In this document: positions 1-64,000 of the stretch, in pieces
Position numbering within the stretch: the first letter of the stretch is position 1
Layout of the letters: every line of letters starts with the position of its first letter
NCBI GenBank assembly: GCA_030710605.1
Contig: CP092880.1
Location: 19,529,791-19,593,790 of the forward strand
Length of the DNA: 64,000 nt
Source: Cordylochernes scorpioides
Lineage: Eukaryota > Arthropoda > Arachnida > Pseudoscorpiones > Chernetidae
Reading direction: 5' to 3'
The notes under the pieces: generated by a model
Seen by the model: the letters and a program-made list of their open reading frames with translations, nothing else
The model's database searches: none
Told to the model about the DNA's origin: nothing
Translations under genes and position numbers: made by a program

Positions 1-705
1 AAGAAGCTAAGAAAGAAGAGTCAAAGGAGAAAGGACTTGAGATAGAAAAAGACTGAAGCTGAGAAACCAAAGTCCATGGAAGCTGAAATCAACGTCGCGA
101 GTATTATGAAAGAAGATCTCAAGGCAGAAGAGGTTTTAAAAGAAAAACCCAAAGCAGAAGTAGCAAAGGAAGAAGAAGCAAAAGTAGAAAAAGTTGAAGA
201 AGATGTTCCAAAGGCAGAGGAGGCCATAGATGCTATAGAAGAAGTTCTAAAGGTGGAAGAGGCCATAAAGCACTTAGAAAATATGCTAAAGGGATTAGAA
301 GGGATTCCAATAGGAGAAGAGGCCATAGAAGATTACACAATTGCAGAAGAGGCCTTAGAGGTAGAAGAAGCCATAGAAGCTACAGAATTTGTTCTAAAGT
401 TAGAAGAGAACACAGAGGCCATAAAAAAGTTTATAAAGGTAGAAGATACCTTAGAAGGGATTCCAATAGGAGAAGAGGCCATTAAGAAAATAGATGAGAT
501 TTTAAAGGCAGAAGATGACTTCGAAGATATTACACTCTCAGAAGAGACCACAGAAGAACCTGAAAACGTCCAGGATGTAGAAAATGAAACTGAAAAAGGC
601 TCGACTCATAAAAAGAAGCATAAAGTCAATTTTTTTCGTAGAATTCTTCAATCTATTAACAAACTTTTTTGCTGCTGGAGGAAAGGAAAGGTAAATGTTG
701 ATTAG
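1..705 (+). pseudogene. Acidic Glu/Lys-rich protein, copy A, 5'-truncated and frameshifted
   Basis: The protein from base 76 to the stop at 703-705 is essentially the same as residues 47-255 of the intact copy C protein. The window starts after the gene's own start codon. An extra A in the run near base 50 (five A where copies B and C have four) breaks the frame, so the open frame can only begin at the internal Met at 76. That Met lies inside the copy C reading frame and is unlikely to be a native start. It may be a true pseudogene or a homopolymer error at a contig edge. The function of the family is unknown. Confidence 0.6.
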
Positions 706-962
706 AAAACTATATATATTCTTTTAGATAATAAAAATTCATATATTTGGATTGAATAAAAGATTCATATTCTTTTTTATTATCTAAAGATTTGAATATG
801 GATTGCTCTATATAGATAGATATATGTATATTTCGTACTAATAAATAATTTTAAGATGTGTTACCTTTTTGTGTAATTCTTTTGCTTTTTATCTTATAAT
901 ATATTTATTTTTTCTTTTTATTATTATATGACTTGTCTTTTTATCCTATTTTGGTATTTGAT

Positions 963-1158
963 TTCCTAAAAATAAAGATACTTCAGCCAGTAAATCTTAT
1001 TACCTCGACGTTTCGACAAAAACCTTTTGTCCTCGTCAGGAGCAAACAAAAATTAAAACATTTAGCAAGACGTTAAAAATCATCCAAGGTTCCAATGGCG
1101 TTTTCACGCGATATTTTTGTTTAAAAAAATATGAATACCGGTCAGGCAGCCTTTATCT
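963..1158 (-). mobile_element. Short hammerhead-bearing retroelement (Penelope-like remnant), copy A
   Basis: A unit of about 196 bp lies between direct repeats of TTGGTATTTGAT at 951-962 and 1159-1170, which look like a 12-bp target-site duplication. Read on the minus strand it contains a hammerhead-like motif (1003-1042) followed by a short AT-rich tail. The same unit is present at matching places in copies B and C. Its body shares sequence with the larger foldbacks at 53650 and 63130. It has no coding capacity, so any mobility would be non-autonomous. Penelope-like affiliation is inferred from the ribozyme only. Confidence 0.55.
1003..1042 (-). ncRNA. Hammerhead ribozyme-like motif (family i)
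   Basis: On the minus strand the order is CTC, CTGACGA, one extra G, a 7-bp hairpin GACAAAA/TTTTGTC with a 3-nt loop, GAAA, CGTC, GAG. CTC and GAG can pair as the base of stem I. This matches the hammerhead core CUGANGA...GAAA with a C at the cleavage position. The extra purine between CUGANGA and stem II departs from textbook hammerheads. Activity is not shown. Confidence 0.55.
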
Positions 1159-1170
1159 TTGGTATTTGAT

Positions 1171-1994
1171 ATTATACGATTATTTTTATATCTACATAGG
1201 TATTAGATAATAAATATTATATTTTATTTAGAGTAAATATATGGTGATGCTTGTAAATTACAAATTTCTGTCAATAATGGAAGAATTTCAATTAACTATA
1301 ATAATTATCGTTTTATGATAACACACGACAAATACATACTGTGTGATGTATGTCTCACTCTCTACGGAAGATTAAAAATGTTCATCAAATGGCCAAAGAT
1401 AAAAATATTAACGATTTCAAAAATGCTGTTGAATAATGTTGTGTATTGATGGATTTTTTTCCGGGAGGATAATAATTTATAAAAAAGGCACCTGTCCAGT
1501 CAAAATTGGACGCCATCTATTGAACATATTAGCAAACTAGCGGTCTCGAGTCGATGACAAAGTCACAACACATTTTCATCCTATTTTCGGTCTAATGGCC
1601 CACGCCGTTCAGGAAGGGCTTTATTTCACGAGATTCGCAAGGGATCAAATAAATCTGATAAAATATTTTATTTGAATCTTTGTAGACCTTATGGAATAAA
1701 GTCCACCCTGGACAGATGAGGGCCATTAGCCCGAAACTATGGTCTGCAAAAGGGTACTCCTCTGGTTTCCAAAGTTAGTGTTGTAGCTTTGTCACCGACT
1801 CGAAGCCGCTAGTTTGCTTATTCGGGCAATAGATGACATCTAGTTTAGACGTCTATTTTGAAGTGTTAGATGTCTTTTATTTTTATATTTATTTATAATT
1901 GTATGTAACTCTACTGTCCTCAAAGCTTATGTCCATAGTTCATCTAAAATACCCATTCCAAGAGTCTAGCAAAGTATCACTATAAAAGGAAGTT
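1171..1994. other. AT-rich unique part of the duplication unit; no gene supported
   Basis: Shared by copies A, B and C. In copy B a frame of 113 codons spans 51356-51697, but the matching stretch here has an early stop near 1435, so coding is not conserved between copies. Confidence 0.5.
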
Positions 1995-2115
1995 CCAAAA
2001 ATGCAATATAACAGCGGATGGTAGATTAAACTGGTGAAATCGCTGGGAGGCTTCACCACTGATGAGCCAGGCCCTCCCATTAATTTTTCTATTGCAGTAA
2101 GGTAGGTAGAAATTG
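1995..2115. repeat. Arm of foldback MITE family (TCAGTGGTGAA type)
   Basis: It carries the family signature of this window: GAGGCTTCACCACTGATGAG, then CCCTCCCATTAATTTTTC, then TTGCAGTAAGG and GTAGAAATTG. Complete copies at 24727-24836, 36125-36455 and 36595-36982 fold on themselves, but only one arm is present here. Copies B and C have the same arm at 52040-52140 and 62095-62200, so it predates the duplication. Confidence 0.7.
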
Positions 2116-2327
2116 TTTTATTTTAAAAAGAATCATACGCGTCTATAATAGTTTTGAATTTTGATATTTTGATAGTGTTGTGTATCATTGATATTTTGAT
2201 AATATATAAGCAAATCTCATCGCTTTAAATATTGATATTGATACTATTTAGATTTTTGGCCATTTTATTAACTAGAATTATGATTCATTTCGATTATAGT
2301 ATAGATCTCTGCAGTCCTGGATCTTTC

Positions 2328-2438
2328 CAGTTGGTCTCGAGGACCACGCCATCACCATCTCCTCAGCGGCGAAGTACGCGATCTACGTATTCTTCCGAGA
2401 TCGCGAAATGCGTGGTGTCGCTGAGACCCACTGGCGAT
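2328..2438. repeat. GC-rich imperfect palindrome block, cut by the gap
   Basis: A local GC-rich block in AT-rich surroundings contains paired words such as GGTCTCGAGGACCACGC and GCGTGGTGTCGCTG and an inner hairpin around CGCGATCTACG. It recurs complete in copies B (52340-52490) and C (62405-62550). Confidence 0.5.
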
Positions 2439-2538
2439 NNNNNNNNNNNNNNNNNNNNNNNNNNNNNNNNNNNNNNNNNNNNNNNNNNNNNNNNNNNNNN
2501 NNNNNNNNNNNNNNNNNNNNNNNNNNNNNNNNNNNNNN
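2439..2538. other. Assembly gap (100 N)
   Basis: Exactly 100 unresolved bases. Sequence before it continues in copy C at 62525 with unrelated unique DNA, whereas sequence after it is Helitron-derived, so the two sides are not shown to be contiguous. Confidence 0.99.
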
Positions 2539-2539
2539 A

Positions 2540-3132
2540 TATTAATGGTTCCCTCGGTAATTGGAATGTTTAAAGGAATAGTACTTTGCCTTGGAATTGT
2601 ATCATTATTTTGTCTCAAATAAGTTGCTGTGGTCATCCTGAATTTTGTCTTTCCTAATTTTCTACATTACAAAATCATCGTTTTATCTAGTGAAACATTT
2701 TTCCCGGTCCCTTGAAAATACTCGATAAGTTGAATAAAATCAATTATTAATGGTTCCCTCGGTAATTGGAAGTTAAAGGAATAGTATTTCGCTTGAATTG
2801 TATCTTTATTTTGTCTCAAATAAATTGCCGTGTCATCCTGAGATAATCTTACTTTTGATAAATAATCTTTAAGATAATAAATTTAGTGATTATAAAAAAC
2901 TTATAGATAAAAAACTTGTTAACAATGTCGCAATGGTGCGCTGCTTGCGAGTTAAATCTACAAATCTGCAAATAACTAAGGATATTCATGATATTCACGA
3001 AATTATTTTGCAGAAACCTTCCCAGTACTATACTAATAATTTCCCAAAGTTTCATGGCGTTCCAATGAGTGGTTTGGTCAGGCATAAAGGACAGACACAC
3101 ACACACCATACATTCATTTATATATATATAGA
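2540..3132 (-). mobile_element. Helitron family 1 fragment with 5' terminus
   Basis: Read on the minus strand the 5' end is TCTATATATATATAAATG, the start shared by family 1 Helitrons here, lying at 3132 next to a host T. The body contains the family words GGTTCCCTCGGTAATTGG and TTTATGCCTGACCAAACCAC. The 3' hairpin and CTAG end are missing; the element runs into the assembly gap. No coding capacity. Confidence 0.7.
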
Positions 3133-3520
3133 TTACTCTTCATTGTTGGCTTTTTATCTTACATTCACTCTTCAGTGTTGGCTTTTTATATTATTTTACT
3201 CTTCATTGTTGGCTTTTTATCTTACATTCATTCTTCATTGTTGGCTTTTTTTATTATATTTACTCTTCATTGTTGGCTTTTTATCTTACATTCATTCTTT
3301 GTTGTTGGCTTTTTATATTACATTACTATTCATTGTTGGCTTTTTATCTTACATTCACTCTTCATTGTTGGCTTTTTATCTTACATTCATTCTTCATTGT
3401 TGGCTTTTTATATTACATTCACTCTCATTGTTGGCTTTTTTATCTTACATTCATTCTTCATTGTTGGCTTTTATATTACATTCACTCTTCATTGTTGGCT
3501 TTTTATATCATATAGAAAAT
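3133..3520 (+). repeat. Minisatellite, about 30-bp unit
   Basis: About a dozen tandem copies of a unit built on TTCATTGTTGGCTTTTTAT plus CTTACATTCACTC or ATTACATTCACTC. The same array occurs in reverse at 29931-30183 and 32116-32488. Long open frames run through it in several phases only because the unit lacks stops. Confidence 0.9.
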
Positions 3521-3857
3521 CATAGTTTTATCTAGTGAACATTTTTTCCCGTGTCACATTGCCGTGTCATCCTGAGATAATCTTACTTTTGATAAATAAT
3601 ATTTAAGATAACAAACTTAGTGATAGAAAACTTGTTATCATCGTCACAATGGGGGCGCTGCTTGCGAGTTAAATCTACAAATCTGCAAATAACTCTAAGG
3701 ATATTCAAGATATTCATGAAATTATTTTTCTAAAACCTTCCCGGTGATATACCTAATATATCCAAAATTTCACGGCGATTGGATGTATGGTTTTTGAATC
3801 TATAGAGTACAAACAACAGACAGACAAACAGACAGACATTCAATTTTTATATATAGA
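3521..3857 (-). mobile_element. Helitron family 1 variant fragment
   Basis: The minus strand starts TCTATATATAAAAATTGAATG and continues with CTGTCTGT repeats, GCGCCCCCATTGTGACGATG and a stretch shared with the complete element at 24215-24667. The left end joins the minisatellite without a terminus, so this is a truncated copy. Confidence 0.65.
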
Positions 3858-4082
3858 TTAACAGTAATTAAACGTACCAGTAAGAAAATGTTGATTTTAA
3901 TATATTTTAATTTTTCTATTTTAATATATGTAAATTAGAGTCTCTTAAGAAAGACCACCTAAAAACATGACTCAACTTGTTTCTCCTGTAGGTGGTCTCT
4001 CATTGAAGATTCTAATTGCTATTAAAGAATCTCTAATAGACCTTTAATAAGAGACTGCCTCTTGGAGAGACGGGTTAAGCTA
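3858..4082. repeat. AT-rich spacer with a small inverted repeat
   Basis: Between about 3936 and 4020 the words AGACCACCTA and TAGGTGGTCT form arms of a small MITE-like hairpin, flanked by TTAGAGTCTC and GATTCTAA. No gene is visible. Confidence 0.35.
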
Positions 4083-4971
4083 CGAAATGGACGTACCCGG
4101 CTTCGCCCGGGTTTTACCCGAGTAAAGGTTTGTCTAATGAACATTTGTTAAAACAATTCTCTATAAACTTATAAAAAAAGATATTTTGATAATTTGAAAC
4201 TCGTAAATTTGAATCTCTCGATAAAGCGAACATTTTTTCCCGGTCCCTGTGTGCCGTGTCATCCTGAATTTTGTCTTTCCTAATTTTCTACGTTACAAAA
4301 TCATCGCTTTATCTAGTGAACATTTTTTCCCGGTCCTTGAAAAAATACTCGATAAGTTGAATAAAATCAATATTAATTGGTTCCCTCGGTAATTGGAAGT
4401 TAAAGGAATAGTACCTTTGCCTTGGAATTGTATCATTATTCTTGCCTCAATAATTGCCGTATCATCCTGAATTTTGTCTTTCCTAATTTTCTACATTACA
4501 AAATCATCGTTTTATCTAGTGAACATTTTTCCCCGGTCCCTTTAAAAATACTCGATAAGTTGAATAAAATCAATATTAATTGGTTCCCTCGGTAATTGGA
4601 AGTTAAAGGAATAGTATCTTCGCCTTGAATTGTATCATTATTCTTGTCTCAAATAAATTGCCGTGTCATCATGAGATAATCTTACTTTTGATAAATAATC
4701 TTTAAGATAATAAATTTAGTGATAATAAAACTTATAGATAAAAAACTTGTTAACATCGTCGCAATGGTGGCGCTGCTTGCGAGTTAAATCTACAAATCTG
4801 CAAATAACTCTAAGGATATTCAAGATATTCAAGAAATTATTTTTCAGAAACCTTCCCAGTACTATACTAAATAATTTCCCAAAGTTTCATGGCGTTCCAA
4901 TGAGTGGTTTGGTCAGGCATAAAGGACAGACAGACAGACGCACACACATGCATTCATTTTTATTATATAGA
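4083..4971 (-). mobile_element. Helitron family 1, degenerate 3' end, internal tandem units
   Basis: The reversed 3' end shows the terminal hairpin CCCGGGCGAAGCCGGG followed by TACGTCCAT with a damaged CTAG. The 5' end lies at about 4971. Inside, a unit with TGAATTTTGTCTTTCC, TTTTCCCGGTCC and GGTTCCCTCGGTAATTGG occurs more than once in tandem. Non-coding and non-autonomous. Confidence 0.75.
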
Positions 4972-4989
4972 TATACTGTAATGATAGAA

Positions 4990-5075
4990 TTATAGGAGAG
5001 CACATGGCTCATCAGTGGCAAACCCTCCCAGCGGTTTCGTTATAATTTTTTTTTCTTTGTAGTAATGACAGTAGT
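4990..5075. repeat. Foldback MITE arm (TCAGTGGTGAA family), degenerate
   Basis: GGCTCATCAGTGGCAAACCC, CCAGCGGTTTCG and GTAATGACAGTAG match the family seen whole at 36595-36982. Confidence 0.55.
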
Positions 5076-5679
5076 AAAATTGCTTTATTTTAAAAAGAAA
5101 CATGCGTTATAAATAGTTTACCATTTTAATAGCAGATGACGTACTATTGCATCAAGTTTAGATTTTATTTGAAGTAATTTTCTACTGTAAAATATTACTA
5201 TATATCTAATCACAAAAATTACTTAAACCTAAAATATATATGTATAATTTATTATACAAAATAAGCCTTATCATCTATGCAATGTAAATAAATATTTTAA
5301 ACGAAAAAAATGAGGTAATTTGAACTAGAACCATCTATTGGAATATATTTCACGAAATTCTATATTTAAATTATTATTGTGTGTGCAACATGCATATTTT
5401 TTTTCTTCTATAAATTATCAATTAGCCAAATGTAATATAATGGGGAAAATTAATGCATTTAATTGCGCGCGCTCTTAGAATAGTATATTACTTTAAAATT
5501 ATTTTGAAAATAAATATATTTATTGTATTAAAAAAAAAACAGATTTAAAAAAATGAATATAAATATATTCATTATTTAATTATCATTATTTGTTTCTCAT
5601 TCTATCTCTCTATCTCTCGTTTGATATTTTAAAATATAATTTTTAAGAAATAATAAAAATATATCTAAACTTATAAAAA
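5076..5679. other. AT-rich DNA upstream of the RPB1-like sequence
   Basis: No coding signal or recognisable repeat; a short run CTATCTCTCTATCTCTCG at about 5603. No convincing promoter could be chosen. Confidence 0.4.
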
Positions 5680-8600
5680 ATGGAAATGCAAAAACCTATG
5701 AAGAAAATTCAAATGAGAGAAAGCGATGTTACAAGTATTCAATTTTCTCTGCTAAGCCCAGAACAAATAAAAGCCATATCTGTGGTTGCCATTACAAATC
5801 CAGGATTCATGGAAAATGGAAAACCAATTCCTGGTGGATTAATGGATCCCAGACAAGGTTCAATATCTGTTGGAGAGCTTTGTTCGACCTGCCGTCAGAA
5901 GCATAGAGAATGTGCTGGACATTTCGGCCATATTGAACTTTCTGTGCTATTTTCCACCCTGGATGTATCGGCACAGTTCAAAAATCCTCCAATGCATCTG
6001 CTTCTACTGCTCCACTTTACTTATTAAACGGAGAATGCAAAAATTCAAACCATCATGGAGAGATTCAAAGGCCAAAACCGCCTTCAACAACTTCATGAAC
6101 TCTGTTCTAAAGTCAAGAAATGCGAATTGAGCATATGATAAGGGGAATCTGATTGAGAATTCCCTCGGATGCGGAAGAATCAACCAAGCATCAAGACAAA
6201 GCAAATGGAGTTCATCGCTGAATGGAAGAAACCTAACTGTGAAGATGAAATGAACAAAATGTATATTTCAGCATCAATGATACTGGAAATCTTTAGCAAA
6301 ATGTCAGATACAGCAATCGAAGCTGTTGGCATGAACACCACATTTTCTCGACCAGAATGATGATTCTGAAGGTAATTCCAGTTGCCCCTCATTCAGTTAG
6401 GCCAGCAGTTAAATGTGGAAATAAGTTAGGCCATGATGATATTACCTTGAAATTACGTGATATCATAAAGGCTAACAAAGAAGTTGAACGAGTAATTAAT
6501 CAACAAATTCCTAACTTTATTGTTAGAGAAAAGATAAATGCCTTCAATACCACGTAGCTACCATGATGCAAAGTAATGTTCCTGGACTACCAGAAGCGAT
6601 AACGAAAAATGGACGTAAAATTAAATCCATTGCAGATCGTATTAAAGGAAAGAAGGAAGGATTAGAACCAATCTCATGGGTAAACGTGTTAATCACTCTG
6701 CACGTACAGTCATCTCTCCAGACCCCAATTGAGAATTGATGAAGTTGGTGTTCCCATTTCAATTGCAAAACCCTCACCATTCCAGAAACTGTTCACAAGT
6801 ACAACATTGAATGGTTGCAACGACTTGTAGAAAACGGACCCTTCCAACTTCCAGGAGCAAGCGCCATTATAAGAGAAAATGGACAACGGATAAATCTTCA
6901 CATGAATAAGAATTTTCCGATCTTGTCCTGATGACAGGTGACATCGTGGAAGATGTTTGATAAACGGTGACGTGGTGGTGTTCAATCGACAGCCATCTTT
7001 GCACAAGTGTCCATGATGGCTCATAAAGTCCGAATTCTTCCCTTTTCAACCTTCCGGGATGAATCTTAGTTGCACCACGCCCTACAACGCCGATTTTGAT
7101 GGAGATGAGATGAACCTTCATGTTCCCCAAGACCCAGCCACTCGGGTTGAAGTGGAGCAGCTTTCCCTAGTTCCACTCAAATCGTTGCCCCTCAGGCTAA
7201 CAAACCTTGTATGGGAATCGTCCAGGACACACTCACTGCTGTTTTCATGATGACCAGAAAGAGACGTCTTCATCGAGAAAGGAGAATTGATGAGAATCTT
7301 ATTTCAAAGTAATGATTGGGATGGCGTAATTCCTCCGCCAACCATTATCAAACCTAAACCTCTATGGACTGGAAAACAACTTTTCAGTATCTCCTCAACG
7401 AAAATATAAACTTGGATCGTAAACATAGTGCTTGATAGTGCTGAAGATACTGGCCCATATAAATGGATCACTCCAGGTGATACAAGAGTAATCATCCAAA
7501 ATGGAGTACTAATCTCAGGCATCATTTGCAAGAAAATTGTTGGAACATCAGAAGGTTCATTAATGCATCTATTATTCATGGAAGTTGGTCCTAGTAGAAC
7601 AGCAGCCTTTTATAACAACCTCCAAGTAATTGTAAATAACTGGTTTGTTGAAGTTAGCCTTACTCTAAGCTATTCAGACACAGTCGCCGAAGAAGATACC
7701 GTAATCAAGATAAAAAATGCGATCGAGGAAGCCAAGTAGAAGTTATGGAATTTTGGGATAAATCTCTCAAAGGGACTCTTGAACTTCTCCCTGGAAATAG
7801 CATGTTTAATACATTCGAATCGCAGGTCAGCAAAACGTTGAATACCGTTCGAGATAAGACGGGCTCCGTAGCTGATAAATCTCTAACGCATTTCAACAAT
7901 TTTAAGAAAATGGTTGACTCAGGATCGAAAGGATCCAAGATCAATATTTCACAAATTATGGCTTGCGTAGGACAGCAAGGTATTGGGGGGAAACGGGTCC
8001 CAGATGGATACCATAAAAGAACTTTAGCATGCTTCACTAAATGTGATTATAGTTATTTGAGCAGGGGTTTTGTTGAAGATTCCTACCACGACGGATTAAA
8101 TGTTATCGAATTTTATACTTTCATACCATGGCAGGCCGTGAGGGTATCATAGACACGGCAGTGAAGACTGCTGAAACTGGCTACATCCAGAGACGTCTGG
8201 TCAAAGCCATGGAAGATCTAATGGTACAGTACGATGGGACAGTACGTATAGCAGTGATGAAGTTTTACAATTTGCTTATGGTGAAGATGGAATGGATGGA
8301 GCATTTATGGAATCCCAAACCATTCCTATTATTACTCCTTCTGATAAAGCTTTTGAAAATAATTTCAAGTTTGATATCAAAAATGAAGATAAAATTAAGA
8401 ACATCTTCTCCTATGAGGCACTGGAAGAGATGAAAAGCGAGGAGACTGTCACAGCTGTGATGAATGAATGGGAAAGGCTGGAGAAAGATCGTGAAACCTT
8501 AAGATCCATTTTCCTTCAGGAGAAAGCAAGGTCGTTCTTCCATGCAACCTACAGAAATTGATCAAACAAGCTCAGCACACATACAAAATCGATCCCAGAA

Positions 8601-10920
8601 CGGACACCACAGACTTGACTCCTGAATAGTGACAAAAGAAGTAGAAGATCTAATAAGTGTTCTGAATATGAAAGAAGATAATGGTATCGAAACCAAACCA
8701 AATATTCTTCTCCATGGATTAATCCGCTCGACCTTTTGCTCCAAGAAGGTTACCGAAGAATATCGTCTCAATAGAGAATCATTTAATTGGGTTCTTGAAG
8801 AAATTGAGGAACGATACCAAAGAAGTTTGGTTAATCCAGGAGAGATGGTCGGGATGATAGCTGCTCAGTCATTGGGTGAACCAGCTACCCAGATGACTCT
8901 AAACACTTTCCACTATGCCGGAGTTTCTGCTAAGAATGTAACTCTTGGTGTACCCCGTCTCAACGAGATTCTCAACCTTTCCAAGAATCCAAAGACTCCT
9001 TCATTGACCATCTACCTGACTGGAGAAGCAGCTACGAATGCTGAGATTGCCAAGGAAATAGCTTGCCGCATGGAACACGTCAACAATGGAAAATTTGTTC
9101 AGTGTTCTAATGTCTGGTATGATCCTGATACGACAAAGACTGTCATTCCAGAAGATCAGGAACTTGTAGATCTCTACAAACGAATTACCTGACGACAATT
9201 CTAGGCCTCTTTCACCTTGGATTTTGCGTTTGTGATGAATCGCAAAAATATGGTCGCCTATAAGGTTTCAATGGAAATGATAGCAGAAGCAATTAACAAA
9301 GAATTTGGAGATGACCTGAATTGCGTCTTCTCAGATGATAATAGTGAACAACTGGTTTTACGTCTAAGATCTGTAGCTGAAGACGAAATTATGAGTGGAA
9401 GATCAAATCTTTCTGAAACATATTGAAAATTCAATGCTCAACGATATGACCATTCAAGGAATTCCATCAATTTCAAGGGTCTACATGCAACTACTAACGA
9501 TGATAGCAAGAAGAGGACCATTATCGCTGAGAATGGGGAGATGAAGAAAGTCCAAGAATGGGTACTGGAAACCGATGGAAATGGACTTCAGCAAGTCCGG
9601 CCCTCCGAGGTCGATTCTGTCAGAACATTACTACCAATAATCTACGAAACCTTTGAGGTTCTTGGCATTGAAGCTGTACGGAAGATTATTGGAGAAGGAT
9701 TAACAACTTGATTCCTTCGATGGATCCTACGGTCAACTCACGTCATCTTGCTCTTCTCTGTGATGTCATGACAGCTAAGGACATTGATGGCAATCACACG
9801 TCATGGCATCACCGACGTGACAATGGACCACTTATGCGATGCTCTTTCGAAGAATCTGTGGATGTCCTTACGAAAGCTGCCTGCCACGCAGAAGTAGATT
9901 ACCTTAAGGGAGTGTCCCGATGCATCATGGTAGGCAAACATGCCGTATTGAACTGGTTTATCCAAGCCTCTCAGCAAATAACGTCGAGAAGATATTCAAG
10001 ATGTACCTAATGCAAACTTCGATTCATCTTCCAATCTGAAATGGCTCAACAAGAACCAGTCCAACTTTGGAACAGAATACCTCTGCCCCATCTTAGTTCC
10101 CCGGAAGGTGCCTTTTCACCTGAGTACTCAAGTGAATATTCCTTTGGCAGCCCACAATTCAGCCCGGATAGCCCAAGCCGTTCTCAGATAGCTCATGCTT
10201 TTCGCTAGAAGTCCAAATAGCCCGAACTATGCGCCTGAAAGTCCTAGATATTCAATGACAATGCACTTATATTCCGCCAAAGTCCAAGCTTTTCGCCCAC
10301 AAGGCCCTTCATACTCACCCACAAGCCCCTCATACTCTCCCACTAGCCCCTCATACTCACCCACAAGCCCCTCATACTCACCCACAAGCCCTCATACTCA
10401 CCCACTAGCCCCTCATACTCCCACAAGCCCTCATATCACCCACACAAGCCCCTCATACTCACCCACAAGCCCCTCGTACTCGGCTACAAGCCCCAGCTAT
10501 TCTCCACTAGCCCCTCGTACTCGGCTAGCCCACTCCTACTCACCCACAAGCCCCTCCTACTCACCCACAAGCCCTTCATACTCACCCACAAGCCCCTCAT
10601 ACTCACCACAAGCCCCTCGTACTCGCCGACTAGCCCCCGCTATTCTCCCATTAGCCCCTCCTATTCGGCTACAAGCCCGCTATTCTCCCACTAGCCCCTC
10701 CTATTCGGCTACAAGCCCCTCGTACTCGCCGACTAGCTCCCCGTACTCGCCGACTAGCTCCCCGTACTCGCCGACTAGCTCCCCGTACTCGTCGACTAGC
10801 CCCCGCTATTCTCCCACTAGCCCCTCCTACACCCCCAACACTCCAGAATAACCCCCTCTAGTCCCTCCTACTCCTTCAACCGAAGCGAAGATTCATATGA
10901 CTCCAGCGATGGGGAATGCT
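5680..10920 (+). pseudogene. Intronless, frameshifted copy of RNA polymerase II largest subunit (RPB1)
   Basis: The sequence is collinear with RPB1 from the N-terminus to the C-terminal domain with no introns. The start ATG at 5680 leads to LSPEQIKAISVV and the clamp zinc motif CSTCRQKHRECAGHFGHIEL; a further zinc pair, CICFYC, follows in another frame near 5993. The catalytic metal-binding motif [15 protein letters not shown] lies near 7088-7132. [54 protein letters not shown] and [20 protein letters not shown] follow in order. The frame changes at least a dozen times (for example near 6028, 7250, 8130, 8628 and 9192), mostly by 1-2 base indels rather than stop substitutions. No poly(A) tract ends it; AATAAA occurs near 11012. 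The best reading is a processed retrocopy. A real gene damaged by sequencing indels is the alternative, but the Dong, Helitron and maT frames nearby are intact. Confidence 0.85.
10290..10851 (+). repeat. RPB1 C-terminal domain heptad repeats (YSPTSPS)
   Basis: Tandem 21-bp units encode roughly 25-30 heptads, most reading YSPTSPS, with variants [14 protein letters not shown] and YSPLAPR. In a live RPB1 this tail is phosphorylated and recruits capping, splicing and termination factors. Two stretches (around 10395-10445 and 10610-10680) read the repeat in a shifted frame and then return, so paired indels have occurred inside it. Upstream (10100-10290) are less regular SP-containing units. Confidence 0.9.
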
Positions 10921-11063
10921 AGACAGACGAGCATAAATCTACGATCGATTTCTACGGAATTATTTTTTAAATATTGTATATAATATTATGTAATTTATGT
11001 GATTATATAATAATAAATGAGTTTTTTCATGGAAATTATTATATTGGTATATTTTAATATTTG

Positions 11064-11943
11064 TTATAAATAAAAATGAATGTATGTTCTGTTTGTTTGT
11101 CCTTTATGCCTGACCAAACCACTCATTGATCGCCATGAAACTTTGGGAAGTTATTTAGTATAGTACTGGGAAGGGTTTCTAGCAAATAAAATTTTTGAAA
11201 TAACTTTTCGCCTAGAAATAATCAAGATAATTATTCTAATTTATCTGTTATAATTAACAATCTGCTCTAAATATATCATGAATGATACGATGATTTTGTA
11301 ATGTAGAAAATTAGGAAAGACAAAATTCAGATGACAACGGCAATTTATTTGAGAAAGAATAATGATACAATTCAAAGGCAAGATACTATTCCTTTAACTT
11401 CCAATTACCGAGGGAACCAATTAAAATTGATTTTATTCTACTTATCGAGTATTTTATCAAGGGACCGGGAAAAAATGTTCACTTTATCGAGAGATTCGTT
11501 AAACAAACCTTACTCGGTAAAACCCGGGCGAAGCCGGTAACATCCATACAAGAATAATGATACAATTCCAAGGCAAGATACTATTCCTTTAACTTCCAAT
11601 TACCGAGGGAACCAATTAATATTAATTTTATTCAACTTATCGAGTATTTTTCAAGGGACCGGGAAAAAATGTTCACTTTATCGAGATATTCGTTAAACAA
11701 ACCTTTACTCGGGTAAAACCCGGGCGAAGCCGGGTACATCCATACAAGAATAATGATACAATTCCAAGGCAAGATACTATTCCTTTAACTTCCAATTACC
11801 GAGGGAACCAATTAATATTGATTTTATTCAACTTATCGAGTATTTTTCAAGGGACCGGGAAAAAAATGTTCACTTTATCGAGAGATTCGTTAGACAAACT
11901 TTTACTCGGGTAAAACCCGGGCGAAGCCGGGTGGGTCCGCTAG
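11064..11943 (+). mobile_element. Helitron family 1 with three tandem 3'-terminal units
   Basis: The left end resembles the family start (AAATAAAAATGAATGTATG) but lacks the terminal TC. The right end is a clean Helitron end: hairpin CCCGGGCGAAGCCGGG, GGGTCCG, CTAG at 11940-11943, then T. Two further hairpins lie inside at about 11525 and 11720, each followed by CATCCATACAAGAATAATG, giving three units of about 195-200 bp that each end in the terminal hairpin. Non-coding. Confidence 0.85.
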
Positions 11944-11982
11944 TTTGTTATAATTATTAAATGATCGCGAAAAAAAAAAAGG

Positions 11983-12022
11983 TGTTTCTGCCAGGGCTCG
12001 AACCTGGACCTTCCGCGTGTCA
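11983..12022 (-). tRNA. tRNA-Val(CAC) 3'-half fragment
   Basis: On the minus strand ACACGCGGAAGGTC, the T-arm CCAGGTTCGAGCCCTGG and CAGAAACA correspond to the 3' half of an animal tRNA-Val with anticodon CAC. A T run follows, like a Pol III terminator. The D-arm half is not recognisable upstream, where the sequence is AT-rich, so this is a fragment rather than a functional gene. Confidence 0.5.
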
Positions 12023-12519
12023 TAGTAATTTTTAAAATTAAGATTAAATAACACACACAATTTAATACTTTAAAACTTCAGTTATTATCGATATAGTAAA
12101 AATCTTTATTTAAAACATTAATCCAAAACATAACGTCATGCATATCAATATAATAATTTTGATATTTAAAAAAAACGATATAAAATGTATAATTTAATTT
12201 ATATTAGTTTATCATATAAAGCTTTGTTTTTAAAACACTAAAATATGCCATAATTACATTTTGATAACTTATTTATTTATATATTTTCCTAATACAGTAA
12301 TCAATATTTAAATAAACAACTACACGCATATTAAAATATTTATATCTAAAAAAATAAAAACCCAAAGCACACGATTCAATATTTATAATTTCAATTATAA
12401 TCGAATATCATTTTAAATCTTTATTTTAAAACACGCCTAATTCACTTTTAATATCTAATTTGTTTACATGTTTTTCATTTAATAATCGCTTTATTATTCA
12501 ATAAACCCACATTTATATA
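12023..12519. other. AT-rich spacer
   Basis: About 80 percent A+T with no frames, hairpins or known repeats that I can support. Confidence 0.4.
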
Positions 12520-12801
12520 TGTTGGAAAAAAAGAAGAATAGTAAATCAATGATCTTGAAATACTTTTAGTCTGACAACACTGTAATATAAAAACTAGAAC
12601 AAAGGAGTGTTGGTTTTGTTTACAAAATTAGTAATTGTAATGTAAATTGTTAAATGTTCTTTTCTATCTCTCTTTGTGAAAATAATAAATTTAAAATACT
12701 TTCATAAAAGGTAAAATCGCCTAATTCTTTAAAACCACTTCAGCTGTAAGTAAACTTATTATTTGTTGTTTCATTGTCTGAACCATAAGAGATTCCCAAC
12801 A
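12520..12801 (+). mobile_element. 5' LTR of Copia element
   Basis: The 282-bp stretch begins TGTTGGA and ends CCCAACA, so the ends form the inverted pair TGTTGG/CCAACA usual for LTRs. A primer-binding site follows immediately. No matching 3' LTR is in the window, so its extent rests on the termini and the primer site. Confidence 0.7.
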
Positions 12802-12814
12802 TGGTAGCAGAGCG
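12802..12814 (+). promoter_or_regulatory. Primer-binding site of the Copia element
   Basis: TGGTAGCAGAGCG directly follows the LTR. It is close to TGGTATCAGAGC, the initiator-tRNA-Met-complementary primer site of many Copia elements. Confidence 0.75.
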
Positions 12815-12869
12815 TGGTTCTTTTTGAATCGCGGTAAAATATATATATAAAATATAAATAAAAACCAAA

Positions 12870-14129
12870 ATGGCTGTCAGCGAAGATATCGCAAATATTG
12901 TGAGACTTAAAAGTCCTGAAAATTTTGATCTATGGAATTTTCAGATAACAATTATTTTCAAAGCAAATGGCCTTCTAGATATTGTGAATGGAAAAAAATC
13001 GTTGTTTGAAGATTTGAAAGATGAAACTGGAAAAGATAAATGGAGCCTAAAAGACGCCAAAGCACAAAAATACATAATGTTAACCATTGAAAATAATGTT
13101 TTAACACATATTCTAAATTGCAAAACTTCAAAAGAAATGTATGAAACACTAGTAGCCATTTATCAAAGAGAAGATGAGCAATTAAAATGCAAATTACTAC
13201 AAGAATTTCATGGATTCAAATTTGACAAAAATACAGATATGGCAACAAATATAAGCAGAATGCAAAATTTAGTATTCAAACTAAATAATGTAAAACAAGA
13301 AATTGATGAAAGCTTTGTAATTTCTAAAATATTGAGCATTTTGCCTGACTACTTTAATTACTTCAGCACAGCATGGGATTCGACACCAAAAAGTGAGAAA
13401 ACGTTAACAAACTTAATATCAAGACTATCACTTGAAGAAACTAAACAAAAAGTAAAGCCTGAAGAGGAAATAGCCATGAGTGCTACTAAAGTAAAGCAGT
13501 GCTTTAACTGCAAAAAGAGCGGGCACTTAGCAAAATATTGTAGACTAAATAAAAAATGGTGTACCATCTGTAAAAAGACAAATCATACTCAAGACCAATG
13601 CTTCTTTAAGAAATCTCAAAATAAATTCCAGGAATATATTCCTTGCCGAATTTGTAAAAAGACAAATCATAAAGAAAAGGATTGCTTTTTCAGAAACAAA
13701 AATGAAGAAAAATTGTCCTTTTTTGCAGGAGAGACTTTAAAATGTAAAAATGAGGAATTGCTAGAATTCATTGTAGACAGTGGCTCAACAAGCCATATGA
13801 TAAATAGTAAAAGGTTTTTACTAGATGAAGTAGATTGCAACTCAAAAATATCAATAGCAAAAAAGGAAGAAACTCTAATAGCAAAATCAGTCGGAAAAAT
13901 TCAAGGGAAAAAATGTGATCTCAAGGAGGTGATGTTTGTACCAAACTTGACAAATAATTTACTATCGGTAAGTGCCATTACCAGAAATAAAGGCAAAGTC
14001 GTCTTTGAAGATGAAAAGGTATTTGTCGTAAAAAATGGAAAAAAAGTTTTAGAAGGAGAAAAACAGGAAAATGGACTCTATACAATAAATATAGAACAGA
14101 AAACCCCGAAATTGAAGAATCTCACCTAA
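12870..14129 (+). CDS. Copia Gag and protease (5' part of the polyprotein)
   Basis: A 419-codon frame starts at a well-placed ATG 68 bp after the LTR. Residues 1 to about 190 look like the UBN2-type Gag of Copia elements. Three CCHC zinc knuckles follow at about residues 211-270 (CFNCKKSGHLAKYC, CTICKKTNHTQDQC, CRICKKTNHKEKDC); Copia usually has one, so the three are unusual. The protease motif FIVDSGSTSHMI is at about residue 302, then FVPNLTNNLLSV. The frame ends LKNLT-stop, while the next frame continues the expected polyprotein, so a one-base indel near 14100 separates Gag-protease from integrase. Confidence 0.85.
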   Translation: MAVSEDIANIVRLKSPENFDLWNFQITIIFKANGLLDIVNGKKSLFEDLKDETGKDKWSLKDAKAQKYIMLTIENNVLTHILNCKTSKEMYETLVAIYQREDEQLKCKLLQEFHGFKFDKNTDMATNISRMQNLVFKLNNVKQEIDESFVISKILSILPDYFNYFSTAWDSTPKSEKTLTNLISRLSLEETKQKVKPEEEIAMSATKVKQCFNCKKSGHLAKYCRLNKKWCTICKKTNHTQDQCFFKKSQNKFQEYIPCRICKKTNHKEKDCFFRNKNEEKLSFFAGETLKCKNEELLEFIVDSGSTSHMINSKRFLLDEVDCNSKISIAKKEETLIAKSVGKIQGKKCDLKEVMFVPNLTNNLLSVSAITRNKGKVVFEDEKVFVVKNGKKVLEGEKQENGLYTINIEQKTPKLKNLT

Positions 14130-14922
14130 CAGCTACCCAAAATGAAGAAATGCTAAAATGGCACAGAAAAATGGGTCACATAAGTTTTTCAAGCTTAAAA
14201 CAATTAAAATCTATGGTAAATGGAATAAACATAGAAAAAATAAGTCAAGATGAAATTTGTGAAACATGCATTAAAGCTAAACAGGTAAGAAAGCCATTCA
14301 ATTCCATTAGAACAAAATCAAAAAGGCCTTTAGAAATAATCAATACAGATGTATGTGGACCTTTAGATCCCACTACCCATGACAACAAAAACTATTTTCT
14401 AACATTTCTTGATGACTACACACATTTTTGTCATGTGTATTTGTTACAAAATAAATATGAAGTAAAAGAATATCTAAAATAATTTATTACAGAAGCAGAA
14501 AACCAAATGAATCTTAAAGTTTCAAAAATAAGATGTGACAATGGCGGAGAATATGTAAATGAAGATATAAAATCCTGGTGCAAAGCTAAAGGAATCATTA
14601 TGGATCTCACCATACCTCACTCACCTCAGCTAAACGGCAAAGCCGAAAGATTAAATAGAACCCTGATGGAGAAAACTAGAGCTCTTTTGATTGATTCTGG
14701 TGTAGAAAAATACATGTGGGGAGAAGCTGTAAGGGTTTCAGCCTATTTGCTGAACCGAAGCCCTACTCAAGAATTAGAGAAAACCCCTGCAGAACTTTGG
14801 TTCAACAAAAGACCAAATTTGTCAAACTTACAACTTTTTGGTTGTGAAGCTTATGTCAAAACCCTAAAACACATAAAGAAATTGGAAGACAGAAGTAAAA
14901 AATATACCTTTATAGGTTACTA
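14111..14922 (+). pseudogene. Copia integrase, broken; reverse transcriptase missing
   Basis: The frame resumes about EESHLTATQNEE, then shows the integrase zinc-binding region (WHRKMGHIS...CETCIKAKQ), the first catalytic Asp in NTDVCGPLD, the second in RCDNGGEYV and the Glu in HSPQLNGKAERLNRTL. There is an in-frame TAA at 14480-14482 after KEYLK. The protein stops at KYTFIGY, where a Helitron end (CTAG at 14920-14923) replaces the rest; RT, RNase H and the 3' LTR are absent. The element is dead. Confidence 0.85.
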
Positions 14923-14970
14923 GCGGATGTGCCCGGCTTCGCCCGGGTTTCACCCGAGTGATATATCATC
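14920..14970 (-). mobile_element. Helitron 3' terminus, reversed, abutting Copia
   Basis: CTAG, CGGATGTG and the hairpin CCCGGGCGAAGCCGGG (reverse strand) form a standard Helitron 3' end, inserted after an A in the Copia integrase. Its orientation is opposite to the Rep/helicase gene that follows. Confidence 0.75.
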
Positions 14971-15064
14971 TTTCTTGACCGAGCACAATATATTGAAGAA
15001 TTCATATAAAATGATGATCGAAATAGAAAAATAAATTACTAAAACAGAAGGAATTGCTCCAAAT

Positions 15065-18000
15065 TTGATGCTTTCAATAGTTGAAAACCCTTTTCAAGAC
15101 CAAAGACGTTATAATGCACCTAGAACAAATGAAATTGCAGCTGTATTTCAAAATGTTGATGGAGAGCCACCATTTAATAGAGATATCAGAGTTTACAATA
15201 AGAATTCTAATGAAACCACAAATATCTCAATTTTACATCAGCATTTGGATGCAATGACATATCCACTATTAATTCCACATGCTGAAGCAGGGTGGCATTC
15301 TGAATTGAAAATCCCAACTACTAATAGATCAGTTACTCAAAAGATGTTTTATTCAAATAGATTCGCAATTAGAGATGAATTTAATCAATTTTTACCATCT
15401 GGAAAATTAGTGCAAATTTACGCTGTTGATGCATACACAAAAATGGAAGCATCCCGCCTACATTATATTAAAAACTCACCAATCAAAACTTAGGGTAGAT
15501 TTATATGAAAGCTTGAGAAAAAATTATAACCATCACAATACGGAATGGAATCAAATTGGAAATCCAATTGTATTGCCATCGTCTTTCATTGGAAGCTCAA
15601 GAAATATGCAAGAACGATATAGAGACACTATGGCTATTGTGCGAAAGTATGGGAAGCCTGATTTGTTCATAACCATGACGTGTAATCCGAAATGGCTAGA
15701 AATAACAGAAAACCTGAACGGCAGCTCAGTTGTAAACAGGCCAGATATTGTAGCAAGAGTCTTCAATTTGAAGAGTAAAGAACTAATTAGGGACCTAATA
15801 AAGAATCAAATATTTGGCAAAGTGGTAGCATATGTCTATACCATAGAATTTCAAAAGCGTGGTCTTCCACATATGCATTTATTGTGTATTCTCGACGATA
15901 AAAGTAAACCTAATAATTCAGAACTAATTGACAAGATTATTTGGGCAGAAATTCCAGAAGAAAATGATCCATCTGGTTTGAATCCATATGTTTTGAAGCA
16001 TATGATTCATGGCCCATGCATCGGATCTGATTCAGGTAAATTTCTCTGTTTAGACAGTCGAGGAAAATGCAAAAAAGAATTCCCTAAATATTTTCTAGAA
16101 GAAACAATCGCAAATTTGAACGGCTACCCAAAGTATCAGCGCAGAAATACAGGGAAATCGTTCAAAATAGAAAATAAGAATATAAGTGTGGACAACAGAT
16201 GGGTTGTGCCATATAGCCCATTTCTTCTGAAAAAATATGACTGCCATATTAATGTGCAAGTTTGCACGTCTATTAAAAGTGTAAAGTATATATTTAAATA
16301 TATACTGAAAGGTCATGATTGTGCAAATTTGGAAATTCAATACAATGAAATAAAAACATATTTGAATTCCAGGTATGTTTGCGCTCCTGAGTCTATGTAC
16401 AGAATCTTTGGTTTTGATTTGTATAGTAAGTCTCATAAAATTGAGCGCCTTCCTGTTCATTTAGAAGATATGCATTCATTGGTGTTTGAAGAACAAGATG
16501 ATATATTAGAAGTTATAAATAGGCCGAATAATAAAAAATCTATGCTTACTGCATATTTTGATTTGAATATAAATGATCCAGAAGCTAGAAACTATACATA
16601 TGCACAAATTCCTGAACACTATATTTATAATAAGAAGGAAAGAAAATATCATAAAAGAAGCAGAGGTGGTCAAAAGGTAATATCAAGAATATATCCTGTG
16701 AGTATTAGCGATTCTGAACTATTTTATTTACGAACATTATTATTGCACAGAAAAGGAGCAACGTCTTATGAAGACCTGAAAAAAATAGGAAATTATATAT
16801 ATCCGGATTTTAAAAGCGCAGCAATTGCATTGAATTTGGTAAACGATGACATGATGTGGGACAAAACTATCAATGAAGCAACAGAATCAAAAATGCCTTA
16901 TCAAATCCGGCAATTATTTGCAATGATTTGTGTATTCCACTCAGAGCTTAAAACCCCTTTATATTTATGGAATAAGTACAAAGAATTTATGACAGAGGAT
17001 TTTATACACCGCAATATTAACAATTATGAAAACCAAGCATTATTAGATATTGAATCATTCTTTAAAGCTCATGGGAAAACCTGCGCTAATTACAATCTTC
17101 CTGTTCCATTTGCACAAGATGAGATCGTAATGGAATATAATCAAGAAGAAGAAAGAATATTGGGAAATGCCTACATCTCTAATTTAAATTCACAGCAAAA
17201 GAAAATATTTGATATTGTTATAAATTCTGTAGAAAATAATGCTGAAAATCAAAGATTATTCTGTGTCGATGGACCTGCTGGAACAGGAAAAACCTTTCTC
17301 TTTCAAACATTAATGTGCTTTCTTAGGGGAACTGGTAAAATAGTTCTTCCCTGTGCATCAACTGGAATTGCAGCAACACTTCTTAAAGGAGGAAGAACCT
17401 ATCGTTCCTTATTTAAATTACCAATTCCTTTGAATGAAACATTCATTGCAAATTTTGATAAAGATAGTAATCTTAAAAATGAAATTATCTCCTCATCATT
17501 AATTATATGGGATGAAATAAGTATGGCTATTGGATATGCTCTTACAGCTATTGATAGAAAACTTCGAGATGTCATGAGAGACGAAAGACCTTTCGGTGGC
17601 AAAGTTATTTTATTTGGAGGCGATTTTAGGCAAAATTTACCCGTTATCAAACATGGTCATCCAGCGCAAATAATTGAATCTACTGTTAAGAGAAATCCAT
17701 TGTGGTGTCATGTCAAATCTGAGAAACTAACTTTAAATATGAGGACAAAGGATGAAGTGATTTTTGCTGAATATCTTTTAAAAGTGGGCGAAGGAGAGTT
17801 GTTAAATGATTATAATCTTCCTCAACATATAATTGAAGTTCCTCGAGCTATGATTTCTTCCGGTGACCTAAATTCTGAAATTTTTGGTGAGAGGTTGAAT
17901 TTCAATAGCTTAAAGGACAATCCCGATAGGGCAATTTTATGTCCAACAAATGAAGATACATTTCAAATTAATAATGCTTTGCTGGACAAATTAGGTGGCA

Positions 18001-18485
18001 CTTTTCATCATTATGTTTCAATCGATTTTATTGACATTCAATCTGATAATCTTGAACAAGATCAATTGAATTATCCAGTTGAGTTTTTAAATTCAATAAC
18101 TCTATCAGGAATGCCTCAACATAAATTAAATATAAAAGTAGGAGCCATTGTTATTCTTTTAAAAAATGTTAATACAAAAAGAGGGCTTTGCAATGGAACA
18201 AGAATGATTGTAACAGAATTAAAAACAAATTTAATATATTGTGAAGTTTTATCAGGTCCAGCCAAAAATGAAATAGTATATATACCCAGAATTGATTGCT
18301 CATCTGGAGAATCGGATTATCCATTTAAAATGATTAGACGACAGTTTCCAATCAGGATCTCATTCGCTATGACCATCAACAAGTCTCAAGGACAAACATT
18401 TAATAAGGTAGGACTATATTTGCCGAATCCAGTATTTGCTCATGGGCAATTATACGTAGCATTATCAAGAATAACAAAAAAATAA
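15065..18485 (+). pseudogene. Helitron Rep/helicase, N-terminus missing, one frameshift
   Basis: Two overlapping frames join (15065-15493 and 15426-18485), separated by one indel near 15490. Together they give the Helitron-like domain (FYSNRFAIRDEFNQF), TMTCNPKWLEI, the HUH motif in LPHMHLL (residue about 148 of the long frame) and the two-tyrosine motif KYIFKYILKG (about 288). The PIF1-type helicase follows with Walker A GPAGTGKT (about 616), Walker B IIWDEIS, GGDFRQNLPV and QLYVALSRITKK at the end. HUH and tyrosine motifs nick and rejoin DNA in rolling-circle transposition, and the helicase unwinds it. Roughly the first 200-300 residues usual for the family are absent. No 3' hairpin with CTAG follows on this strand. 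Confidence 0.9.
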
Positions 18486-18840
18486 ATATAAAAATTCTAA
18501 TTCAGGAAAAGAAAAATCAAGGGCATTTAATTGAGGGAAATTCAGCAATCTTTACACAAAACATTGTCTACAGAGAAATCTTATAAAATATCAATAAATT
18601 ACATCCCTATTCTATATTTTTATACCGTAATAATTTTGTAACCAAACTCTCCTCACCCAATATTTATTTTTATACGCCAATATTTCGCTAACTATATAAA
18701 GGGGTCCCGGAAGAGTGTACAAGTCTTTTCAAACTTAATTAGAAACTTTGGGAAATAACGCGAAAAAAAAAAGTTAAAAAGCTCTTCAAATTCGCCATCA
18801 GCTCTATATTCGTTTCAAATGCCGCTCGCAAACTACATAG
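18486..18840. other. AT-rich sequence after the Helitron helicase
   Basis: No gene seen. No Helitron-type hairpin and CTAG could be found here. Confidence 0.4.
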
Positions 18841-19945
18841 CCTCCATTGTAAGTTGGAAACCTCTGATTATTGGCGATTTTGAAATCACCTCTCAAGTCC
18901 TTCCATTGTTCTTTATTTTCCTTTCAAAGGGAAGCTTCAGTACAACAAGTCATTGCAACAAAATCTTCCCACTATAGATGCAGACAGATCCAAATCTACA
19001 AAAGGGGTTGGCGCTGGGGACATCTTGCCATCTCCCCTGGGACCCATACTCATACAACTTCGCCGTGAATGCTCAGCCATAAGTAGCCCTTGGTCCCCAA
19101 GACCACAACTTTTAGCTGAGATCAACTGTGACCTACATATGAGACTAAATGTTCAACTATTTTGAGTCAAGGGTCGCAGCGCTATTGAAGGAATTAAGAA
19201 AAAAATGGCCAAAACGGCTTCACAATCTGACCTACCACTATGTTTCATAAACCGCCCAAAAAGTCTTGCTCACAGAGCTCGCAAAGAAAATGTGGACGAA
19301 CCTTAATATATTGAAAGTATTTCAACAGGAATTTAAGAATAATAGCTGCCACTCCAATAATTTACTTTCCATGCTACCAAAATTAATCACTGCCCCACAT
19401 CAAACACAATTTTAACTAACCACGACTACATCTAAGCGGACTACCTGAACATATCCAAACACGACCCAATTTGCCCCCACTTTTAAAATGAAGACTAACC
19501 CATTAGCCATCTTCTCTTCCCCTGTCTAGCCTTCCAATACGAGAAGTTCCAGACAGCTACCGTTCTAGGAACTCCGGCATCCCTAGAAACCTTCCAATAA
19601 GGTAGATTGCTTGGCTTCACTTAATCAAATGGACTCCTGCAAGCCTTGTAAATAACACCAGTCCGGGTAGTTGGAGACGTATGTACGCTCCAGGAACCGG
19701 AGTTACTCAAATGAATTCTGTTTAAATTTTGAATATATATCTTTTCTCTTTTGTATACAATTCTCTAATATCCTGCATATTTGCATCTTCTTTATAAATA
19801 ACCCCTAAATGCTACCTTCAATCTGTAAATAGATTTCACGAATACACTAACAATTGATTTAATCTAACTAAATTAGCATATCCATTCTTTGTACAAGTGC
19901 AAGTGTCCCTAGGGGGACATAGCGCTCTAAAAGTTGAAATAAACG
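18840..19945 (+). pseudogene. Degenerate LINE 3' fragment with RNase H remnant
   Basis: Around 18980-19060 the words DADRSKSTKGVGAG and LPSPLGPILIQL resemble the RNase H start YTDGSRSTNGVGA seen at 59050. Later text near 19640-19690 (CCGGGTAGTTGGAG, GTACGCTCCAGGAACCGG) matches the 3' end of the LINE at 58885-59940, and the tail carries CTAGGGGGACATAGCGCTC before an AATAAA-like run. All frames are broken. Confidence 0.55.
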
Positions 19946-20099
19946 AATAAATAATCCACCATATTCGTTTTTGTTTGTGTGATTTTCTTCACAAATGTTA
20001 TTATGTCTGTGAAGAAGGCAGGATTGTATGTGCTTTAATTTCTTTTATTAGAGCGACGTAAGGCGCGCTAAATTTGCTAGTTTTAATAAATGTCACGTT

Positions 20100-20435
20100 A
20101 TCGCTTTGTAATACATTTAAATATGACGTTTGACAAGTTTTACCGCAAATGTTTCTTTTGAACGAAAACTCGTAATTTATTTTAAGGAGAAATAACGAAT
20201 TTTCGTTCAAAAGAAACATTTGCGGTAAAACATCTTCTCATGCTTAATCCCTAAGGATAGAAATAATTGTTATTTCTCCTTAAAATAAATTACGATTTTT
20301 CGTTCAAAAGAAACATTTGCGGTAAAACATCTTCTCATACTTCATCCCTAAGGATAGGAATAGTCGTTATTTCTCCTTAAAATAAATTAAGATTTTTCTT
20401 TCAAAAGAAACATTTGTGGTTAAACTTGTCAAAAA
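20100..20435. repeat. Tandem and inverted repeat cluster (CGTTCAAAAGAAACATTTGCGG)
   Basis: Three units of about 100-120 bp contain TTATTTCTCCTTAAAATAAA, CGTTCAAAAGAAACATTTG and CATCCCTAAGGATAG. The first pair forms a long hairpin at about 20140-20226 with arms of some 28 bp. Further copies lie at 21600-21670 and 21885-21965. Confidence 0.7.
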
Positions 20436-20473
20436 TCATTTTACAATCATAAGCCGTATTATATTGTATTATA

Positions 20474-20728
20474 CAGTAAACTCTCCTATAACGCGATTAA
20501 TATGTTCCGTTTTGTATGAAATCGCGTTATAGGAATTCGCGTTGTACGAAATAAAACTCGTATAACGCGAATGTTGTTAGGGTAAATTGTTAGTGTCAAA
20601 TATAATGTATTTTATTTTATAACGCGTTATACGAAAATTCGCGTTGTATAAATAAATTTGTCGCTATTTTTTTTATCGCGTTGTACGAAATCGCGTTGTA
20701 AAAACTCGCGTTATAGGAGAGTCTATTG
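20474..20728. mobile_element. pogo/Tigger-like MITE
   Basis: The ends CAGTAAACTCTCCTATAACG and its near-reverse CGTTATAGGAGAGTCTATTG form terminal inverted repeats flanked by TA on both sides. Internal GCGTTGTACGAAAT words repeat. The 255-bp element has no coding capacity. Confidence 0.75.
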
Positions 20729-20934
20729 TACATTTAAATATATTGTAAAATGGATAATCCAGTCCTTATTGTATGACAAGCTAAAACGTCTGAAATATAA
20801 TAAGAACAAATCTCTTGTATACCTTAGCGATGGTAAAAAGAGAAGGCTGATTCGTCTGAGATCTTCTCTCTGTAAGAGATTTAAATATAAACGAAATTTA
20901 ATAAAATAATCCCTTATGTCAATATTCAGTAAAA

Positions 20935-21475
20935 TTAATCAGGCCTCCAGGGAAAAGTATCTTTTCAACACATTTTTATTTTCTAGCTTTCGGGGACGAA
21001 CGTCCTTCTACAGAAGAAAACATGGTATAATGATTTTCGCCATTAGAACACGAGTTAATCGGATACTATTTTACATAATTTTATAAAATTCTATAGATAT
21101 AAAAATATTTTATATAAACTATTATACAAATGGGGACAAATATTTTTAAATATCTAATAAGAGGACAAACAAACAAGTAAATATAGGCTTCTAGGACATA
21201 ACTAAGGAAACAAGGAATACATAGTCAGGCTGTAGTTATCATTGTTAGGAGATGTCTATCTGGTTCCCACCGTTGCTATTCAGAGACGATTTCTGTATTT
21301 GGATGATTTGAGGTGAGCTCAGGGAATAGTATATTATAAATTATCGGAATGTCTATTCTTCTGTTGATACTATTGTGTTTTCTTGATATTATAAGGGCGT
21401 ACGTACCCGAAAGCTAGAGAATAAAAAGGTTTTGAAAATATACTTTTTCCCTAGAGGCCTGATATATTTTACTCA
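20935..21475. mobile_element. Foldback element with hammerhead-like arms (family iii)
   Basis: The outer words TCAGGCCTCCAGGGAAAAG and CTTTTTCCCTAGAGGCCTGA are inverted. Inside each arm a GC hairpin is followed by CCGAAAGCTAG (minus strand near 20985-21015, plus strand near 21393-21420). The centre has no coding capacity. Confidence 0.55.
20983..21022 (-). ncRNA. Hammerhead-like motif, degenerate (family iii)
   Basis: On the minus strand: TTTTCT, TCTGTAGA, extra A, hairpin GGACG/CGTCC, CC, GAAA, GCTA, GAAAAT. TTTTC and GAAAA can pair as stem I. The core reads CTGTAGA instead of CTGANGA, so activity is doubtful. Confidence 0.3.
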
Positions 21476-21761
21476 ATAAACGAAATTATATCAAAATTTA
21501 TAATACAACTATAAATTAGATAATAATAATATAAATAATAAAAATCATTATTTTTCCGTTTATCATTACTCTTCACAATTTATCCTTTCATACTTTAACC
21601 CTAAGGTTAGAAATAATCGTTATTTCTCCTTAAAATAAATTTCGATTTTTCGTTCAAAAGAAACACATGCGGATAATTTTCAAATGTCGTTCAACAATCA
21701 TAAGCCGCATTATATTGTATTATAAATTACATTATATAATATTTACGAACGGAAAAATATG

Positions 21762-21835
21762 TCCAGTTATGCCTAGTGGACATGGCATCTGCCCGGTAAG
21801 CAGAACACTGTGGGTTCAATTCCCATCCCTGGACA
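21762..21835 (+). tRNA. tRNA-like sequence, loop reads anticodon GGT
   Basis: A cloverleaf can be drawn: D-arm GCC/GGC, anticodon stem TCTGC/GCAGA with loop CCGGTAA, and T-arm region GTGGGTTCAATTCCCAT. The acceptor 3' strand CCCTGGA is kept but the 5' strand TCCAGTT has mismatches. Position 33 is C rather than T, and GGT is a rare anticodon in animals, so it is probably a pseudogene or a tRNA-derived repeat. A related copy lies inside a Helitron at 33874-33947, and similarity extends beyond the tRNA into GAACGGAAAAATAT. Confidence 0.5.
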
Positions 21836-21999
21836 CTTTTATTTTTCCGTTTATCATTACTATTCACAATTCATCCTATCATACTTCATCCCTAAGGTTA
21901 AAAATAATCGTTATTTCTCCTTAAAATAAATTTCGATTTTTCGTTCAAAAGAAACACATGCGTATATTTTTAAATGTCGTTCTATATCAAAATTTATTG

Positions 22000-22790
22000 A
22001 AAATATTTGTCAACGTTGAAAATTATTAAACAAACTCTGAATCAAATTTTTACAAATTTTTGAAAATATATTTTTTATTTTAATTTAAAGATTTGTTGGG
22101 GTATATATATATTGTCAAAAATAAATTCAATTTAAAATTCATGCACTGTATACAATATCACCTTGCCAATAAATATGCATTTTTTTTAAAGAATAACTAA
22201 AACACACAATATAAATAGGGCCCATAGTTCTATCTATATATAAAATATATTATTCACAAAAAAAATATCTCAAAATCTATATACGACAAATATTTCAAAA
22301 ATGGCATTTCTGGAAAATAAAATTGAAATAGTTTTAGGCCTTATAAATAATTTGAAGAATCCTCTTTTTCACTTATGAGATTTAGTCGTCTGGTGAGAAA
22401 TTAAATCTCGTCTGCGTCCAATAAATATTCGGAACTTCTCATTTATATTTAACTTCCCATCAATTTCAACGCCATTTTAGCCACTCAATATTGAAGAATT
22501 GATTTAGATCTTGATAAAATTGTTTCGAAATATTTTTATCACAAATAGTTGAATTTTTTATATTTTAAAGGCTCAAATTTGACGTTTAGATTTATGGTAG
22601 TCATAAAAAATAGGAAGATATTGACAATCTTTTAAAGATAAAACTTGTTATTTTAAAATGGAGATTGCTTGTTTATTATTTTCAGAATTGTGTAGGTTTA
22701 TTGAAAATATAGATGAATGTTATATAGACGGTATAATATTACTATTTTTTTTTTAGAATTTGTATAAATTTTGGCCCAATTGTAAGTGCA
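22000..22790. other. AT-rich stretch without recognised content
   Basis: No frames above background, no clear repeat arms. Confidence 0.35.
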
Positions 22791-22794
22791 AAAG

Positions 22795-22900
22795 TCGAAC
22801 TGCTTTTCACATGTATAGACATGTGGTGTACTTACAGTAAAAGCATTCGTCAACTTCTACCCACCATGATTATCATGGCCTGTACCACGTTTACTAAGGA
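22795..22900. repeat. Dispersed repeat shared with 38210-38315
   Basis: AAAGTCGAACTGCTTTTCAC, CTTACAGTAAAAGCA and CCACCATGATTATCATGGCC recur in reverse at 38210-38315. TGTATAGACATGTGG contains a short palindrome. Confidence 0.6.
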
Positions 22901-23199
22901 AAATAATATATATATATATGTCGTGATCAAATGGAAGGGGGCAACCGTTATACTTACAATCTCCAAGAAATAGTTCCAGCCAAGTGAGCAGCGCACCCGC
23001 GACGTACCGTAGCATTCGTCGGCGATGTCTGCCGCGTTATTTTTGTACAGTTTTTATAGATGAATGAATGTGTATATTTACATTTTAACACAAGCTTAAC
23101 ATACTTACATACTTATTCTAGCGAAAAGAAATCTACTTATATATTTGCCTTATTCTGTCTGTTTGTCTGTTTGAAGCTCACGGATGGGATTTTTCATAA

Positions 23200-23270
23200 C
23201 CATCGGTGGTTCAGTGGTAGAATGCTCGCCTGCCACGCCGGCGGCCCGGGTTCGATTCCCAGCCGATGCA
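23200..23270 (+). tRNA. tRNA-Gly(GCC)-like pseudogene
   Basis: The sequence follows animal tRNA-Gly(GCC) over its whole 71 nt, including TGGTTCAGTGGTAGAATG and GGTTCGATTCC, then a T run. Position 1 is C instead of G, the anticodon stem has GCCGG where GCGGG is expected, and one T-stem base is changed. These break pairing, so it is probably not functional. The sequence after it matches that after the copy at 41628. Confidence 0.7.
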
Positions 23271-23319
23271 TTTTTTTTTTTTACAATTTTTAAAACTCAT
23301 TTATATATTATACAAGAAT

Positions 23320-23929
23320 GACATCCACGGCGCCAATTTATAATTGTAACGAATAGTATTTGAATAAAAGCATTTAATCGGGTAAAACCCGAATGCAAGA
23401 CAAAATCACCGCGAATGTTTCTTTTTTTTAAGGCAATTTCTTTTTAAGGCAATTATCGTTATTTATCGTTAATTTTTGTTTCGATTTTATTGAAAAAAAA
23501 AACGATATGGTGCCTTTAAAAAATGATCTTTATTACTATGCAGTTTTCTATTTAGTCAATATACCTAAGTTCATGTTGCAAATGTAATTATCTTTATCGA
23601 TTTAGTAGGTGAAATGCAAAAAAAAAAAAAAATCGACATGATGAAATCTTTATGAAAATTCACATTTTTATTTTTATATTTTCAAGACACACACAGTTTG
23701 GGGCGGGACGTTTCACAAGAGAGACATCCACGGCGCCAATTTATAATTGTAACGAATAGTATTTTAATTAAAACATTTTAAAAACACACAGTTTGGAACG
23801 GGACGTTTCACAAGAGTGACATCCATGGCGCCAATTTATAATTGTAACGAATAGTATTTGAATTAAAACGTTTTTAAAATATATACGCACTCGGGTAAAA
23901 CCCGGGCGTTGCCCGGGCCATTCGTCTAG
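23320..23929 (+). mobile_element. Helitron family 2, repeated 3'-end units
   Basis: The right end has hairpin CCCGGGCGTTGCCCGGG, CCATTCGT and CTAG at 23926-23929 before T. The subterminal words CGGCGCCAATTTATAATTG and AACGAATAGTATTTGAAT occur three times (about 23330, 23735, 23830), so 3'-end units are multiplied. The 5' terminus is not evident. Confidence 0.7.
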
Positions 23930-24214
23930 TTATAGATATTTGATATTATACAAATTACAACATATATACATTTTTGAATTATATTCTCTTCTTTTTTTAA
24001 ATTTCTGAAAGACAAAACTGTTATCTTCTTAAATACAATAATGTAGTATCATGTTTGATGCACCTCTCCGTTTATACAAAATAATATCTGATGGTTTATC
24101 AAATTTATCTTCAATCATTATTGACTTAATTATAGATTATATCATCATAATATCATCATCAACTCATCGCCCTCTATCGGTTAAAATATTTTAAGCGCTA
24201 TTTTTATTTATAAA

Positions 24215-24667
24215 CTAGCGGACGTACCCGGCTTCGCCCGAGGTTTTACCCGAGTAAAGGTTTGTCTAGCGAACATTTGTTAAAACATGCCGTGTCATCC
24301 TGAATTTTGTCTTTACTAATTTTCTACATTAGAAAATCATAGTTTTATCTAGTGAACATTTTTTCCCGTGTCACATTGCCGTGTCATCCTGAGATAATCT
24401 TACTTTTGATAAATAATATTTAAGATAACAAACTTAGTGATAAGAAAACTTGTTATCATCGTCACAATGGGGGCGCTGCTTGCGAGTTAAATCTACAAAT
24501 CTGCAAATAACTCTAAGGATATTCAAGATATTCATGAAATTATTTTTCAAAAACCTTCCCGGTGATATACCTAATAATATCCCAAAATTTCATGGCGATT
24601 GGATGTATGGTTTTTGAATCTATAGAGTACAGACAAACAGACAGACATTCAATTATATATATATAGA
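24215..24667 (-). mobile_element. Helitron family 1 variant, complete, 453 bp
   Basis: It runs from CTAG (reversed, 24215-24218, after A) through hairpin CGGGCGAAGCCGGG to the 5' end TCTATATATATATAATTG at 24667 before T. These are the expected ends and the A/T target. It is non-coding and shares its body with the fragment at 3521-3857. Confidence 0.85.
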
Positions 24668-24726
24668 TATATTTATGAAAATTCGAAGCTATTATAGACG
24701 CGTATGATTCTTTTAAAAAATTAAAG

Positions 24727-24836
24727 CAATATCTACTGTCCTTACTGCAATGGAAAAATTAATGGGAGGGCCTGGCTCATCAGTGGTGAACCCTCCCATT
24801 ATTTTTTTCCATTGCAGTAAGGGCAGTAGAATTTGT
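24727..24836. repeat. Compact foldback MITE (TCAGTGGTGAA family)
   Basis: TCTACTGTCCTTACTGCAAT at the left pairs with ATTGCAGTAAGGGCAGTAGA at the right, and AATGGGAGGG pairs with CCCTCCCATT, leaving a small loop around CTCATCAGTGGTGAA. It is the shortest complete copy here. Confidence 0.75.
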
Positions 24837-24874
24837 TTTAATGCGCTAATGCATCATGATATAAATCTATCAAC

Positions 24875-25130
24875 ATATATAGTCACGACCGTCTTTCCAC
24901 CGTCAATCGTGTCACGGATGCGCGCGCATCATCATTATGATCATTATCATTATCTAATGATAATAATAATAATAATTATTATTATATTATTATTATTATT
25001 ATTAATTAATCCCTATATATAGTCACGACCGTCATGGGCCGGCTGGCCGGCCGGCCGGTTCTGTCACGGATGCGCGCGCATCATCATTATGATCATTATC
25101 ATTATCTAATGATAATAATAATAATAATAA
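24875..25130. repeat. Two Helitron family 2 5' ends with TAA microsatellite
   Basis: ATATATAGTCACGACCGTC, GTCACGGATGCGCGCGCATC and TTATGATCATTATCATTATC occur twice (about 24880 and 25015), each followed by a (TAA)n or (TTA)n run. The second copy has GGCCGGCCGGCCGG after GTCATG. The right-hand TAA run is the insertion site of the Dong-like element. Confidence 0.7.
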
Positions 25131-28100
25131 AATTTATTTTCCAAAAGGTTACAAGTTTTTCTCTAAAAAGTGTAGCGAATGGTCAGTCTATTTACATATT
25201 TTTATTTACAACTTCAATAAATGACAACAGTAAAAGTAAACAAAGATATTTACATTTGCTATCATGACTCCTGGTCAGTGCTGTGGCCCTTGCCGTTATG
25301 GTCCCCTGATGTCCTGCAGCTCTCCAGCAGTCTTTCTATGGCCTCTACTAGTGGCTCCTCGATAAGATGGTCCCCTGGCCTTGATCCATTCTTGTCTGTC
25401 AGGTCTCCTGTCATCTGCTCTAGGTCGTTCTCCTGGATCTCTTCTATGGTCGTCGTATCCCTGTGCTCCATGTCCGGTGTTCCACCTTCCTCGTCATCAC
25501 ATGCCAGCTCACTACATCGTTCCAACAATCTATCCATGGCTTCCATTTCTTTATTTCTCTGTAACTTATCGTAAGGTTCATTCTTCTTTTCTGTTGAGAT
25601 AATTTCCATCGTCTTTTTTAGCACCAGGGATTGAATATATGCAAAGTCCCTTTTTCTTATGTTTATTTCCTTCCTGTATTGTTTGTTATATTTGGTTACT
25701 ATTCCATCCCATGTTAAGACTATCGGCACTACTTTTACGGGCATTTTTTCAGTTTGGGCCATTTCCCTCGCCAGTAGCTGGTATTTTCTTTTCTTTGTCA
25801 GCTCCGTAGTTTGGATATTGTCTTGGGAGGTAACCCCTATCTCTATGATTGTTATGTCTTTTTTTATTTTGTCATATACTATTATATCAGGTTTGTTAGC
25901 TCTGATATTGATATCGCTTATCATTGGCAGGTCCGTTATTATCTTGGCGTATGAATTTTCAATCTTAGTCGTTATTTTGTAGAGCTTTATCTTCTTGTTC
26001 TCTGTGAAATTATATTTTGTTGCCAAGTTGAAGTGGACGCATCTCACCACTTCATTATGCCTCTCAGTGTAGTCGTAAGGAAGCAATCTTCCACAGTTTG
26101 TAGCAAGGTGGTCCACCGTCCTCTGTACCTTTTCACAGTGAGGGCATTTCAGGTTCTTATCCTTCGGGAACACGTTTCTATCTTGTATGAACATGTAGAA
26201 TCCTTCATTTTGTGGTGTGTTGTTTCCCGTTTTGAGCCACTGTGAGGATTCTATCATGTCCAATAGCGGTTGGTCTTCATTTTTAAAGAATGTTCTGTGG
26301 ATTATTTTCTGGCCAATGATTTCTCTTAGATTTTCAATCTGTTTTTCTTTCAGAGTTTTCATTGTGATGTTTTGGGCTTCTATTTTGTACTTGTTTTCTA
26401 TAATTAGTTGGATGTGCGTGAGCATTGTGTTTTCGCCCTGTTCACACGCTTTAATGGCTTCCTTTCTTTTTGTTGTCTCCCCCCCAAATATATACTTGTA
26501 GAGGCTTAGCAGAATTCTTTCGTTTTTTTGGACCAAGTTCACCAATCCTCTTCCCATTTCTTCGCGTTGAAGATATAATCTTTCTTTATTTGCTGGCTTA
26601 AGATGGATTTTGAATTTGCTCAGCGTTGTTCTCACCTTTTGGTCCAACATTTCTAGTTCTCGCTCACTAAACTCCACGATTCCAACGTAGTAGTTTATGA
26701 GCGAGAGCGAAAATTCGTTGAAAGCAGCGAAGAGGTTTTTAGCGTTCAGCTTGGTTTCCGCTAAAGATTCCATTCTGGATACTATTTCTCTTTTTATTCT
26801 CTCTTTATTTTCTGGGACGACTGCGCTGGTGTTATCCTCTAGAACACCTAAATATTTATACGTTTCTTTTTCTGCCAGTGTCCCAAATTCCTGAATTTCT
26901 GTGGAGTTTGTCGCTGTTTTTGTCGGGTTGATTTTGAAGCCTATATTATTCAAAAGCTGAGTTGTCTTGTTCGCTAAGAGCTCAAGATCCTTGTCGCTAT
27001 AGGAAAATATTTTTATGTCGTCTATAAACAATAGGTGATTTATTTTAATTTTTTCCTCTCTCACTCTCATCTCCACTTGGGGACTGTCTTCTTTGTTGAG
27101 CTCCCTTGTTATCGGCTCGAGGCACATGACGAAGAATAGAGGTGATAGCCCATCTCCCTGCAATATTCCTCTTTCTATTTTCACTGTTTTGAGGCACTGC
27201 TTGCCATAGTACAACTGTGCTTGCCATTTGTCTAGGGCAATTTTTGCGAATTGTTGAATTTCTTTTGGAACTCTTGATGTTTCCAATATCTTGAGCAAGT
27301 ATTTGTGGTCGATGCTGTCAAAAGCTTTCGCTATGTCGATCCACATGGTTTTCAGTTTATTTGCGTGTTCTTTGCATATAGCTTTGTTTAATAAGACCTG
27401 TTCCTTGGCGCCTTGAGTTCGCTGCGTCGTTCCTATCTGATTGATAGACAGATATCGTTCCTTATCTATGTATTTGTTCAGCTTTCTAGATAATATCCGC
27501 GTGATTAATTTGTACAGGTTGCTCATGCAACTTATGGGGCGGTAGTTGCTGGGGGTGTTCTCTCCTCCTTTAGGAAACAAGAAGGTTTTTGCAGTAAACA
27601 TCCAATCTGGAATTGTTTCTGGATTCCTTATAGCTTGAACAACGGCTTTATATAGATCTTCGTGTAGCGGGGTCAATTTTTTAATAAAGAAATTATAAAT
27701 TTTATCTATACCGCCTGCTTTCCAATTTGGCAAATTTTTCAATGTTTCCTCGAATTCTTCTTTTGTTATTTCTATTTGCTCGATAGGTTTGTTTGTTTTC
27801 TCAATATTCTGGATGAGGTATTCCGGAATATCGAGGTCTTGATTCTTCGCCCAAGTTTTGGACCAGAAATTTGTTAAATCTTCTTCATTAATGGGGCCTT
27901 CATTTGCTTTTTGTGGCTTTAATTTTCTGTAAAATGCTCCCCTATTCAGTTCAAACATATAATTTGTCTTATTAAATTCACTTCTTTTTTCCGATACCTC
28001 TATTCTTTTCTGTATTACTTTTATTTCTTGGTTTATTTTTTCTTGAACTATTTTTAAATCTGATATTTTCCTGGGGTCGCTTCTATATTTCTTGGCTACT

Positions 28101-29450
28101 TGTTTTACCATGTGGTTTTCTTTGCTGTTCATTTTTCCAGTTTCTATTCGTTTTTCAATTATTTTCATCATATTTTCTTTCTCTTGGATTGATTTGTTCA
28201 ATGGATATTTCCAGTCCCCCGCTCTTTGCGGCTTTTTGGTTAACTGTTCATATGCCATTTGCGCTGCATAAATAATTTTGCTGATTTTTTCCAAGTTCAG
28301 ATTCCCCATTAGGTTTTCCTCAAAGTAATTGTTAATTTCCTCTAGAATATGCTTTTTATATTTTACGTATGGGATTTTGAACGTCGATGTCCACTCATTA
28401 ACTGGTTTGTTCGAGCATTCTTCTGTCGCTTTCTCCATTGCCCTTGTTACTCTCAGCCGCAATTCTATGTTTACTGGGTTATCGCTGTTTGCCTCTTCAT
28501 TTGTTTCTTTTTCCTTATCTGGTTGGCTTACTAGTTCTGATGAATCCCTATCTTCCCTTTCGTTTGTTCTCTCACCTTCCTCTTGGCCTATTTGGTTATT
28601 GGTGATTTCACTATCGCAAGTTCTACTGTCACTGGTTTGCTCGCCGTTGTCTGGAGCATTTGAGGTACTTTCTCTTTCGTCTTCTTCCTGACTTTGGCTT
28701 ACAACAGGTGCAGATCCGTTGGATGTCCCTCTGTATTCATTGACGATATCTATGTATCTTTCGTCCTTGATAAGCTTGTAAACCTTTATTCTTAGAGTAC
28801 CAAGATTTATTGCGCGTCCAAATCGGCTTTTTCGGTATTCTTCTTGGATTTTAGGCCAAGAATTTCTTCCTGCCCTTCCCTTTCTATCGGCATATTTATA
28901 AAATGATTGGATAAGAAAGATATTCTCACTTCTCTCTATATCTTCATCTGACTGGCTGGAGTGACCATTCTGCCTCCAAGTTAATGTAGGATTCAAGTTG
29001 ATATTTTCTTGAAGGTTGTTTTCAGCCATTCACAATCTGATAAAGAAGAAAAATGGAAATAAATTTCACACACACAAATCCTACCAACATGAACAAAAAA
29101 AAAATCGCAAAATAAAATAAGGCTTAACAATACTATCACGTTTAAAAATTGTTTAATATCAAAAATAATCTTACGCCTTTAAAATAGTTTTGAATTTTGA
29201 TAACAGATGGCGCGCTAGTGCATCATACTATCACGTTTGTAAAAGCACGTGTTTGCAACTTTCTAAGACACTAATTGATCAAATTTTTGAAATTTCTCAT
29301 TTTTTGATACAGATTTTTACCTTGCCCTTTACTATTTCGAAAATGCTTGTTTTTAATATTGAAAAATTATCACTTTGGCGCTATTTTTGATCAATTTTCA
29401 GGTTTTTTTGGGAGAGGGAAAAAAACGTGTTTACACTTACCCACGTCGTG
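25131..29450 (-). mobile_element. Dong/R4-like non-LTR retrotransposon inserted in (TAA)n
   Basis: About 4.3 kb lies between a TAA run at 25108-25130 and another at 29450-29515. The element carries one long open frame on the minus strand, a 5' leader of about 420 bp and a 3' region of about 130 bp. Dong elements of the R4 clade are known to insert into TAA repeats, which fits both flanks. It appears complete. Confidence 0.8.
25262..29029 (-). CDS. Dong/R4-like RT with restriction-like endonuclease
   Basis: An intact 1255-codon frame. A basic segment near residues 30-80 may bind nucleic acid, followed by a Glu/Ser-rich linker. The RT domain spans about 400-720: NWKAGGIDKIYNFF, SNYRPISCMSNLYKLI, MWIDIAKAFDSIDHKYL with the first Asp, GILQGDGLSPLFF, and the catalytic box LLFIDDIKIF at about 667 (FIDD where many RTs have YADD; R4/Dong-type elements often have MDD). 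The CCHC motif CPHCEKVQRTVDHLATNC is at about 960. The endonuclease motif KPDIIVYD (about 1045), IIEIGVTS and KKRKYQ follow, as in PD-(D/E)XK nucleases. The protein would nick target DNA and prime reverse transcription from the nick. No broken motif was seen, so it could be active. Confidence 0.9.
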   Translation of the reverse strand: MAENNLQENINLNPTLTWRQNGHSSQSDEDIERSENIFLIQSFYKYADRKGRAGRNSWPKIQEEYRKSRFGRAINLGTLRIKVYKLIKDERYIDIVNEYRGTSNGSAPVVSQSQEEDERESTSNAPDNGEQTSDSRTCDSEITNNQIGQEEGERTNEREDRDSSELVSQPDKEKETNEEANSDNPVNIELRLRVTRAMEKATEECSNKPVNEWTSTFKIPYVKYKKHILEEINNYFEENLMGNLNLEKISKIIYAAQMAYEQLTKKPQRAGDWKYPLNKSIQEKENMMKIIEKRIETGKMNSKENHMVKQVAKKYRSDPRKISDLKIVQEKINQEIKVIQKRIEVSEKRSEFNKTNYMFELNRGAFYRKLKPQKANEGPINEEDLTNFWSKTWAKNQDLDIPEYLIQNIEKTNKPIEQIEITKEEFEETLKNLPNWKAGGIDKIYNFFIKKLTPLHEDLYKAVVQAIRNPETIPDWMFTAKTFLFPKGGENTPSNYRPISCMSNLYKLITRILSRKLNKYIDKERYLSINQIGTTQRTQGAKEQVLLNKAICKEHANKLKTMWIDIAKAFDSIDHKYLLKILETSRVPKEIQQFAKIALDKWQAQLYYGKQCLKTVKIERGILQGDGLSPLFFVMCLEPITRELNKEDSPQVEMRVREEKIKINHLLFIDDIKIFSYSDKDLELLANKTTQLLNNIGFKINPTKTATNSTEIQEFGTLAEKETYKYLGVLEDNTSAVVPENKERIKREIVSRMESLAETKLNAKNLFAAFNEFSLSLINYYVGIVEFSERELEMLDQKVRTTLSKFKIHLKPANKERLYLQREEMGRGLVNLVQKNERILLSLYKYIFGGETTKRKEAIKACEQGENTMLTHIQLIIENKYKIEAQNITMKTLKEKQIENLREIIGQKIIHRTFFKNEDQPLLDMIESSQWLKTGNNTPQNEGFYMFIQDRNVFPKDKNLKCPHCEKVQRTVDHLATNCGRLLPYDYTERHNEVVRCVHFNLATKYNFTENKKIKLYKITTKIENSYAKIITDLPMISDINIRANKPDIIVYDKIKKDITIIEIGVTSQDNIQTTELTKKRKYQLLAREMAQTEKMPVKVVPIVLTWDGIVTKYNKQYRKEINIRKRDFAYIQSLVLKKTMEIISTEKKNEPYDKLQRNKEMEAMDRLLERCSELACDDEEGGTPDMEHRDTTTIEEIQENDLEQMTGDLTDKNGSRPGDHLIEEPLVEAIERLLESCRTSGDHNGKGHSTDQES

Positions 29451-29930
29451 ATGATGATAATAATAATAATAATAATAATAATCATTATTATTATTATTAT
29501 ATTATTATTATTATTAACATATATAGTCACGACCGTCATGGGCCGGTTATGTCACGGATGCGCGCGCACAGGGAGGTCACGTGCTCGCCGGCAGCCAACG
29601 GGCGCACGCCGCCGGCATTACGTCATCAACATATATAGTCACGACCGTCATGGGCGGGCGGGCGGGCCGGCCGGCCGGCCGGCCGGTTCTGTCACGGATG
29701 CGCGCGCATCATCATTATGATCATTATCATTATCCAAATAATTTGGATTATAGATTAGAAGGTAATAAGACCAAATCTACTGATAAGGTACAATTTGGAA
29801 TATAGATTAGAAGCAGAAGGTAATAAGACCAAATCTAATGATAAGGTACAATTTGGATTATCAACATATATAGTCACGACCTTCCTCATCGCTGTCACGG
29901 ATGCGCGCGCATCATCATTAGTATAATATA
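29450..29930. repeat. Microsatellite and several Helitron family 2 5' ends with CCGG runs
   Basis: A (TAA)n/(TTA)n block is followed by three copies of ATATATAGTCACGAC (about 29520, 29633, 29868). The copy at 29640 carries GGGCGGGCGGGCCGG plus repeated CCGG. A block of about 60 bp with GGTAATAAGACCAAATCTA is present twice at 29745-29860. Confidence 0.7.
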
Positions 29931-30183
29931 AAAAGCCAACAATGAAGAATGAATGTAAGATAAAAAGCCAACAATGAAGAGTAAATGTGATATAAAAAGC
30001 CAACAATGAAGATTGATTGTAAGATAAAAAGCCAACAATGAAGAGTGAATGTAATATAAAAAGCCAACAATGAAGAATAAATGTAAGATAAAAAGCCAAC
30101 AATGAAGAATGAATGTAAGATAAAAAGCCAACAATAAAGAGTAAATGTAATATAAAAAGCCAACAATGAAGAATAAATGTAAG
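29931..30183 (-). repeat. Minisatellite, about 30-bp unit, left part of a split array
   Basis: About eight copies of AAAAAGCCAACAATGAAGA plus variable GTGAATGTAATAT. The array is interrupted by a LINE and resumes at 32116. Confidence 0.9.
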
Positions 30184-30390
30184 ATTTATTTATTTATTTA
30201 TTATTTATTTATTAACATCATGAAACGCGATGTCCCAAACTCAGGGACATTTGCGTCGATATCTCTCTCTACATCACAACAAATCGGCTATATACAATCC
30301 TGTTCAATTCATTATTTTACATAATTAACCAAAAAAAAAATGTCCGAAGAGAAAAACAAACAACAAAGCAAACATCGCAATCTTTTCCTT

Positions 30391-31758
30391 CTAAGTTTCC
30401 CTCTCCCTTTTCCATTTCAAAAGAAAGTTGTAAATAAATTTGCAAAATTGATCAAAACTTTTACACCTCTCTTTATCGTCTACAAATTCATCAAGCTGTC
30501 CAATACGACCAAACTTGTTTTCCTTATAAACCCGGAAAATTGGGCAATTCATTAGTAGATGTTTCGAGTCCTGAATTTCACCTCCGCAGAAGCATCCAGG
30601 TTCCTTCACCGCGCCGATAGTTGACAAAAATTTCCCAAAATTACCATGATCTGTAATGAATTGGATATTATAAAAATTTGGTCGGAAAAATCTTGGGATT
30701 CCAGACACGAAAAAGCTTCTGAAAATTTCATTAGTATTATCAAAAATTTCTTTCATTTTTGCGTGTAAGAATGATTTGACTATACTTGGAGCATGGGATT
30801 CGTAAGCAATTAGATCTTCAGTGGACAGATGAGCTAGATCATATTTGATTATTCTAGATTCTATATAGTCTGTTAGGAGTGGAATTTTTGCCAGACTATG
30901 CACACAGTTTGATGAAGTAGTTTTATATGCTCTGACTGCCCATAAAATGATCTGGTACTGCATGGAATTCAGTTTTTGTTTAGAACGATTGTTTAAATAT
31001 TTAAACCAAATTTCTGATCCGTATGTAAGTACAGGCCTTATTATTGTTTTATATAAAGTTAACCTTTTTTGAGTATCTAAACCCCACATATTGCCGCTTA
31101 GTGAACATAATAGATTTTTCATACGCCCTGCCTTACACAGAATATCATTTACATGCGGAGTAAAGTTAACTTTATTTTTCCATTTGTGATTTGAAAATTT
31201 CATTCCCAGAATTTTTACTTGCTTGACCGGCCTAATTATATTGTTATTAACCTTAATAGGTATTTTTTCTCTGTTATGCAGGTATAGCAAATTAGTTTTC
31301 TCTGTACTGATCGTTAATTTATTTCTATTACACCATTGGATCACATAATTTAAGATGTATTCACTTGCGGTTTTTAGTCCTTCAATAGTCTTATCCCAGC
31401 AAATTATTGTAACGTCGTCTGCATAACATATAATATCTGCATTCATTGATTCAAAATTTATCAACAAATCATTTAGCAAAATATTCCATAGAAGTGGTGA
31501 TAAAGGTCCACCCTGTGGACATCCTTTAGTTAGTTTCTTATAAAAAGTTTCTGATTCGTATGTAAATTTCACCTCCCTTTCATTATTCAAATAAGATTTT
31601 ATGATCCGTATTAAATCTGAGGGAACATTATCATTATCCATTCGTTTTATAATCGCAGGCCACCATGCATTGTCGAATGCACCAGCTATATCTATAGCTA
31701 TCAAGGAAGTCAATTCTTTTTGTTTATGTTTCAATATAGTTTCTATAATTTTTTCCAT
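30391..31758 (-). pseudogene. LINE reverse transcriptase, main part
   Basis: This 455-codon frame begins just after an insertion, so its first Met is an internal residue. It has AIDIAGAFDNAWWPAII with the first catalytic Asp, KGCPQGGPLSPLLWNILL, the box ICYADDVTI at about residue 108, and the thumb region. Near the C-terminus is the zinc motif CFCGGEIQDSKHLLMNC typical of R1, jockey and I group elements. Upstream RT residues (GYYPDEWKKSFLKIIPKPGK, SYRPISLTSNLSKTFENIIK, SRQHGFMKSRSTITG) are at 31886-32115. The protein is broken by the insertion and lacks the endonuclease part. Confidence 0.85.
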
Positions 31759-31767
31759 TCCTGTAAT

Positions 31768-31874
31768 ATCGAAAAGATAGCGGTTGCCTGGCCGGCATTC
31801 ATATTTATATAAAAATAGACACTTTATATAAAAAAAAACTCCAACTGGCCGAAGTGTCTATTTTTATATAAATA
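31768..31874. mobile_element. Short foldback insertion with 11-bp target duplication
   Basis: ATTCCTGTAAT flanks it at 31757-31767 and 31875-31885, and joining the flanks restores the LINE frame. The insert has inverted words ATAAAAATAGACACTT and AAGTGTCTATTTTTAT and the phrase AACTCCAACTGGCCGAAG found in the hammerhead foldbacks at 53650 and 63130. It is a deleted copy of that family without the ribozyme core. Confidence 0.8.
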
Positions 31875-32115
31875 ATTCCTGTAATAGTTGATCTAGATTT
31901 CATAAAGCCGTGCTGCCTTGAGCTCATTAGATTATTTTCTATATAATAGTTACTTAATTTATTTTTTATTATATTCTCAAATGTTTTAGAGAGATTAGAT
32001 GTCAATGATATAGGTCTATAACTTTTATTTACTTCATAATTCGTTTTGCCTGGTTTTGGAATTATTTTTAAGAATGATTTTTTCCATTCATCCGGATAGT
32101 ATCCCATTTCTATAC

Positions 32116-32488
32116 ATTTAAGCCAACAATGAAGAGTAAATATAATATAAAAAGCCAACAATGAAGAATAAATGTAAGATAAAAAGCCAACAATGTACAG
32201 TAAATATAATATAAAAAGCCAACAATGAAGAGTGAATGTAAGATAAAAAGCCAACAATGAAGAGTAAATGTAATATAAAAAGCCAACAGAGTGAATGTAA
32301 GATAAAAAGCCAACAATAAATAGTAAATGTAATATAAAAAGCCAACAATGAAGAATGAATGTAAGATAAAAAGCCAACAATGAAGAGTAAATATAATATA
32401 AAAAGCCAACAATGAAGAGTGAATGTAAGATAAAAAGCCAACAATGAAGAGTAAATATAATAAAAAAGCCAACAATGAAGAATAAATC
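32116..32488 (-). repeat. Minisatellite, right part of the split array
   Basis: About a dozen units of the family of 29931-30183. It ends exactly where a Helitron 5' terminus (TCTCTATATATATAAAAATG) begins. Confidence 0.9.
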
Positions 32489-33012
32489 TCTATATATATA
32501 AAAATGAATGTTTGTATGTTTGTCTGTTTGTATGTTTGTTTGCATGTCCGGTATACAAATTCGCAGTAGTTCACTAATTCAAACCAAAATGTCCATACAT
32601 AGGTAAAAAAAAAAACGGGGAAGACGATAGGCTATTTTAAAAAATATATAAATCAATTATTAAAACTATATATTTTTAGTCAGAAAATGATGATGACGAT
32701 ATTGCTGTATCATGTTTGATTATCAGATACAAAATTATATCGGGAAAAAATTCCAAAAAGCAGAGATCACGGGTGAAACCAGTTCATTATTTTGTAAGCA
32801 GGAACAAAATTCTAACAGAAAAACATTCATTCGAGCAGAAAACAAAAGCCAGATCATCTTTCTATAAAAATATCGCTTCTCAGACACAAAGTTTGCAGCG
32901 GGACGTTTCACAAGTGTGACATCCACGGCGCCAATTTATAATTGTAACGAATAGTATTTGAATAAAAACATTTAATCGGGTAAAACCCGGGCGTTGCCCG
33001 GGTCATTCGTCA
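32489..33012 (+). mobile_element. Helitron, family 3-type 5' end with family 2-type 3' end
   Basis: The 5' part (TATGTTTGTTTGCATGTCCG, ACTAATTCAAACCAAAATG) matches the complete family 3 element at 55949-56307. The 3' part (CGGGACGTTTCACAAG, CGGCGCCAATTTATAATTG, hairpin CCCGGGCGTTGCCCGGG, TCATTCGTC) matches family 2. The final CTAG is lost, and the next family 2 unit starts at once. Confidence 0.65.
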
Positions 33013-33548
33013 TTAATATATAGTCACGACTGTCTTTCCTCAATTCCTCATCGCTGTCACGGATGCGCGCGCATCATCATTATGATCATTATCTTCTATA
33101 GAAGCTTCTATCTTTATAATTATGTATATTTACAAAAAGTCAATTCGCTCGCGCCTCTAGCGGTGAAAATGAGGGGTAATACCAGCTGACCTAATGTACA
33201 TGTAAAGTTTGGAGCGGGACGTTTCACAAGAGTGACATCCACGGTTCCAATTTATAATTGTAACAAATAGTATTTGAATAAAAACATTCAATCGGGTAAA
33301 ACACGGGCGTTGCCCGGGTCATTCGTCTAGTCCCTATATATAGTCACGACCGTCATGGGCCGGCCGGCCGGTTCTGTCACGGATGCGCGCGCATCATCAT
33401 TATGATCATTATCATTATCTAATGATAATAATAATGATAATAATAATAATTATTATTATCAACATATATAGTCACGACCGTCATAGGCCGGCCGGTTCTG
33501 TCACGGATGTGCGCGCATCAACATTATGATCATTATCATTATCTAATG

Positions 33549-33583
<35 letters not shown>

Positions 33584-33599
33584 TATATTATTATTATTA

Positions 33600-34135
33600 T
33601 CCCTATATATAGTCACGACCGTCATGGGCCGGTTCTGTCACGGATGCGCGCGCACAGGGAGGTCACGTGCTCGCCGGCAGCCAACGGGCGCGCGCCGCCG
33701 GCATTACGTCATAGATTATAAACACAAGGTAATAAGGTCAAATAAAAAAATAGTGTGTGATAAGGCACAATTTGGATTATCTACTTATATAATTGCCTTA
33801 TTCTCTCTGTGTGAAGTTCACTGTGTGAAGTTCACGGATAGATTTTGGTCAGAATGGATGAAATAAAAAAAAGTGTCAAGGGATGGGAATCGAACCCACG
33901 ACCTTCCGCTTACCGGGCAGATGCCATGACCACTAGGCTACCCTGGACATATTTTTCCGTTCACATTTTTATTTTTATATTTTCAAGACACACACAGTTT
34001 GGGGCGGGACGTTTCACAAGAGAGACATCCACGGCGCCAATTTATAATTGTAACGAATAGTATTTTAATTAAAACATTTTTAAAATATATACGCACTCGG
34101 GTAAAACCCGGGCGTTGCCCGGGCCATTCGTCTAG
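33600..34135 (+). mobile_element. Complete Helitron family 2 element carrying a tRNA-like sequence
   Basis: It starts TCCCTATATATAGTCACGAC after a TTA run and ends with hairpin CCCGGGCGTTGCCCGGG, CCATTCGT and CTAG at 34132-34135, 536 bp in all. Between lies GGGAGGTCACGTGCTCGCC and, in antisense, a tRNA-like sequence. It has no coding capacity and would need Rep/helicase from elsewhere. Confidence 0.8.
33874..33947 (-). tRNA. tRNA-like sequence inside a Helitron (loop anticodon GGT)
   Basis: On the minus strand TCCAGGG pairs with the acceptor 3' strand CCCTTGA with one mismatch, D-arm GCC/GGC, anticodon stem TCTGC/GCGGA with loop CCGGTAA, and T-arm GTGGGTTCGATTCCCAT. C at position 33 and the rare GGT anticodon argue against a normal tRNA. 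It is related to 21762-21835. Confidence 0.5.
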
Positions 34136-34444
34136 TTAATATATAGTCACGACAGTCTTTCCTCAAATCCTCATCGCTGTCACGGATGCGCGCGCATCAT
34201 CATTATGATCATTATCTTCTATAGAAGCTTCTATCTTTATAATTATGTATATTTACAAAAAGTCAATTCGCTCGCGCCTCTAGCGGTGAAAATGAGGGGT
34301 AATTCCAGCTGACCTAATGAACATGTAATGTTTGGAGCGGGACGTTTCACAAGAGTGACTCCAATTTATAATTGTAACAAATAGTATTTGAATAAAAACA
34401 TTCAAACGGGTAAAACACGGGCGTTGCCCTGGTCATTCGTCTAG
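34136..34444 (+). mobile_element. Helitron family 2 element, 309 bp
   Basis: It begins right after the preceding CTAG with TTAATATATAGTCACGAC and ends with the hairpin (one change, TGCCCTGG), TCATTCGT and CTAG at 34441-34444. Confidence 0.75.
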
Positions 34445-34697
34445 TCAACATATATAGTCACGACCGTCTTTCCTCATCGCTGTCACGAATGCGCGCGCAT
34501 CATCATTATGATCATTATCATTATCTAATGATAATATTAATAATTATTATTATTTTATTATCAACATATATAGTCACGACCGTCTTTCCTCATCGCTGTC
34601 ACGGATGCGCGCGCATCATCATTATGATCATTATCATTATCTAATGATAATATTAATAATAATAATTATTATATTATTATTATTATATTTTATTATC

Positions 34698-35010
34698 AAC
34701 ATATATAGTCACGACCGTCTTTCCTCAATTCCTCATCGCTGTCACGGATGCGCGTGCATCATCATTATGATCATTATCTTCTATAGAAGCTTCTATCTTT
34801 ATAATTATGTATATTTACAAAAAGTCAATTCTCTCGCGCCTCTAGCGGTGAAAATGAGGGGTAATACCAGCTGACCTAATGTACATGTAAAGTTTGGAGC
34901 GGGAGTTTCACAATAGTGACATCCACGGCTCCAATTAATAATTGTAATAAATAGTATTTGAATAAAAACATTCAATCGGGTAAAACACGGGCGTTGCCCG
35001 GGTCATTCGT
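34698..35010 (+). mobile_element. Helitron family 2 element, 3' CTAG lost
   Basis: It begins TCAACATATATAGTCACGAC after a TTA run and ends CGGGTCATTCG directly at the next TCTATATATAGTC, so the final CTAG is missing at the junction. Confidence 0.7.
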
Positions 35011-35333
35011 CTCTATATATAGTCACGACCGTCTTTCCTCAATTCCTCATCGGCCGCTGTCACGGATGCGCGCGCATCATCATTATGATCATTATCTTCT
35101 ATAGAAGCTTCTATCTTTATAATTATGTGTATTTACAAAAAGTCAATTCGCTCGCGCCTCTAGCGGTGAAAATGAGGGGTAATACCAGCTGACCTAATGT
35201 ACATGTAAAGTTTGGAGCGGGACGTTTCACAAGAGTGACATCCTCGGCTCCAATTTATAATTCTAACAAATAGTATTTGAATAAAAACATTCAATCGGGT
35301 AAAACACGGGCGTTGCCCGGGTCATTCGGCTAG
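35011..35333 (+). mobile_element. Helitron family 2 element, last of the array
   Basis: TCTATATATAGTCACGACC starts it, and hairpin CGGGCGTTGCCCGGG, TCATTCGG and CTAG (35330-35333) end it. A family 1 Helitron follows immediately. Confidence 0.8.
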
Positions 35334-36030
35334 TATATATATAAAAATGAATGTATGTGTGTGTGTGTGTGGTCTGTTTGTCCTTTATGCCTGACCAAAC
35401 CACTCATTGGAACGCCATGAAACTTTGGGAAGTTATTTAGTATAGTACTGGGAAGGTTTCTAGCAAATAAAATTTTTGAAATAACTTTTCGCTTTAAAAT
35501 AATCAAGATAAATATTCTAATTTATCTGTTATAATTCAACAATCTGTTCTAAATATTATCATGATGATAAGATGATTTTGTAATGTAGAAAATTAGGAAA
35601 GACAAAATTCAGGATGACACGGCAATTTATTTGAGACAAGAATAATGATACAATTCATAGGCAAGATACTATTCCTTTAACTTCCAATTACCGAGGGAAC
35701 CAATTAATATTGATTTTATTCAACTTATCGAGTACTTTTAAAGGGACCGGGAAAAAATGTTCACTTTATCGAGAGATTCGTTAGACAAACCTTTACTCGG
35801 GTATAACCCGGGCGAAGCCGGGTACATCCATACAAGAATAATGATACAATTCCAAGGCAAGATACTATTCCTTTAGCTTACAATTACCGAGGGAACCAAT
35901 TGATATTGATCTTATTCAACTTATCGAGTATTTTTCAAGGGACCGGGAAAAAATGTTCACTTTATCGAGAGATTCGTTAGACAAACCTTTACTCGGGTAA
36001 AACCCGGGCGAAGCCGGGTACGTCCGCTAG
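35334..36030 (+). mobile_element. Helitron family 1 with two tandem 3'-terminal units
   Basis: Starting TATATATATAAAAATGAATG directly after a CTAG, it runs through TTTATGCCTGACCAAACCAC to hairpin CCCGGGCGAAGCCGGG, TACGTCCG and CTAG at 36027-36030. A second hairpin lies about 195 bp upstream (near 35808), so the 3' unit is doubled. Confidence 0.85.
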
Positions 36031-36124
36031 TATATTTATAAATTTAATTGCCATCTATCGATAAAATTTGTGACAAAATATTTTCTGGAAATGTGTTTAT
36101 TTTCAATAATATCATCAAATATTA

Positions 36125-36455
36125 TCTCTACAGACCTTACTGCAATGATATAAGTTATTGAATGAGAGGGCTTGACTCATCAGTAGTGAATCCTCTCAGC
36201 AGTTTCACCAAATTAATCTCTTAAATTATATCTATTTACCTCTACAGACTTATAAGCTTATGTTCATAGGTTCACTAAACACCCTTAAGCTGTCTTCCAT
36301 AGAAAATACAGGGTATATCCCAAAACCAATCCAATACAATAGTAGAGCGGTCTAGAGATTAATTTGGTGAAACCTCTGTGAGGGTTCACTACTGATGAGC
36401 CAAGCCCTCTCATTCAATAACTTATATCATTGCAGTAAGGTCTGTATAGATAATA
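36125..36455. repeat. Foldback MITE, TCAGTRGTGAA family
   Basis: The left arm (ACAGACCTTACTGCAATGAT, TTATTGAATGAGAGGGC, AGTAGTGAATCCTCTCAG) is mirrored on the right (GGGTTCACTACTGATGAGCC, AATAACTTATATCATTGCAG, TAAGGTCTGTA). The arms are about 85 bp. Confidence 0.8.
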
Positions 36456-36594
36456 TTTGATGATATTATTGAAAATAAATACATTGCCAGTAAATTTATT
36501 TGTTACAAATATATATGTGCAAAGCAATAACGCGCCATCTATTTATAACGAATAAAGACATTGAGACGTGAATGTTTCTTTTCATAAATAAATC

Positions 36595-36982
36595 AAGCTT
36601 CTACTGTCCATACTGCGATAAAGAGATATTGGGAGGGCTCGGCTCATCAGTGGTGAACCCTACCAGCGGTTTCTCCAATTTTTTTTTTTTAATCTACCAG
36701 ACCGCTTCTTTAAAGCTCCAATATTGTATTGGATCATTACAATCACATTTGAATGTAATTCTACTGTCCTGAAAGTTTATGTCCATAGTTTGGCTATATA
36801 CCATTTCTACGATTCCACCTTTCAGGCAGAATATAAAAGCAGAATGATCCAATACAGTATTGGAGCTCTAAAGAAGCGGTCTGATAGATTAAAATTGGCG
36901 AAACCGCTAGAAGGATTCACCACTGATGAGCCAAGCCCTCCAAATATTTTTTTCATCGCAGTAAGGACAGTAGAAGTTTGAT
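36595..36982. repeat. Foldback MITE, long-armed copy
   Basis: The arms extend about 150 bp: CTTCTACTGTCC, CTCATCAGTGGTGAACCC, CAGACCGCTTCTTTAAAGCT and TATTGTATTGGATCATT at the left have reversed partners at the right ending GGACAGTAGAAG. No coding capacity. Confidence 0.8.
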
Positions 36983-37266
36983 TCATCAAAATTCGAAACT
37001 ATTTTAAAAGCGTAAGATTCTTTTTGAAATTAAACAATTTCTACTGCCCTTACTGCAATGGAAAAATGAAAGTTTGATTTATGTGTGAGAAGAAACATTC
37101 GAGTCTAAATGTCTTCATTCGTTATATATAAATTATATTTACATATTGTTTATTCTTCAGACGATCTAACTAGATGATAAAATCCCCAAATCTCGACTTC
37201 GTAGCCGAGTGCCTTTATGCAAATTTCCTCACGTAGATGCCAAATTCAACTTTATTTGAATAATAT

Positions 37267-37951
37267 TGCCAAGTGGAAAATTAGGGAAGACAAAAACTTC
37301 AGGAGGAAACAAAATTTATTTCAGGCAAGGACAAACTAATAATGGTAAACAAAAGATAAGACACGAGGGAAATTTACAGAGTAGCAAAATATAAACATAA
37401 AAAAATGACCACTCTGTTAATAAAAATATAAAAACTTTGTTACATAGCTACTTCCCTATGGGAGCTGTGACCCACAGCTAGCAATTATTGTAGATACTGA
37501 CATGGATCTGACGTGCTTCTGCCAAAGGTTCCATCGAAGTCTTGGAACTTTGTCCCTAGTACCTTTGCGTCCTTTTTCTTGCGGCGTGAAGAGCGGCTTT
37601 GTCGTCGTATCGTCTATAGGGACATCGTCATCTTGGAGGGAAGTCTTGGCTTTAGCACGTGGTGGAATCCTGGAGCCAGCCTCCGAAAATGTGGATCACA
37701 GCACCCATGGCTTCAAGGTCTTCTCGGCGGTCTTCAGTTTGTCTTCCCTAACTTACCCAGCATCTCCACCAAAATGCCACGTGGAAAATTAGGGAAGACA
37801 AAAACTTCAGGAGGAAACAAAATTTATTTCAGGCAAGGACAAACTAAGAATGGTAAACAAAAGATAAGACACGAGGGAAATTTACAGAGTACCAAAATAT
37901 AAACATAAAAATGACCACTCTGTTAATAAAAATAATAAAAACTTTGTTACA
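37267..37951 (-). mobile_element. Miniature LTR element (TRIM)
   Basis: Two direct repeats of about 170-178 bp (37267-37444 and about 37775-37951) flank 330 bp of non-coding DNA. Read on the minus strand the repeat starts TGTAACAAAG and ends CACGTGGCA, and is followed by TTT and then TGGTGGAGATGCTGGG, a good tRNA-complementary primer site. ATAT flanks both sides as a 4-bp target duplication. AATAAA lies in the LTR. The polypurine tract is weak. A frame over 37502-37792 crosses an LTR boundary and is not credible. Confidence 0.65.
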
Positions 37952-38164
37952 ATATCATTTAGACCAACACCTTAATTAGTTTTTTTTTCTTCAATAGTTT
38001 CTTAAAATATTTTGGTAATATAAAACGGTTTATTTTAGTATCATTACCTTTTCCATATATCATGTCTTTATGGGTTATTATTAATACAATAACGCAAATC
38101 TGTTAAAAAAATTGAAATTATTTTAACGCGTATGCTTATTTAAAAAAATCGCATCATGTTAAAA

Positions 38165-38500
38165 TTATGTTTTAAAAAAGATTCTTTTTTTTTGCTTATC
38201 CCTAGTACACGTGGTACAGGCCACGATAATCATGGTGGGTAAAAGTAGGCGACTGCTTTTACTGTAAGCGCACCACATGTCTACACATGTGAAAAGCAGT
38301 TCGACTTTGAACTTACAAATGTGCCAGAGCTCAGTTTGGTTACTTGCACTTGCTGGTGGGGTTGGACTTTTGAGAATCGGGGGCCGTTGAAGCATTTTTT
38401 TTTTTAAACATAAAAAAGTGCCCAATGCGGGAATCGAACGCGGGTCGTAGCGGTCGAAAACCAATGGTTTAGACAATCCTTCCACCAACCCCCTAGATTT
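38165..38500 (-). repeat. tRNA-like SINE candidate with dispersed repeat
   Basis: On the minus strand, from about 38494, GGGGGTTGGTGGAAGGATTG and the box-B-like GCGTTCGATTCCCGC precede GGGCAC and a T run. Farther on is the segment shared with 22795-22900. The tRNA part is too irregular to assign an amino acid. Confidence 0.45.
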
Positions 38501-38628
38501 TTTTTTTGCTGTTTGTAAAGGAGTAATGCTCGAAGCATGTTATGTATTTATAATTTTGTGTATTTATACTGTCCAGACACACTTTGGTGAAAGTCTGAGT
38601 ATGCCTGTAATTTAAGGCTGTTTCTAAC

Positions 38629-38748
38629 ATGGAAGCTGATGCATTTACTGCCGACTCTAACATAAGTACAGACGCAGCTCCTCTGTATTCCTGGAAAAAG
38701 CCCTTTCTTGAGGTCTATCGAACAGGTCAGTTGAACTCAGCATTTTAA
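38629..38748 (+). CDS. Short frame, possible first exon of an unknown gene
   Basis: ATG at 38629 opens a 39-codon frame beginning MEADAFTADSNISTDAAPLY, followed by SWKKPFLEVYRTG. After that Gly codon the DNA reads ACAG then GTCAGT, a fair splice donor at about 38727, and the frame stops soon after at 38748. Composition is unlike the AT-rich flanks and it is not part of a repeat I could trace. No downstream exon was identified, so it could be chance. Confidence 0.25.
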   Translation: MEADAFTADSNISTDAAPLYSWKKPFLEVYRTGQLNSAF

Positions 38749-38849
38749 TGAAGTCTTTCTCCTCTTCTAAAAATGCTGCTGTTGGTCCGAGACTGCTTAT
38801 TTGTGAGTTATTCTCCCAATACAAATATATGTTTATAAATAAAAAGCCA

Positions 38850-39060
38850 TATATTGGATCAAAATATAATTTATTTTACCCATATTTCAGTTGTCTGAAC
38901 ACCAACCTTTATCAAGGTATTATAACAATTTGTTGACACACTTCAAAATGTTATAATACCTTGATAAAGGTTGGCGTTCAGCCAACTGAAATATTGGTAA
39001 AATAATTATTAATTATAATTAATATTTTGATCCAATATATGTATTTTTATTTGAAGATTT
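38850..39060. mobile_element. Foldback element with hammerhead-like arms (family ii)
   Basis: The arms ATATATTGGATCAAAATAT and ATATTTTGATCCAATATAT are inverted. Each arm carries TACCTTGATAAAGGTTGG followed by a hairpin and CTGAAATAT. The spacer is about 15 bp and non-coding. Confidence 0.65.
38950..39003 (+). ncRNA. Hammerhead-like motif, family ii
   Basis: Order: TACC, TTGATAA, extra A, 7-bp hairpin GGTTGGC/GCCAACT with loop GTTCA, GAAA, TATT, GGTA. TACC and GGTA pair as stem I. The core TTGATAA differs from CTGATGA at two sites that pair with each other in hammerheads (C3-G8 becoming U3-A8), so it may be a compensated core. A degenerate partner lies at 38879-38932 on the minus strand. Confidence 0.4.
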
Positions 39061-39399
39061 ATTTATCGATTGCTCTGTTTTCAAAACATATATATGTATA
39101 ATTGATATGTACTTACCATCTATACCTTTATTTTTATACAAGTTATAAAAAGCTATTTTATAAATTTTACTACTTCAGAATTTTTTTTTTCAATTTGCTC
39201 ACTCACGATGATAATTCAATTTCTTGGATATTTCTTAAATGTGTAATTAAAAGAACCATGACGCATTTGATTAAAATATCTACAACTAGTCGGAAGAAAA
39301 GGACAATGCCTAGGTTTTACTCGAGTAAATTTTCTCTTGAGTGTATATGTATAAAATAGAATAGTGTTTCAAATTTAAGTTAATCGTTGCAATTATTCT

Positions 39400-39610
39400 T
39401 TATATATTTTTTTACCAGTTGCAAACAAGACACGCTATATCCGATCTGGATAATTGCTCGTGAAATTATTTACAATAATTGTAGTAGAGTAGGTAACAGA
39501 ATTGTCAAAAAGAAAATAAACAATTAAGAAAAAGAGCATTAAATAAACATATCCATTAAAAAATAAGCAACAACATAAGCAGATAGAAGAAATCGCAAGG
39601 TAGTTATTTA
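39400..39610. repeat. Dispersed repeat (AAGACACGCTATATCCG family)
   Basis: AAGACACGCTATATCCGATC, GGTAACAGAATTGTC and GCAAGGTAGTTATTTA recur at 43020-43265 (reverse), 54070-54350 and 63560-63850. No coding frame. Confidence 0.7.
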
Positions 39611-39970
39611 TACAGTATTCATTATATCACGATATAAAGTTTGACGTAATTTTTAATCTATTCTCCCAATCATCCATCCCTAAATTCCCATTCAATCCTC
39701 AAATTTCCATCAAAATTCCACCTGATTGACATTACCCCCCCCCCTTCTATACTCTAATTTTATTTAAACTATATAAAGCGATTTTCATAAAATTTTCCAT
39801 TTCAGAATTTTTTTTTTCAAATTTGCTCACTCGCGATGACAATTCAAATACTTGAATGTTTCTTATATGTGCAATATTTTAATTAAAAGAAATATGATCC
39901 ATTTGATTTAAATAACTACAACTGGTCGAATGAAAAGGACAACGCCCAAGTTTTACCTGAGTGAAATTTA

Positions 39971-40120
39971 TCCTGTCTATAGCGTCCCTCTTGGGACTCA
40001 CCAAAATAGGGTGCTATAGAGAGGGTGTGCTATAGACAGGTCACTTTTAATGTATTTAAAATCGCGCGCTATAGAGAAGGAGGTGCTATTTAGAGGGAGC
40101 GTTATAGACAGGTTTAACTG
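39971..40120. mobile_element. Small MITE with CCTGTCTATAGCG termini
   Basis: TCCTGTCTATAGCGTCCCTC at the left pairs with GAGGGAGCGTTATAGACAGG at the right, followed by TTTAACTG and TA. It resembles pogo/Tigger-type MITEs. About 150 bp, non-coding. Confidence 0.6.
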
Positions 40121-40745
40121 TATATACAAAAAAAATAATTCTGTTTTAAATTTAAGATATTCCTTACAATCATTTATTGTGTTCTTCCCGAGTGAATGTT
40201 TCCCTTAACAAATAATGTTTTTTAATAAATATTATTTATCATTATTATATCTTTTTATCATTCTAAAGTGAAATAATTTGTAAAAAAAAATATGAAGCAA
40301 AAAGGATGATAGTAATAATGATAAATTAATTGCAATATTAACTCATTATTAGTAAAAATAGGTATAATGATATATTCATAATAAAAAAACATTTGTTAAA
40401 ACCATATTCGTCTGGTATATATTTATAACTTTAAAAATACAAATAGATTATAATATAGTTAATATAGTAATAATACAGGTCATCAATTCAACCTACAAGA
40501 TGTCACTTCCATAACATATTCTCCAAATACAATAGACTCATTCTAGAATCTACAATCTCCAAGACAATAACAGCATAAACAGAAGAACTACCTCAGCAAT
40601 CCAGCATATGCAACACAGATAATCCCACCCCCATTGAAACTGTACCTCTAACCCTCTACAACTGGAAATATTTTCAAATTAGATTTTTTGAAAATATATT
40701 TCGGTGAATCTCTATTATATGTATGTTGCACGCCTTTGCGGAGCC

Positions 40746-40785
40746 AGTGGCCTGATGAAGCACGACCGTGCGAAAGATTGCCTCC
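40746..40785 (+). ncRNA. Hammerhead-like motif, family iv
   Basis: Order: AGTGGC, CTGATGA, extra A, hairpin GCACG/CGTGC with two-base loop, GAAA, GATT, GCC. GGC and GCC can pair as a short stem I. The surrounding 40490-40830 sequence is non-coding and ends in AATAAA-like words. Confidence 0.45.
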
Positions 40786-41384
40786 TAATATCTGAATAAA
40801 GAAACTTTGCAAATATTTTAAAATTTATTTAAATATATCAATTATAGTGATAATAGTTCATTAATTGTAAATTTCATGAATGCTAAAATTTGAGTTATAA
40901 TGATTAATTATAATAAAAAAAACATTTGTTAAAACAATATTTTACCTGGCAAACATTTACTAGCGCAGAATCTAGGCGAAGCTGGATCATTTTGGGCGCG
41001 CGAGTCATTATATATTAAAATTTATAATGTTTTATAACTCGAAAATATGCAAAATGGTTTTGAAGAGAGAGAGAGAGAGAAGGAATATATCTAGTTTATA
41101 CGAAAATGTAATGCCTTTATCAAGGTTTGCGTTCAGCCAACCGAAATATTGGCGAATTAAATATTTTATTCAATCAATATATGCCTTTTTATTATCTAAT
41201 ATCATATATTTTAAACATTTTTGATTAATCAAAACTATCTAATATGTAAAATAAACTTTATTTCTTGTATAATTTGTATATATATATATATATACTCTAT
41301 AAAAAAAAAATCGACGCACTAAGAAGCAGTTGTCTGATTTATATGAAAATTAATAAATACAAGTATCAGAGTCATCAACAATAG

Positions 41385-41560
41385 TGGACGAGTGGGTAAC
41401 CCCCTCGATTCCCGACAGTCATGAACCGGATTGAATCCCGCGTTAAATTTGTTTAATATGTGAATAACCTTCACATATTATTCATTGTTCAATTATCATG
41501 AACTAGGTTGCTCTTGCTGATCGGTACCTATTTATGTGATTTGAACCAGAGATCATCAAC
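41385..41560 (+). repeat. tRNA-derived SINE (GATTCCCGACAGTCATGAACC family)
   Basis: It has CCCTCGATTCCCGACAGTC, the box-B-like ACCGGATTGAATCCC, TGTGAATAACCTTCACATA (an inner hairpin) and GAACTAGGTTGCTCTTGCTG with GGTACC near the end. Related copies are at 43890-44240 (reversed), 44830-45060 and 55030-55190. Confidence 0.65.
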
Positions 41561-41627
41561 AATCAATTCTGTCATCGTTTGCTTTTGTGAATGGTATAAA
41601 ATACCCAAATATGGCCATTTCTTATAA

Positions 41628-41698
41628 GCATCGGTGGTTCTGTGGTAGAATGCTCGCCTGCCACGCGGGCGGCCCGGGTTTGATTCCCGGCCGATGCA
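41628..41698 (+). tRNA. tRNA-Gly(GCC)-like, mildly altered
   Basis: It shows a complete 71-nt fold: acceptor GCATCGG/CCGATGC plus A, anticodon loop CTGCCAC (GCC), stems intact, T run after. Two conserved positions differ from the standard form: TTCTGTGG where TTCAGTGG is usual, and GTTTGATT where GTTCGATT is usual (box B C changed to T). The 3' flank TTTTTAAAACTCATTTATAT matches the copy at 23200. It may be a functional tRNA or, more likely, a tRNA-derived dispersed copy. Confidence 0.65.
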
Positions 41699-41999
41699 TT
41701 TTTTTTTTTTTACATTTTTAAAACTCATTTATATTATTAGTTATTAACTAATATATGCATTTATTTAAGGAGCGATCCGCTCCAACACAATAGTTACATA
41801 AACGATAAAGCGAGTGGGGGTGGCATGATGGGGGGGGGGCAAAGGTGGCGTGATCGTAGCCAACCAATAGGAGGGTGCCATTAAAAAAAAGCAAACGGTG
41901 ACAGAGATGAAGAATGACGCTCGTAACTGTATATAGAATGTATATATAAATGTGTGTCTCTCTGTACTAGATAGATTCATAAACCATACATCCATTCAC

Positions 42000-42089
42000 C
42001 GTGAAAATTTTCTAAAATCGTTTTAACAAATGTTTGCTAGGCAAACTATCCTAGGGTAAAAACCGGGCGAAGTCGGGTACATTCGCTAG
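42000..42089 (+). mobile_element. Helitron 3' end, divergent
   Basis: AACCGGGCGAAGTCGGGT, ACATTCG and CTAG at 42086-42089 before T form a Helitron-type end. The 5' end is not identified. Confidence 0.6.
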
Positions 42090-42287
42090 TATTATATAAA
42101 ACTTGAGGATGTTTCTATTTTGTATCGCTATGGTTGTCATTATTATTATTTTCTGGAGACAGAGGCAATTTTGTTCACAACTGGGTATCCCGTGTGTCTT
42201 CAATAAAGGTTACATCATAAATTTCAAACAAAGTCTTTTAGAGCCACCTTGTAACGAAAAAAAAAAAAGAATAAAATATATGTAATG

Positions 42288-42571
42288 TACACCTATCCCC
42301 CGATTTACACGGTACTTGTTTTACACGTTTTCGCTTTTACACGGTTTTCCAAATAAGTTTTTTTTTTGTTTTTATCGTACTATACTAAATGCTACTGTGA
42401 TTGAACACATGCGCTGTGTACACATCTCACGAGGAATCCTGAGCTTATGTGCTGACTACATATTTTAACCTGTCAATGCATTTTATTTTTATTTCTGTGT
42501 ACACCTATCCCTCGATTTACACGTTTTTCTCAGGAACGTATCTACCGTGTAAATCGGGGGATAGGTGTATA
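42288..42571. mobile_element. pogo/Tigger-like MITE (TACACCTATCCCCCGATTTA)
   Basis: TACACCTATCCCCCGATTTA at the left and its reverse TAAATCGGGGGATAGGTGTA at the right form the termini. A second left-type end (TACACCTATCCCTCGATTTA) starts at about 42500, so two copies may be nested or fused. Confidence 0.75.
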
Positions 42572-43019
42572 TTGAAGCTGTGTACATAAAATGCTTGAAC
42601 ATTTACACAAAAATATCTACATAGGATATAGCGTGTATTTTGTAATACATACATTTTTAAAAAACCTCAATTTATCTTGAAAAGGATTGCATCAGTAGGA
42701 ATTGAGTGTTTGTCACGAAAATATTGTTTTAATAAATGTTCATTGAGCAAACTTTCTCTCATATAAAACTCGGATGAGACAGAGAGTGTACATTCGCTAG
42801 TATATAATAAAATATAAATAAAATAAGGTAAAGTCCAAGTAAAGTCATGATATAGCAACATCAAAATAGACAGCTTCATGCAGCTTGAGGAACTACACTA
42901 CTATGTGACTTGATTTACATCAATGTTATATAATTAATATTTTACTTTAGAACATAACTCATTGTAAATAGCTCAACTTGATCAACTTTCTCCACGATAC
43001 TAATTATTACAGATAACTT

Positions 43020-43265
43020 CATTAAATCAACTTCCATCATTGATTAACATATTGTAAATAACTACCTTGCGATTTCTTCTATCTACTTATGTTGTTGCTT
43101 ATTTGTTTAATGTATATGTTTATTCAATGCTCTTTTCCTTAATTGTTTATTTTCTTTTTGATAATTCTGTTACCTACTCTACTACAATATGTATTATTGT
43201 AAATAGTTTCACACGCAATTATCCAGATCGGATATAGCGTGTCTTATTTGTAACTTGTAATGAAA
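43020..43265. repeat. Dispersed repeat, reverse copy of 39400-39610
   Basis: CTACCTTGCGATTTCTTC, GATAATTCTGTTACC and CGGATATAGCGTGTC match the family in reverse. Confidence 0.65.
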
Positions 43266-43889
43266 TAAATAAACGGACATAAAATCCAAATTAAGCAAAA
43301 TTCTGGACGAATTCAATTTGGATCGTGTTTCATTTTTAGACGAGACACCTCAGTAATTGGACTTCCACTTACATTGTTAATAAAGCCAAGAAGATGACAG
43401 CCCGGGTAACTTCTGTACGTGGTGGCTCCAGGAACCTACTGGGTTAACTATATACATAATATACACATATACAAACTATATACATAGCGGGATTCAATCC
43501 CGGTTCATGACTGTCGGGAATCGAGGGTGTTACCCACTTGTTCACCGACTCTTTATTTTTCATTGTTATTATTATAATTTTTAAAGCTAATCACCTATAA
43601 TGGTAATATGAAATTTAAATACAGGAAAACTTAATTAAGACAATCAAACTAATAAATATATACATAAATAAAAAAAATTTAGGTGGTGACTTTTCAAGAG
43701 AATATTTGATTCTGATTCATATAAAACATTTTGATCAGGATAAAATATACAACAACAACAAAAAGCTTTATTAAGATCTTTCAGTCTTATACAGATTCTC
43801 CGAGCAGAAATGTAGGGTATATGCAGGAATAACAGTAATAATACTAGAAATATAATCATTGTTATTAGTTCCAAAATCACTTTATTAGG

Positions 43890-44240
43890 TACCGCTCAAA
43901 AAGAGCAACCTATCTTTTGATATATGATATAGCTTATTTAAAAAAAAGTGTCCAAAATGGGATTCGATTCCGGTTGATGGCTGTCGGAAAACGACTGTTT
44001 ATACCTCCAGACACATACTTCTTTTTATTGTTTCTATCGGTTCCAAAATCATTTTACTAGGTACCGCTTAAAAAGAGCAACCTAGTTTATGATATTTGCA
44101 ACAATTAATATTATTTGAAGGTTATTCGCATATTAAACAAAATGTTAACGCGGGATTCAATCCTGGTTCATGACTGTCAGGAATCGAGGATTTCACCTCT
44201 CGTTCACCGACTCTCTATTTTTCATTGTTATTATTATAAT
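43890..44240 (-). repeat. Two reversed SINE copies
   Basis: AGGTACCGCT, AAAAGAGCAACCTA and GGATTCAATCCTGGTTCATG occur in the order expected for the GATTCCCGACAGTC family on the minus strand, with a second degenerate head near 43950. Confidence 0.55.
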
Positions 44241-44299
44241 TTTTAAAGCTAATCACATTTAATAGTAATATGAAATTTATATATAGGAAAACTTAATTA

Positions 44300-44830
44300 A
44301 GACAATCAAGCTAATAAATTAGTCTGGGTAATTTGGAGGAAAATAAATTTATTATACCTGGATTTACCCCGGAGTATCTGCAAGTGGAAAAAAAAAAGAG
44401 TCAGAGATGGATAAAATATAACTTTAAACAAATATAAATCATTAAAAACATATTTTCATTCTATACAAATTGTAAAAATTCACTCAGGAAGAACCGGGAT
44501 AATTAATAAATAAGATTAGAGATGAAGTTTTTTTAAAAAAGAAAAATTGTTTAAAACTTTGTGGAGAAGTTATTGGGCTTAGCTGGAAAAAACCTGTTGC
44601 AATTTTCTACAAAATAGAAACTTCTTAGGTAAAATTTCAGATTATTTTTCCTGTAATTTTCATGGAATAGCACTTTATACACGTAAACTTGATATTACAT
44701 AAAAACCTATATGTTACCAATAATAAATGAAATCATAATTAAATTTACTTAAAAATCTAGGTATACATAATTTCCTTTAAAAAAAGGTAAAAAATCACCT
44801 TTTTTAAATATATATATGCGTGGATAATAA
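44300..44830. other. AT-rich DNA left of copy B
   Basis: GGAGGAAAATAAATTTATTA and GTGGAAAAAAAAAAGAGTCAG loosely resemble the solo LTR at 53002, so this may hold an old LTR remnant. No gene is visible. Confidence 0.3.
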
Positions 44831-45060
44831 AGTCGGTGGATGAGAGGGTAACACGCTCGATTCCCGACAATAAGTCGGTGGATGAGAGGGTAACACGCTT
44901 GATTCCCGACAGTCATGAACCGGGATTGAATCCCGCGTTAAAATTTGATTAATATGTGAATAACCTTCACATATTATTCACTCTCTCTCTCTCTCTCTCT
45001 CTGTTTCAATTATCATGAACTAGGTTGCTCTTGTTGAGCGGTACCTATTAATGTGAATTT
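44830..45060 (+). repeat. SINE with duplicated tRNA-like head, at the left edge of copy B
   Basis: AAGTCGGTGGATGAGAGGGT with CGATTCCCGACA occurs twice in tandem before the full SINE body. A (CT)n run sits at about 44983-45003. The same SINE is at the left edge of copy C (55030). Confidence 0.65.
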
Positions 45061-45159
45061 GAACCAGCAATATATATATATATATACGTGTATATTAATA
45101 ATATTTTATAATAAAAATGAAAAAAAAACGCTAATGTTTCTTTTTACAAATATATCAAA

Positions 45160-45390
45160 CTTCTACTGTCCTCACAGCAATGAAAAAATATTGGGAGGGC
45201 TTGGCCTATCAGTGGTGAACCCTCCCAGCGGTTTCACCAATTTAATCTACCAGACTGCTTCTTCAGAGCTCTAATGCTGTATGGAATCATTCTGCTTTTA
45301 TATGCTCCACGGAAGGGTGGAATCTCAGAAATGGTATTCAATTGTATTTAATGGTATTTCATCGCAGTAAGAACAGTAGAAGTTTGATTT
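45160..45390. repeat. Foldback MITE, TCAGTGGTGAA family
   Basis: CTTCTACTGTCCTCACAGCA, TATCAGTGGTGAACCCTCCC and CAGACTGCTTCTTCAGAGCT are followed by a shortened right arm ending GCAGTAAGAACAGTAGAAG. The copy C counterpart is at 55275-55485. Confidence 0.7.
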
Positions 45391-45528
45391 ATTTGTGAAA
45401 AGAAACATTCGCTTTTTGTCTTTTCATTTGTATTATATAGATGGCGCGTTATTGCTTTGTATTAATCATATTTTAATTGGCAAATATTTTAGTTTTGTGA
45501 GATATATATTTATTAAAATATTATATTA

Positions 45529-46020
45529 CTAGCGGATGTAACCGGCCTCGCCCGGGTTTTACTCGAGTAAAGGTTTGTCTAACGAATCTCTCGATAAAGT
45601 GAACATTTTTCTCGGTCCCTTGAAAAATACTCGATAAGTTGAATAAAATCAATATTAATTGGTTGCCTTGGTAATTGGAAGTTAAAGGAATAGTATCTTG
45701 CCTTGGAATTGTATCATTATTCTTGTCTCAAATAAATTGCCGTGTCATCCTGAATTTTGTCTTTCCTAATTTTCTACATTACAAAATCATCGTATCATCA
45801 TGATAATATTTAGAGCAGATTGTTGAATTATAACAGATAAATTAGAATATTTATCTTGATTATTTTTAGGCGAAAATTTTTTCAAAAATTTTATTTGCTA
45901 GAAACCTTCCCAGTACTATACTAAATAACTTCCCAAAGTTTCATGGCGTTCCAATGAGTGGTTTGGTCAGGCGCAAAGGACAGACACTCACACATACATT
46001 CATTTTTATAGATAGATAGA
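45529..46020 (-). mobile_element. Helitron family 1, copy B only, 492 bp
   Basis: CTAG (reversed) at 45529-45532 after ATTA, hairpin CCCGGGCGAGGCCGG, and a 5' end in the TAGATAGATAGA stretch before T. Copy C has an uninterrupted ATTATATTATTATTAACGAT at the matching place, so this insertion followed the duplication. Confidence 0.85.
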
Positions 46021-46259
46021 TTATTGACGATATAATTGTAATGATATGTTATCAAATATTATATATCTCTACAGACACATTATTACAATGATAAAAAAAA
46101 TTATAAGATAAGAGGGGCCCTATCATATAATAGTGATAATTTTTCTATTGAGATAAGGTGAAGAGAAAATAGAGGTGACCAGGTCTCCTGGAGCATAAGA
46201 TAAGGTATCTGTGAAAATATAATATTTAATAAATAAATATCATATAAAAACACACACAT

Positions 46260-46467
46260 CATACCTGGCTCTCACCAAGGAGACCCGGGTTCGATTTTCG
46301 GCGTGGGAACTTTTTTATCCGGCCTAACCTGCCTCTTCTCTAACGGAGATCCTGTCCCTAGCCTCCCTAGTCTGGTCATAATACTTTGTATATATTTCGC
46401 TTTACGCGGCCTTTGGGCTCGAAAATCATTTTATTTTGGTTAGCAGCCCTGTAAATAAAGATATTTC
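46260..46467 (+). mobile_element. tRNA-derived SINE, copy B only, with 7-bp target duplication
   Basis: CACACAT flanks it at 46253-46259 and 46468-46474; copy C has a single ACACACACATATTGTC there. The head has ACCTGGCTCTCACCAAGG and the box B GGTTCGATTTTC, the body TTTACGCGGCCTTTGGGCTC, and the tail AAATAAAG. Confidence 0.75.
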
Positions 46468-46754
46468 CACACATTTTGTCAATTCTGTACTCCAGAAGAG
46501 AACCTAGGTTATAAAAATACACCTATCATATTGTGAAAAATAATATTTACGTATTTTTTAATCGATAAATTGAATTTATGATTATAATATATATTTATTT
46601 GAGATATAAATATGTTTATTTACTAATATAACATATTAGTGTTCATTTTATATATTCATATATTTGACATTTATATATACAAAGCAATAACGCGCCATAT
46701 ATATAATACAAATGAAAACACCAAAACGCGAATTTTTCTTTTCACAAATAAATT

Positions 46755-46935
46755 CAAATTTCTACTGTCCTTACTGCGATGAAAAAATATTGGGAGGGCT
46801 TGGTTCATCAGTGGTGAACCCTCCTAGCAATTTAATCTACCTAAACCGCTTTCTTTAGAGTTCTAATACTGTATTAGATCATTCTGCTTTTATATGCAAC
46901 ACTGAAGGGTGGAATCTTAGAAATGGTATTTAAGT
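46755..46935. repeat. Foldback MITE arm
   Basis: TTCATCAGTGGTGAACCC and TACTGTATTAGATCATTCTG match the family. The copy C counterpart is at 56470-56650. Confidence 0.6.
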
Positions 46936-47118
46936 AAACTATGGACAAAGGCTCTTAGGACCGTGGAATTATATTCAAATATTTGTATCGAGCAATGCTT
47001 TTCCGGAAACAAAAAGGACAAGCCCAGTTAGGCATGATTTAATACAAAGAAATAACATGCCATGTATATATAACGAATAAGAACATTAGCGTTTTGGTGT
47101 TTACATTTGTATTATTTA

Positions 47119-47611
47119 CTAGCGGACGTACCCGGCTTCGCCCGGGTTTTACCCGAGTAAAGGTTTGTCTAACGAATCTCTCGATAAAGTGAATTTTTTT
47201 TCCCGGCCCCTTGAAAAATACTCGATAAGTTGAATAAAATCAATATTAATTGGTTCCCTCGGTAATTGGAAGTTAAAGGAATAGTATCTTGCCTTGGAAT
47301 TGTATCATTATTCTTGTCTCAAATAAATTGCCGTGTCATCCTGAATTTTGTCTTTCCTAATTTTCTGCATTATAAAATCATCGTATCATCATGATAATAT
47401 TTAGAGCAGATTGTTGAATTATAACAAATAAATTAGAATATTTATCTTGATTATTTTAGGCGAAAAGTTATTTCAAAAATTTTATTTGCTAGAAACCATC
47501 CCAGTACTATACTAAATAACTTTCCAAAGTTTCACGGCGTTCCAATGAGTGGTTTGGTCAGGCATAAAGGACACACACACACACACATACATTCATTTTT
47601 ATATATATAGA
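47119..47611 (-). mobile_element. Helitron family 1, shared with copy C (493 bp)
   Basis: Reversed CTAG at 47119-47122, hairpin CCCGGGCGAAGCCGGG, and 5' end TCTATATATATAAAAATG at 47611. The same insertion sits at 56793-57281 in copy C with the same flanks, so it predates the duplication. Confidence 0.85.
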
Positions 47612-47639
47612 TATGTATTTTCAGTAAAATATAAATGTC

Positions 47640-48060
47640 AATATACACGAGATTGCTATATATCATCATTATAATAAGTGTGAAGTCAAACTGCTTATAA
47701 ACTTCAATGTACCAGCTTTGTGGCTATCATCTAATCTCAAAGAAGACAATAAAGTAAAAAGAGTCAGGTATGGACCCAAGCAAGGTAAAACCCTATAACA
47801 ATCAAACAAAATGGAAATTTCATAAAGTATCACATAGACCCTTCCCGGGGATCTTCCACAAGTCATTAGTGAGTTTTACGACGAGCTGCTGGACGATCGA
47901 TATATCTCATATCACACCCTATTGACCTTGACTGTGTCGCCGGCCTCTCTTAGATGCCATCCAGCCTGCAGCAACGTCCTTTGTTTATTAACCCAGATGC
48001 CTGAAACCACGAGGCCCATGACTGCTTTAGCTTATGGTACGACACACATATATATATAAT
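47640..48060. other. Duplicated block of unknown nature (counterpart 57330-57720)
   Basis: It is more GC-balanced than its surroundings and well conserved between copies. Words include GGTATGGACCCAAGCAAGG, CTTCCCGGGGATCTTCCAC and GCCTGAAACCACGAGGCCC. No frame stays open in both copies. Confidence 0.35.
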
Positions 48061-48272
48061 ATTGAAAATAATGAAAGCTTATCCTGACCAGGAGCACATG
48101 TGCTTGTTAGATGGCAGAACGCCATCTAGTGGAAGAGAAATCAACTAAACATTTATTTAACCTGTTCCCTGATATTTGGCCAACTCATTTTTAATATCAA
48201 CACTTGACCTTTTTATATTTTATTTTTCTATTGTTTTTTCTTCTATATAAATATAATAAAATGGTATATATA

Positions 48273-49576
48273 CAGGGTGTACCAGGTAAATTGGGAATTT
48301 CAACAATGGTATTTTAACTGAAATTTTTTGCAAGTAAAAATTAAAATATCCGAATGAAATTTGACACAGTAGTAGATAAAAGGATATAGTTTTTATTTAT
48401 TCAATGTAGTTTCCATTATTAGCTACAACAGTCTCGAGGCGAGTGCGGAATGAAGCACAGGCCTTGGCGACGATGACCTTGTCCATTTGGGTCATCACCG
48501 TGTGAACTGCTTTCTTGACAGACTGGATGGTGGTATGAGGAGCTTTGTTGACATCTCTCTCAACAACGCCCCATACATAGTAGTCGAGGGGATTGCAATC
48601 TGGAGAATTAGGGGGCCAAATATCAGGACCCCAGTGACTAGGGACGTTAAGTGTCAGCCACGATTGTGTCTTTTTTGCCTTATGGGCTGGAGCCGAGTCC
48701 TGTTGGAAGACATACTTCCTTCCTGCGGCCACCATGTCCATCCAAGGCTTCACAACGGTCTCCAGAACATTGATGTAGGTGTCAGCGTTCATCCTAAGGC
48801 CCTTCTCAAAGAAATGGGGAGGCATGACATCATCTTCACTGCTGATAACGCCAAGGACCATTACGGAGGCAGGAAATTTCGTGTGCATCACGACAGGTAT
48901 CTCTGAGGGGTCTTTACAGATCCAGCGATCATTCCTGGGATTTACCTTTTGGTCCACGTCAAAGTTCTTTTCGTCAGAGAAGAACCTTAGCATGCCAAAA
49001 GAGTCGTGTTTCAGGTTGTTGAGGAGGGCAGCAGCCTTTCCTTTTCTGTTATTCTTCATATTCTCAGTCAGCAACTGACCTTTCCGAAGGGAATAAGACT
49101 TGAGACCAAGGTCCTCATGGATAGTTCTGACAATTGTCATAGAGCCAACGTCCATTTCCTTGGCTATGGCCCTCATGCTCTTCCCAGGGTTTCCATCAAT
49201 CTTCTCCTTGACATTTTTGACAAATTCTTCGCCTCTTACCCTGTCCGATCGACTCGAGTGCTTTTTCCTTGTAGCTATCCCCTCTTTGTTACTGTCGGCC
49301 TCATCAAACTGCTTCTTGACACGATAAATAGTGGTTTTGGGCAACTTAAGAAAATCCACTATTTCTTTGGGGCTCCTTCCGGCGCGCAGAGCAACGATGA
49401 TGGCAGCTCGATTTTCAAATTCTCGGTTACTCTTCATCACTACACTGCGCACACATGTACTGTTGCATTTTACATGAATATGGCTACGTAATGAAAAAAA
49501 AAACAAGTTTTTAATCTCAAGTAGTTTTTGTTTTATGGACTGTCAAAGTTAGTCCCAATTTACCTGGTACACCCTG
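48273..49576 (-). mobile_element. maT-type Tc1/mariner transposon, complete, copy B only
   Basis: CAGGGTGTACCAGGTAAATT begins the left 24-bp inverted repeat (48273-48296), and its reverse ends the element at 49553-49576. TA flanks both sides. The 1304-bp element holds one intact transposase gene. Copy C lacks it. Confidence 0.95.
48397..49437 (-). CDS. maT family transposase (DD37D)
   Basis: The frame is open to 49506, but the Met at 49437 (MKSNREFENRAAI) is the likely start because the preceding residues have no family resemblance and reach towards the inverted repeat. That gives 346 residues, usual for the family. An N-terminal helix-turn-helix (about 9-43) and a second one (about 60-130) should bind the inverted repeats. 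Catalytic residues are D155 in FFSDEKNF, D247 in VFQQDSAPAH and D285 in SPDCNPLDYYVWG; 37 residues separate the last two, the DD37D spacing of maT elements. The enzyme cuts and pastes DNA at TA. No stop or frameshift was seen, so it may be active. Confidence 0.93.
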   Translation of the reverse strand: MKSNREFENRAAIIVALRAGRSPKEIVDFLKLPKTTIYRVKKQFDEADSNKEGIATRKKHSSRSDRVRGEEFVKNVKEKIDGNPGKSMRAIAKEMDVGSMTIVRTIHEDLGLKSYSLRKGQLLTENMKNNRKGKAAALLNNLKHDSFGMLRFFSDEKNFDVDQKVNPRNDRWICKDPSEIPVVMHTKFPASVMVLGVISSEDDVMPPHFFEKGLRMNADTYINVLETVVKPWMDMVAAGRKYVFQQDSAPAHKAKKTQSWLTLNVPSHWGPDIWPPNSPDCNPLDYYVWGVVERDVNKAPHTTIQSVKKAVHTVMTQMDKVIVAKACASFRTRLETVVANNGNYIE

Positions 49577-49924
49577 TATAATATTTATTAATATTATAAT
49601 CAATAGTCGGTGAGCACTTCCTATTTTTGAATTTATCTAACAAAGAAAGGTGATTAGGCCCTCGAATTATTATTGAGATTAATATACAATTTAAGCCCAG
49701 AGAATAAATGATTTACATTTAATTTTACTATATCGATTGATCAATAATATTTTTTCTAATTTCTCTTTTAAATTTAATTGATTGAAATTATTTTCAAAAG
49801 GAATATATTCATAGAATTTTAAATATTTTTTTTTAAGTCAAAAAAAGATTAAATATTTAAAAATTTGCCTGGTAATATTTATAAATATTTAATGTTATAA
49901 TTATATTTTTCATATACACGCGAC

Positions 49925-49932
49925 TTATATAA
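49925..49932 (+). promoter_or_regulatory. TATA-like box of the copy B acidic gene
   Basis: TATATAAA lies about 41-48 bp before the ATG at 49973 and is conserved in copy C at 59969-59976. Confidence 0.4.
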
Positions 49933-49972
49933 ACATTAAAATTGATTTGGAATAGTGAATAAAAAAAATAAA

Positions 49973-50706
49973 ATGGCAGATCTTGAAATTCTTTCAGAAA
50001 TCGATCAAGAAATTAAAGTAGAGGAGACCAATATAGAAGAAGCTAAGAAAGAAGAGTCAAAGGAGAAAGGACTTGAGATAGAAAAGACTGAAGCTGAGAA
50101 ACCAAAGTCCATGGAAGGTGAAATCAACGTCGCGAGTATTATGAAAGAAGATCTCAAGGCAGAAGAGGTTTTAAAAGAAAAAACCCAAAGCAGAAGTAGC
50201 AAAGGAAGAAGAAGCAAAAGCAGAAAAAGTTGAAGAAGATGTTCCAAAGGCAGAGGAGGCTATAGATGCTATAGAAGAAGTTCTGAAGGTGGAAGAGGCC
50301 ATTAAGAACTTAGAAAGTATTCTAAAGGAAGTAGATAACTTGGAAGGGATTCCAATGGGAGAAGAGGCCATGGAAGATTTTACAGTAGCAGAAGAGGCCT
50401 TAGAGGTAGAAGAAGCCATAGAAGCTACAGAAGTTGTTCTAAAGGTAGAAGATACCTTTAAAGAGATTCCAATAGGAAAAGAGGCCATAGAGCTCATAGA
50501 CAAGATTATAAAGGCAAAAGATGACTTCGAAGATATTACACTCTCAGAAGAGACCACAGAAGAACCTGAAAACATCAGGATGTAGAAAATGAAACTGAAA
50601 AAGGCTCGACTCATGAAAAGAAGCATAAAGTCAATTTTTTTCCTAGAATTCTTCAATCTATTAACAAACATTTTTGCTGCTGGAGGAAAGGAAAGGTAAA
50701 TGTTTA
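49973..50706 (+). pseudogene. Acidic Glu/Lys-rich protein, copy B, frameshifted
   Basis: It starts like copy C (MADLEILSEIDQEIKVEETN) but an extra A in the run at about 50177-50184 shifts the frame after VLKEK, and a missing base near 50574 creates a stop at the end of the acidic part. Between these points the other frame continues the protein (EEAIKNLESILKEVDNLEGI). Length also differs from copy C: a block around residues 150-165 is absent and VDN is inserted. The C-terminal basic tail region is present downstream. It is probably inactive, unless the homopolymer change is an error. Confidence 0.7.
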
Positions 50707-50967
50707 AATAGAAAACTATATATATATATTTAGATAATAAAAATTCATATATTTGGATTGAATAAAAGATTTATATTCTTTTTTATTATCTAAAGATTTG
50801 AATATGGATCGCTCTATATTCAGATAGATATATGTGTATTTCGAACTAAAAAATAATTTCAAGATGTGTTACCTTTTTGTGTAATTCTTTTGCTTTTTAT
50901 TTTATAATATATATATATATTTTTATTATTATATGACTTGTCTTTTTATCCTATTTTGGTATTTGAT

Positions 50968-51164
50968 TTCTTAAAAATAAAGATACTTCGGCCAGTAAAT
51001 CTTATTACCTAGACGTTTCGACAAAAATATTTTGTCCTCGTCAGGAGCAAACAAAAATTAAAACATTTAGCAAGGCGTTAAAAATCATTCTAAGGTTCCA
51101 AGGGCGTTTTCACGCGATATTTTGGTTTCAAGAAATATGAATGACGGCCAGGCAGCCTCTATCT
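50968..51164 (-). mobile_element. Short hammerhead-bearing retroelement, copy B
   Basis: TTGGTATTTGAT flanks it at 50956-50967 and 51165-51176. It is the counterpart of 963-1158, so the insertion predates the duplication. Confidence 0.55.
51007..51047 (-). ncRNA. Hammerhead ribozyme-like motif (family i), copy B
   Basis: It has the same core as 1003-1042; changes from the other copies fall in the stem II loop (TAT instead of GGT) and just outside stem I, while CTGACGA, the 7-bp stem, GAAA and CGTC are kept. Confidence 0.5.
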
Positions 51165-51176
51165 TTGGTATTTGAT

Positions 51177-52039
51177 ATTATACAATTATTTTTATATCTA
51201 CATAAGTATTAGATAATAAATATTATATTTTATTTAGAGTAAATATATATGGTGAAGCTTGTAAATTACAATTTTCTGTCAATAATGGAAGTCAATATAC
51301 TATATATAATTATCGTTTTATGAGTAACACACGACAAATACATACTGTGTGATGTATGTCTCACTCTCTACGGAAGATTAAAAATGTTTATCAAATGGCC
51401 AAAGATAAAAATATTAACGATTCCAAAAATGCTGTTGCCTATTGTTGTGTATTGATGGAATTTCTTTTTTTCGGAAGGATAATAATTTATAAAAAAGACA
51501 CCTGTCCCGTCAAATTCAACGTCAAAACTAAACGCCATCTATTGATCGTATTAGCAAACTTGCGGTTTCGAGTCGATGACAAAGTCACAGCACCAATTCA
51601 TCCTATTTTCGGTCTAATGTCCCTCGTCGGTCAGGATGGGCTTTATTTCACGAGATTCGCAAGGGATCAAATAAATCTGATAAAATATTTTATTTGAATC
51701 TTTGTAGACCTCATGGAATAAAGTCCACCCTGGACTGATGAGAGCCATTAGCCCGAAACTATGGTCTGCAAAATGTTACTCCTTTGTTTTCCAAAGCTGA
51801 TGTTATGGCTTTGTCATCGACTCGAGGCCGCTAGTTTGCTGATATGGTCAATAAATAACATATAGTTTAGACGTCTATTTTGAAGCGTTAGATGTATTTT
51901 ATTTTTTATATATATTCATGATTATATGTAATTCTGCTGTCCTCAAAGCTTATGTCCATAGTTCACCTAAAATACCCATTCCAAGAGTCTAGCAAAGTAT
52001 CACTATAAAAGGAAGTTCCAAAAATGCAATATAACAGCG
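51177..52039. other. Unique AT-rich part of copy B; doubtful frame 51356-51697
   Basis: A 113-codon frame begins MSHSLRKIKNVYQMAKDKN. It is interrupted in copies A and C by TAA near the middle and by indels, and it matches nothing I recognise. It may be an old gene fragment, but conservation does not support present coding. Confidence 0.3.
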
Positions 52040-52140
52040 GTATGGTAGATTAAACTGGTGAAATCGCTGGGAGGGTTCACCCCTGATGAGCCAGGGGCCC
52101 TCCCATTAATTTTTCTATTGCAGTAAGGGCAGTAGAAATT
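52040..52140. repeat. Foldback MITE arm, copy B
   Basis: Counterpart of 1995-2115 with GATGAGCCAGGGGCCCTCCC. Confidence 0.65.
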
Positions 52141-52339
52141 GTTTTATTTTAAAAAGAATCATACGCGTCTATAATAGTTTTGAATTTTGATATTTTGATA
52201 GTGTTGTGTATCATTGATATTTTGATTAATATATAAACAAAACTTATCGCTTTAAATATTGATACTATTTAGATCTTCGGCCATTTTATTAACTAGAATT
52301 ATGATTCATTTCGATTATAGTATAGCATCTCTGCAGTCC

Positions 52340-52490
52340 TGGATCTTTCCAGTTGGTCTCGAGGACCACGCCTCACCATCCCCTCAGCGGCGAAGTAAGC
52401 GATCTACGTATTCTTCGTAGATCGCGAAATGCGTGGTGTCGCTGGAGACCCACTGGCGATTCTCCACCAAACTCTGCAGCACTAGCAGAG
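52340..52490. repeat. GC-rich palindromic block with a perfect 10-bp hairpin
   Basis: GCGATCTACG, seven loop bases TATTCTT, and CGTAGATCGC form a perfect hairpin near 52398-52424. Around it GGTCTCGAGGACCACGC and GCGTGGTGTCGCTGGAGACC form a larger imperfect palindrome. In copy C one hairpin arm has changed to CGAGATCGC. Confidence 0.6.
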
Positions 52491-53001
52491 GCGCCATATA
52501 TATTCATTGTACATAGTAAATATATAGTATAGATCTGAAATGTTGTAATGGCTTGGTTCATTCTTAGTGAATCCTACTACAATGGTTTATCCAGTTTATT
52601 CTACCATACCGCTAAAAACTATTGTATTGATAACTATCTATATTGTCTGCAATTAAAGATTCATTAATGGTAATTGCGTTTAGCAAATTTATGGAAAAAT
52701 TCATTTATCTTCATATAAAATACGTATGCAATTTTTTTTCTAGCATAGATCTTCGGCATAAAGTCGTTATATATATAGATCTGAAATGTTGGAATGGCTT
52801 GGTTCATCCTTAGTGAATCCTACAAATGTATTCCCCAATTTATTCCACCATACCGCTAAAACTATTGTTTTGTTAACTATCTGTATTTATTGCCTGCAAA
52901 TAAAAATTCATTAACGGTAATTGCGTTTAGTAAATTTATGGAAAATTTGTCTTCATATAATAATAATAAATAGGTAATTAAACTTCATGTATGTTGCATA
53001 T

Positions 53002-53332
53002 TGTCGCGGAGATAAATAAAGCAAGGGAAAATTTAGGGATAATTAATTTATTATAAAGGTGGATATTTACTTTTTAGTTCTCCAATAAAATTATATACAA
53101 GAGGTATTTTATATATTATATATTTAAGGGAGAAAGAGTCAGATGATTAAAAAAAAACAACTCATCCCCAGGTAAAGATAAAAATAATGAGCGGCGCCAG
53201 CCTCCAAAGGGTCCCGTTTTCCTTATTTGCAGATCAGCTTCCGAGAACCCCTCACACCTGTGGTCCCCCCCCCCCCCCCGGGGGTTCCAGGGATGATTGA
53301 CAGGTGTCCCATCTGGATGGAGCTACTTGACA
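53002..53332. mobile_element. Solo LTR, copy B only, 4-bp target duplication
   Basis: The 331-bp insert runs TGTCGCGGAG...CTTGACA between ATAT at 52998-53001 and 53333-53336. Copy C has a single ATAT in TTTCATATTAATATG. It contains AATAAA and a C run of about 13 at 53266. No internal coding region is present, as expected for a recombined LTR. Confidence 0.8.
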
Positions 53333-53698
53333 ATATTAATATGTTGAATTTTTCTAATGGCAGCATCTGTATTCTTTGTTCCAAATTCTTCGATATTTTC
53401 GAGATATCAGAAGTAATTGCTAATATTCCAGGTCTGGATTGTTATTTTTTAAATGCGATTCGATAGCAATATATATTTTAAAAATAACACAACCAGATCT
53501 CTGTCTTCATATAAAATACGTATGCAATTTTTTTTCGAGCATAGATCTTCAGCATAAAGTCGCTATATAAGATTCCAAGATCTGTTTAAGCAAAATTATT
53601 CAATGTAATAGATCTATTTATCATAAAGCTAGAGGTTGCCTGGCCGGCATTCATATTTATATAGAAAATAGACACTTAGGCCAGTTGGAGTTTTTTAT

Positions 53699-53743
53699 TT
53701 TCTCAACGCTTCGACAAAAATCTTTTGTCTTCGTCAGGAGAAG
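53699..53743 (-). ncRNA. Hammerhead-like motif, left arm (family i)
   Basis: TTCTC, CTGACGA, extra A, GACAAAA/TTTTGTC with loop GAT, then GAAGCGTT, GAGAA. The A just before the cleavage segment is changed to G (GAAG), which should disturb stem III. Confidence 0.45.
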
Positions 53744-53875
53744 TAAATAAAAATAAAGCATTTGGCAAGGCGTTAAAATTTGCTTTAGATGTTGTTCTAA
53801 ATTCGAAAAATCAGGTGAGAACGCCCTTGCAACCTCAGAACAATTTTTAATGCCTTGCCAAATGCTTTATTTTTA

Positions 53876-53928
53876 TTTATTTCTCCTGATGAAGACAAAA
53901 GATTTTTGTCGAAACGTTGAGAAAATAA
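53876..53928 (+). ncRNA. Hammerhead ribozyme-like motif, right arm (family i)
   Basis: TTTCTC, CTGATGA, extra A, GACAAAA/TTTTGTC with loop GAT, GAAA, CGTT, GAGAAA. TTTCTC pairs with GAGAAA over 6 bp and continues after one bulged A. This is the best-formed example in the window. Confidence 0.6.
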
Positions 53929-54069
53929 AAAAAACTCCAACTGGCCGAAGTGTCTATATTTTATATCTATTTATGTGCCACTTTTTCACACTTTGGTTAG
54001 TAGCCGGTAAAACCATATTCTTTCTCTATTTGTGTTTTTATCAAATATACAAACGTCATATTCAATTTA

Positions 54070-54350
54070 TTTACCAGTTGTAAATAAGACACGCTTATAT
54101 CCGTTCTGGATAATTGCGCGTGAAAGTATTCACAATAATTCATATTGTAGTAGAGTTGGTAACAGAATTGTTAAAATAAAATAAGCAATTAAGAAAAATA
54201 ACATTAAATAAACATATACATTAAACAAATAAGCAACAGTATAAACAGATAGAAGAAAACGCAAGGTAGTTATTTGCAATATGTTAAGCAATGATGGAAA
54301 TTGATTTATTGAAGTTATCTGTAATAATTAGTATCGTGGAGAGAGAAAGT
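54070..54350. repeat. Dispersed repeat (AAGACACGCTTATATCCG)
   Basis: Copy B member of the family at 39400-39610; counterpart at 63560-63850. Confidence 0.65.
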
Positions 54351-54480
54351 TGATCGAGTTGAGATAAATACAAACGTCATATTCAATAAGTATTTATTTC
54401 TCTCGCGTGCACCATTCGTTTCATGCGAACTCTACACGCCAAACAGACGTCATATTTAATTTTTTTATTCAATAATTTTT

Positions 54481-54774
54481 GTTATTTTTTTCAATTTTTA
54501 TACAGCCGATGATTCTTGCCTCTAAAAATGAACATATTTGAAAGTTATGGTAAGAAACTTGGTTTAACAATTTAAAGATACATCTTTTCCTTAGTGATGA
54601 TATAATTATTTGGTAGTGTCTACTGCAAGTTAACTTTCTTTTAAAATGTGAATTCATTTTGAAAAAAAAAAGCAGGATTTCTGGAGAGACTTAACCAAAT
54701 CTGAAACACCGTCTCTGATTGGCCGGTGTGTGAGATGTAAACAAACAACGCGATTGGGTCAAATTTTCACGTTA
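54481..54774. other. AT-rich spacer at the B/C junction
   Basis: No gene. A short GC-richer part with CTCTGATTGGCCGGTGTGTG sits at 54711-54730. Confidence 0.35.
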
Positions 54775-55030
54775 AGTTAGGATAGGTTGAAGTTATGTTA
54801 GGTTAGGGTGGATTACGGAAATATCTTTATTTACAAGGCTGATAACCTAGGGTAGATTAGGTTAGGTTTTAAGATATATTAGGTTATGGTTAGGTTTTAT
54901 GGGTAGATTAGGTTAAGGTTAGGTTAGGGTAGTTTAAGATTAGGTTAGGTTTTGTGGGTAGATTAGGTTAGGCTTTATTAAGTTACAATTAGGTTAGGTA
55001 AATTAAGATAGGTTAGATTAGGTTAGAGTA
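54775..55030 (+). repeat. Degenerate interstitial TTAGG tract
   Basis: Many copies of GGTTA/TTAGG (TTAGGTTAGG, GATTAGGTTAGG, AGGTTAGGGTAG) with interruptions. TTAGG is the arthropod telomere repeat. The tract lies between copies B and C of the tandem duplication. Confidence 0.8.
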
Positions 55031-55190
55031 GGTAACCCCTCGATTCCCGACAGTCATGAACCGGGATTGAATCCCGCGTTAAAATTTGATTAATATGTGA
55101 ATAACCTTCACATATTATTCACTGTTTCAAATATCATGAACTAGGTTGCTCTTGCTGAGCGGTACCTATTAATGTGAATTTGTACCAGCA
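55030..55190 (+). repeat. SINE at the left edge of copy C
   Basis: CCCTCGATTCCCGACAGTC, GAACCGGGATTGAATCCC and GAACTAGGTTGCTCTTGCTG follow the family order; the counterpart in copy B is 44880-45060. Confidence 0.65.
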
Positions 55191-55274
55191 TATATATACG
55201 TGTGTGGTAATAATAATATTTTATAATGCAAATGAAAAAAAAAAACCCGCTAATGTTTCTTTTTACAAATAAAT

Positions 55275-55485
55275 CAAACTTCTACTGTCCTCACTGCAAT
55301 GAAGAAATATTGGGAGGGCTTGGCTTATCAGTGGTGAACCCTCCCAGCGGTTTCTCCAATTTAATCTACCAGACCGCTTCTTCAGAGCTCTAATACTGTA
55401 TTAAATCATTCTGCTTTTATATGCAACACTGAAGGATGGAATCTTAGAAATGGTATTTCATCTCAGTAAAGACAGTAGAAGTTTG
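55275..55485. repeat. Foldback MITE, copy C
   Basis: Counterpart of 45160-45390, with CTTCTACTGTCCTCACTGCA and AAAGACAGTAGAAG at the ends. Confidence 0.7.
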
Positions 55486-55948
55486 ATTTATTTGTGAAAA
55501 GAAACATTTGTGTTTTTGTGTTTTCATTTGTATTTTATAGATGGCGCGTTATTGCTTTGTATTAATCATATTTTAATTGGAAAATATTTTAGTTTTGATT
55601 TATATATTTATTAAAATATGTAATTATATTATTATTAACGATATAATTGTAATGATATGTTATCAAATATTATATATCTCTACAGACACATTATTACAAT
55701 GATAAAATAATTATAAGATAAGAGTGAGATAAGGTGAAGAGAAAATAGAGGTAACCCGGTCTCCTGGAGCATGAGATAAGGTGTCTGTGAAAATATCATA
55801 TTTAATAAATAAATACCATATAAAAACACACACATATTGTCAATTCTGTACTCCAGAAGAGAACCTAGGTTATAAAAATAACCCTATCATATTGTGAAAA
55901 ATAATATTTACGTACTTTTTTAATCGATGAATTTATGATTATAATATA

Positions 55949-56307
55949 CTAGACGGGTGACCCGAGCTTCGCCCCGGGATTGACCCGTGTGCATATCTAC
56001 CCGAGTGATATATATTTAGATAAGATTTTTTTATAACTGTTTGTTATTAGCATTATCTATTTGTTTGCATCAGCATAATTTCATCTAATCTTTGATAGAG
56101 GGCGCTGTTCGTGAGCTGAGTAGAATAATTTGAATATATAGTTTTAATAATTGATTTATATATTTTTTAAAATAGCCTATCGTCTTCCCCGTATTTTTTT
56201 TACCTATGTATGGAAATTTTGGTTTGAATTAGTGAACTACTGCGAATTTGTATACCGGACATAAAACAAACAAACAAACAAACATTGATTTTTATATTTA
56301 TAGAAGA
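55949..56307 (-). mobile_element. Helitron family 3, copy C only, 359 bp
   Basis: Reversed CTAG at 55949-55952, ACGGGTGA, and a hairpin near CCCGGGGCGAAGCTCGGG. The 5' end is TCTTCTATAAATATAAAAAT at 56307 before T. Copy B shows the empty site ATAATATATATTTATT. The body (AGTTCACTAATTCAAACC) matches the 5' part of 32489-33012. Confidence 0.85.
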
Positions 56308-56469
56308 TATTTATATTGAGATATAAATATGTTTGTTTACTAATAACATATTAGTGTTCATTTTATATATTCATATATTTGACATTTATATATACCTAGC
56401 AATAACGCGCCATATATATAATACAAATGAAAACACCAAAACGCGAATGTTTTTTTTTTTTTCACAAAT

Positions 56470-56650
56470 AAATCAAACTTCTACTGTCCTTACTGCGATG
56501 AAAAAATATTGGAAGGGCTTGATTCATCAGTGGTGAACCTTCCCAGCAATTTATTCTACCCCAGACCGCTTTCTTTAGAGTTATAATACTGTATTGGATC
56601 ATTCTGCTTCTATATGCAACACTGAAGGGTGGAATCTTAGAAATGGTATT
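56470..56650. repeat. Foldback MITE arm, copy C
   Basis: Counterpart of 46755-46935. Confidence 0.6.
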
Positions 56651-56792
56651 TAAGTAAACTATGGACAAATGCTTTTCCAGAAACAATAAGGACAAGGCCA
56701 GTTAGGCATGATTTAATACAAAGAAATAACATGCCATGTATATATAACGAATAAGAACATTAGCGTTTTGGTGTTTACATTTGTATTATTTA

Positions 56793-57281
56793 CTAGAGGA
56801 CGTACCCGGCTTCGCCCGGGTTTTACCCGAGTAAAGGTTTGTCTAACGAATCTCTCGATAAAGTGATTTTTTTTCTCGGCCCCTTGAAAAATACTCGATA
56901 AGTTGAACAAAATCAATATTAATTGGTTCCCTCGGTAATTGGAAGTTAAAGGAATAGTATCTTGCCTTGGAATTGTATCATTATTCTTGTCTCAAATAAA
57001 TTGCCGTGTCATCCTGAATTTTGTCTTTCCTAATTTTCTACATTATAAAATCATCGTATCATCATGATAATATTTAGAGCAGATTGTTGAATTATAACAG
57101 ATAAATTAGAATATTTATCTTGATTATTTTTAGGCGAAAAGTTATTTCAAAAATTTTATTTGCTAGAAACCATCCCAGTACTATACTAAATAACTTCCCA
57201 AAGTTTCACGGCGTTCCAATGAGTAGTTTGGTCAGGCATAAAGGACACACACACACATACATTCATTTTTATATATATAGA
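56793..57281 (-). mobile_element. Helitron family 1, shared insertion, copy C
   Basis: Counterpart of 47119-47611 with the same ends and flanks (TATTATTTA at one side, TATGTATTTTCAG at the other). Confidence 0.85.
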
Positions 57282-57721
57282 TATGTATTTTCAGTAAAAT
57301 ATAAATGTCAATATACACGAGATTGCCATATATCATCATTATAATAAGTGTGAAGTCAAACTGTTTATAAACTTCAATGTACCAGCTTTGTGGCCATCAT
57401 ATATTCTCAAAGAAGACAATAAAGTAAAAAGAGTCAGGTATGGACCCAAGCAAGGCAAAACCCTATAACAATCAAACAAAATGGAAATTTCATAAAGTAT
57501 CACATTGACCCTTCCCGGGGATCTTCCACAAGTCATTAGTGAGTTTTACGACAAGCTGCTGGACGACCGATATCTCCCATATCACATCCTATTGGACCTT
57601 GACTGTGTCGCCGGTCTCTGGTCTCTCTTAGATGCCATCCAGCCTGCATCATCCTTTGTGTATTAACCCAGATGCCTGAAACCACGAGGCCCATGACTGC
57701 TATAGCTTGTGGTACGACATA

Positions 57722-57910
57722 TTTAGGCGCTCTGCCATCTAAAAAAGCGCATGTGCTTGTGGTCAGGATATGCTTTCTTTATTTTAAATATCAACACCTG
57801 ACCCACTTTTTTTATATTGCTTTTTCATATATATATATTGAAAAAATTGAAAGCTTATCCTGACCAGGAGCACATGTGCTTGTTAGATGGAAGAGCGCCA
57901 TCTAGTGGAA
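57722..57910. repeat. Foldback with AGCACATGTGCTTGT arms
   Basis: GGCGCTCTGCCATCT, GCGCATGTGCTTGTGGTCAG and ATGCTTTC at the left are inverted at the right as GAAAGCTTATCCTGACCAGG, GCACATGTGCTTGTTAGATG and GAGCGCCATCT. Copy B retains only the right arm (48065-48135). Confidence 0.65.
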
Positions 57911-58026
57911 GAGAAATCAACTAAACATTTATTTAACCTGTTCCCTGATATTTGGCCAACTCATTTTTAATATCACACTTGACCTTTTTATATTTTATTT
58001 TTCTATTATTTTTTTTTATATAAATA

Positions 58027-58523
58027 CTAGCGGACGTACCCTGCTTCGCCCGGGTTTTACCCGAGTAAAGGTTTGTCTAACGAATCTCTTGATAAAGTGA
58101 ACATTTTTCCCGGTCCCTTGAAAAATACTCGATAAGTTGAATAAAATCAATATTAATTGGTTCCCTCGGTAATTGGAAGTTAAAGGAATAGTATCTTGCC
58201 TTGGAATTGTATCATTATTCTTGTCTCAAATAAATTGCCGTGTCATCCTGAATTTTGTCTTTCCTAATTTTCTACATTACAAAATCATCGTATCATCATG
58301 ATAATATTTAGAGCAGATTGTTGAATTATAACAGATAAATTAGAATATTTATCTTGATTATTTTAAAGCGAAAAGTTATTTCAAAAATTTTATTTGCTAT
58401 AAACCTTCCCAGTACTATACTAAATAACTTCCCAAAGTTTCATGGCGTTCCAATGAGTGGTTTGGTCAGGCATAAAGGACAGACAGACACACACACACAT
58501 ACATTCATTTTTATATATATAGA
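58027..58523 (-). mobile_element. Helitron family 1, copy C only, 497 bp
   Basis: Reversed CTAG at 58027-58030 after AAATA, hairpin CCCGGGCGAAGCAGGG, and 5' end TCTATATATATAAAAATG at 58523. Copy B has the undisturbed TATAAATATAATAAAATGG there. Confidence 0.85.
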
Positions 58524-58884
58524 TAAAGATAATAAAATGTTATATATATAATATTTATAATTATTATAATCAATAATCGGTGAGCACTTCCTATTTTTGA
58601 ATTTATCTAACAATGAAACGTGATTAGGCCCTCGAATTATTATTGAGATTAATATACAATTTAATCCCAGAGAATAAATGATTTACATTTAATTTTACTA
58701 TATCGATTGAACAATAATATTCTTTCTAATTTCTCTTTTAAATTTAATTGATTGAAATTATTTTCAAAAGGAATATATTCAAAGAATTTTAAATATATAT
58801 TTTTTTAAGTCAAAAAAGATTAAATATTAAAAAAAAATTGCCTGGTAATATTTATAAATATTCAATGTTTTAATTATATTTTTC

Positions 58885-59940
58885 CCTCCACTGGATATAT
58901 CTATCAAATCCCATCTAGCATACTTGGAAGCGCTAAGAGAAGGCCCTTTTGAGTCACGTCCCAGTCCCTCCTCGGTACCCTACCCACCTCTTAGAAGACC
59001 TCTCCAATTCTCCAAGTCACTGCCAGAACAGGTCACTATTGTTTATACAGATGGCTCTCGGTCAACCAACGGGGTTGGCGCAGCAGTGGTGCTCCCACCT
59101 CCCTATTCACCACTGAAACTTAAACTCCACAACAGCTGTACCTCCTTCCAGGCGGAACTTTTGGCGATTCTTTATGCCACCAGATCTATTAGGATCATGC
59201 CGCGACAAGACTTTGTCATTGCCTCCGACTGCCAGGCAGCTCTACATGCCATCTGTCACCCCGATATCCCTAGAACCCCACTTACTGCAGAGATAATCAG
59301 AAACCTCAATACTCTGGACAATGTTCAACTCTGCTGGGTCCCGGAGTCATTGCGGCATCGTTGGAAATGAACAGGCCGATGAAGTCGCCAAAGCCGCAGC
59401 TCAATCCAAACTGCCTTTACACTTCGCAACCCTTCTAGGAAATATGTCCGCTCTCAAAGCAAACAGTTCGCCCTCCAACTATGGACCGACCTCTACACCA
59501 CAGACCATGCTACAAGAAACCTCAGAAGAGTAGCTGCATCTCCTAGTCTTCTAATCTCAATTCTCCCAAAACTAAAATATTGCAACGTCACCTCTACAAT
59601 CCTGACAGGACATGGCTTCGTTCAAGCCGACATCGCCAGAACCTCCAAAAACAACGACCCCGTATGCCAACACTGTCACCAAGAAAATCAAACAGTCGAC
59701 CACCTCCTATTCAGTTGCCCATCCTACCATCTTCAGAGATTCCAGACTGCAACTCTACTCAACACCAGCACATTCAACAAGAAGCATTGAAGAACCTCCC
59801 CAAAAATAAAACAGCCTGGCGACATCTAATCAGTTGGATGTCAAGTGCAACAAATAGACAATAAGTCAGAAGACAAACCCGGACAGTTGGCGACTTTCGT
59901 ACGCTCCAGGAGTCCGGGTTATGTACAGAATAATAATAAA
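58885..59940 (+). mobile_element. 5'-truncated LINE (RNase H-bearing) in the copy C 5' flank
   Basis: TAATTATATTTTTC is duplicated at 58871-58884 and 59941-59954, and copy B has it once. The 1056-bp insert holds an RNase H domain (YTDGSRSTNGVGA, SFQAELLAILYA, VIASDCQAALHAI, GNEQADEVAKAAA) with one frameshift near 59340, then the zinc motif CQHCHQENQTVDHLLFSC. The tail is AATAATAATAAA. It belongs to the RNase H-bearing I/R1-like LINE group and lacks everything upstream. Confidence 0.9.
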
Positions 59941-59968
59941 TAATTATATTTTTCATATACACGCGACT

Positions 59969-59976
59969 TATATAAA
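59969..59976 (+). promoter_or_regulatory. TATA-like box of the copy C acidic gene
   Basis: TATATAAA lies about 40-47 bp before the ATG and is conserved with copy B. The LINE ends only about 28 bp upstream of it, so original upstream elements have been pushed away by about 1.07 kb. Confidence 0.4.
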
Positions 59977-60015
59977 CATTAAAATTGATTTTGATTAGTG
60001 AATAAAAAAATTAAA

Positions 60016-60783
60016 ATGGCAGATCTTGAAATTCTTTCAGAAATCGATCAAGAAATTAAAGTAGAGGAGACCAATATAGAAGAAGCTAAGAAAGAAGAGT
60101 CAAAGGAGAAAGGACTTGAGATAGAAAAGACTGAAGCTGAGAAACCAAAGTCCATGGAAGCTGAAATCAACGTCGCGAGTATTATGAAAGAAGATCTCAA
60201 GGCAGAAGAGGTTTTAAAAGAAAAACCCAAAGCAGAAGTAGCAAAGGAAGAAGAAGCAAAAGTAGAAAAAGTTGAAGAAGATGTTCCAAAGGCAGAGGAG
60301 GCCATAGATGCTATAGAAGAAGTTCTAAAGGTGGAAGAGGCCATAAAGCACTTAGAAAATATGCTAAAGGGATTAGAAGGGATTCCAATAGGAGAAGAGG
60401 CCATAGAAGATTACACAATTGCAGAAGAGGCCTTAGAGGTAGAAGAAGCCATAGAAGCTACAGAATTTGTTCTAAAGTTAGAAGAGAACACAGAGGCCAT
60501 AAAAAAGTTTATAAAGGTAGAAGATACCTTAGAAGGGATTCCAATAGGAGAAGAGGCCATTAAGAAAATAGATGAGATTTTAAAGGCAGAAGATGACTTC
60601 GAAGATATTACACTCTCAGAAGAGACCACAGAAGAACCTGAAAACGTCCAGGATGTAGAAAATGAAACTGAAAAAGGCTCGACTCATAAAAAGAAGCATA
60701 AAGTCAATTTTTTTCGTAGAATTCTTCAATCTATTAACAAACTTTTTTGCTGCTGGAGGAAAGGAAAGGTAAATGTTGATTAG
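60016..60783 (+). CDS. Acidic Glu/Lys-rich repeat protein of unknown function (intact copy)
   Basis: The ATG at 60016 (AAAATGG context) gives 255 residues; the in-frame GTG upstream is not a likely start. The protein is dominated by Glu, Lys, Ala and Ile/Val, with heptad-like spacing that suggests helix or coiled coil over about residues 10-215. EGIPIGEEAI occurs at about 121 and 173, and EEAIEA/EEAI units recur between, so it grew by internal duplication. The last 30 residues are quite different: strongly basic, with FFRRILQSINKLFCCWRKGK; the helix is amphipathic and Cys245-Cys246 could be lipid-modified. There is no signal peptide. I do not recognise the family. It is single-exon as read, and an AT-rich 3' region with AATAAA follows (about 60832). 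Two other copies in the window are broken. Confidence 0.7.
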   Translation: MADLEILSEIDQEIKVEETNIEEAKKEESKEKGLEIEKTEAEKPKSMEAEINVASIMKEDLKAEEVLKEKPKAEVAKEEEAKVEKVEEDVPKAEEAIDAIEEVLKVEEAIKHLENMLKGLEGIPIGEEAIEDYTIAEEALEVEEAIEATEFVLKLEENTEAIKKFIKVEDTLEGIPIGEEAIKKIDEILKAEDDFEDITLSEETTEEPENVQDVENETEKGSTHKKKHKVNFFRRILQSINKLFCCWRKGKVNVD

Positions 60784-61042
60784 AAAACTATATATATTCT
60801 TTTAGATAATAAAAATTCATATATTTGGATTGAATAAAAGATTCATATTCTTTTTTATTATCTAAAGATTTGAATATGGATTGCTCTATATTCAGATAGA
60901 TATATGTATATTTCGTACTAATAAATAATTTTAAGATGTGTTACCTTTTTGTGTAATTCTTTTGCTTTTTATCTTATAATATATTTATTTTTTCTTTTTA
61001 TTATTATATGACTTGTCTTTTTATCCTATTTTGGTATTTGAT

Positions 61043-61238
61043 TTCCTAAAAATAAAGATACTTCAGCCAGTAAATCTTATTACCTCGACGTTTCGACAAA
61101 AACCTTTTGTCCTCGTCAGGAGCAAACAAAAATTAAAACATTTAGCAAGACGTTAAAAATCATCCAAGGTTCCAATGGCGTTTTCACGCGATATTTTTGT
61201 TTAAAAAAATATGAATACCGGTCAGGCAGCCTTTATCT
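61043..61238 (-). mobile_element. Short hammerhead-bearing retroelement, copy C
   Basis: Counterpart of 963-1158, with TTGGTATTTGAT at 61031-61042 and 61239-61250. Confidence 0.55.
61083..61122 (-). ncRNA. Hammerhead ribozyme-like motif (family i), copy C
   Basis: Identical to 1003-1042. Confidence 0.55.
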
Positions 61239-62094
61239 TTGGTATTTGATATTATACGATTATTTTTATATCTACATAGGTATTAGATAATAAATATTAT
61301 ATTTTATTTAGAGTAAATATATGGTGATGCTTGTAAATTACAAATTTCTGTCAATAATGGAAGAATTTTCAATTAACTATATATAATTATCGTTTTATGA
61401 GTAACACACGACAAATACATACTGTGTGATGTATGTCTCACTCTCTACGGAAGATTAAAAATGTTCATCAAATGGCCAAAGATAAAAATATTAACGATTT
61501 CAAAAATGCTGTTGAATAATGTTGTGTATTGATGGATTTTTTTCCGGGAGGATAATAATTTATAAAAAAGGCACCTGTCCAGTCAAAATTGGACGCCATC
61601 TATTGAACATATTAGCAAACTAGCGGTCTCGAGTCGATGACAAAGTCACAACACATTTTCATCCTATTTTCGGTCTAATGGCCCACGCCGTTCAGGAAGG
61701 GCTTTATTTCACGAGATTCGCAAGGGATCAAATAAATCTGATAAAATATTTTATTTGAATCTTTGTAGACCTCATGGAATAAAGTCCACCCTGGACAGAT
61801 GAGGGCCATTAGCCCGAAACTATGGTCTGCAAAAGGGTACTCCTCTGGTTTCCAAAGTTAGTGTTGTAGCTTTGTCACCGACTCGAAGCCGCTAGTTTGC
61901 TTATTCGGGCAATAGATGACATCTAGTTTAGACGTCTATTTTGAAGTGTTAGATGTCTTTTATTTTTATATTTATTTATAATTGTATGTAACTCTACTGT
62001 CCTCAAAGCTTATGTCCATAGTTCATCTAAAATACCCATTCCAAGAGTCTAGCAAAGTATCACTATAAAAGGAAGTTCCAAAAATGCAATATAA

Positions 62095-62200
62095 CAGCGG
62101 GATGGTAGATTAAACTGGTGAAATCGCTGGGAGGCTTCACCACTGATGAGCCAGGCCCTCCCATTAATTTTTCTATTGCAGTAAGGTAGGTAGAAATTGT
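62095..62200. repeat. Foldback MITE arm, copy C
   Basis: Counterpart of 1995-2115 and 52040-52140. Confidence 0.65.
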
Positions 62201-62404
62201 TTTATTTTAAAAAGAATCATACGCGTCTATAATAGTTTTGAATTTTGATATTTTGATAGTGTTGTGTATCATTGATATTTTGATTAATATATAAGCAAAT
62301 CTCATCGCTTTAAATATTGATATTGATACTATTTAGATTTTTGGCCATTTTATTAACTAGAATTATGATTCATTTCGATTATAGTATAGATCTCTGCAGT
62401 CCTG

Positions 62405-62550
62405 GATCTTTCCAGTTGGTCTCGAGGACCACGCCATCACCATCTCCTCAGCGGCGAAGTACGCGATCTACGTATTCTTCCGAGATCGCGAAATGCGTGG
62501 TGTCGCTGGAGACCCACTGGCGATTCTCCACCAAACTCTGCAGCGCTGGC
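62405..62550. repeat. GC-rich palindromic block, copy C
   Basis: Counterpart of 52340-52490; the inner hairpin has a mismatched arm here. Confidence 0.55.
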
Positions 62551-63129
62551 AGAGGCGCCATATTCATTGTACATAGTTAATATATAGTATAGATCTGAAA
62601 TGTTGTAATGGCTTGGTTCATTCTTAGTGAATCCTACCACAATGGTTTCCCTAGTTTATTCTACCATACCGCTAAAACTATTGTATTGATAACTATCTAT
62701 ATCTATTGTCTGCAATTAAATATTCATTAACGGTAATTGCGTTTAGTAAATTTATGGAAAAATGCATTTTCTTCATATAATAATAATAATTAGGTAATTA
62801 AACTTCATGTATGTTTCATATTAATATGTTGAATTTTTCGAATGGCTGTATCTGTATTCTTTGTTCCAAGTTATTTTATATTTTCGAGATATCAGAAGTA
62901 ATTGCTAATATTCCAGGTCTGGATTGTTTTTCTTTGAATGCGATTCGATAGCAATATATTAAAAAAAACACAATAAGATCTCTGTCTTCATATAAAATAC
63001 GTATGCAATTTTTTTTTCGAGCATAGATCTTCAGCATAAAGTCGTTATATAAGATTCCAAGATCTGTTTAAGCAAAATTATTCAATGTAATGGATCTATT
63101 TAACGTAAAGCTTGAGGTTGCCTGGCCAG

Positions 63130-63445
63130 CATTCATGTTTATATAAAAAATAGACACTTCGGCCAGTTAGAGTTTTTTATTTTCTCAACGTTTCGACAAA
63201 AATCTTTTGTTTTCGCCAGGAGAAGTAAATAAAAATAAAGCATTTGGCAAGGCGTTAAAAATTTCTTTAGATGTTGTACTAAATTCGAAAAATCACGTGA
63301 GAACGCCCTTGCAACCTCAGAACAATTTTTAATGCCTTGCCAAATGCTTTATTTTTATTCACTTCTCCTGATGAAGACAAAAGATTTTTGTCGAAACGTT
63401 GAGAAAATAAAAAAACTCCAACTGGCCGAAGTGTATTTTTTATAT
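63130..63445. mobile_element. Foldback with hammerhead-like motifs in both arms, copy C
   Basis: Counterpart of 53650-53970. The left motif (minus strand, 63181-63225) has a damaged core CTGGCGA; the right motif is intact. Confidence 0.75.
63361..63411 (+). ncRNA. Hammerhead ribozyme-like motif, right arm, copy C (family i)
   Basis: TTCTC, CTGATGA, extra A, GACAAAA/TTTTGTC, GAAA, CGTT, GAGAA. Stem I pairs over 5 bp. Confidence 0.58.
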
Positions 63446-63559
63446 CCATTTATGTGCCACTTTTTCACACTTTGTTTAGTAGTCGGTAAAACCATATTCT
63501 TTCTCTATTTCTGTTTTTATCAAATATACAAACGTCATATTCAATTTATTTATTTATCA

Positions 63560-63850
63560 CCAGTTGCAAATAAGACACGCTATATCCGATCTGGATAATT
63601 GTGCGTGAAACTATTTACAATAATTGTAGGAGAGTAGGTAACAGAATTATCAAAAATAAAATAAACAATTACGAAAAAGAGCATTAAATAAACATATACA
63701 TTAAACAAATAAGCAACAACATAAGCAGATAGAATAAATCGCAAGGTAGTTATTTACAGTATGTTAAGCAATGATGGAAGTTGATTTAATGAAGTTATCT
63801 GTAATAATTAGTATCGTGGAGAGAGAAAGTTGATCAAGTTGAGATATTTA
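63560..63850. repeat. Dispersed repeat (AAGACACGCTATATCCG), copy C
   Basis: Counterpart of 54070-54350. Confidence 0.65.
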
Positions 63851-64000
63851 CTAACGTCATATTCAATAAGTATTTATTTCTTTCGCGTGCACCATTCGTT
63901 TCATGCGAACTCTACACGCCAAACAGACGTTATATTAAATTATTTTATTAAAAAGATTTTGTTATTTTTCAATTATGCTTTTATACAACCGATGAGGCTG

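Follow-up and report, generated by a model that had tools for sequence, protein, structure and literature searches.

A minimal hammerhead motif with an extra core nucleotide in a truncated Penelope-like insertion of Cordylochernes scorpioides

Minimal type I hammerhead ribozymes were reportedly described in Penelope-like elements (PLEs) by Cervera and De la Pena in 2014 and by Luense and co-workers in 2017. Sections of two further papers place PLE hammerheads in pseudo-LTRs, with a stem III that is very short or missing and an expected dimeric action (PMC6155905; PMC7761336), and a passage of the second, a review, calls their in-vivo activity and role a mystery. The parts of PMC3846280 and PMC11167929 that deal with PLE architecture describe pseudo-LTRs, a tail, head-to-head copies, and also an internal start of reverse transcription; for PAc, a PLE of Anolis, excerpts of PMC11167929 report that cutting is protein-dependent and not needed for insertion in vitro. 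In the (+) hammerhead of the viroid CChMVd, A9 and stem II are separated by one additional nucleotide, A10, and according to a portion of PMC3705267 this A10 moderately lowers trans-cleavage, U at the same position raises it 3-4-fold, and G and C are harmful. Hammerheads in PLEs have been published, and so has a viroid hammerhead with an additional base at this site. A literature search that ran outside the two papers of 2014 and 2017 found no description of an extra nucleotide in PLE hammerheads.

The locus described here lies in a 64,000-nucleotide stretch of C. scorpioides DNA, the whole of which we call the window. A preliminary description had named a hammerhead-like motif in a short foldback, and direct reading of the sequence bears out all of its parts and their order: stem I is formed by TTTCTC (53880-53885) and GAGAAA (53919-53924), stem II by GACAAAA (53894-53900) and TTTTGTC (53904-53910) around the loop GAT, and the core by CTGATGA (53886-53892), GAAA (53911-53914), and CGTT (53915-53918). 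This is the type I order, CUGANGA ... GAAA ... UH with stems I and II, with two departures: one nucleotide intervenes where A9 would be joined directly to stem II, and stem III, an ACGU palindrome with a predicted cut after U53918, is not closed within the molecule. As ACGU has no loop, stem III pairing is possible only between two motifs. At three mismatches or fewer, the window holds six copies of the motif (at 53886 and 63368 on the plus strand, and 53702, 63184, 1004, and 61084 on the minus strand), and none was found in any of 100 shuffled windows. The features of the window are as follows.

53880-53924, plus strand: type I hammerhead motif, from direct sequence reading and folding
53893, plus strand: extra A separating A9 from stem II, at the site called A10 in CChMVd
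53702-53737, minus strand: partner hammerhead in the opposite arm, CTGACGA-A-GACAAAA..., with GAAG for GAAA
53691-53932, strand not assigned: foldback with inner arms 53691-53782 and 53841-53932 and outer arms 53646-53704 and 53921-53979
53618-53654, minus strand: PLE tail, the start of the PLE reading frame (ATG at complement 53652-53654), marking the 3' end of the insertion; its lower end is placed by homology and approximate
63368-63403, plus strand: second hammerhead copy, in the duplicated foldback (arms 63173-63263 and 63324-63414)
63184-63219, minus strand: hammerhead in the other arm of the second foldback, decayed, with CTGGCGA as its core and a broken first pair in stem II
1004-1039, minus strand: subfamily-B hammerhead with an extra G and a GUC cleavage triplet
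61084-61119, minus strand: subfamily-B hammerhead with an extra G and a GUC triplet, identical in sequence to the copy at 1004
40749-40782, plus strand: probable relic of another PLE-type hammerhead, from the descriptor with stem III left free and the AGCU pattern

Folded in isolation, the motif can form stems I and II with a free energy of -10.5 kcal/mol, the best fold being at -11.1; two-strand folding returned only a long duplex and is uninformative on a dimeric hammerhead. The covariance search that had been proposed as a check did not recover it: Rfam 15 gave no hammerhead match in the window at E<=1 or in the motif stretch at E<=10, and its matches in the window were tRNAs and sub-threshold matches of the kind expected from a foldback. 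Nor did Rfam at E<=1 match the PLE-type hammerheads of three other loci (L131, L137, and L142). The probable relic reads ggc-CTGATGA-a-GCAC.gacc.GTGC-GAAA-GATT-gcc, again with an extra A. Its stem III, AGAU, is one change from AGCU, and it is close to the GCGCGACC/AGCU type found elsewhere in the genome.

The inner arms of the foldback are 95% complementary and 58 nt apart, and the outer arms are 80% complementary. The 53.9-kb and 63.4-kb foldbacks are parts of a local duplication with a spacing of about 9.5 kb, and two further near-identical copies lie on the same contig (L001 and L003, the window locus being L002); because of this duplication, the window copies are not all independent. Similar coding-like repeats at 21-705 and 59998-60783, about 60 kb apart, point to a local segmental duplication as well. 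A transcript of the window locus is predicted to form a long hairpin at -194 kcal/mol, compared with -65 for shuffled sequences, and since this hairpin hides the ribozyme, cutting at the locus is unlikely; the window hammerhead is, on these folding predictions, probably silent. Only pseudo-LTR pieces are present in this copy, which is a truncated head-to-head PLE insertion with its ribozyme trapped in the foldback.

Across the genome (a 2.6-Gb assembly of 24 contigs), we searched with patterns for several motif types, to which we gave the labels fam1, fam2, fam3, and AGCU type. With the extra base included, the fam1 pattern matches 14,503 times, against 0 for the reversed pattern; without it there are 14 matches, several of which resemble one-base deletions. 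The fam2 pattern has 21,031 matches (control 53) and the AGCU pattern 10,668 (control 73). ACGU and AGCU were named in these patterns, so the counts cover these two stem III forms and other types may be missed; the AGCU form was first seen, in L140 and L057, with a descriptor that left stem III free. That descriptor gave 111 matches in the window and the fetched loci versus 1-2 in random sequence of the same size; the loci had mostly been chosen for containing the motif, and some overlap. The preliminary description had reported an extra purine in every copy, and within the window this stands: in all six copies the nucleotide that separates CTGANGA from stem II is a purine, namely A in four and G in two. 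Genome-wide it has to be widened, as the extra base is a trait of several PLE families, which may be A, G, or U, rather than a local oddity. C occupies the position in only 38 of the 14,503 fam1 matches, in 2 of 34 fam2 strings, and in none of 50 AGCU strings. In the reading that we favor, the PLE hammerhead of this genome has the additional nucleotide after A9 as a constant feature.

The stems vary among families and stay paired. Stem I arms pair at 0.788 against 0.569 (0 of 5,000) in an unselected set of 33 distinct arm pairs from 135 contexts, after 14 of 149 contexts with a stem II of less than 3 bp were dropped, which supersedes a count on 27 hand-picked rows (0.807 against 0.573) that missed at least one differing row, the minus strand of L161; stem I is often only 3 bp long. 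In the AGCU type, stem II pairing in the register with one extra base is 0.887, compared with 0.688 when arms are re-dealt (0 of 2,000; 50 distinct strings), and it does not exceed chance in registers 0 or 2; 4 of the 50 strings fit the register without an extra base best and 9 fit none. For fam2 taken by itself, stem II covariation is not significant (200 of 2,000), and in 12 of its 34 strings no register gives a stem II of 3 bp. At the position just before the predicted cut, which the search left free, all 99 ACGU contexts have C or T and never A or G.

The preliminary description had held that a core varying as freely as its flanks would speak against a ribozyme. In two subfamilies the core varies 3.2 and 3.7 times less, with pairwise diversities of 0.026 and 0.039 versus 0.082 and 0.143 in the flanks. 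These values come from the 20 of 60 flank-anchored copies that span the ribozyme, the other 40 being left out, and pairwise diversity was used because comparison with a single reference counted the private changes of that reference. The significance is modest: among 10,000 sets drawn at random from the flanks, 713 and 213 were as conserved as the core, and for contiguous blocks of flank the figures were 7 of 94 and 4 of 71; a comparison of two single copies (A versus B) gave no significant core effect (P 0.46). Taken alone, core conservation would be modest evidence from sequence comparison.

The motif's Penelope origin, which had been proposed from the letters alone, is borne out by its neighbors. 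Among the best 30 of 146 matches to the Pfam GIY-YIG model, seven loci (L043, L055, L056, L058, L062, L065, and L066) carry a fam1 motif on the same strand, 332-436 bp downstream of the domain. The other 23 lack it at that position: in L040, L042, L049, L052, and L063 the motif is upstream, on the opposite strand, or farther away, and in the remainder none was found within about 1.5 kb. Linkage to PLE frames, which are partial in these loci, is found in three families: fam1 (L130 and L131), fam2 (L142), and the AGCU type (L146). L130 is a palindrome of long reverse transcriptase (RT) and GIY-YIG frames with a motif at both outer ends, and L131 has, after the motif, a frame that starts at an ATG with MNAGQAASIFT, the first codons of which are the segment where most short copies end. 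Pfam finds RVT_1 and GIY-YIG in the frame P0002, and RVT_1 without a GIY-YIG match in P0001; the two align through both domains at 29% identity. A PDB search with P0001 gave no match. In L142, an open frame (P0003) lies about 160 bp upstream of a fam2 hammerhead, CTGAAGA-T-GGTAACA...TGTTACC-GAAACGTC; it has no Pfam match and is 28% identical to P0002 over 267 aa. The relatives thus link an RT and GIY-YIG frame to the repeat, and the pseudo-LTRs, inverted head-to-head copies, and short tail are also those of PLEs.

The AGCU-type locus L146 (L146:1-8801) has frames of about 780 aa, an inverted copy at left, and hammerheads spaced exactly 2,702 bp apart, at 3086, 5788, and 8490. Two of its units are identical, with 0 differences over 2,702 bp, which suggests a young array made by tandem or rolling reverse transcription in one event, by recent unequal exchange, or by assembly duplication. 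In an ungapped comparison, the upstream match of its first copy stops after about 68 nt. Other tandem arrangements occur: three fam2 hammerheads at L137:1057-1273 have a 92-bp period, and L069 has several copies of a short unit (about AGATAGAGGCTGCCTGGCCGGCATTCATACGTAA) made from the PLE tail. By eye, an ATG within CTGAAGATGG in fam2 loci (e.g. L132:1298) opens a frame that runs through the ribozyme past the cut, so cutting might destroy the start of the frame, as reported for PAc.

How the insertions end was measured in 60 copies selected by flank and not by core (the first 63 listed places minus C1:4055019, already in L032, 8728858, and 9439888). The 3' end lies 34-41 nt into the ORF in 50 of them, and the 15 nt beyond it are 77% A+T (58 of the 60). 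Their fixed 3' ends imply that reverse transcription starts about 37 nt into the ORF and not at the cut, which puts the motif within about 90 nt of that start. The 5' ends scatter in both arms, with one cluster at -85 to -70 (11 of 60). BLAST finds an inverted partner arm in 42 of the 60, two of which, at more than 280 nt, are doubtful, and no pair of ends is shared among the 42 copies with both ends measured. Among the first 100 listed matches on contig C1, counting neighbors closer than 1,500 bp, fam1 has 15 -/+ pairs and 1 +/- pair, and the head-to-head bias in the neighbor orientation counts is 15:1 and 19:3; 10 of the 15 fam1 -/+ pairs are 87-137 bp apart.

The reading that we favor, and consider very probable, takes the motif for a minimal type I PLE hammerhead that would cut as a dimer in tandem transcripts, and the window copy for a truncated insertion. 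The hammerhead would sit in the pseudo-LTR, past the end of one RT/GIY-YIG frame and ahead of the next. Its stem III, ACGU or AGCU, is self-complementary, and in a tandem transcript of at least two units it could join two motifs that would then cut the RNA as a dimer; in fam1 the cut would fall about 50 nt upstream of the ORF. Both the cutting and its role are inferred. The 4-nt palindromic stem III points to dimeric hammerheads, and two different loopless palindromes are what would be expected if stem III pairs with a second motif. Reverse transcription would begin about 37 nt into the ORF downstream of the cut, so that new insertions would end in a short tail, and many would be 5'-truncated and joined head-to-head to an inverted piece. 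Because this start lies downstream of the cut, a full copy would need uncut tandem RNA or a circle, and cutting would then have to be timed or blocked. The pseudo-LTR location, very short stem III, and expected dimeric action are those of PLE hammerheads in the published sections. PAc, as far as excerpts of PMC11167929 describe it, likewise has a hammerhead beside the ORF start, an internal start of reverse transcription, a tail, and AT-rich targets; its reverse transcription starts 111-118 bp into the ORF, whereas insertions here end 34-41 nt in, and its cut falls inside the ORF, whereas the fam1 cut would fall before it. The extra nucleotide resembles A10 of the CChMVd (+) hammerhead in the sections of PMC3705267, but CChMVd is a viroid, and in the PLE families of this genome the base is A, G, or U, with C very rare.

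If cut RNA were the template, reverse transcripts would be expected to stop exactly at the cleavage bond. No such pile-up is seen: among direct arms 0 of 60 end at 0 to +2 of the bond, and among inverted arms 2 of 42. Cut RNA thus does not stand out as the usual template. Ends at +3 to +21 (18 of 60 direct, 12 of 42 inverted) were not accepted as evidence of cleavage, as AT-rich microhomology also explains them. The missing pile-up and the nearness of the motif to the start of reverse transcription would suit another explanation, in which a conserved RNA structure serves PLE protein binding, a promoter, or the start of reverse transcription and only looks like a hammerhead, inactive today. In the same direction, excerpts of PMC11167929 report that the Anolis hammerhead needs protein in order to cut, that insertion persists in its mutants, and that RNA-seq reads were not found to end at its cut. 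We think this explanation unlikely, though worth keeping in view, since what stays constant among families whose stems are unrelated is the hammerhead core, every ACGU context has C or T ahead of the cut, and C3G and G8C, in another excerpt of that paper, abolish cleavage and are partly rescued in the double mutant.

The repeats had also been taken in the preliminary description for non-autonomous elements. A defined foldback family, MITE-like or SINE-like and spreading with its own ribozyme, would account for the very many short copies, the regular spacing of most -/+ pairs, and the 5'-end cluster. It is not well supported, and we regard it as improbable: the 5' ends of both arms scatter with no shared end pairs, the long PLE copies (L130 and L146) and other families share the head-to-head structure, and the short copies look instead like PLE insertions whose 5' truncation points vary while the 3' end is constant (50 of 60). 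Chance similarity or simple AT-rich convergence, to which the A/T-rich stem II loops and flanks might lend some color, is ruled out by the shuffle, reversed-pattern, and random-sequence controls given above, and its probability is negligible. As for the preliminary suggestion that the RNA may self-cleave, this is plausible for the PLE family, judged by sequence, and unlikely for the window foldback, where the motif is predicted to be buried. The motif at 53880-53924 is a genuine hammerhead motif from a truncated Penelope-type element, and as a PLE hammerhead in a head-to-head copy it is mostly explained; the interesting part is the recurrent extra nucleotide together with the loopless stem III.

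The same genome has a second kind of hammerhead. Retrozyme-like units (17,655 pattern matches) occur at L032:1705-3032, L066:2207-2715, and L051:2262-2663, often head-to-head; those of L032 are 352-bp tandem units whose hammerhead scores 38 bits with RF02275, under the cut-off of 52. They resemble the non-LTR retrozymes of PMC7229834 and, like the PLE motifs, have type I hammerheads, a palindromic stem III, and head-to-head junctions. Unlike those motifs, they have normal spacing without the extra nucleotide and a 6-nt palindrome, ACGCGU, and they are not expected to have a reading frame of their own. The window regions 57726-57967 and 48077-48191 are fragments related to the retrozyme unit, and the pair at 57.7-58.0 kb forms a foldback around an AT-rich stretch. 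Judged by their motifs, one genome holds two hammerhead kinds, PLE with the extra base and retrozyme-like without it. Neighboring retrozyme matches closer than 1,500 bp, among the first 100 of 17,655, are oriented -/+ in 13 cases, +/- in 0, ++ in 9, and -- in 5. Array BLAST matches end at unit positions 239 (L032) and 236 (L066), about 200 nt past the cut and adjoining AT-rich DNA, the 3' ends resting on these two arrays only. The shared head-to-head junctions and the nearly identical internal 3' ends fit, in this small sample, a mobilization of retrozymes driven by PLEs, which a section of PMC7229834 proposes and leaves open.

We put forward tentatively, with somewhat less than even confidence, a joint reading in which PLE hammerheads are a distinct dimer-only class and switch and PLE proteins mobilize retrozymes. 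If it holds, a mandatory extra nucleotide after A9 would accompany the loopless 4-nt palindromic stem III in the PLE class, cutting would need two motifs per tandem transcript and so act as a switch that spares single-unit RNAs, and PLE proteins would be the mobilizing machinery of this genome's retrozymes. Several PLE families, one of them with identical tandem units, keep the altered core despite diverged stems and proteins; such families are a natural test of selection on the extra base and the dimer-only stem III, and through the head-to-head junctions that PLEs have in common with retrozymes, the question of who mobilizes the latter can be tested on genome sequence.
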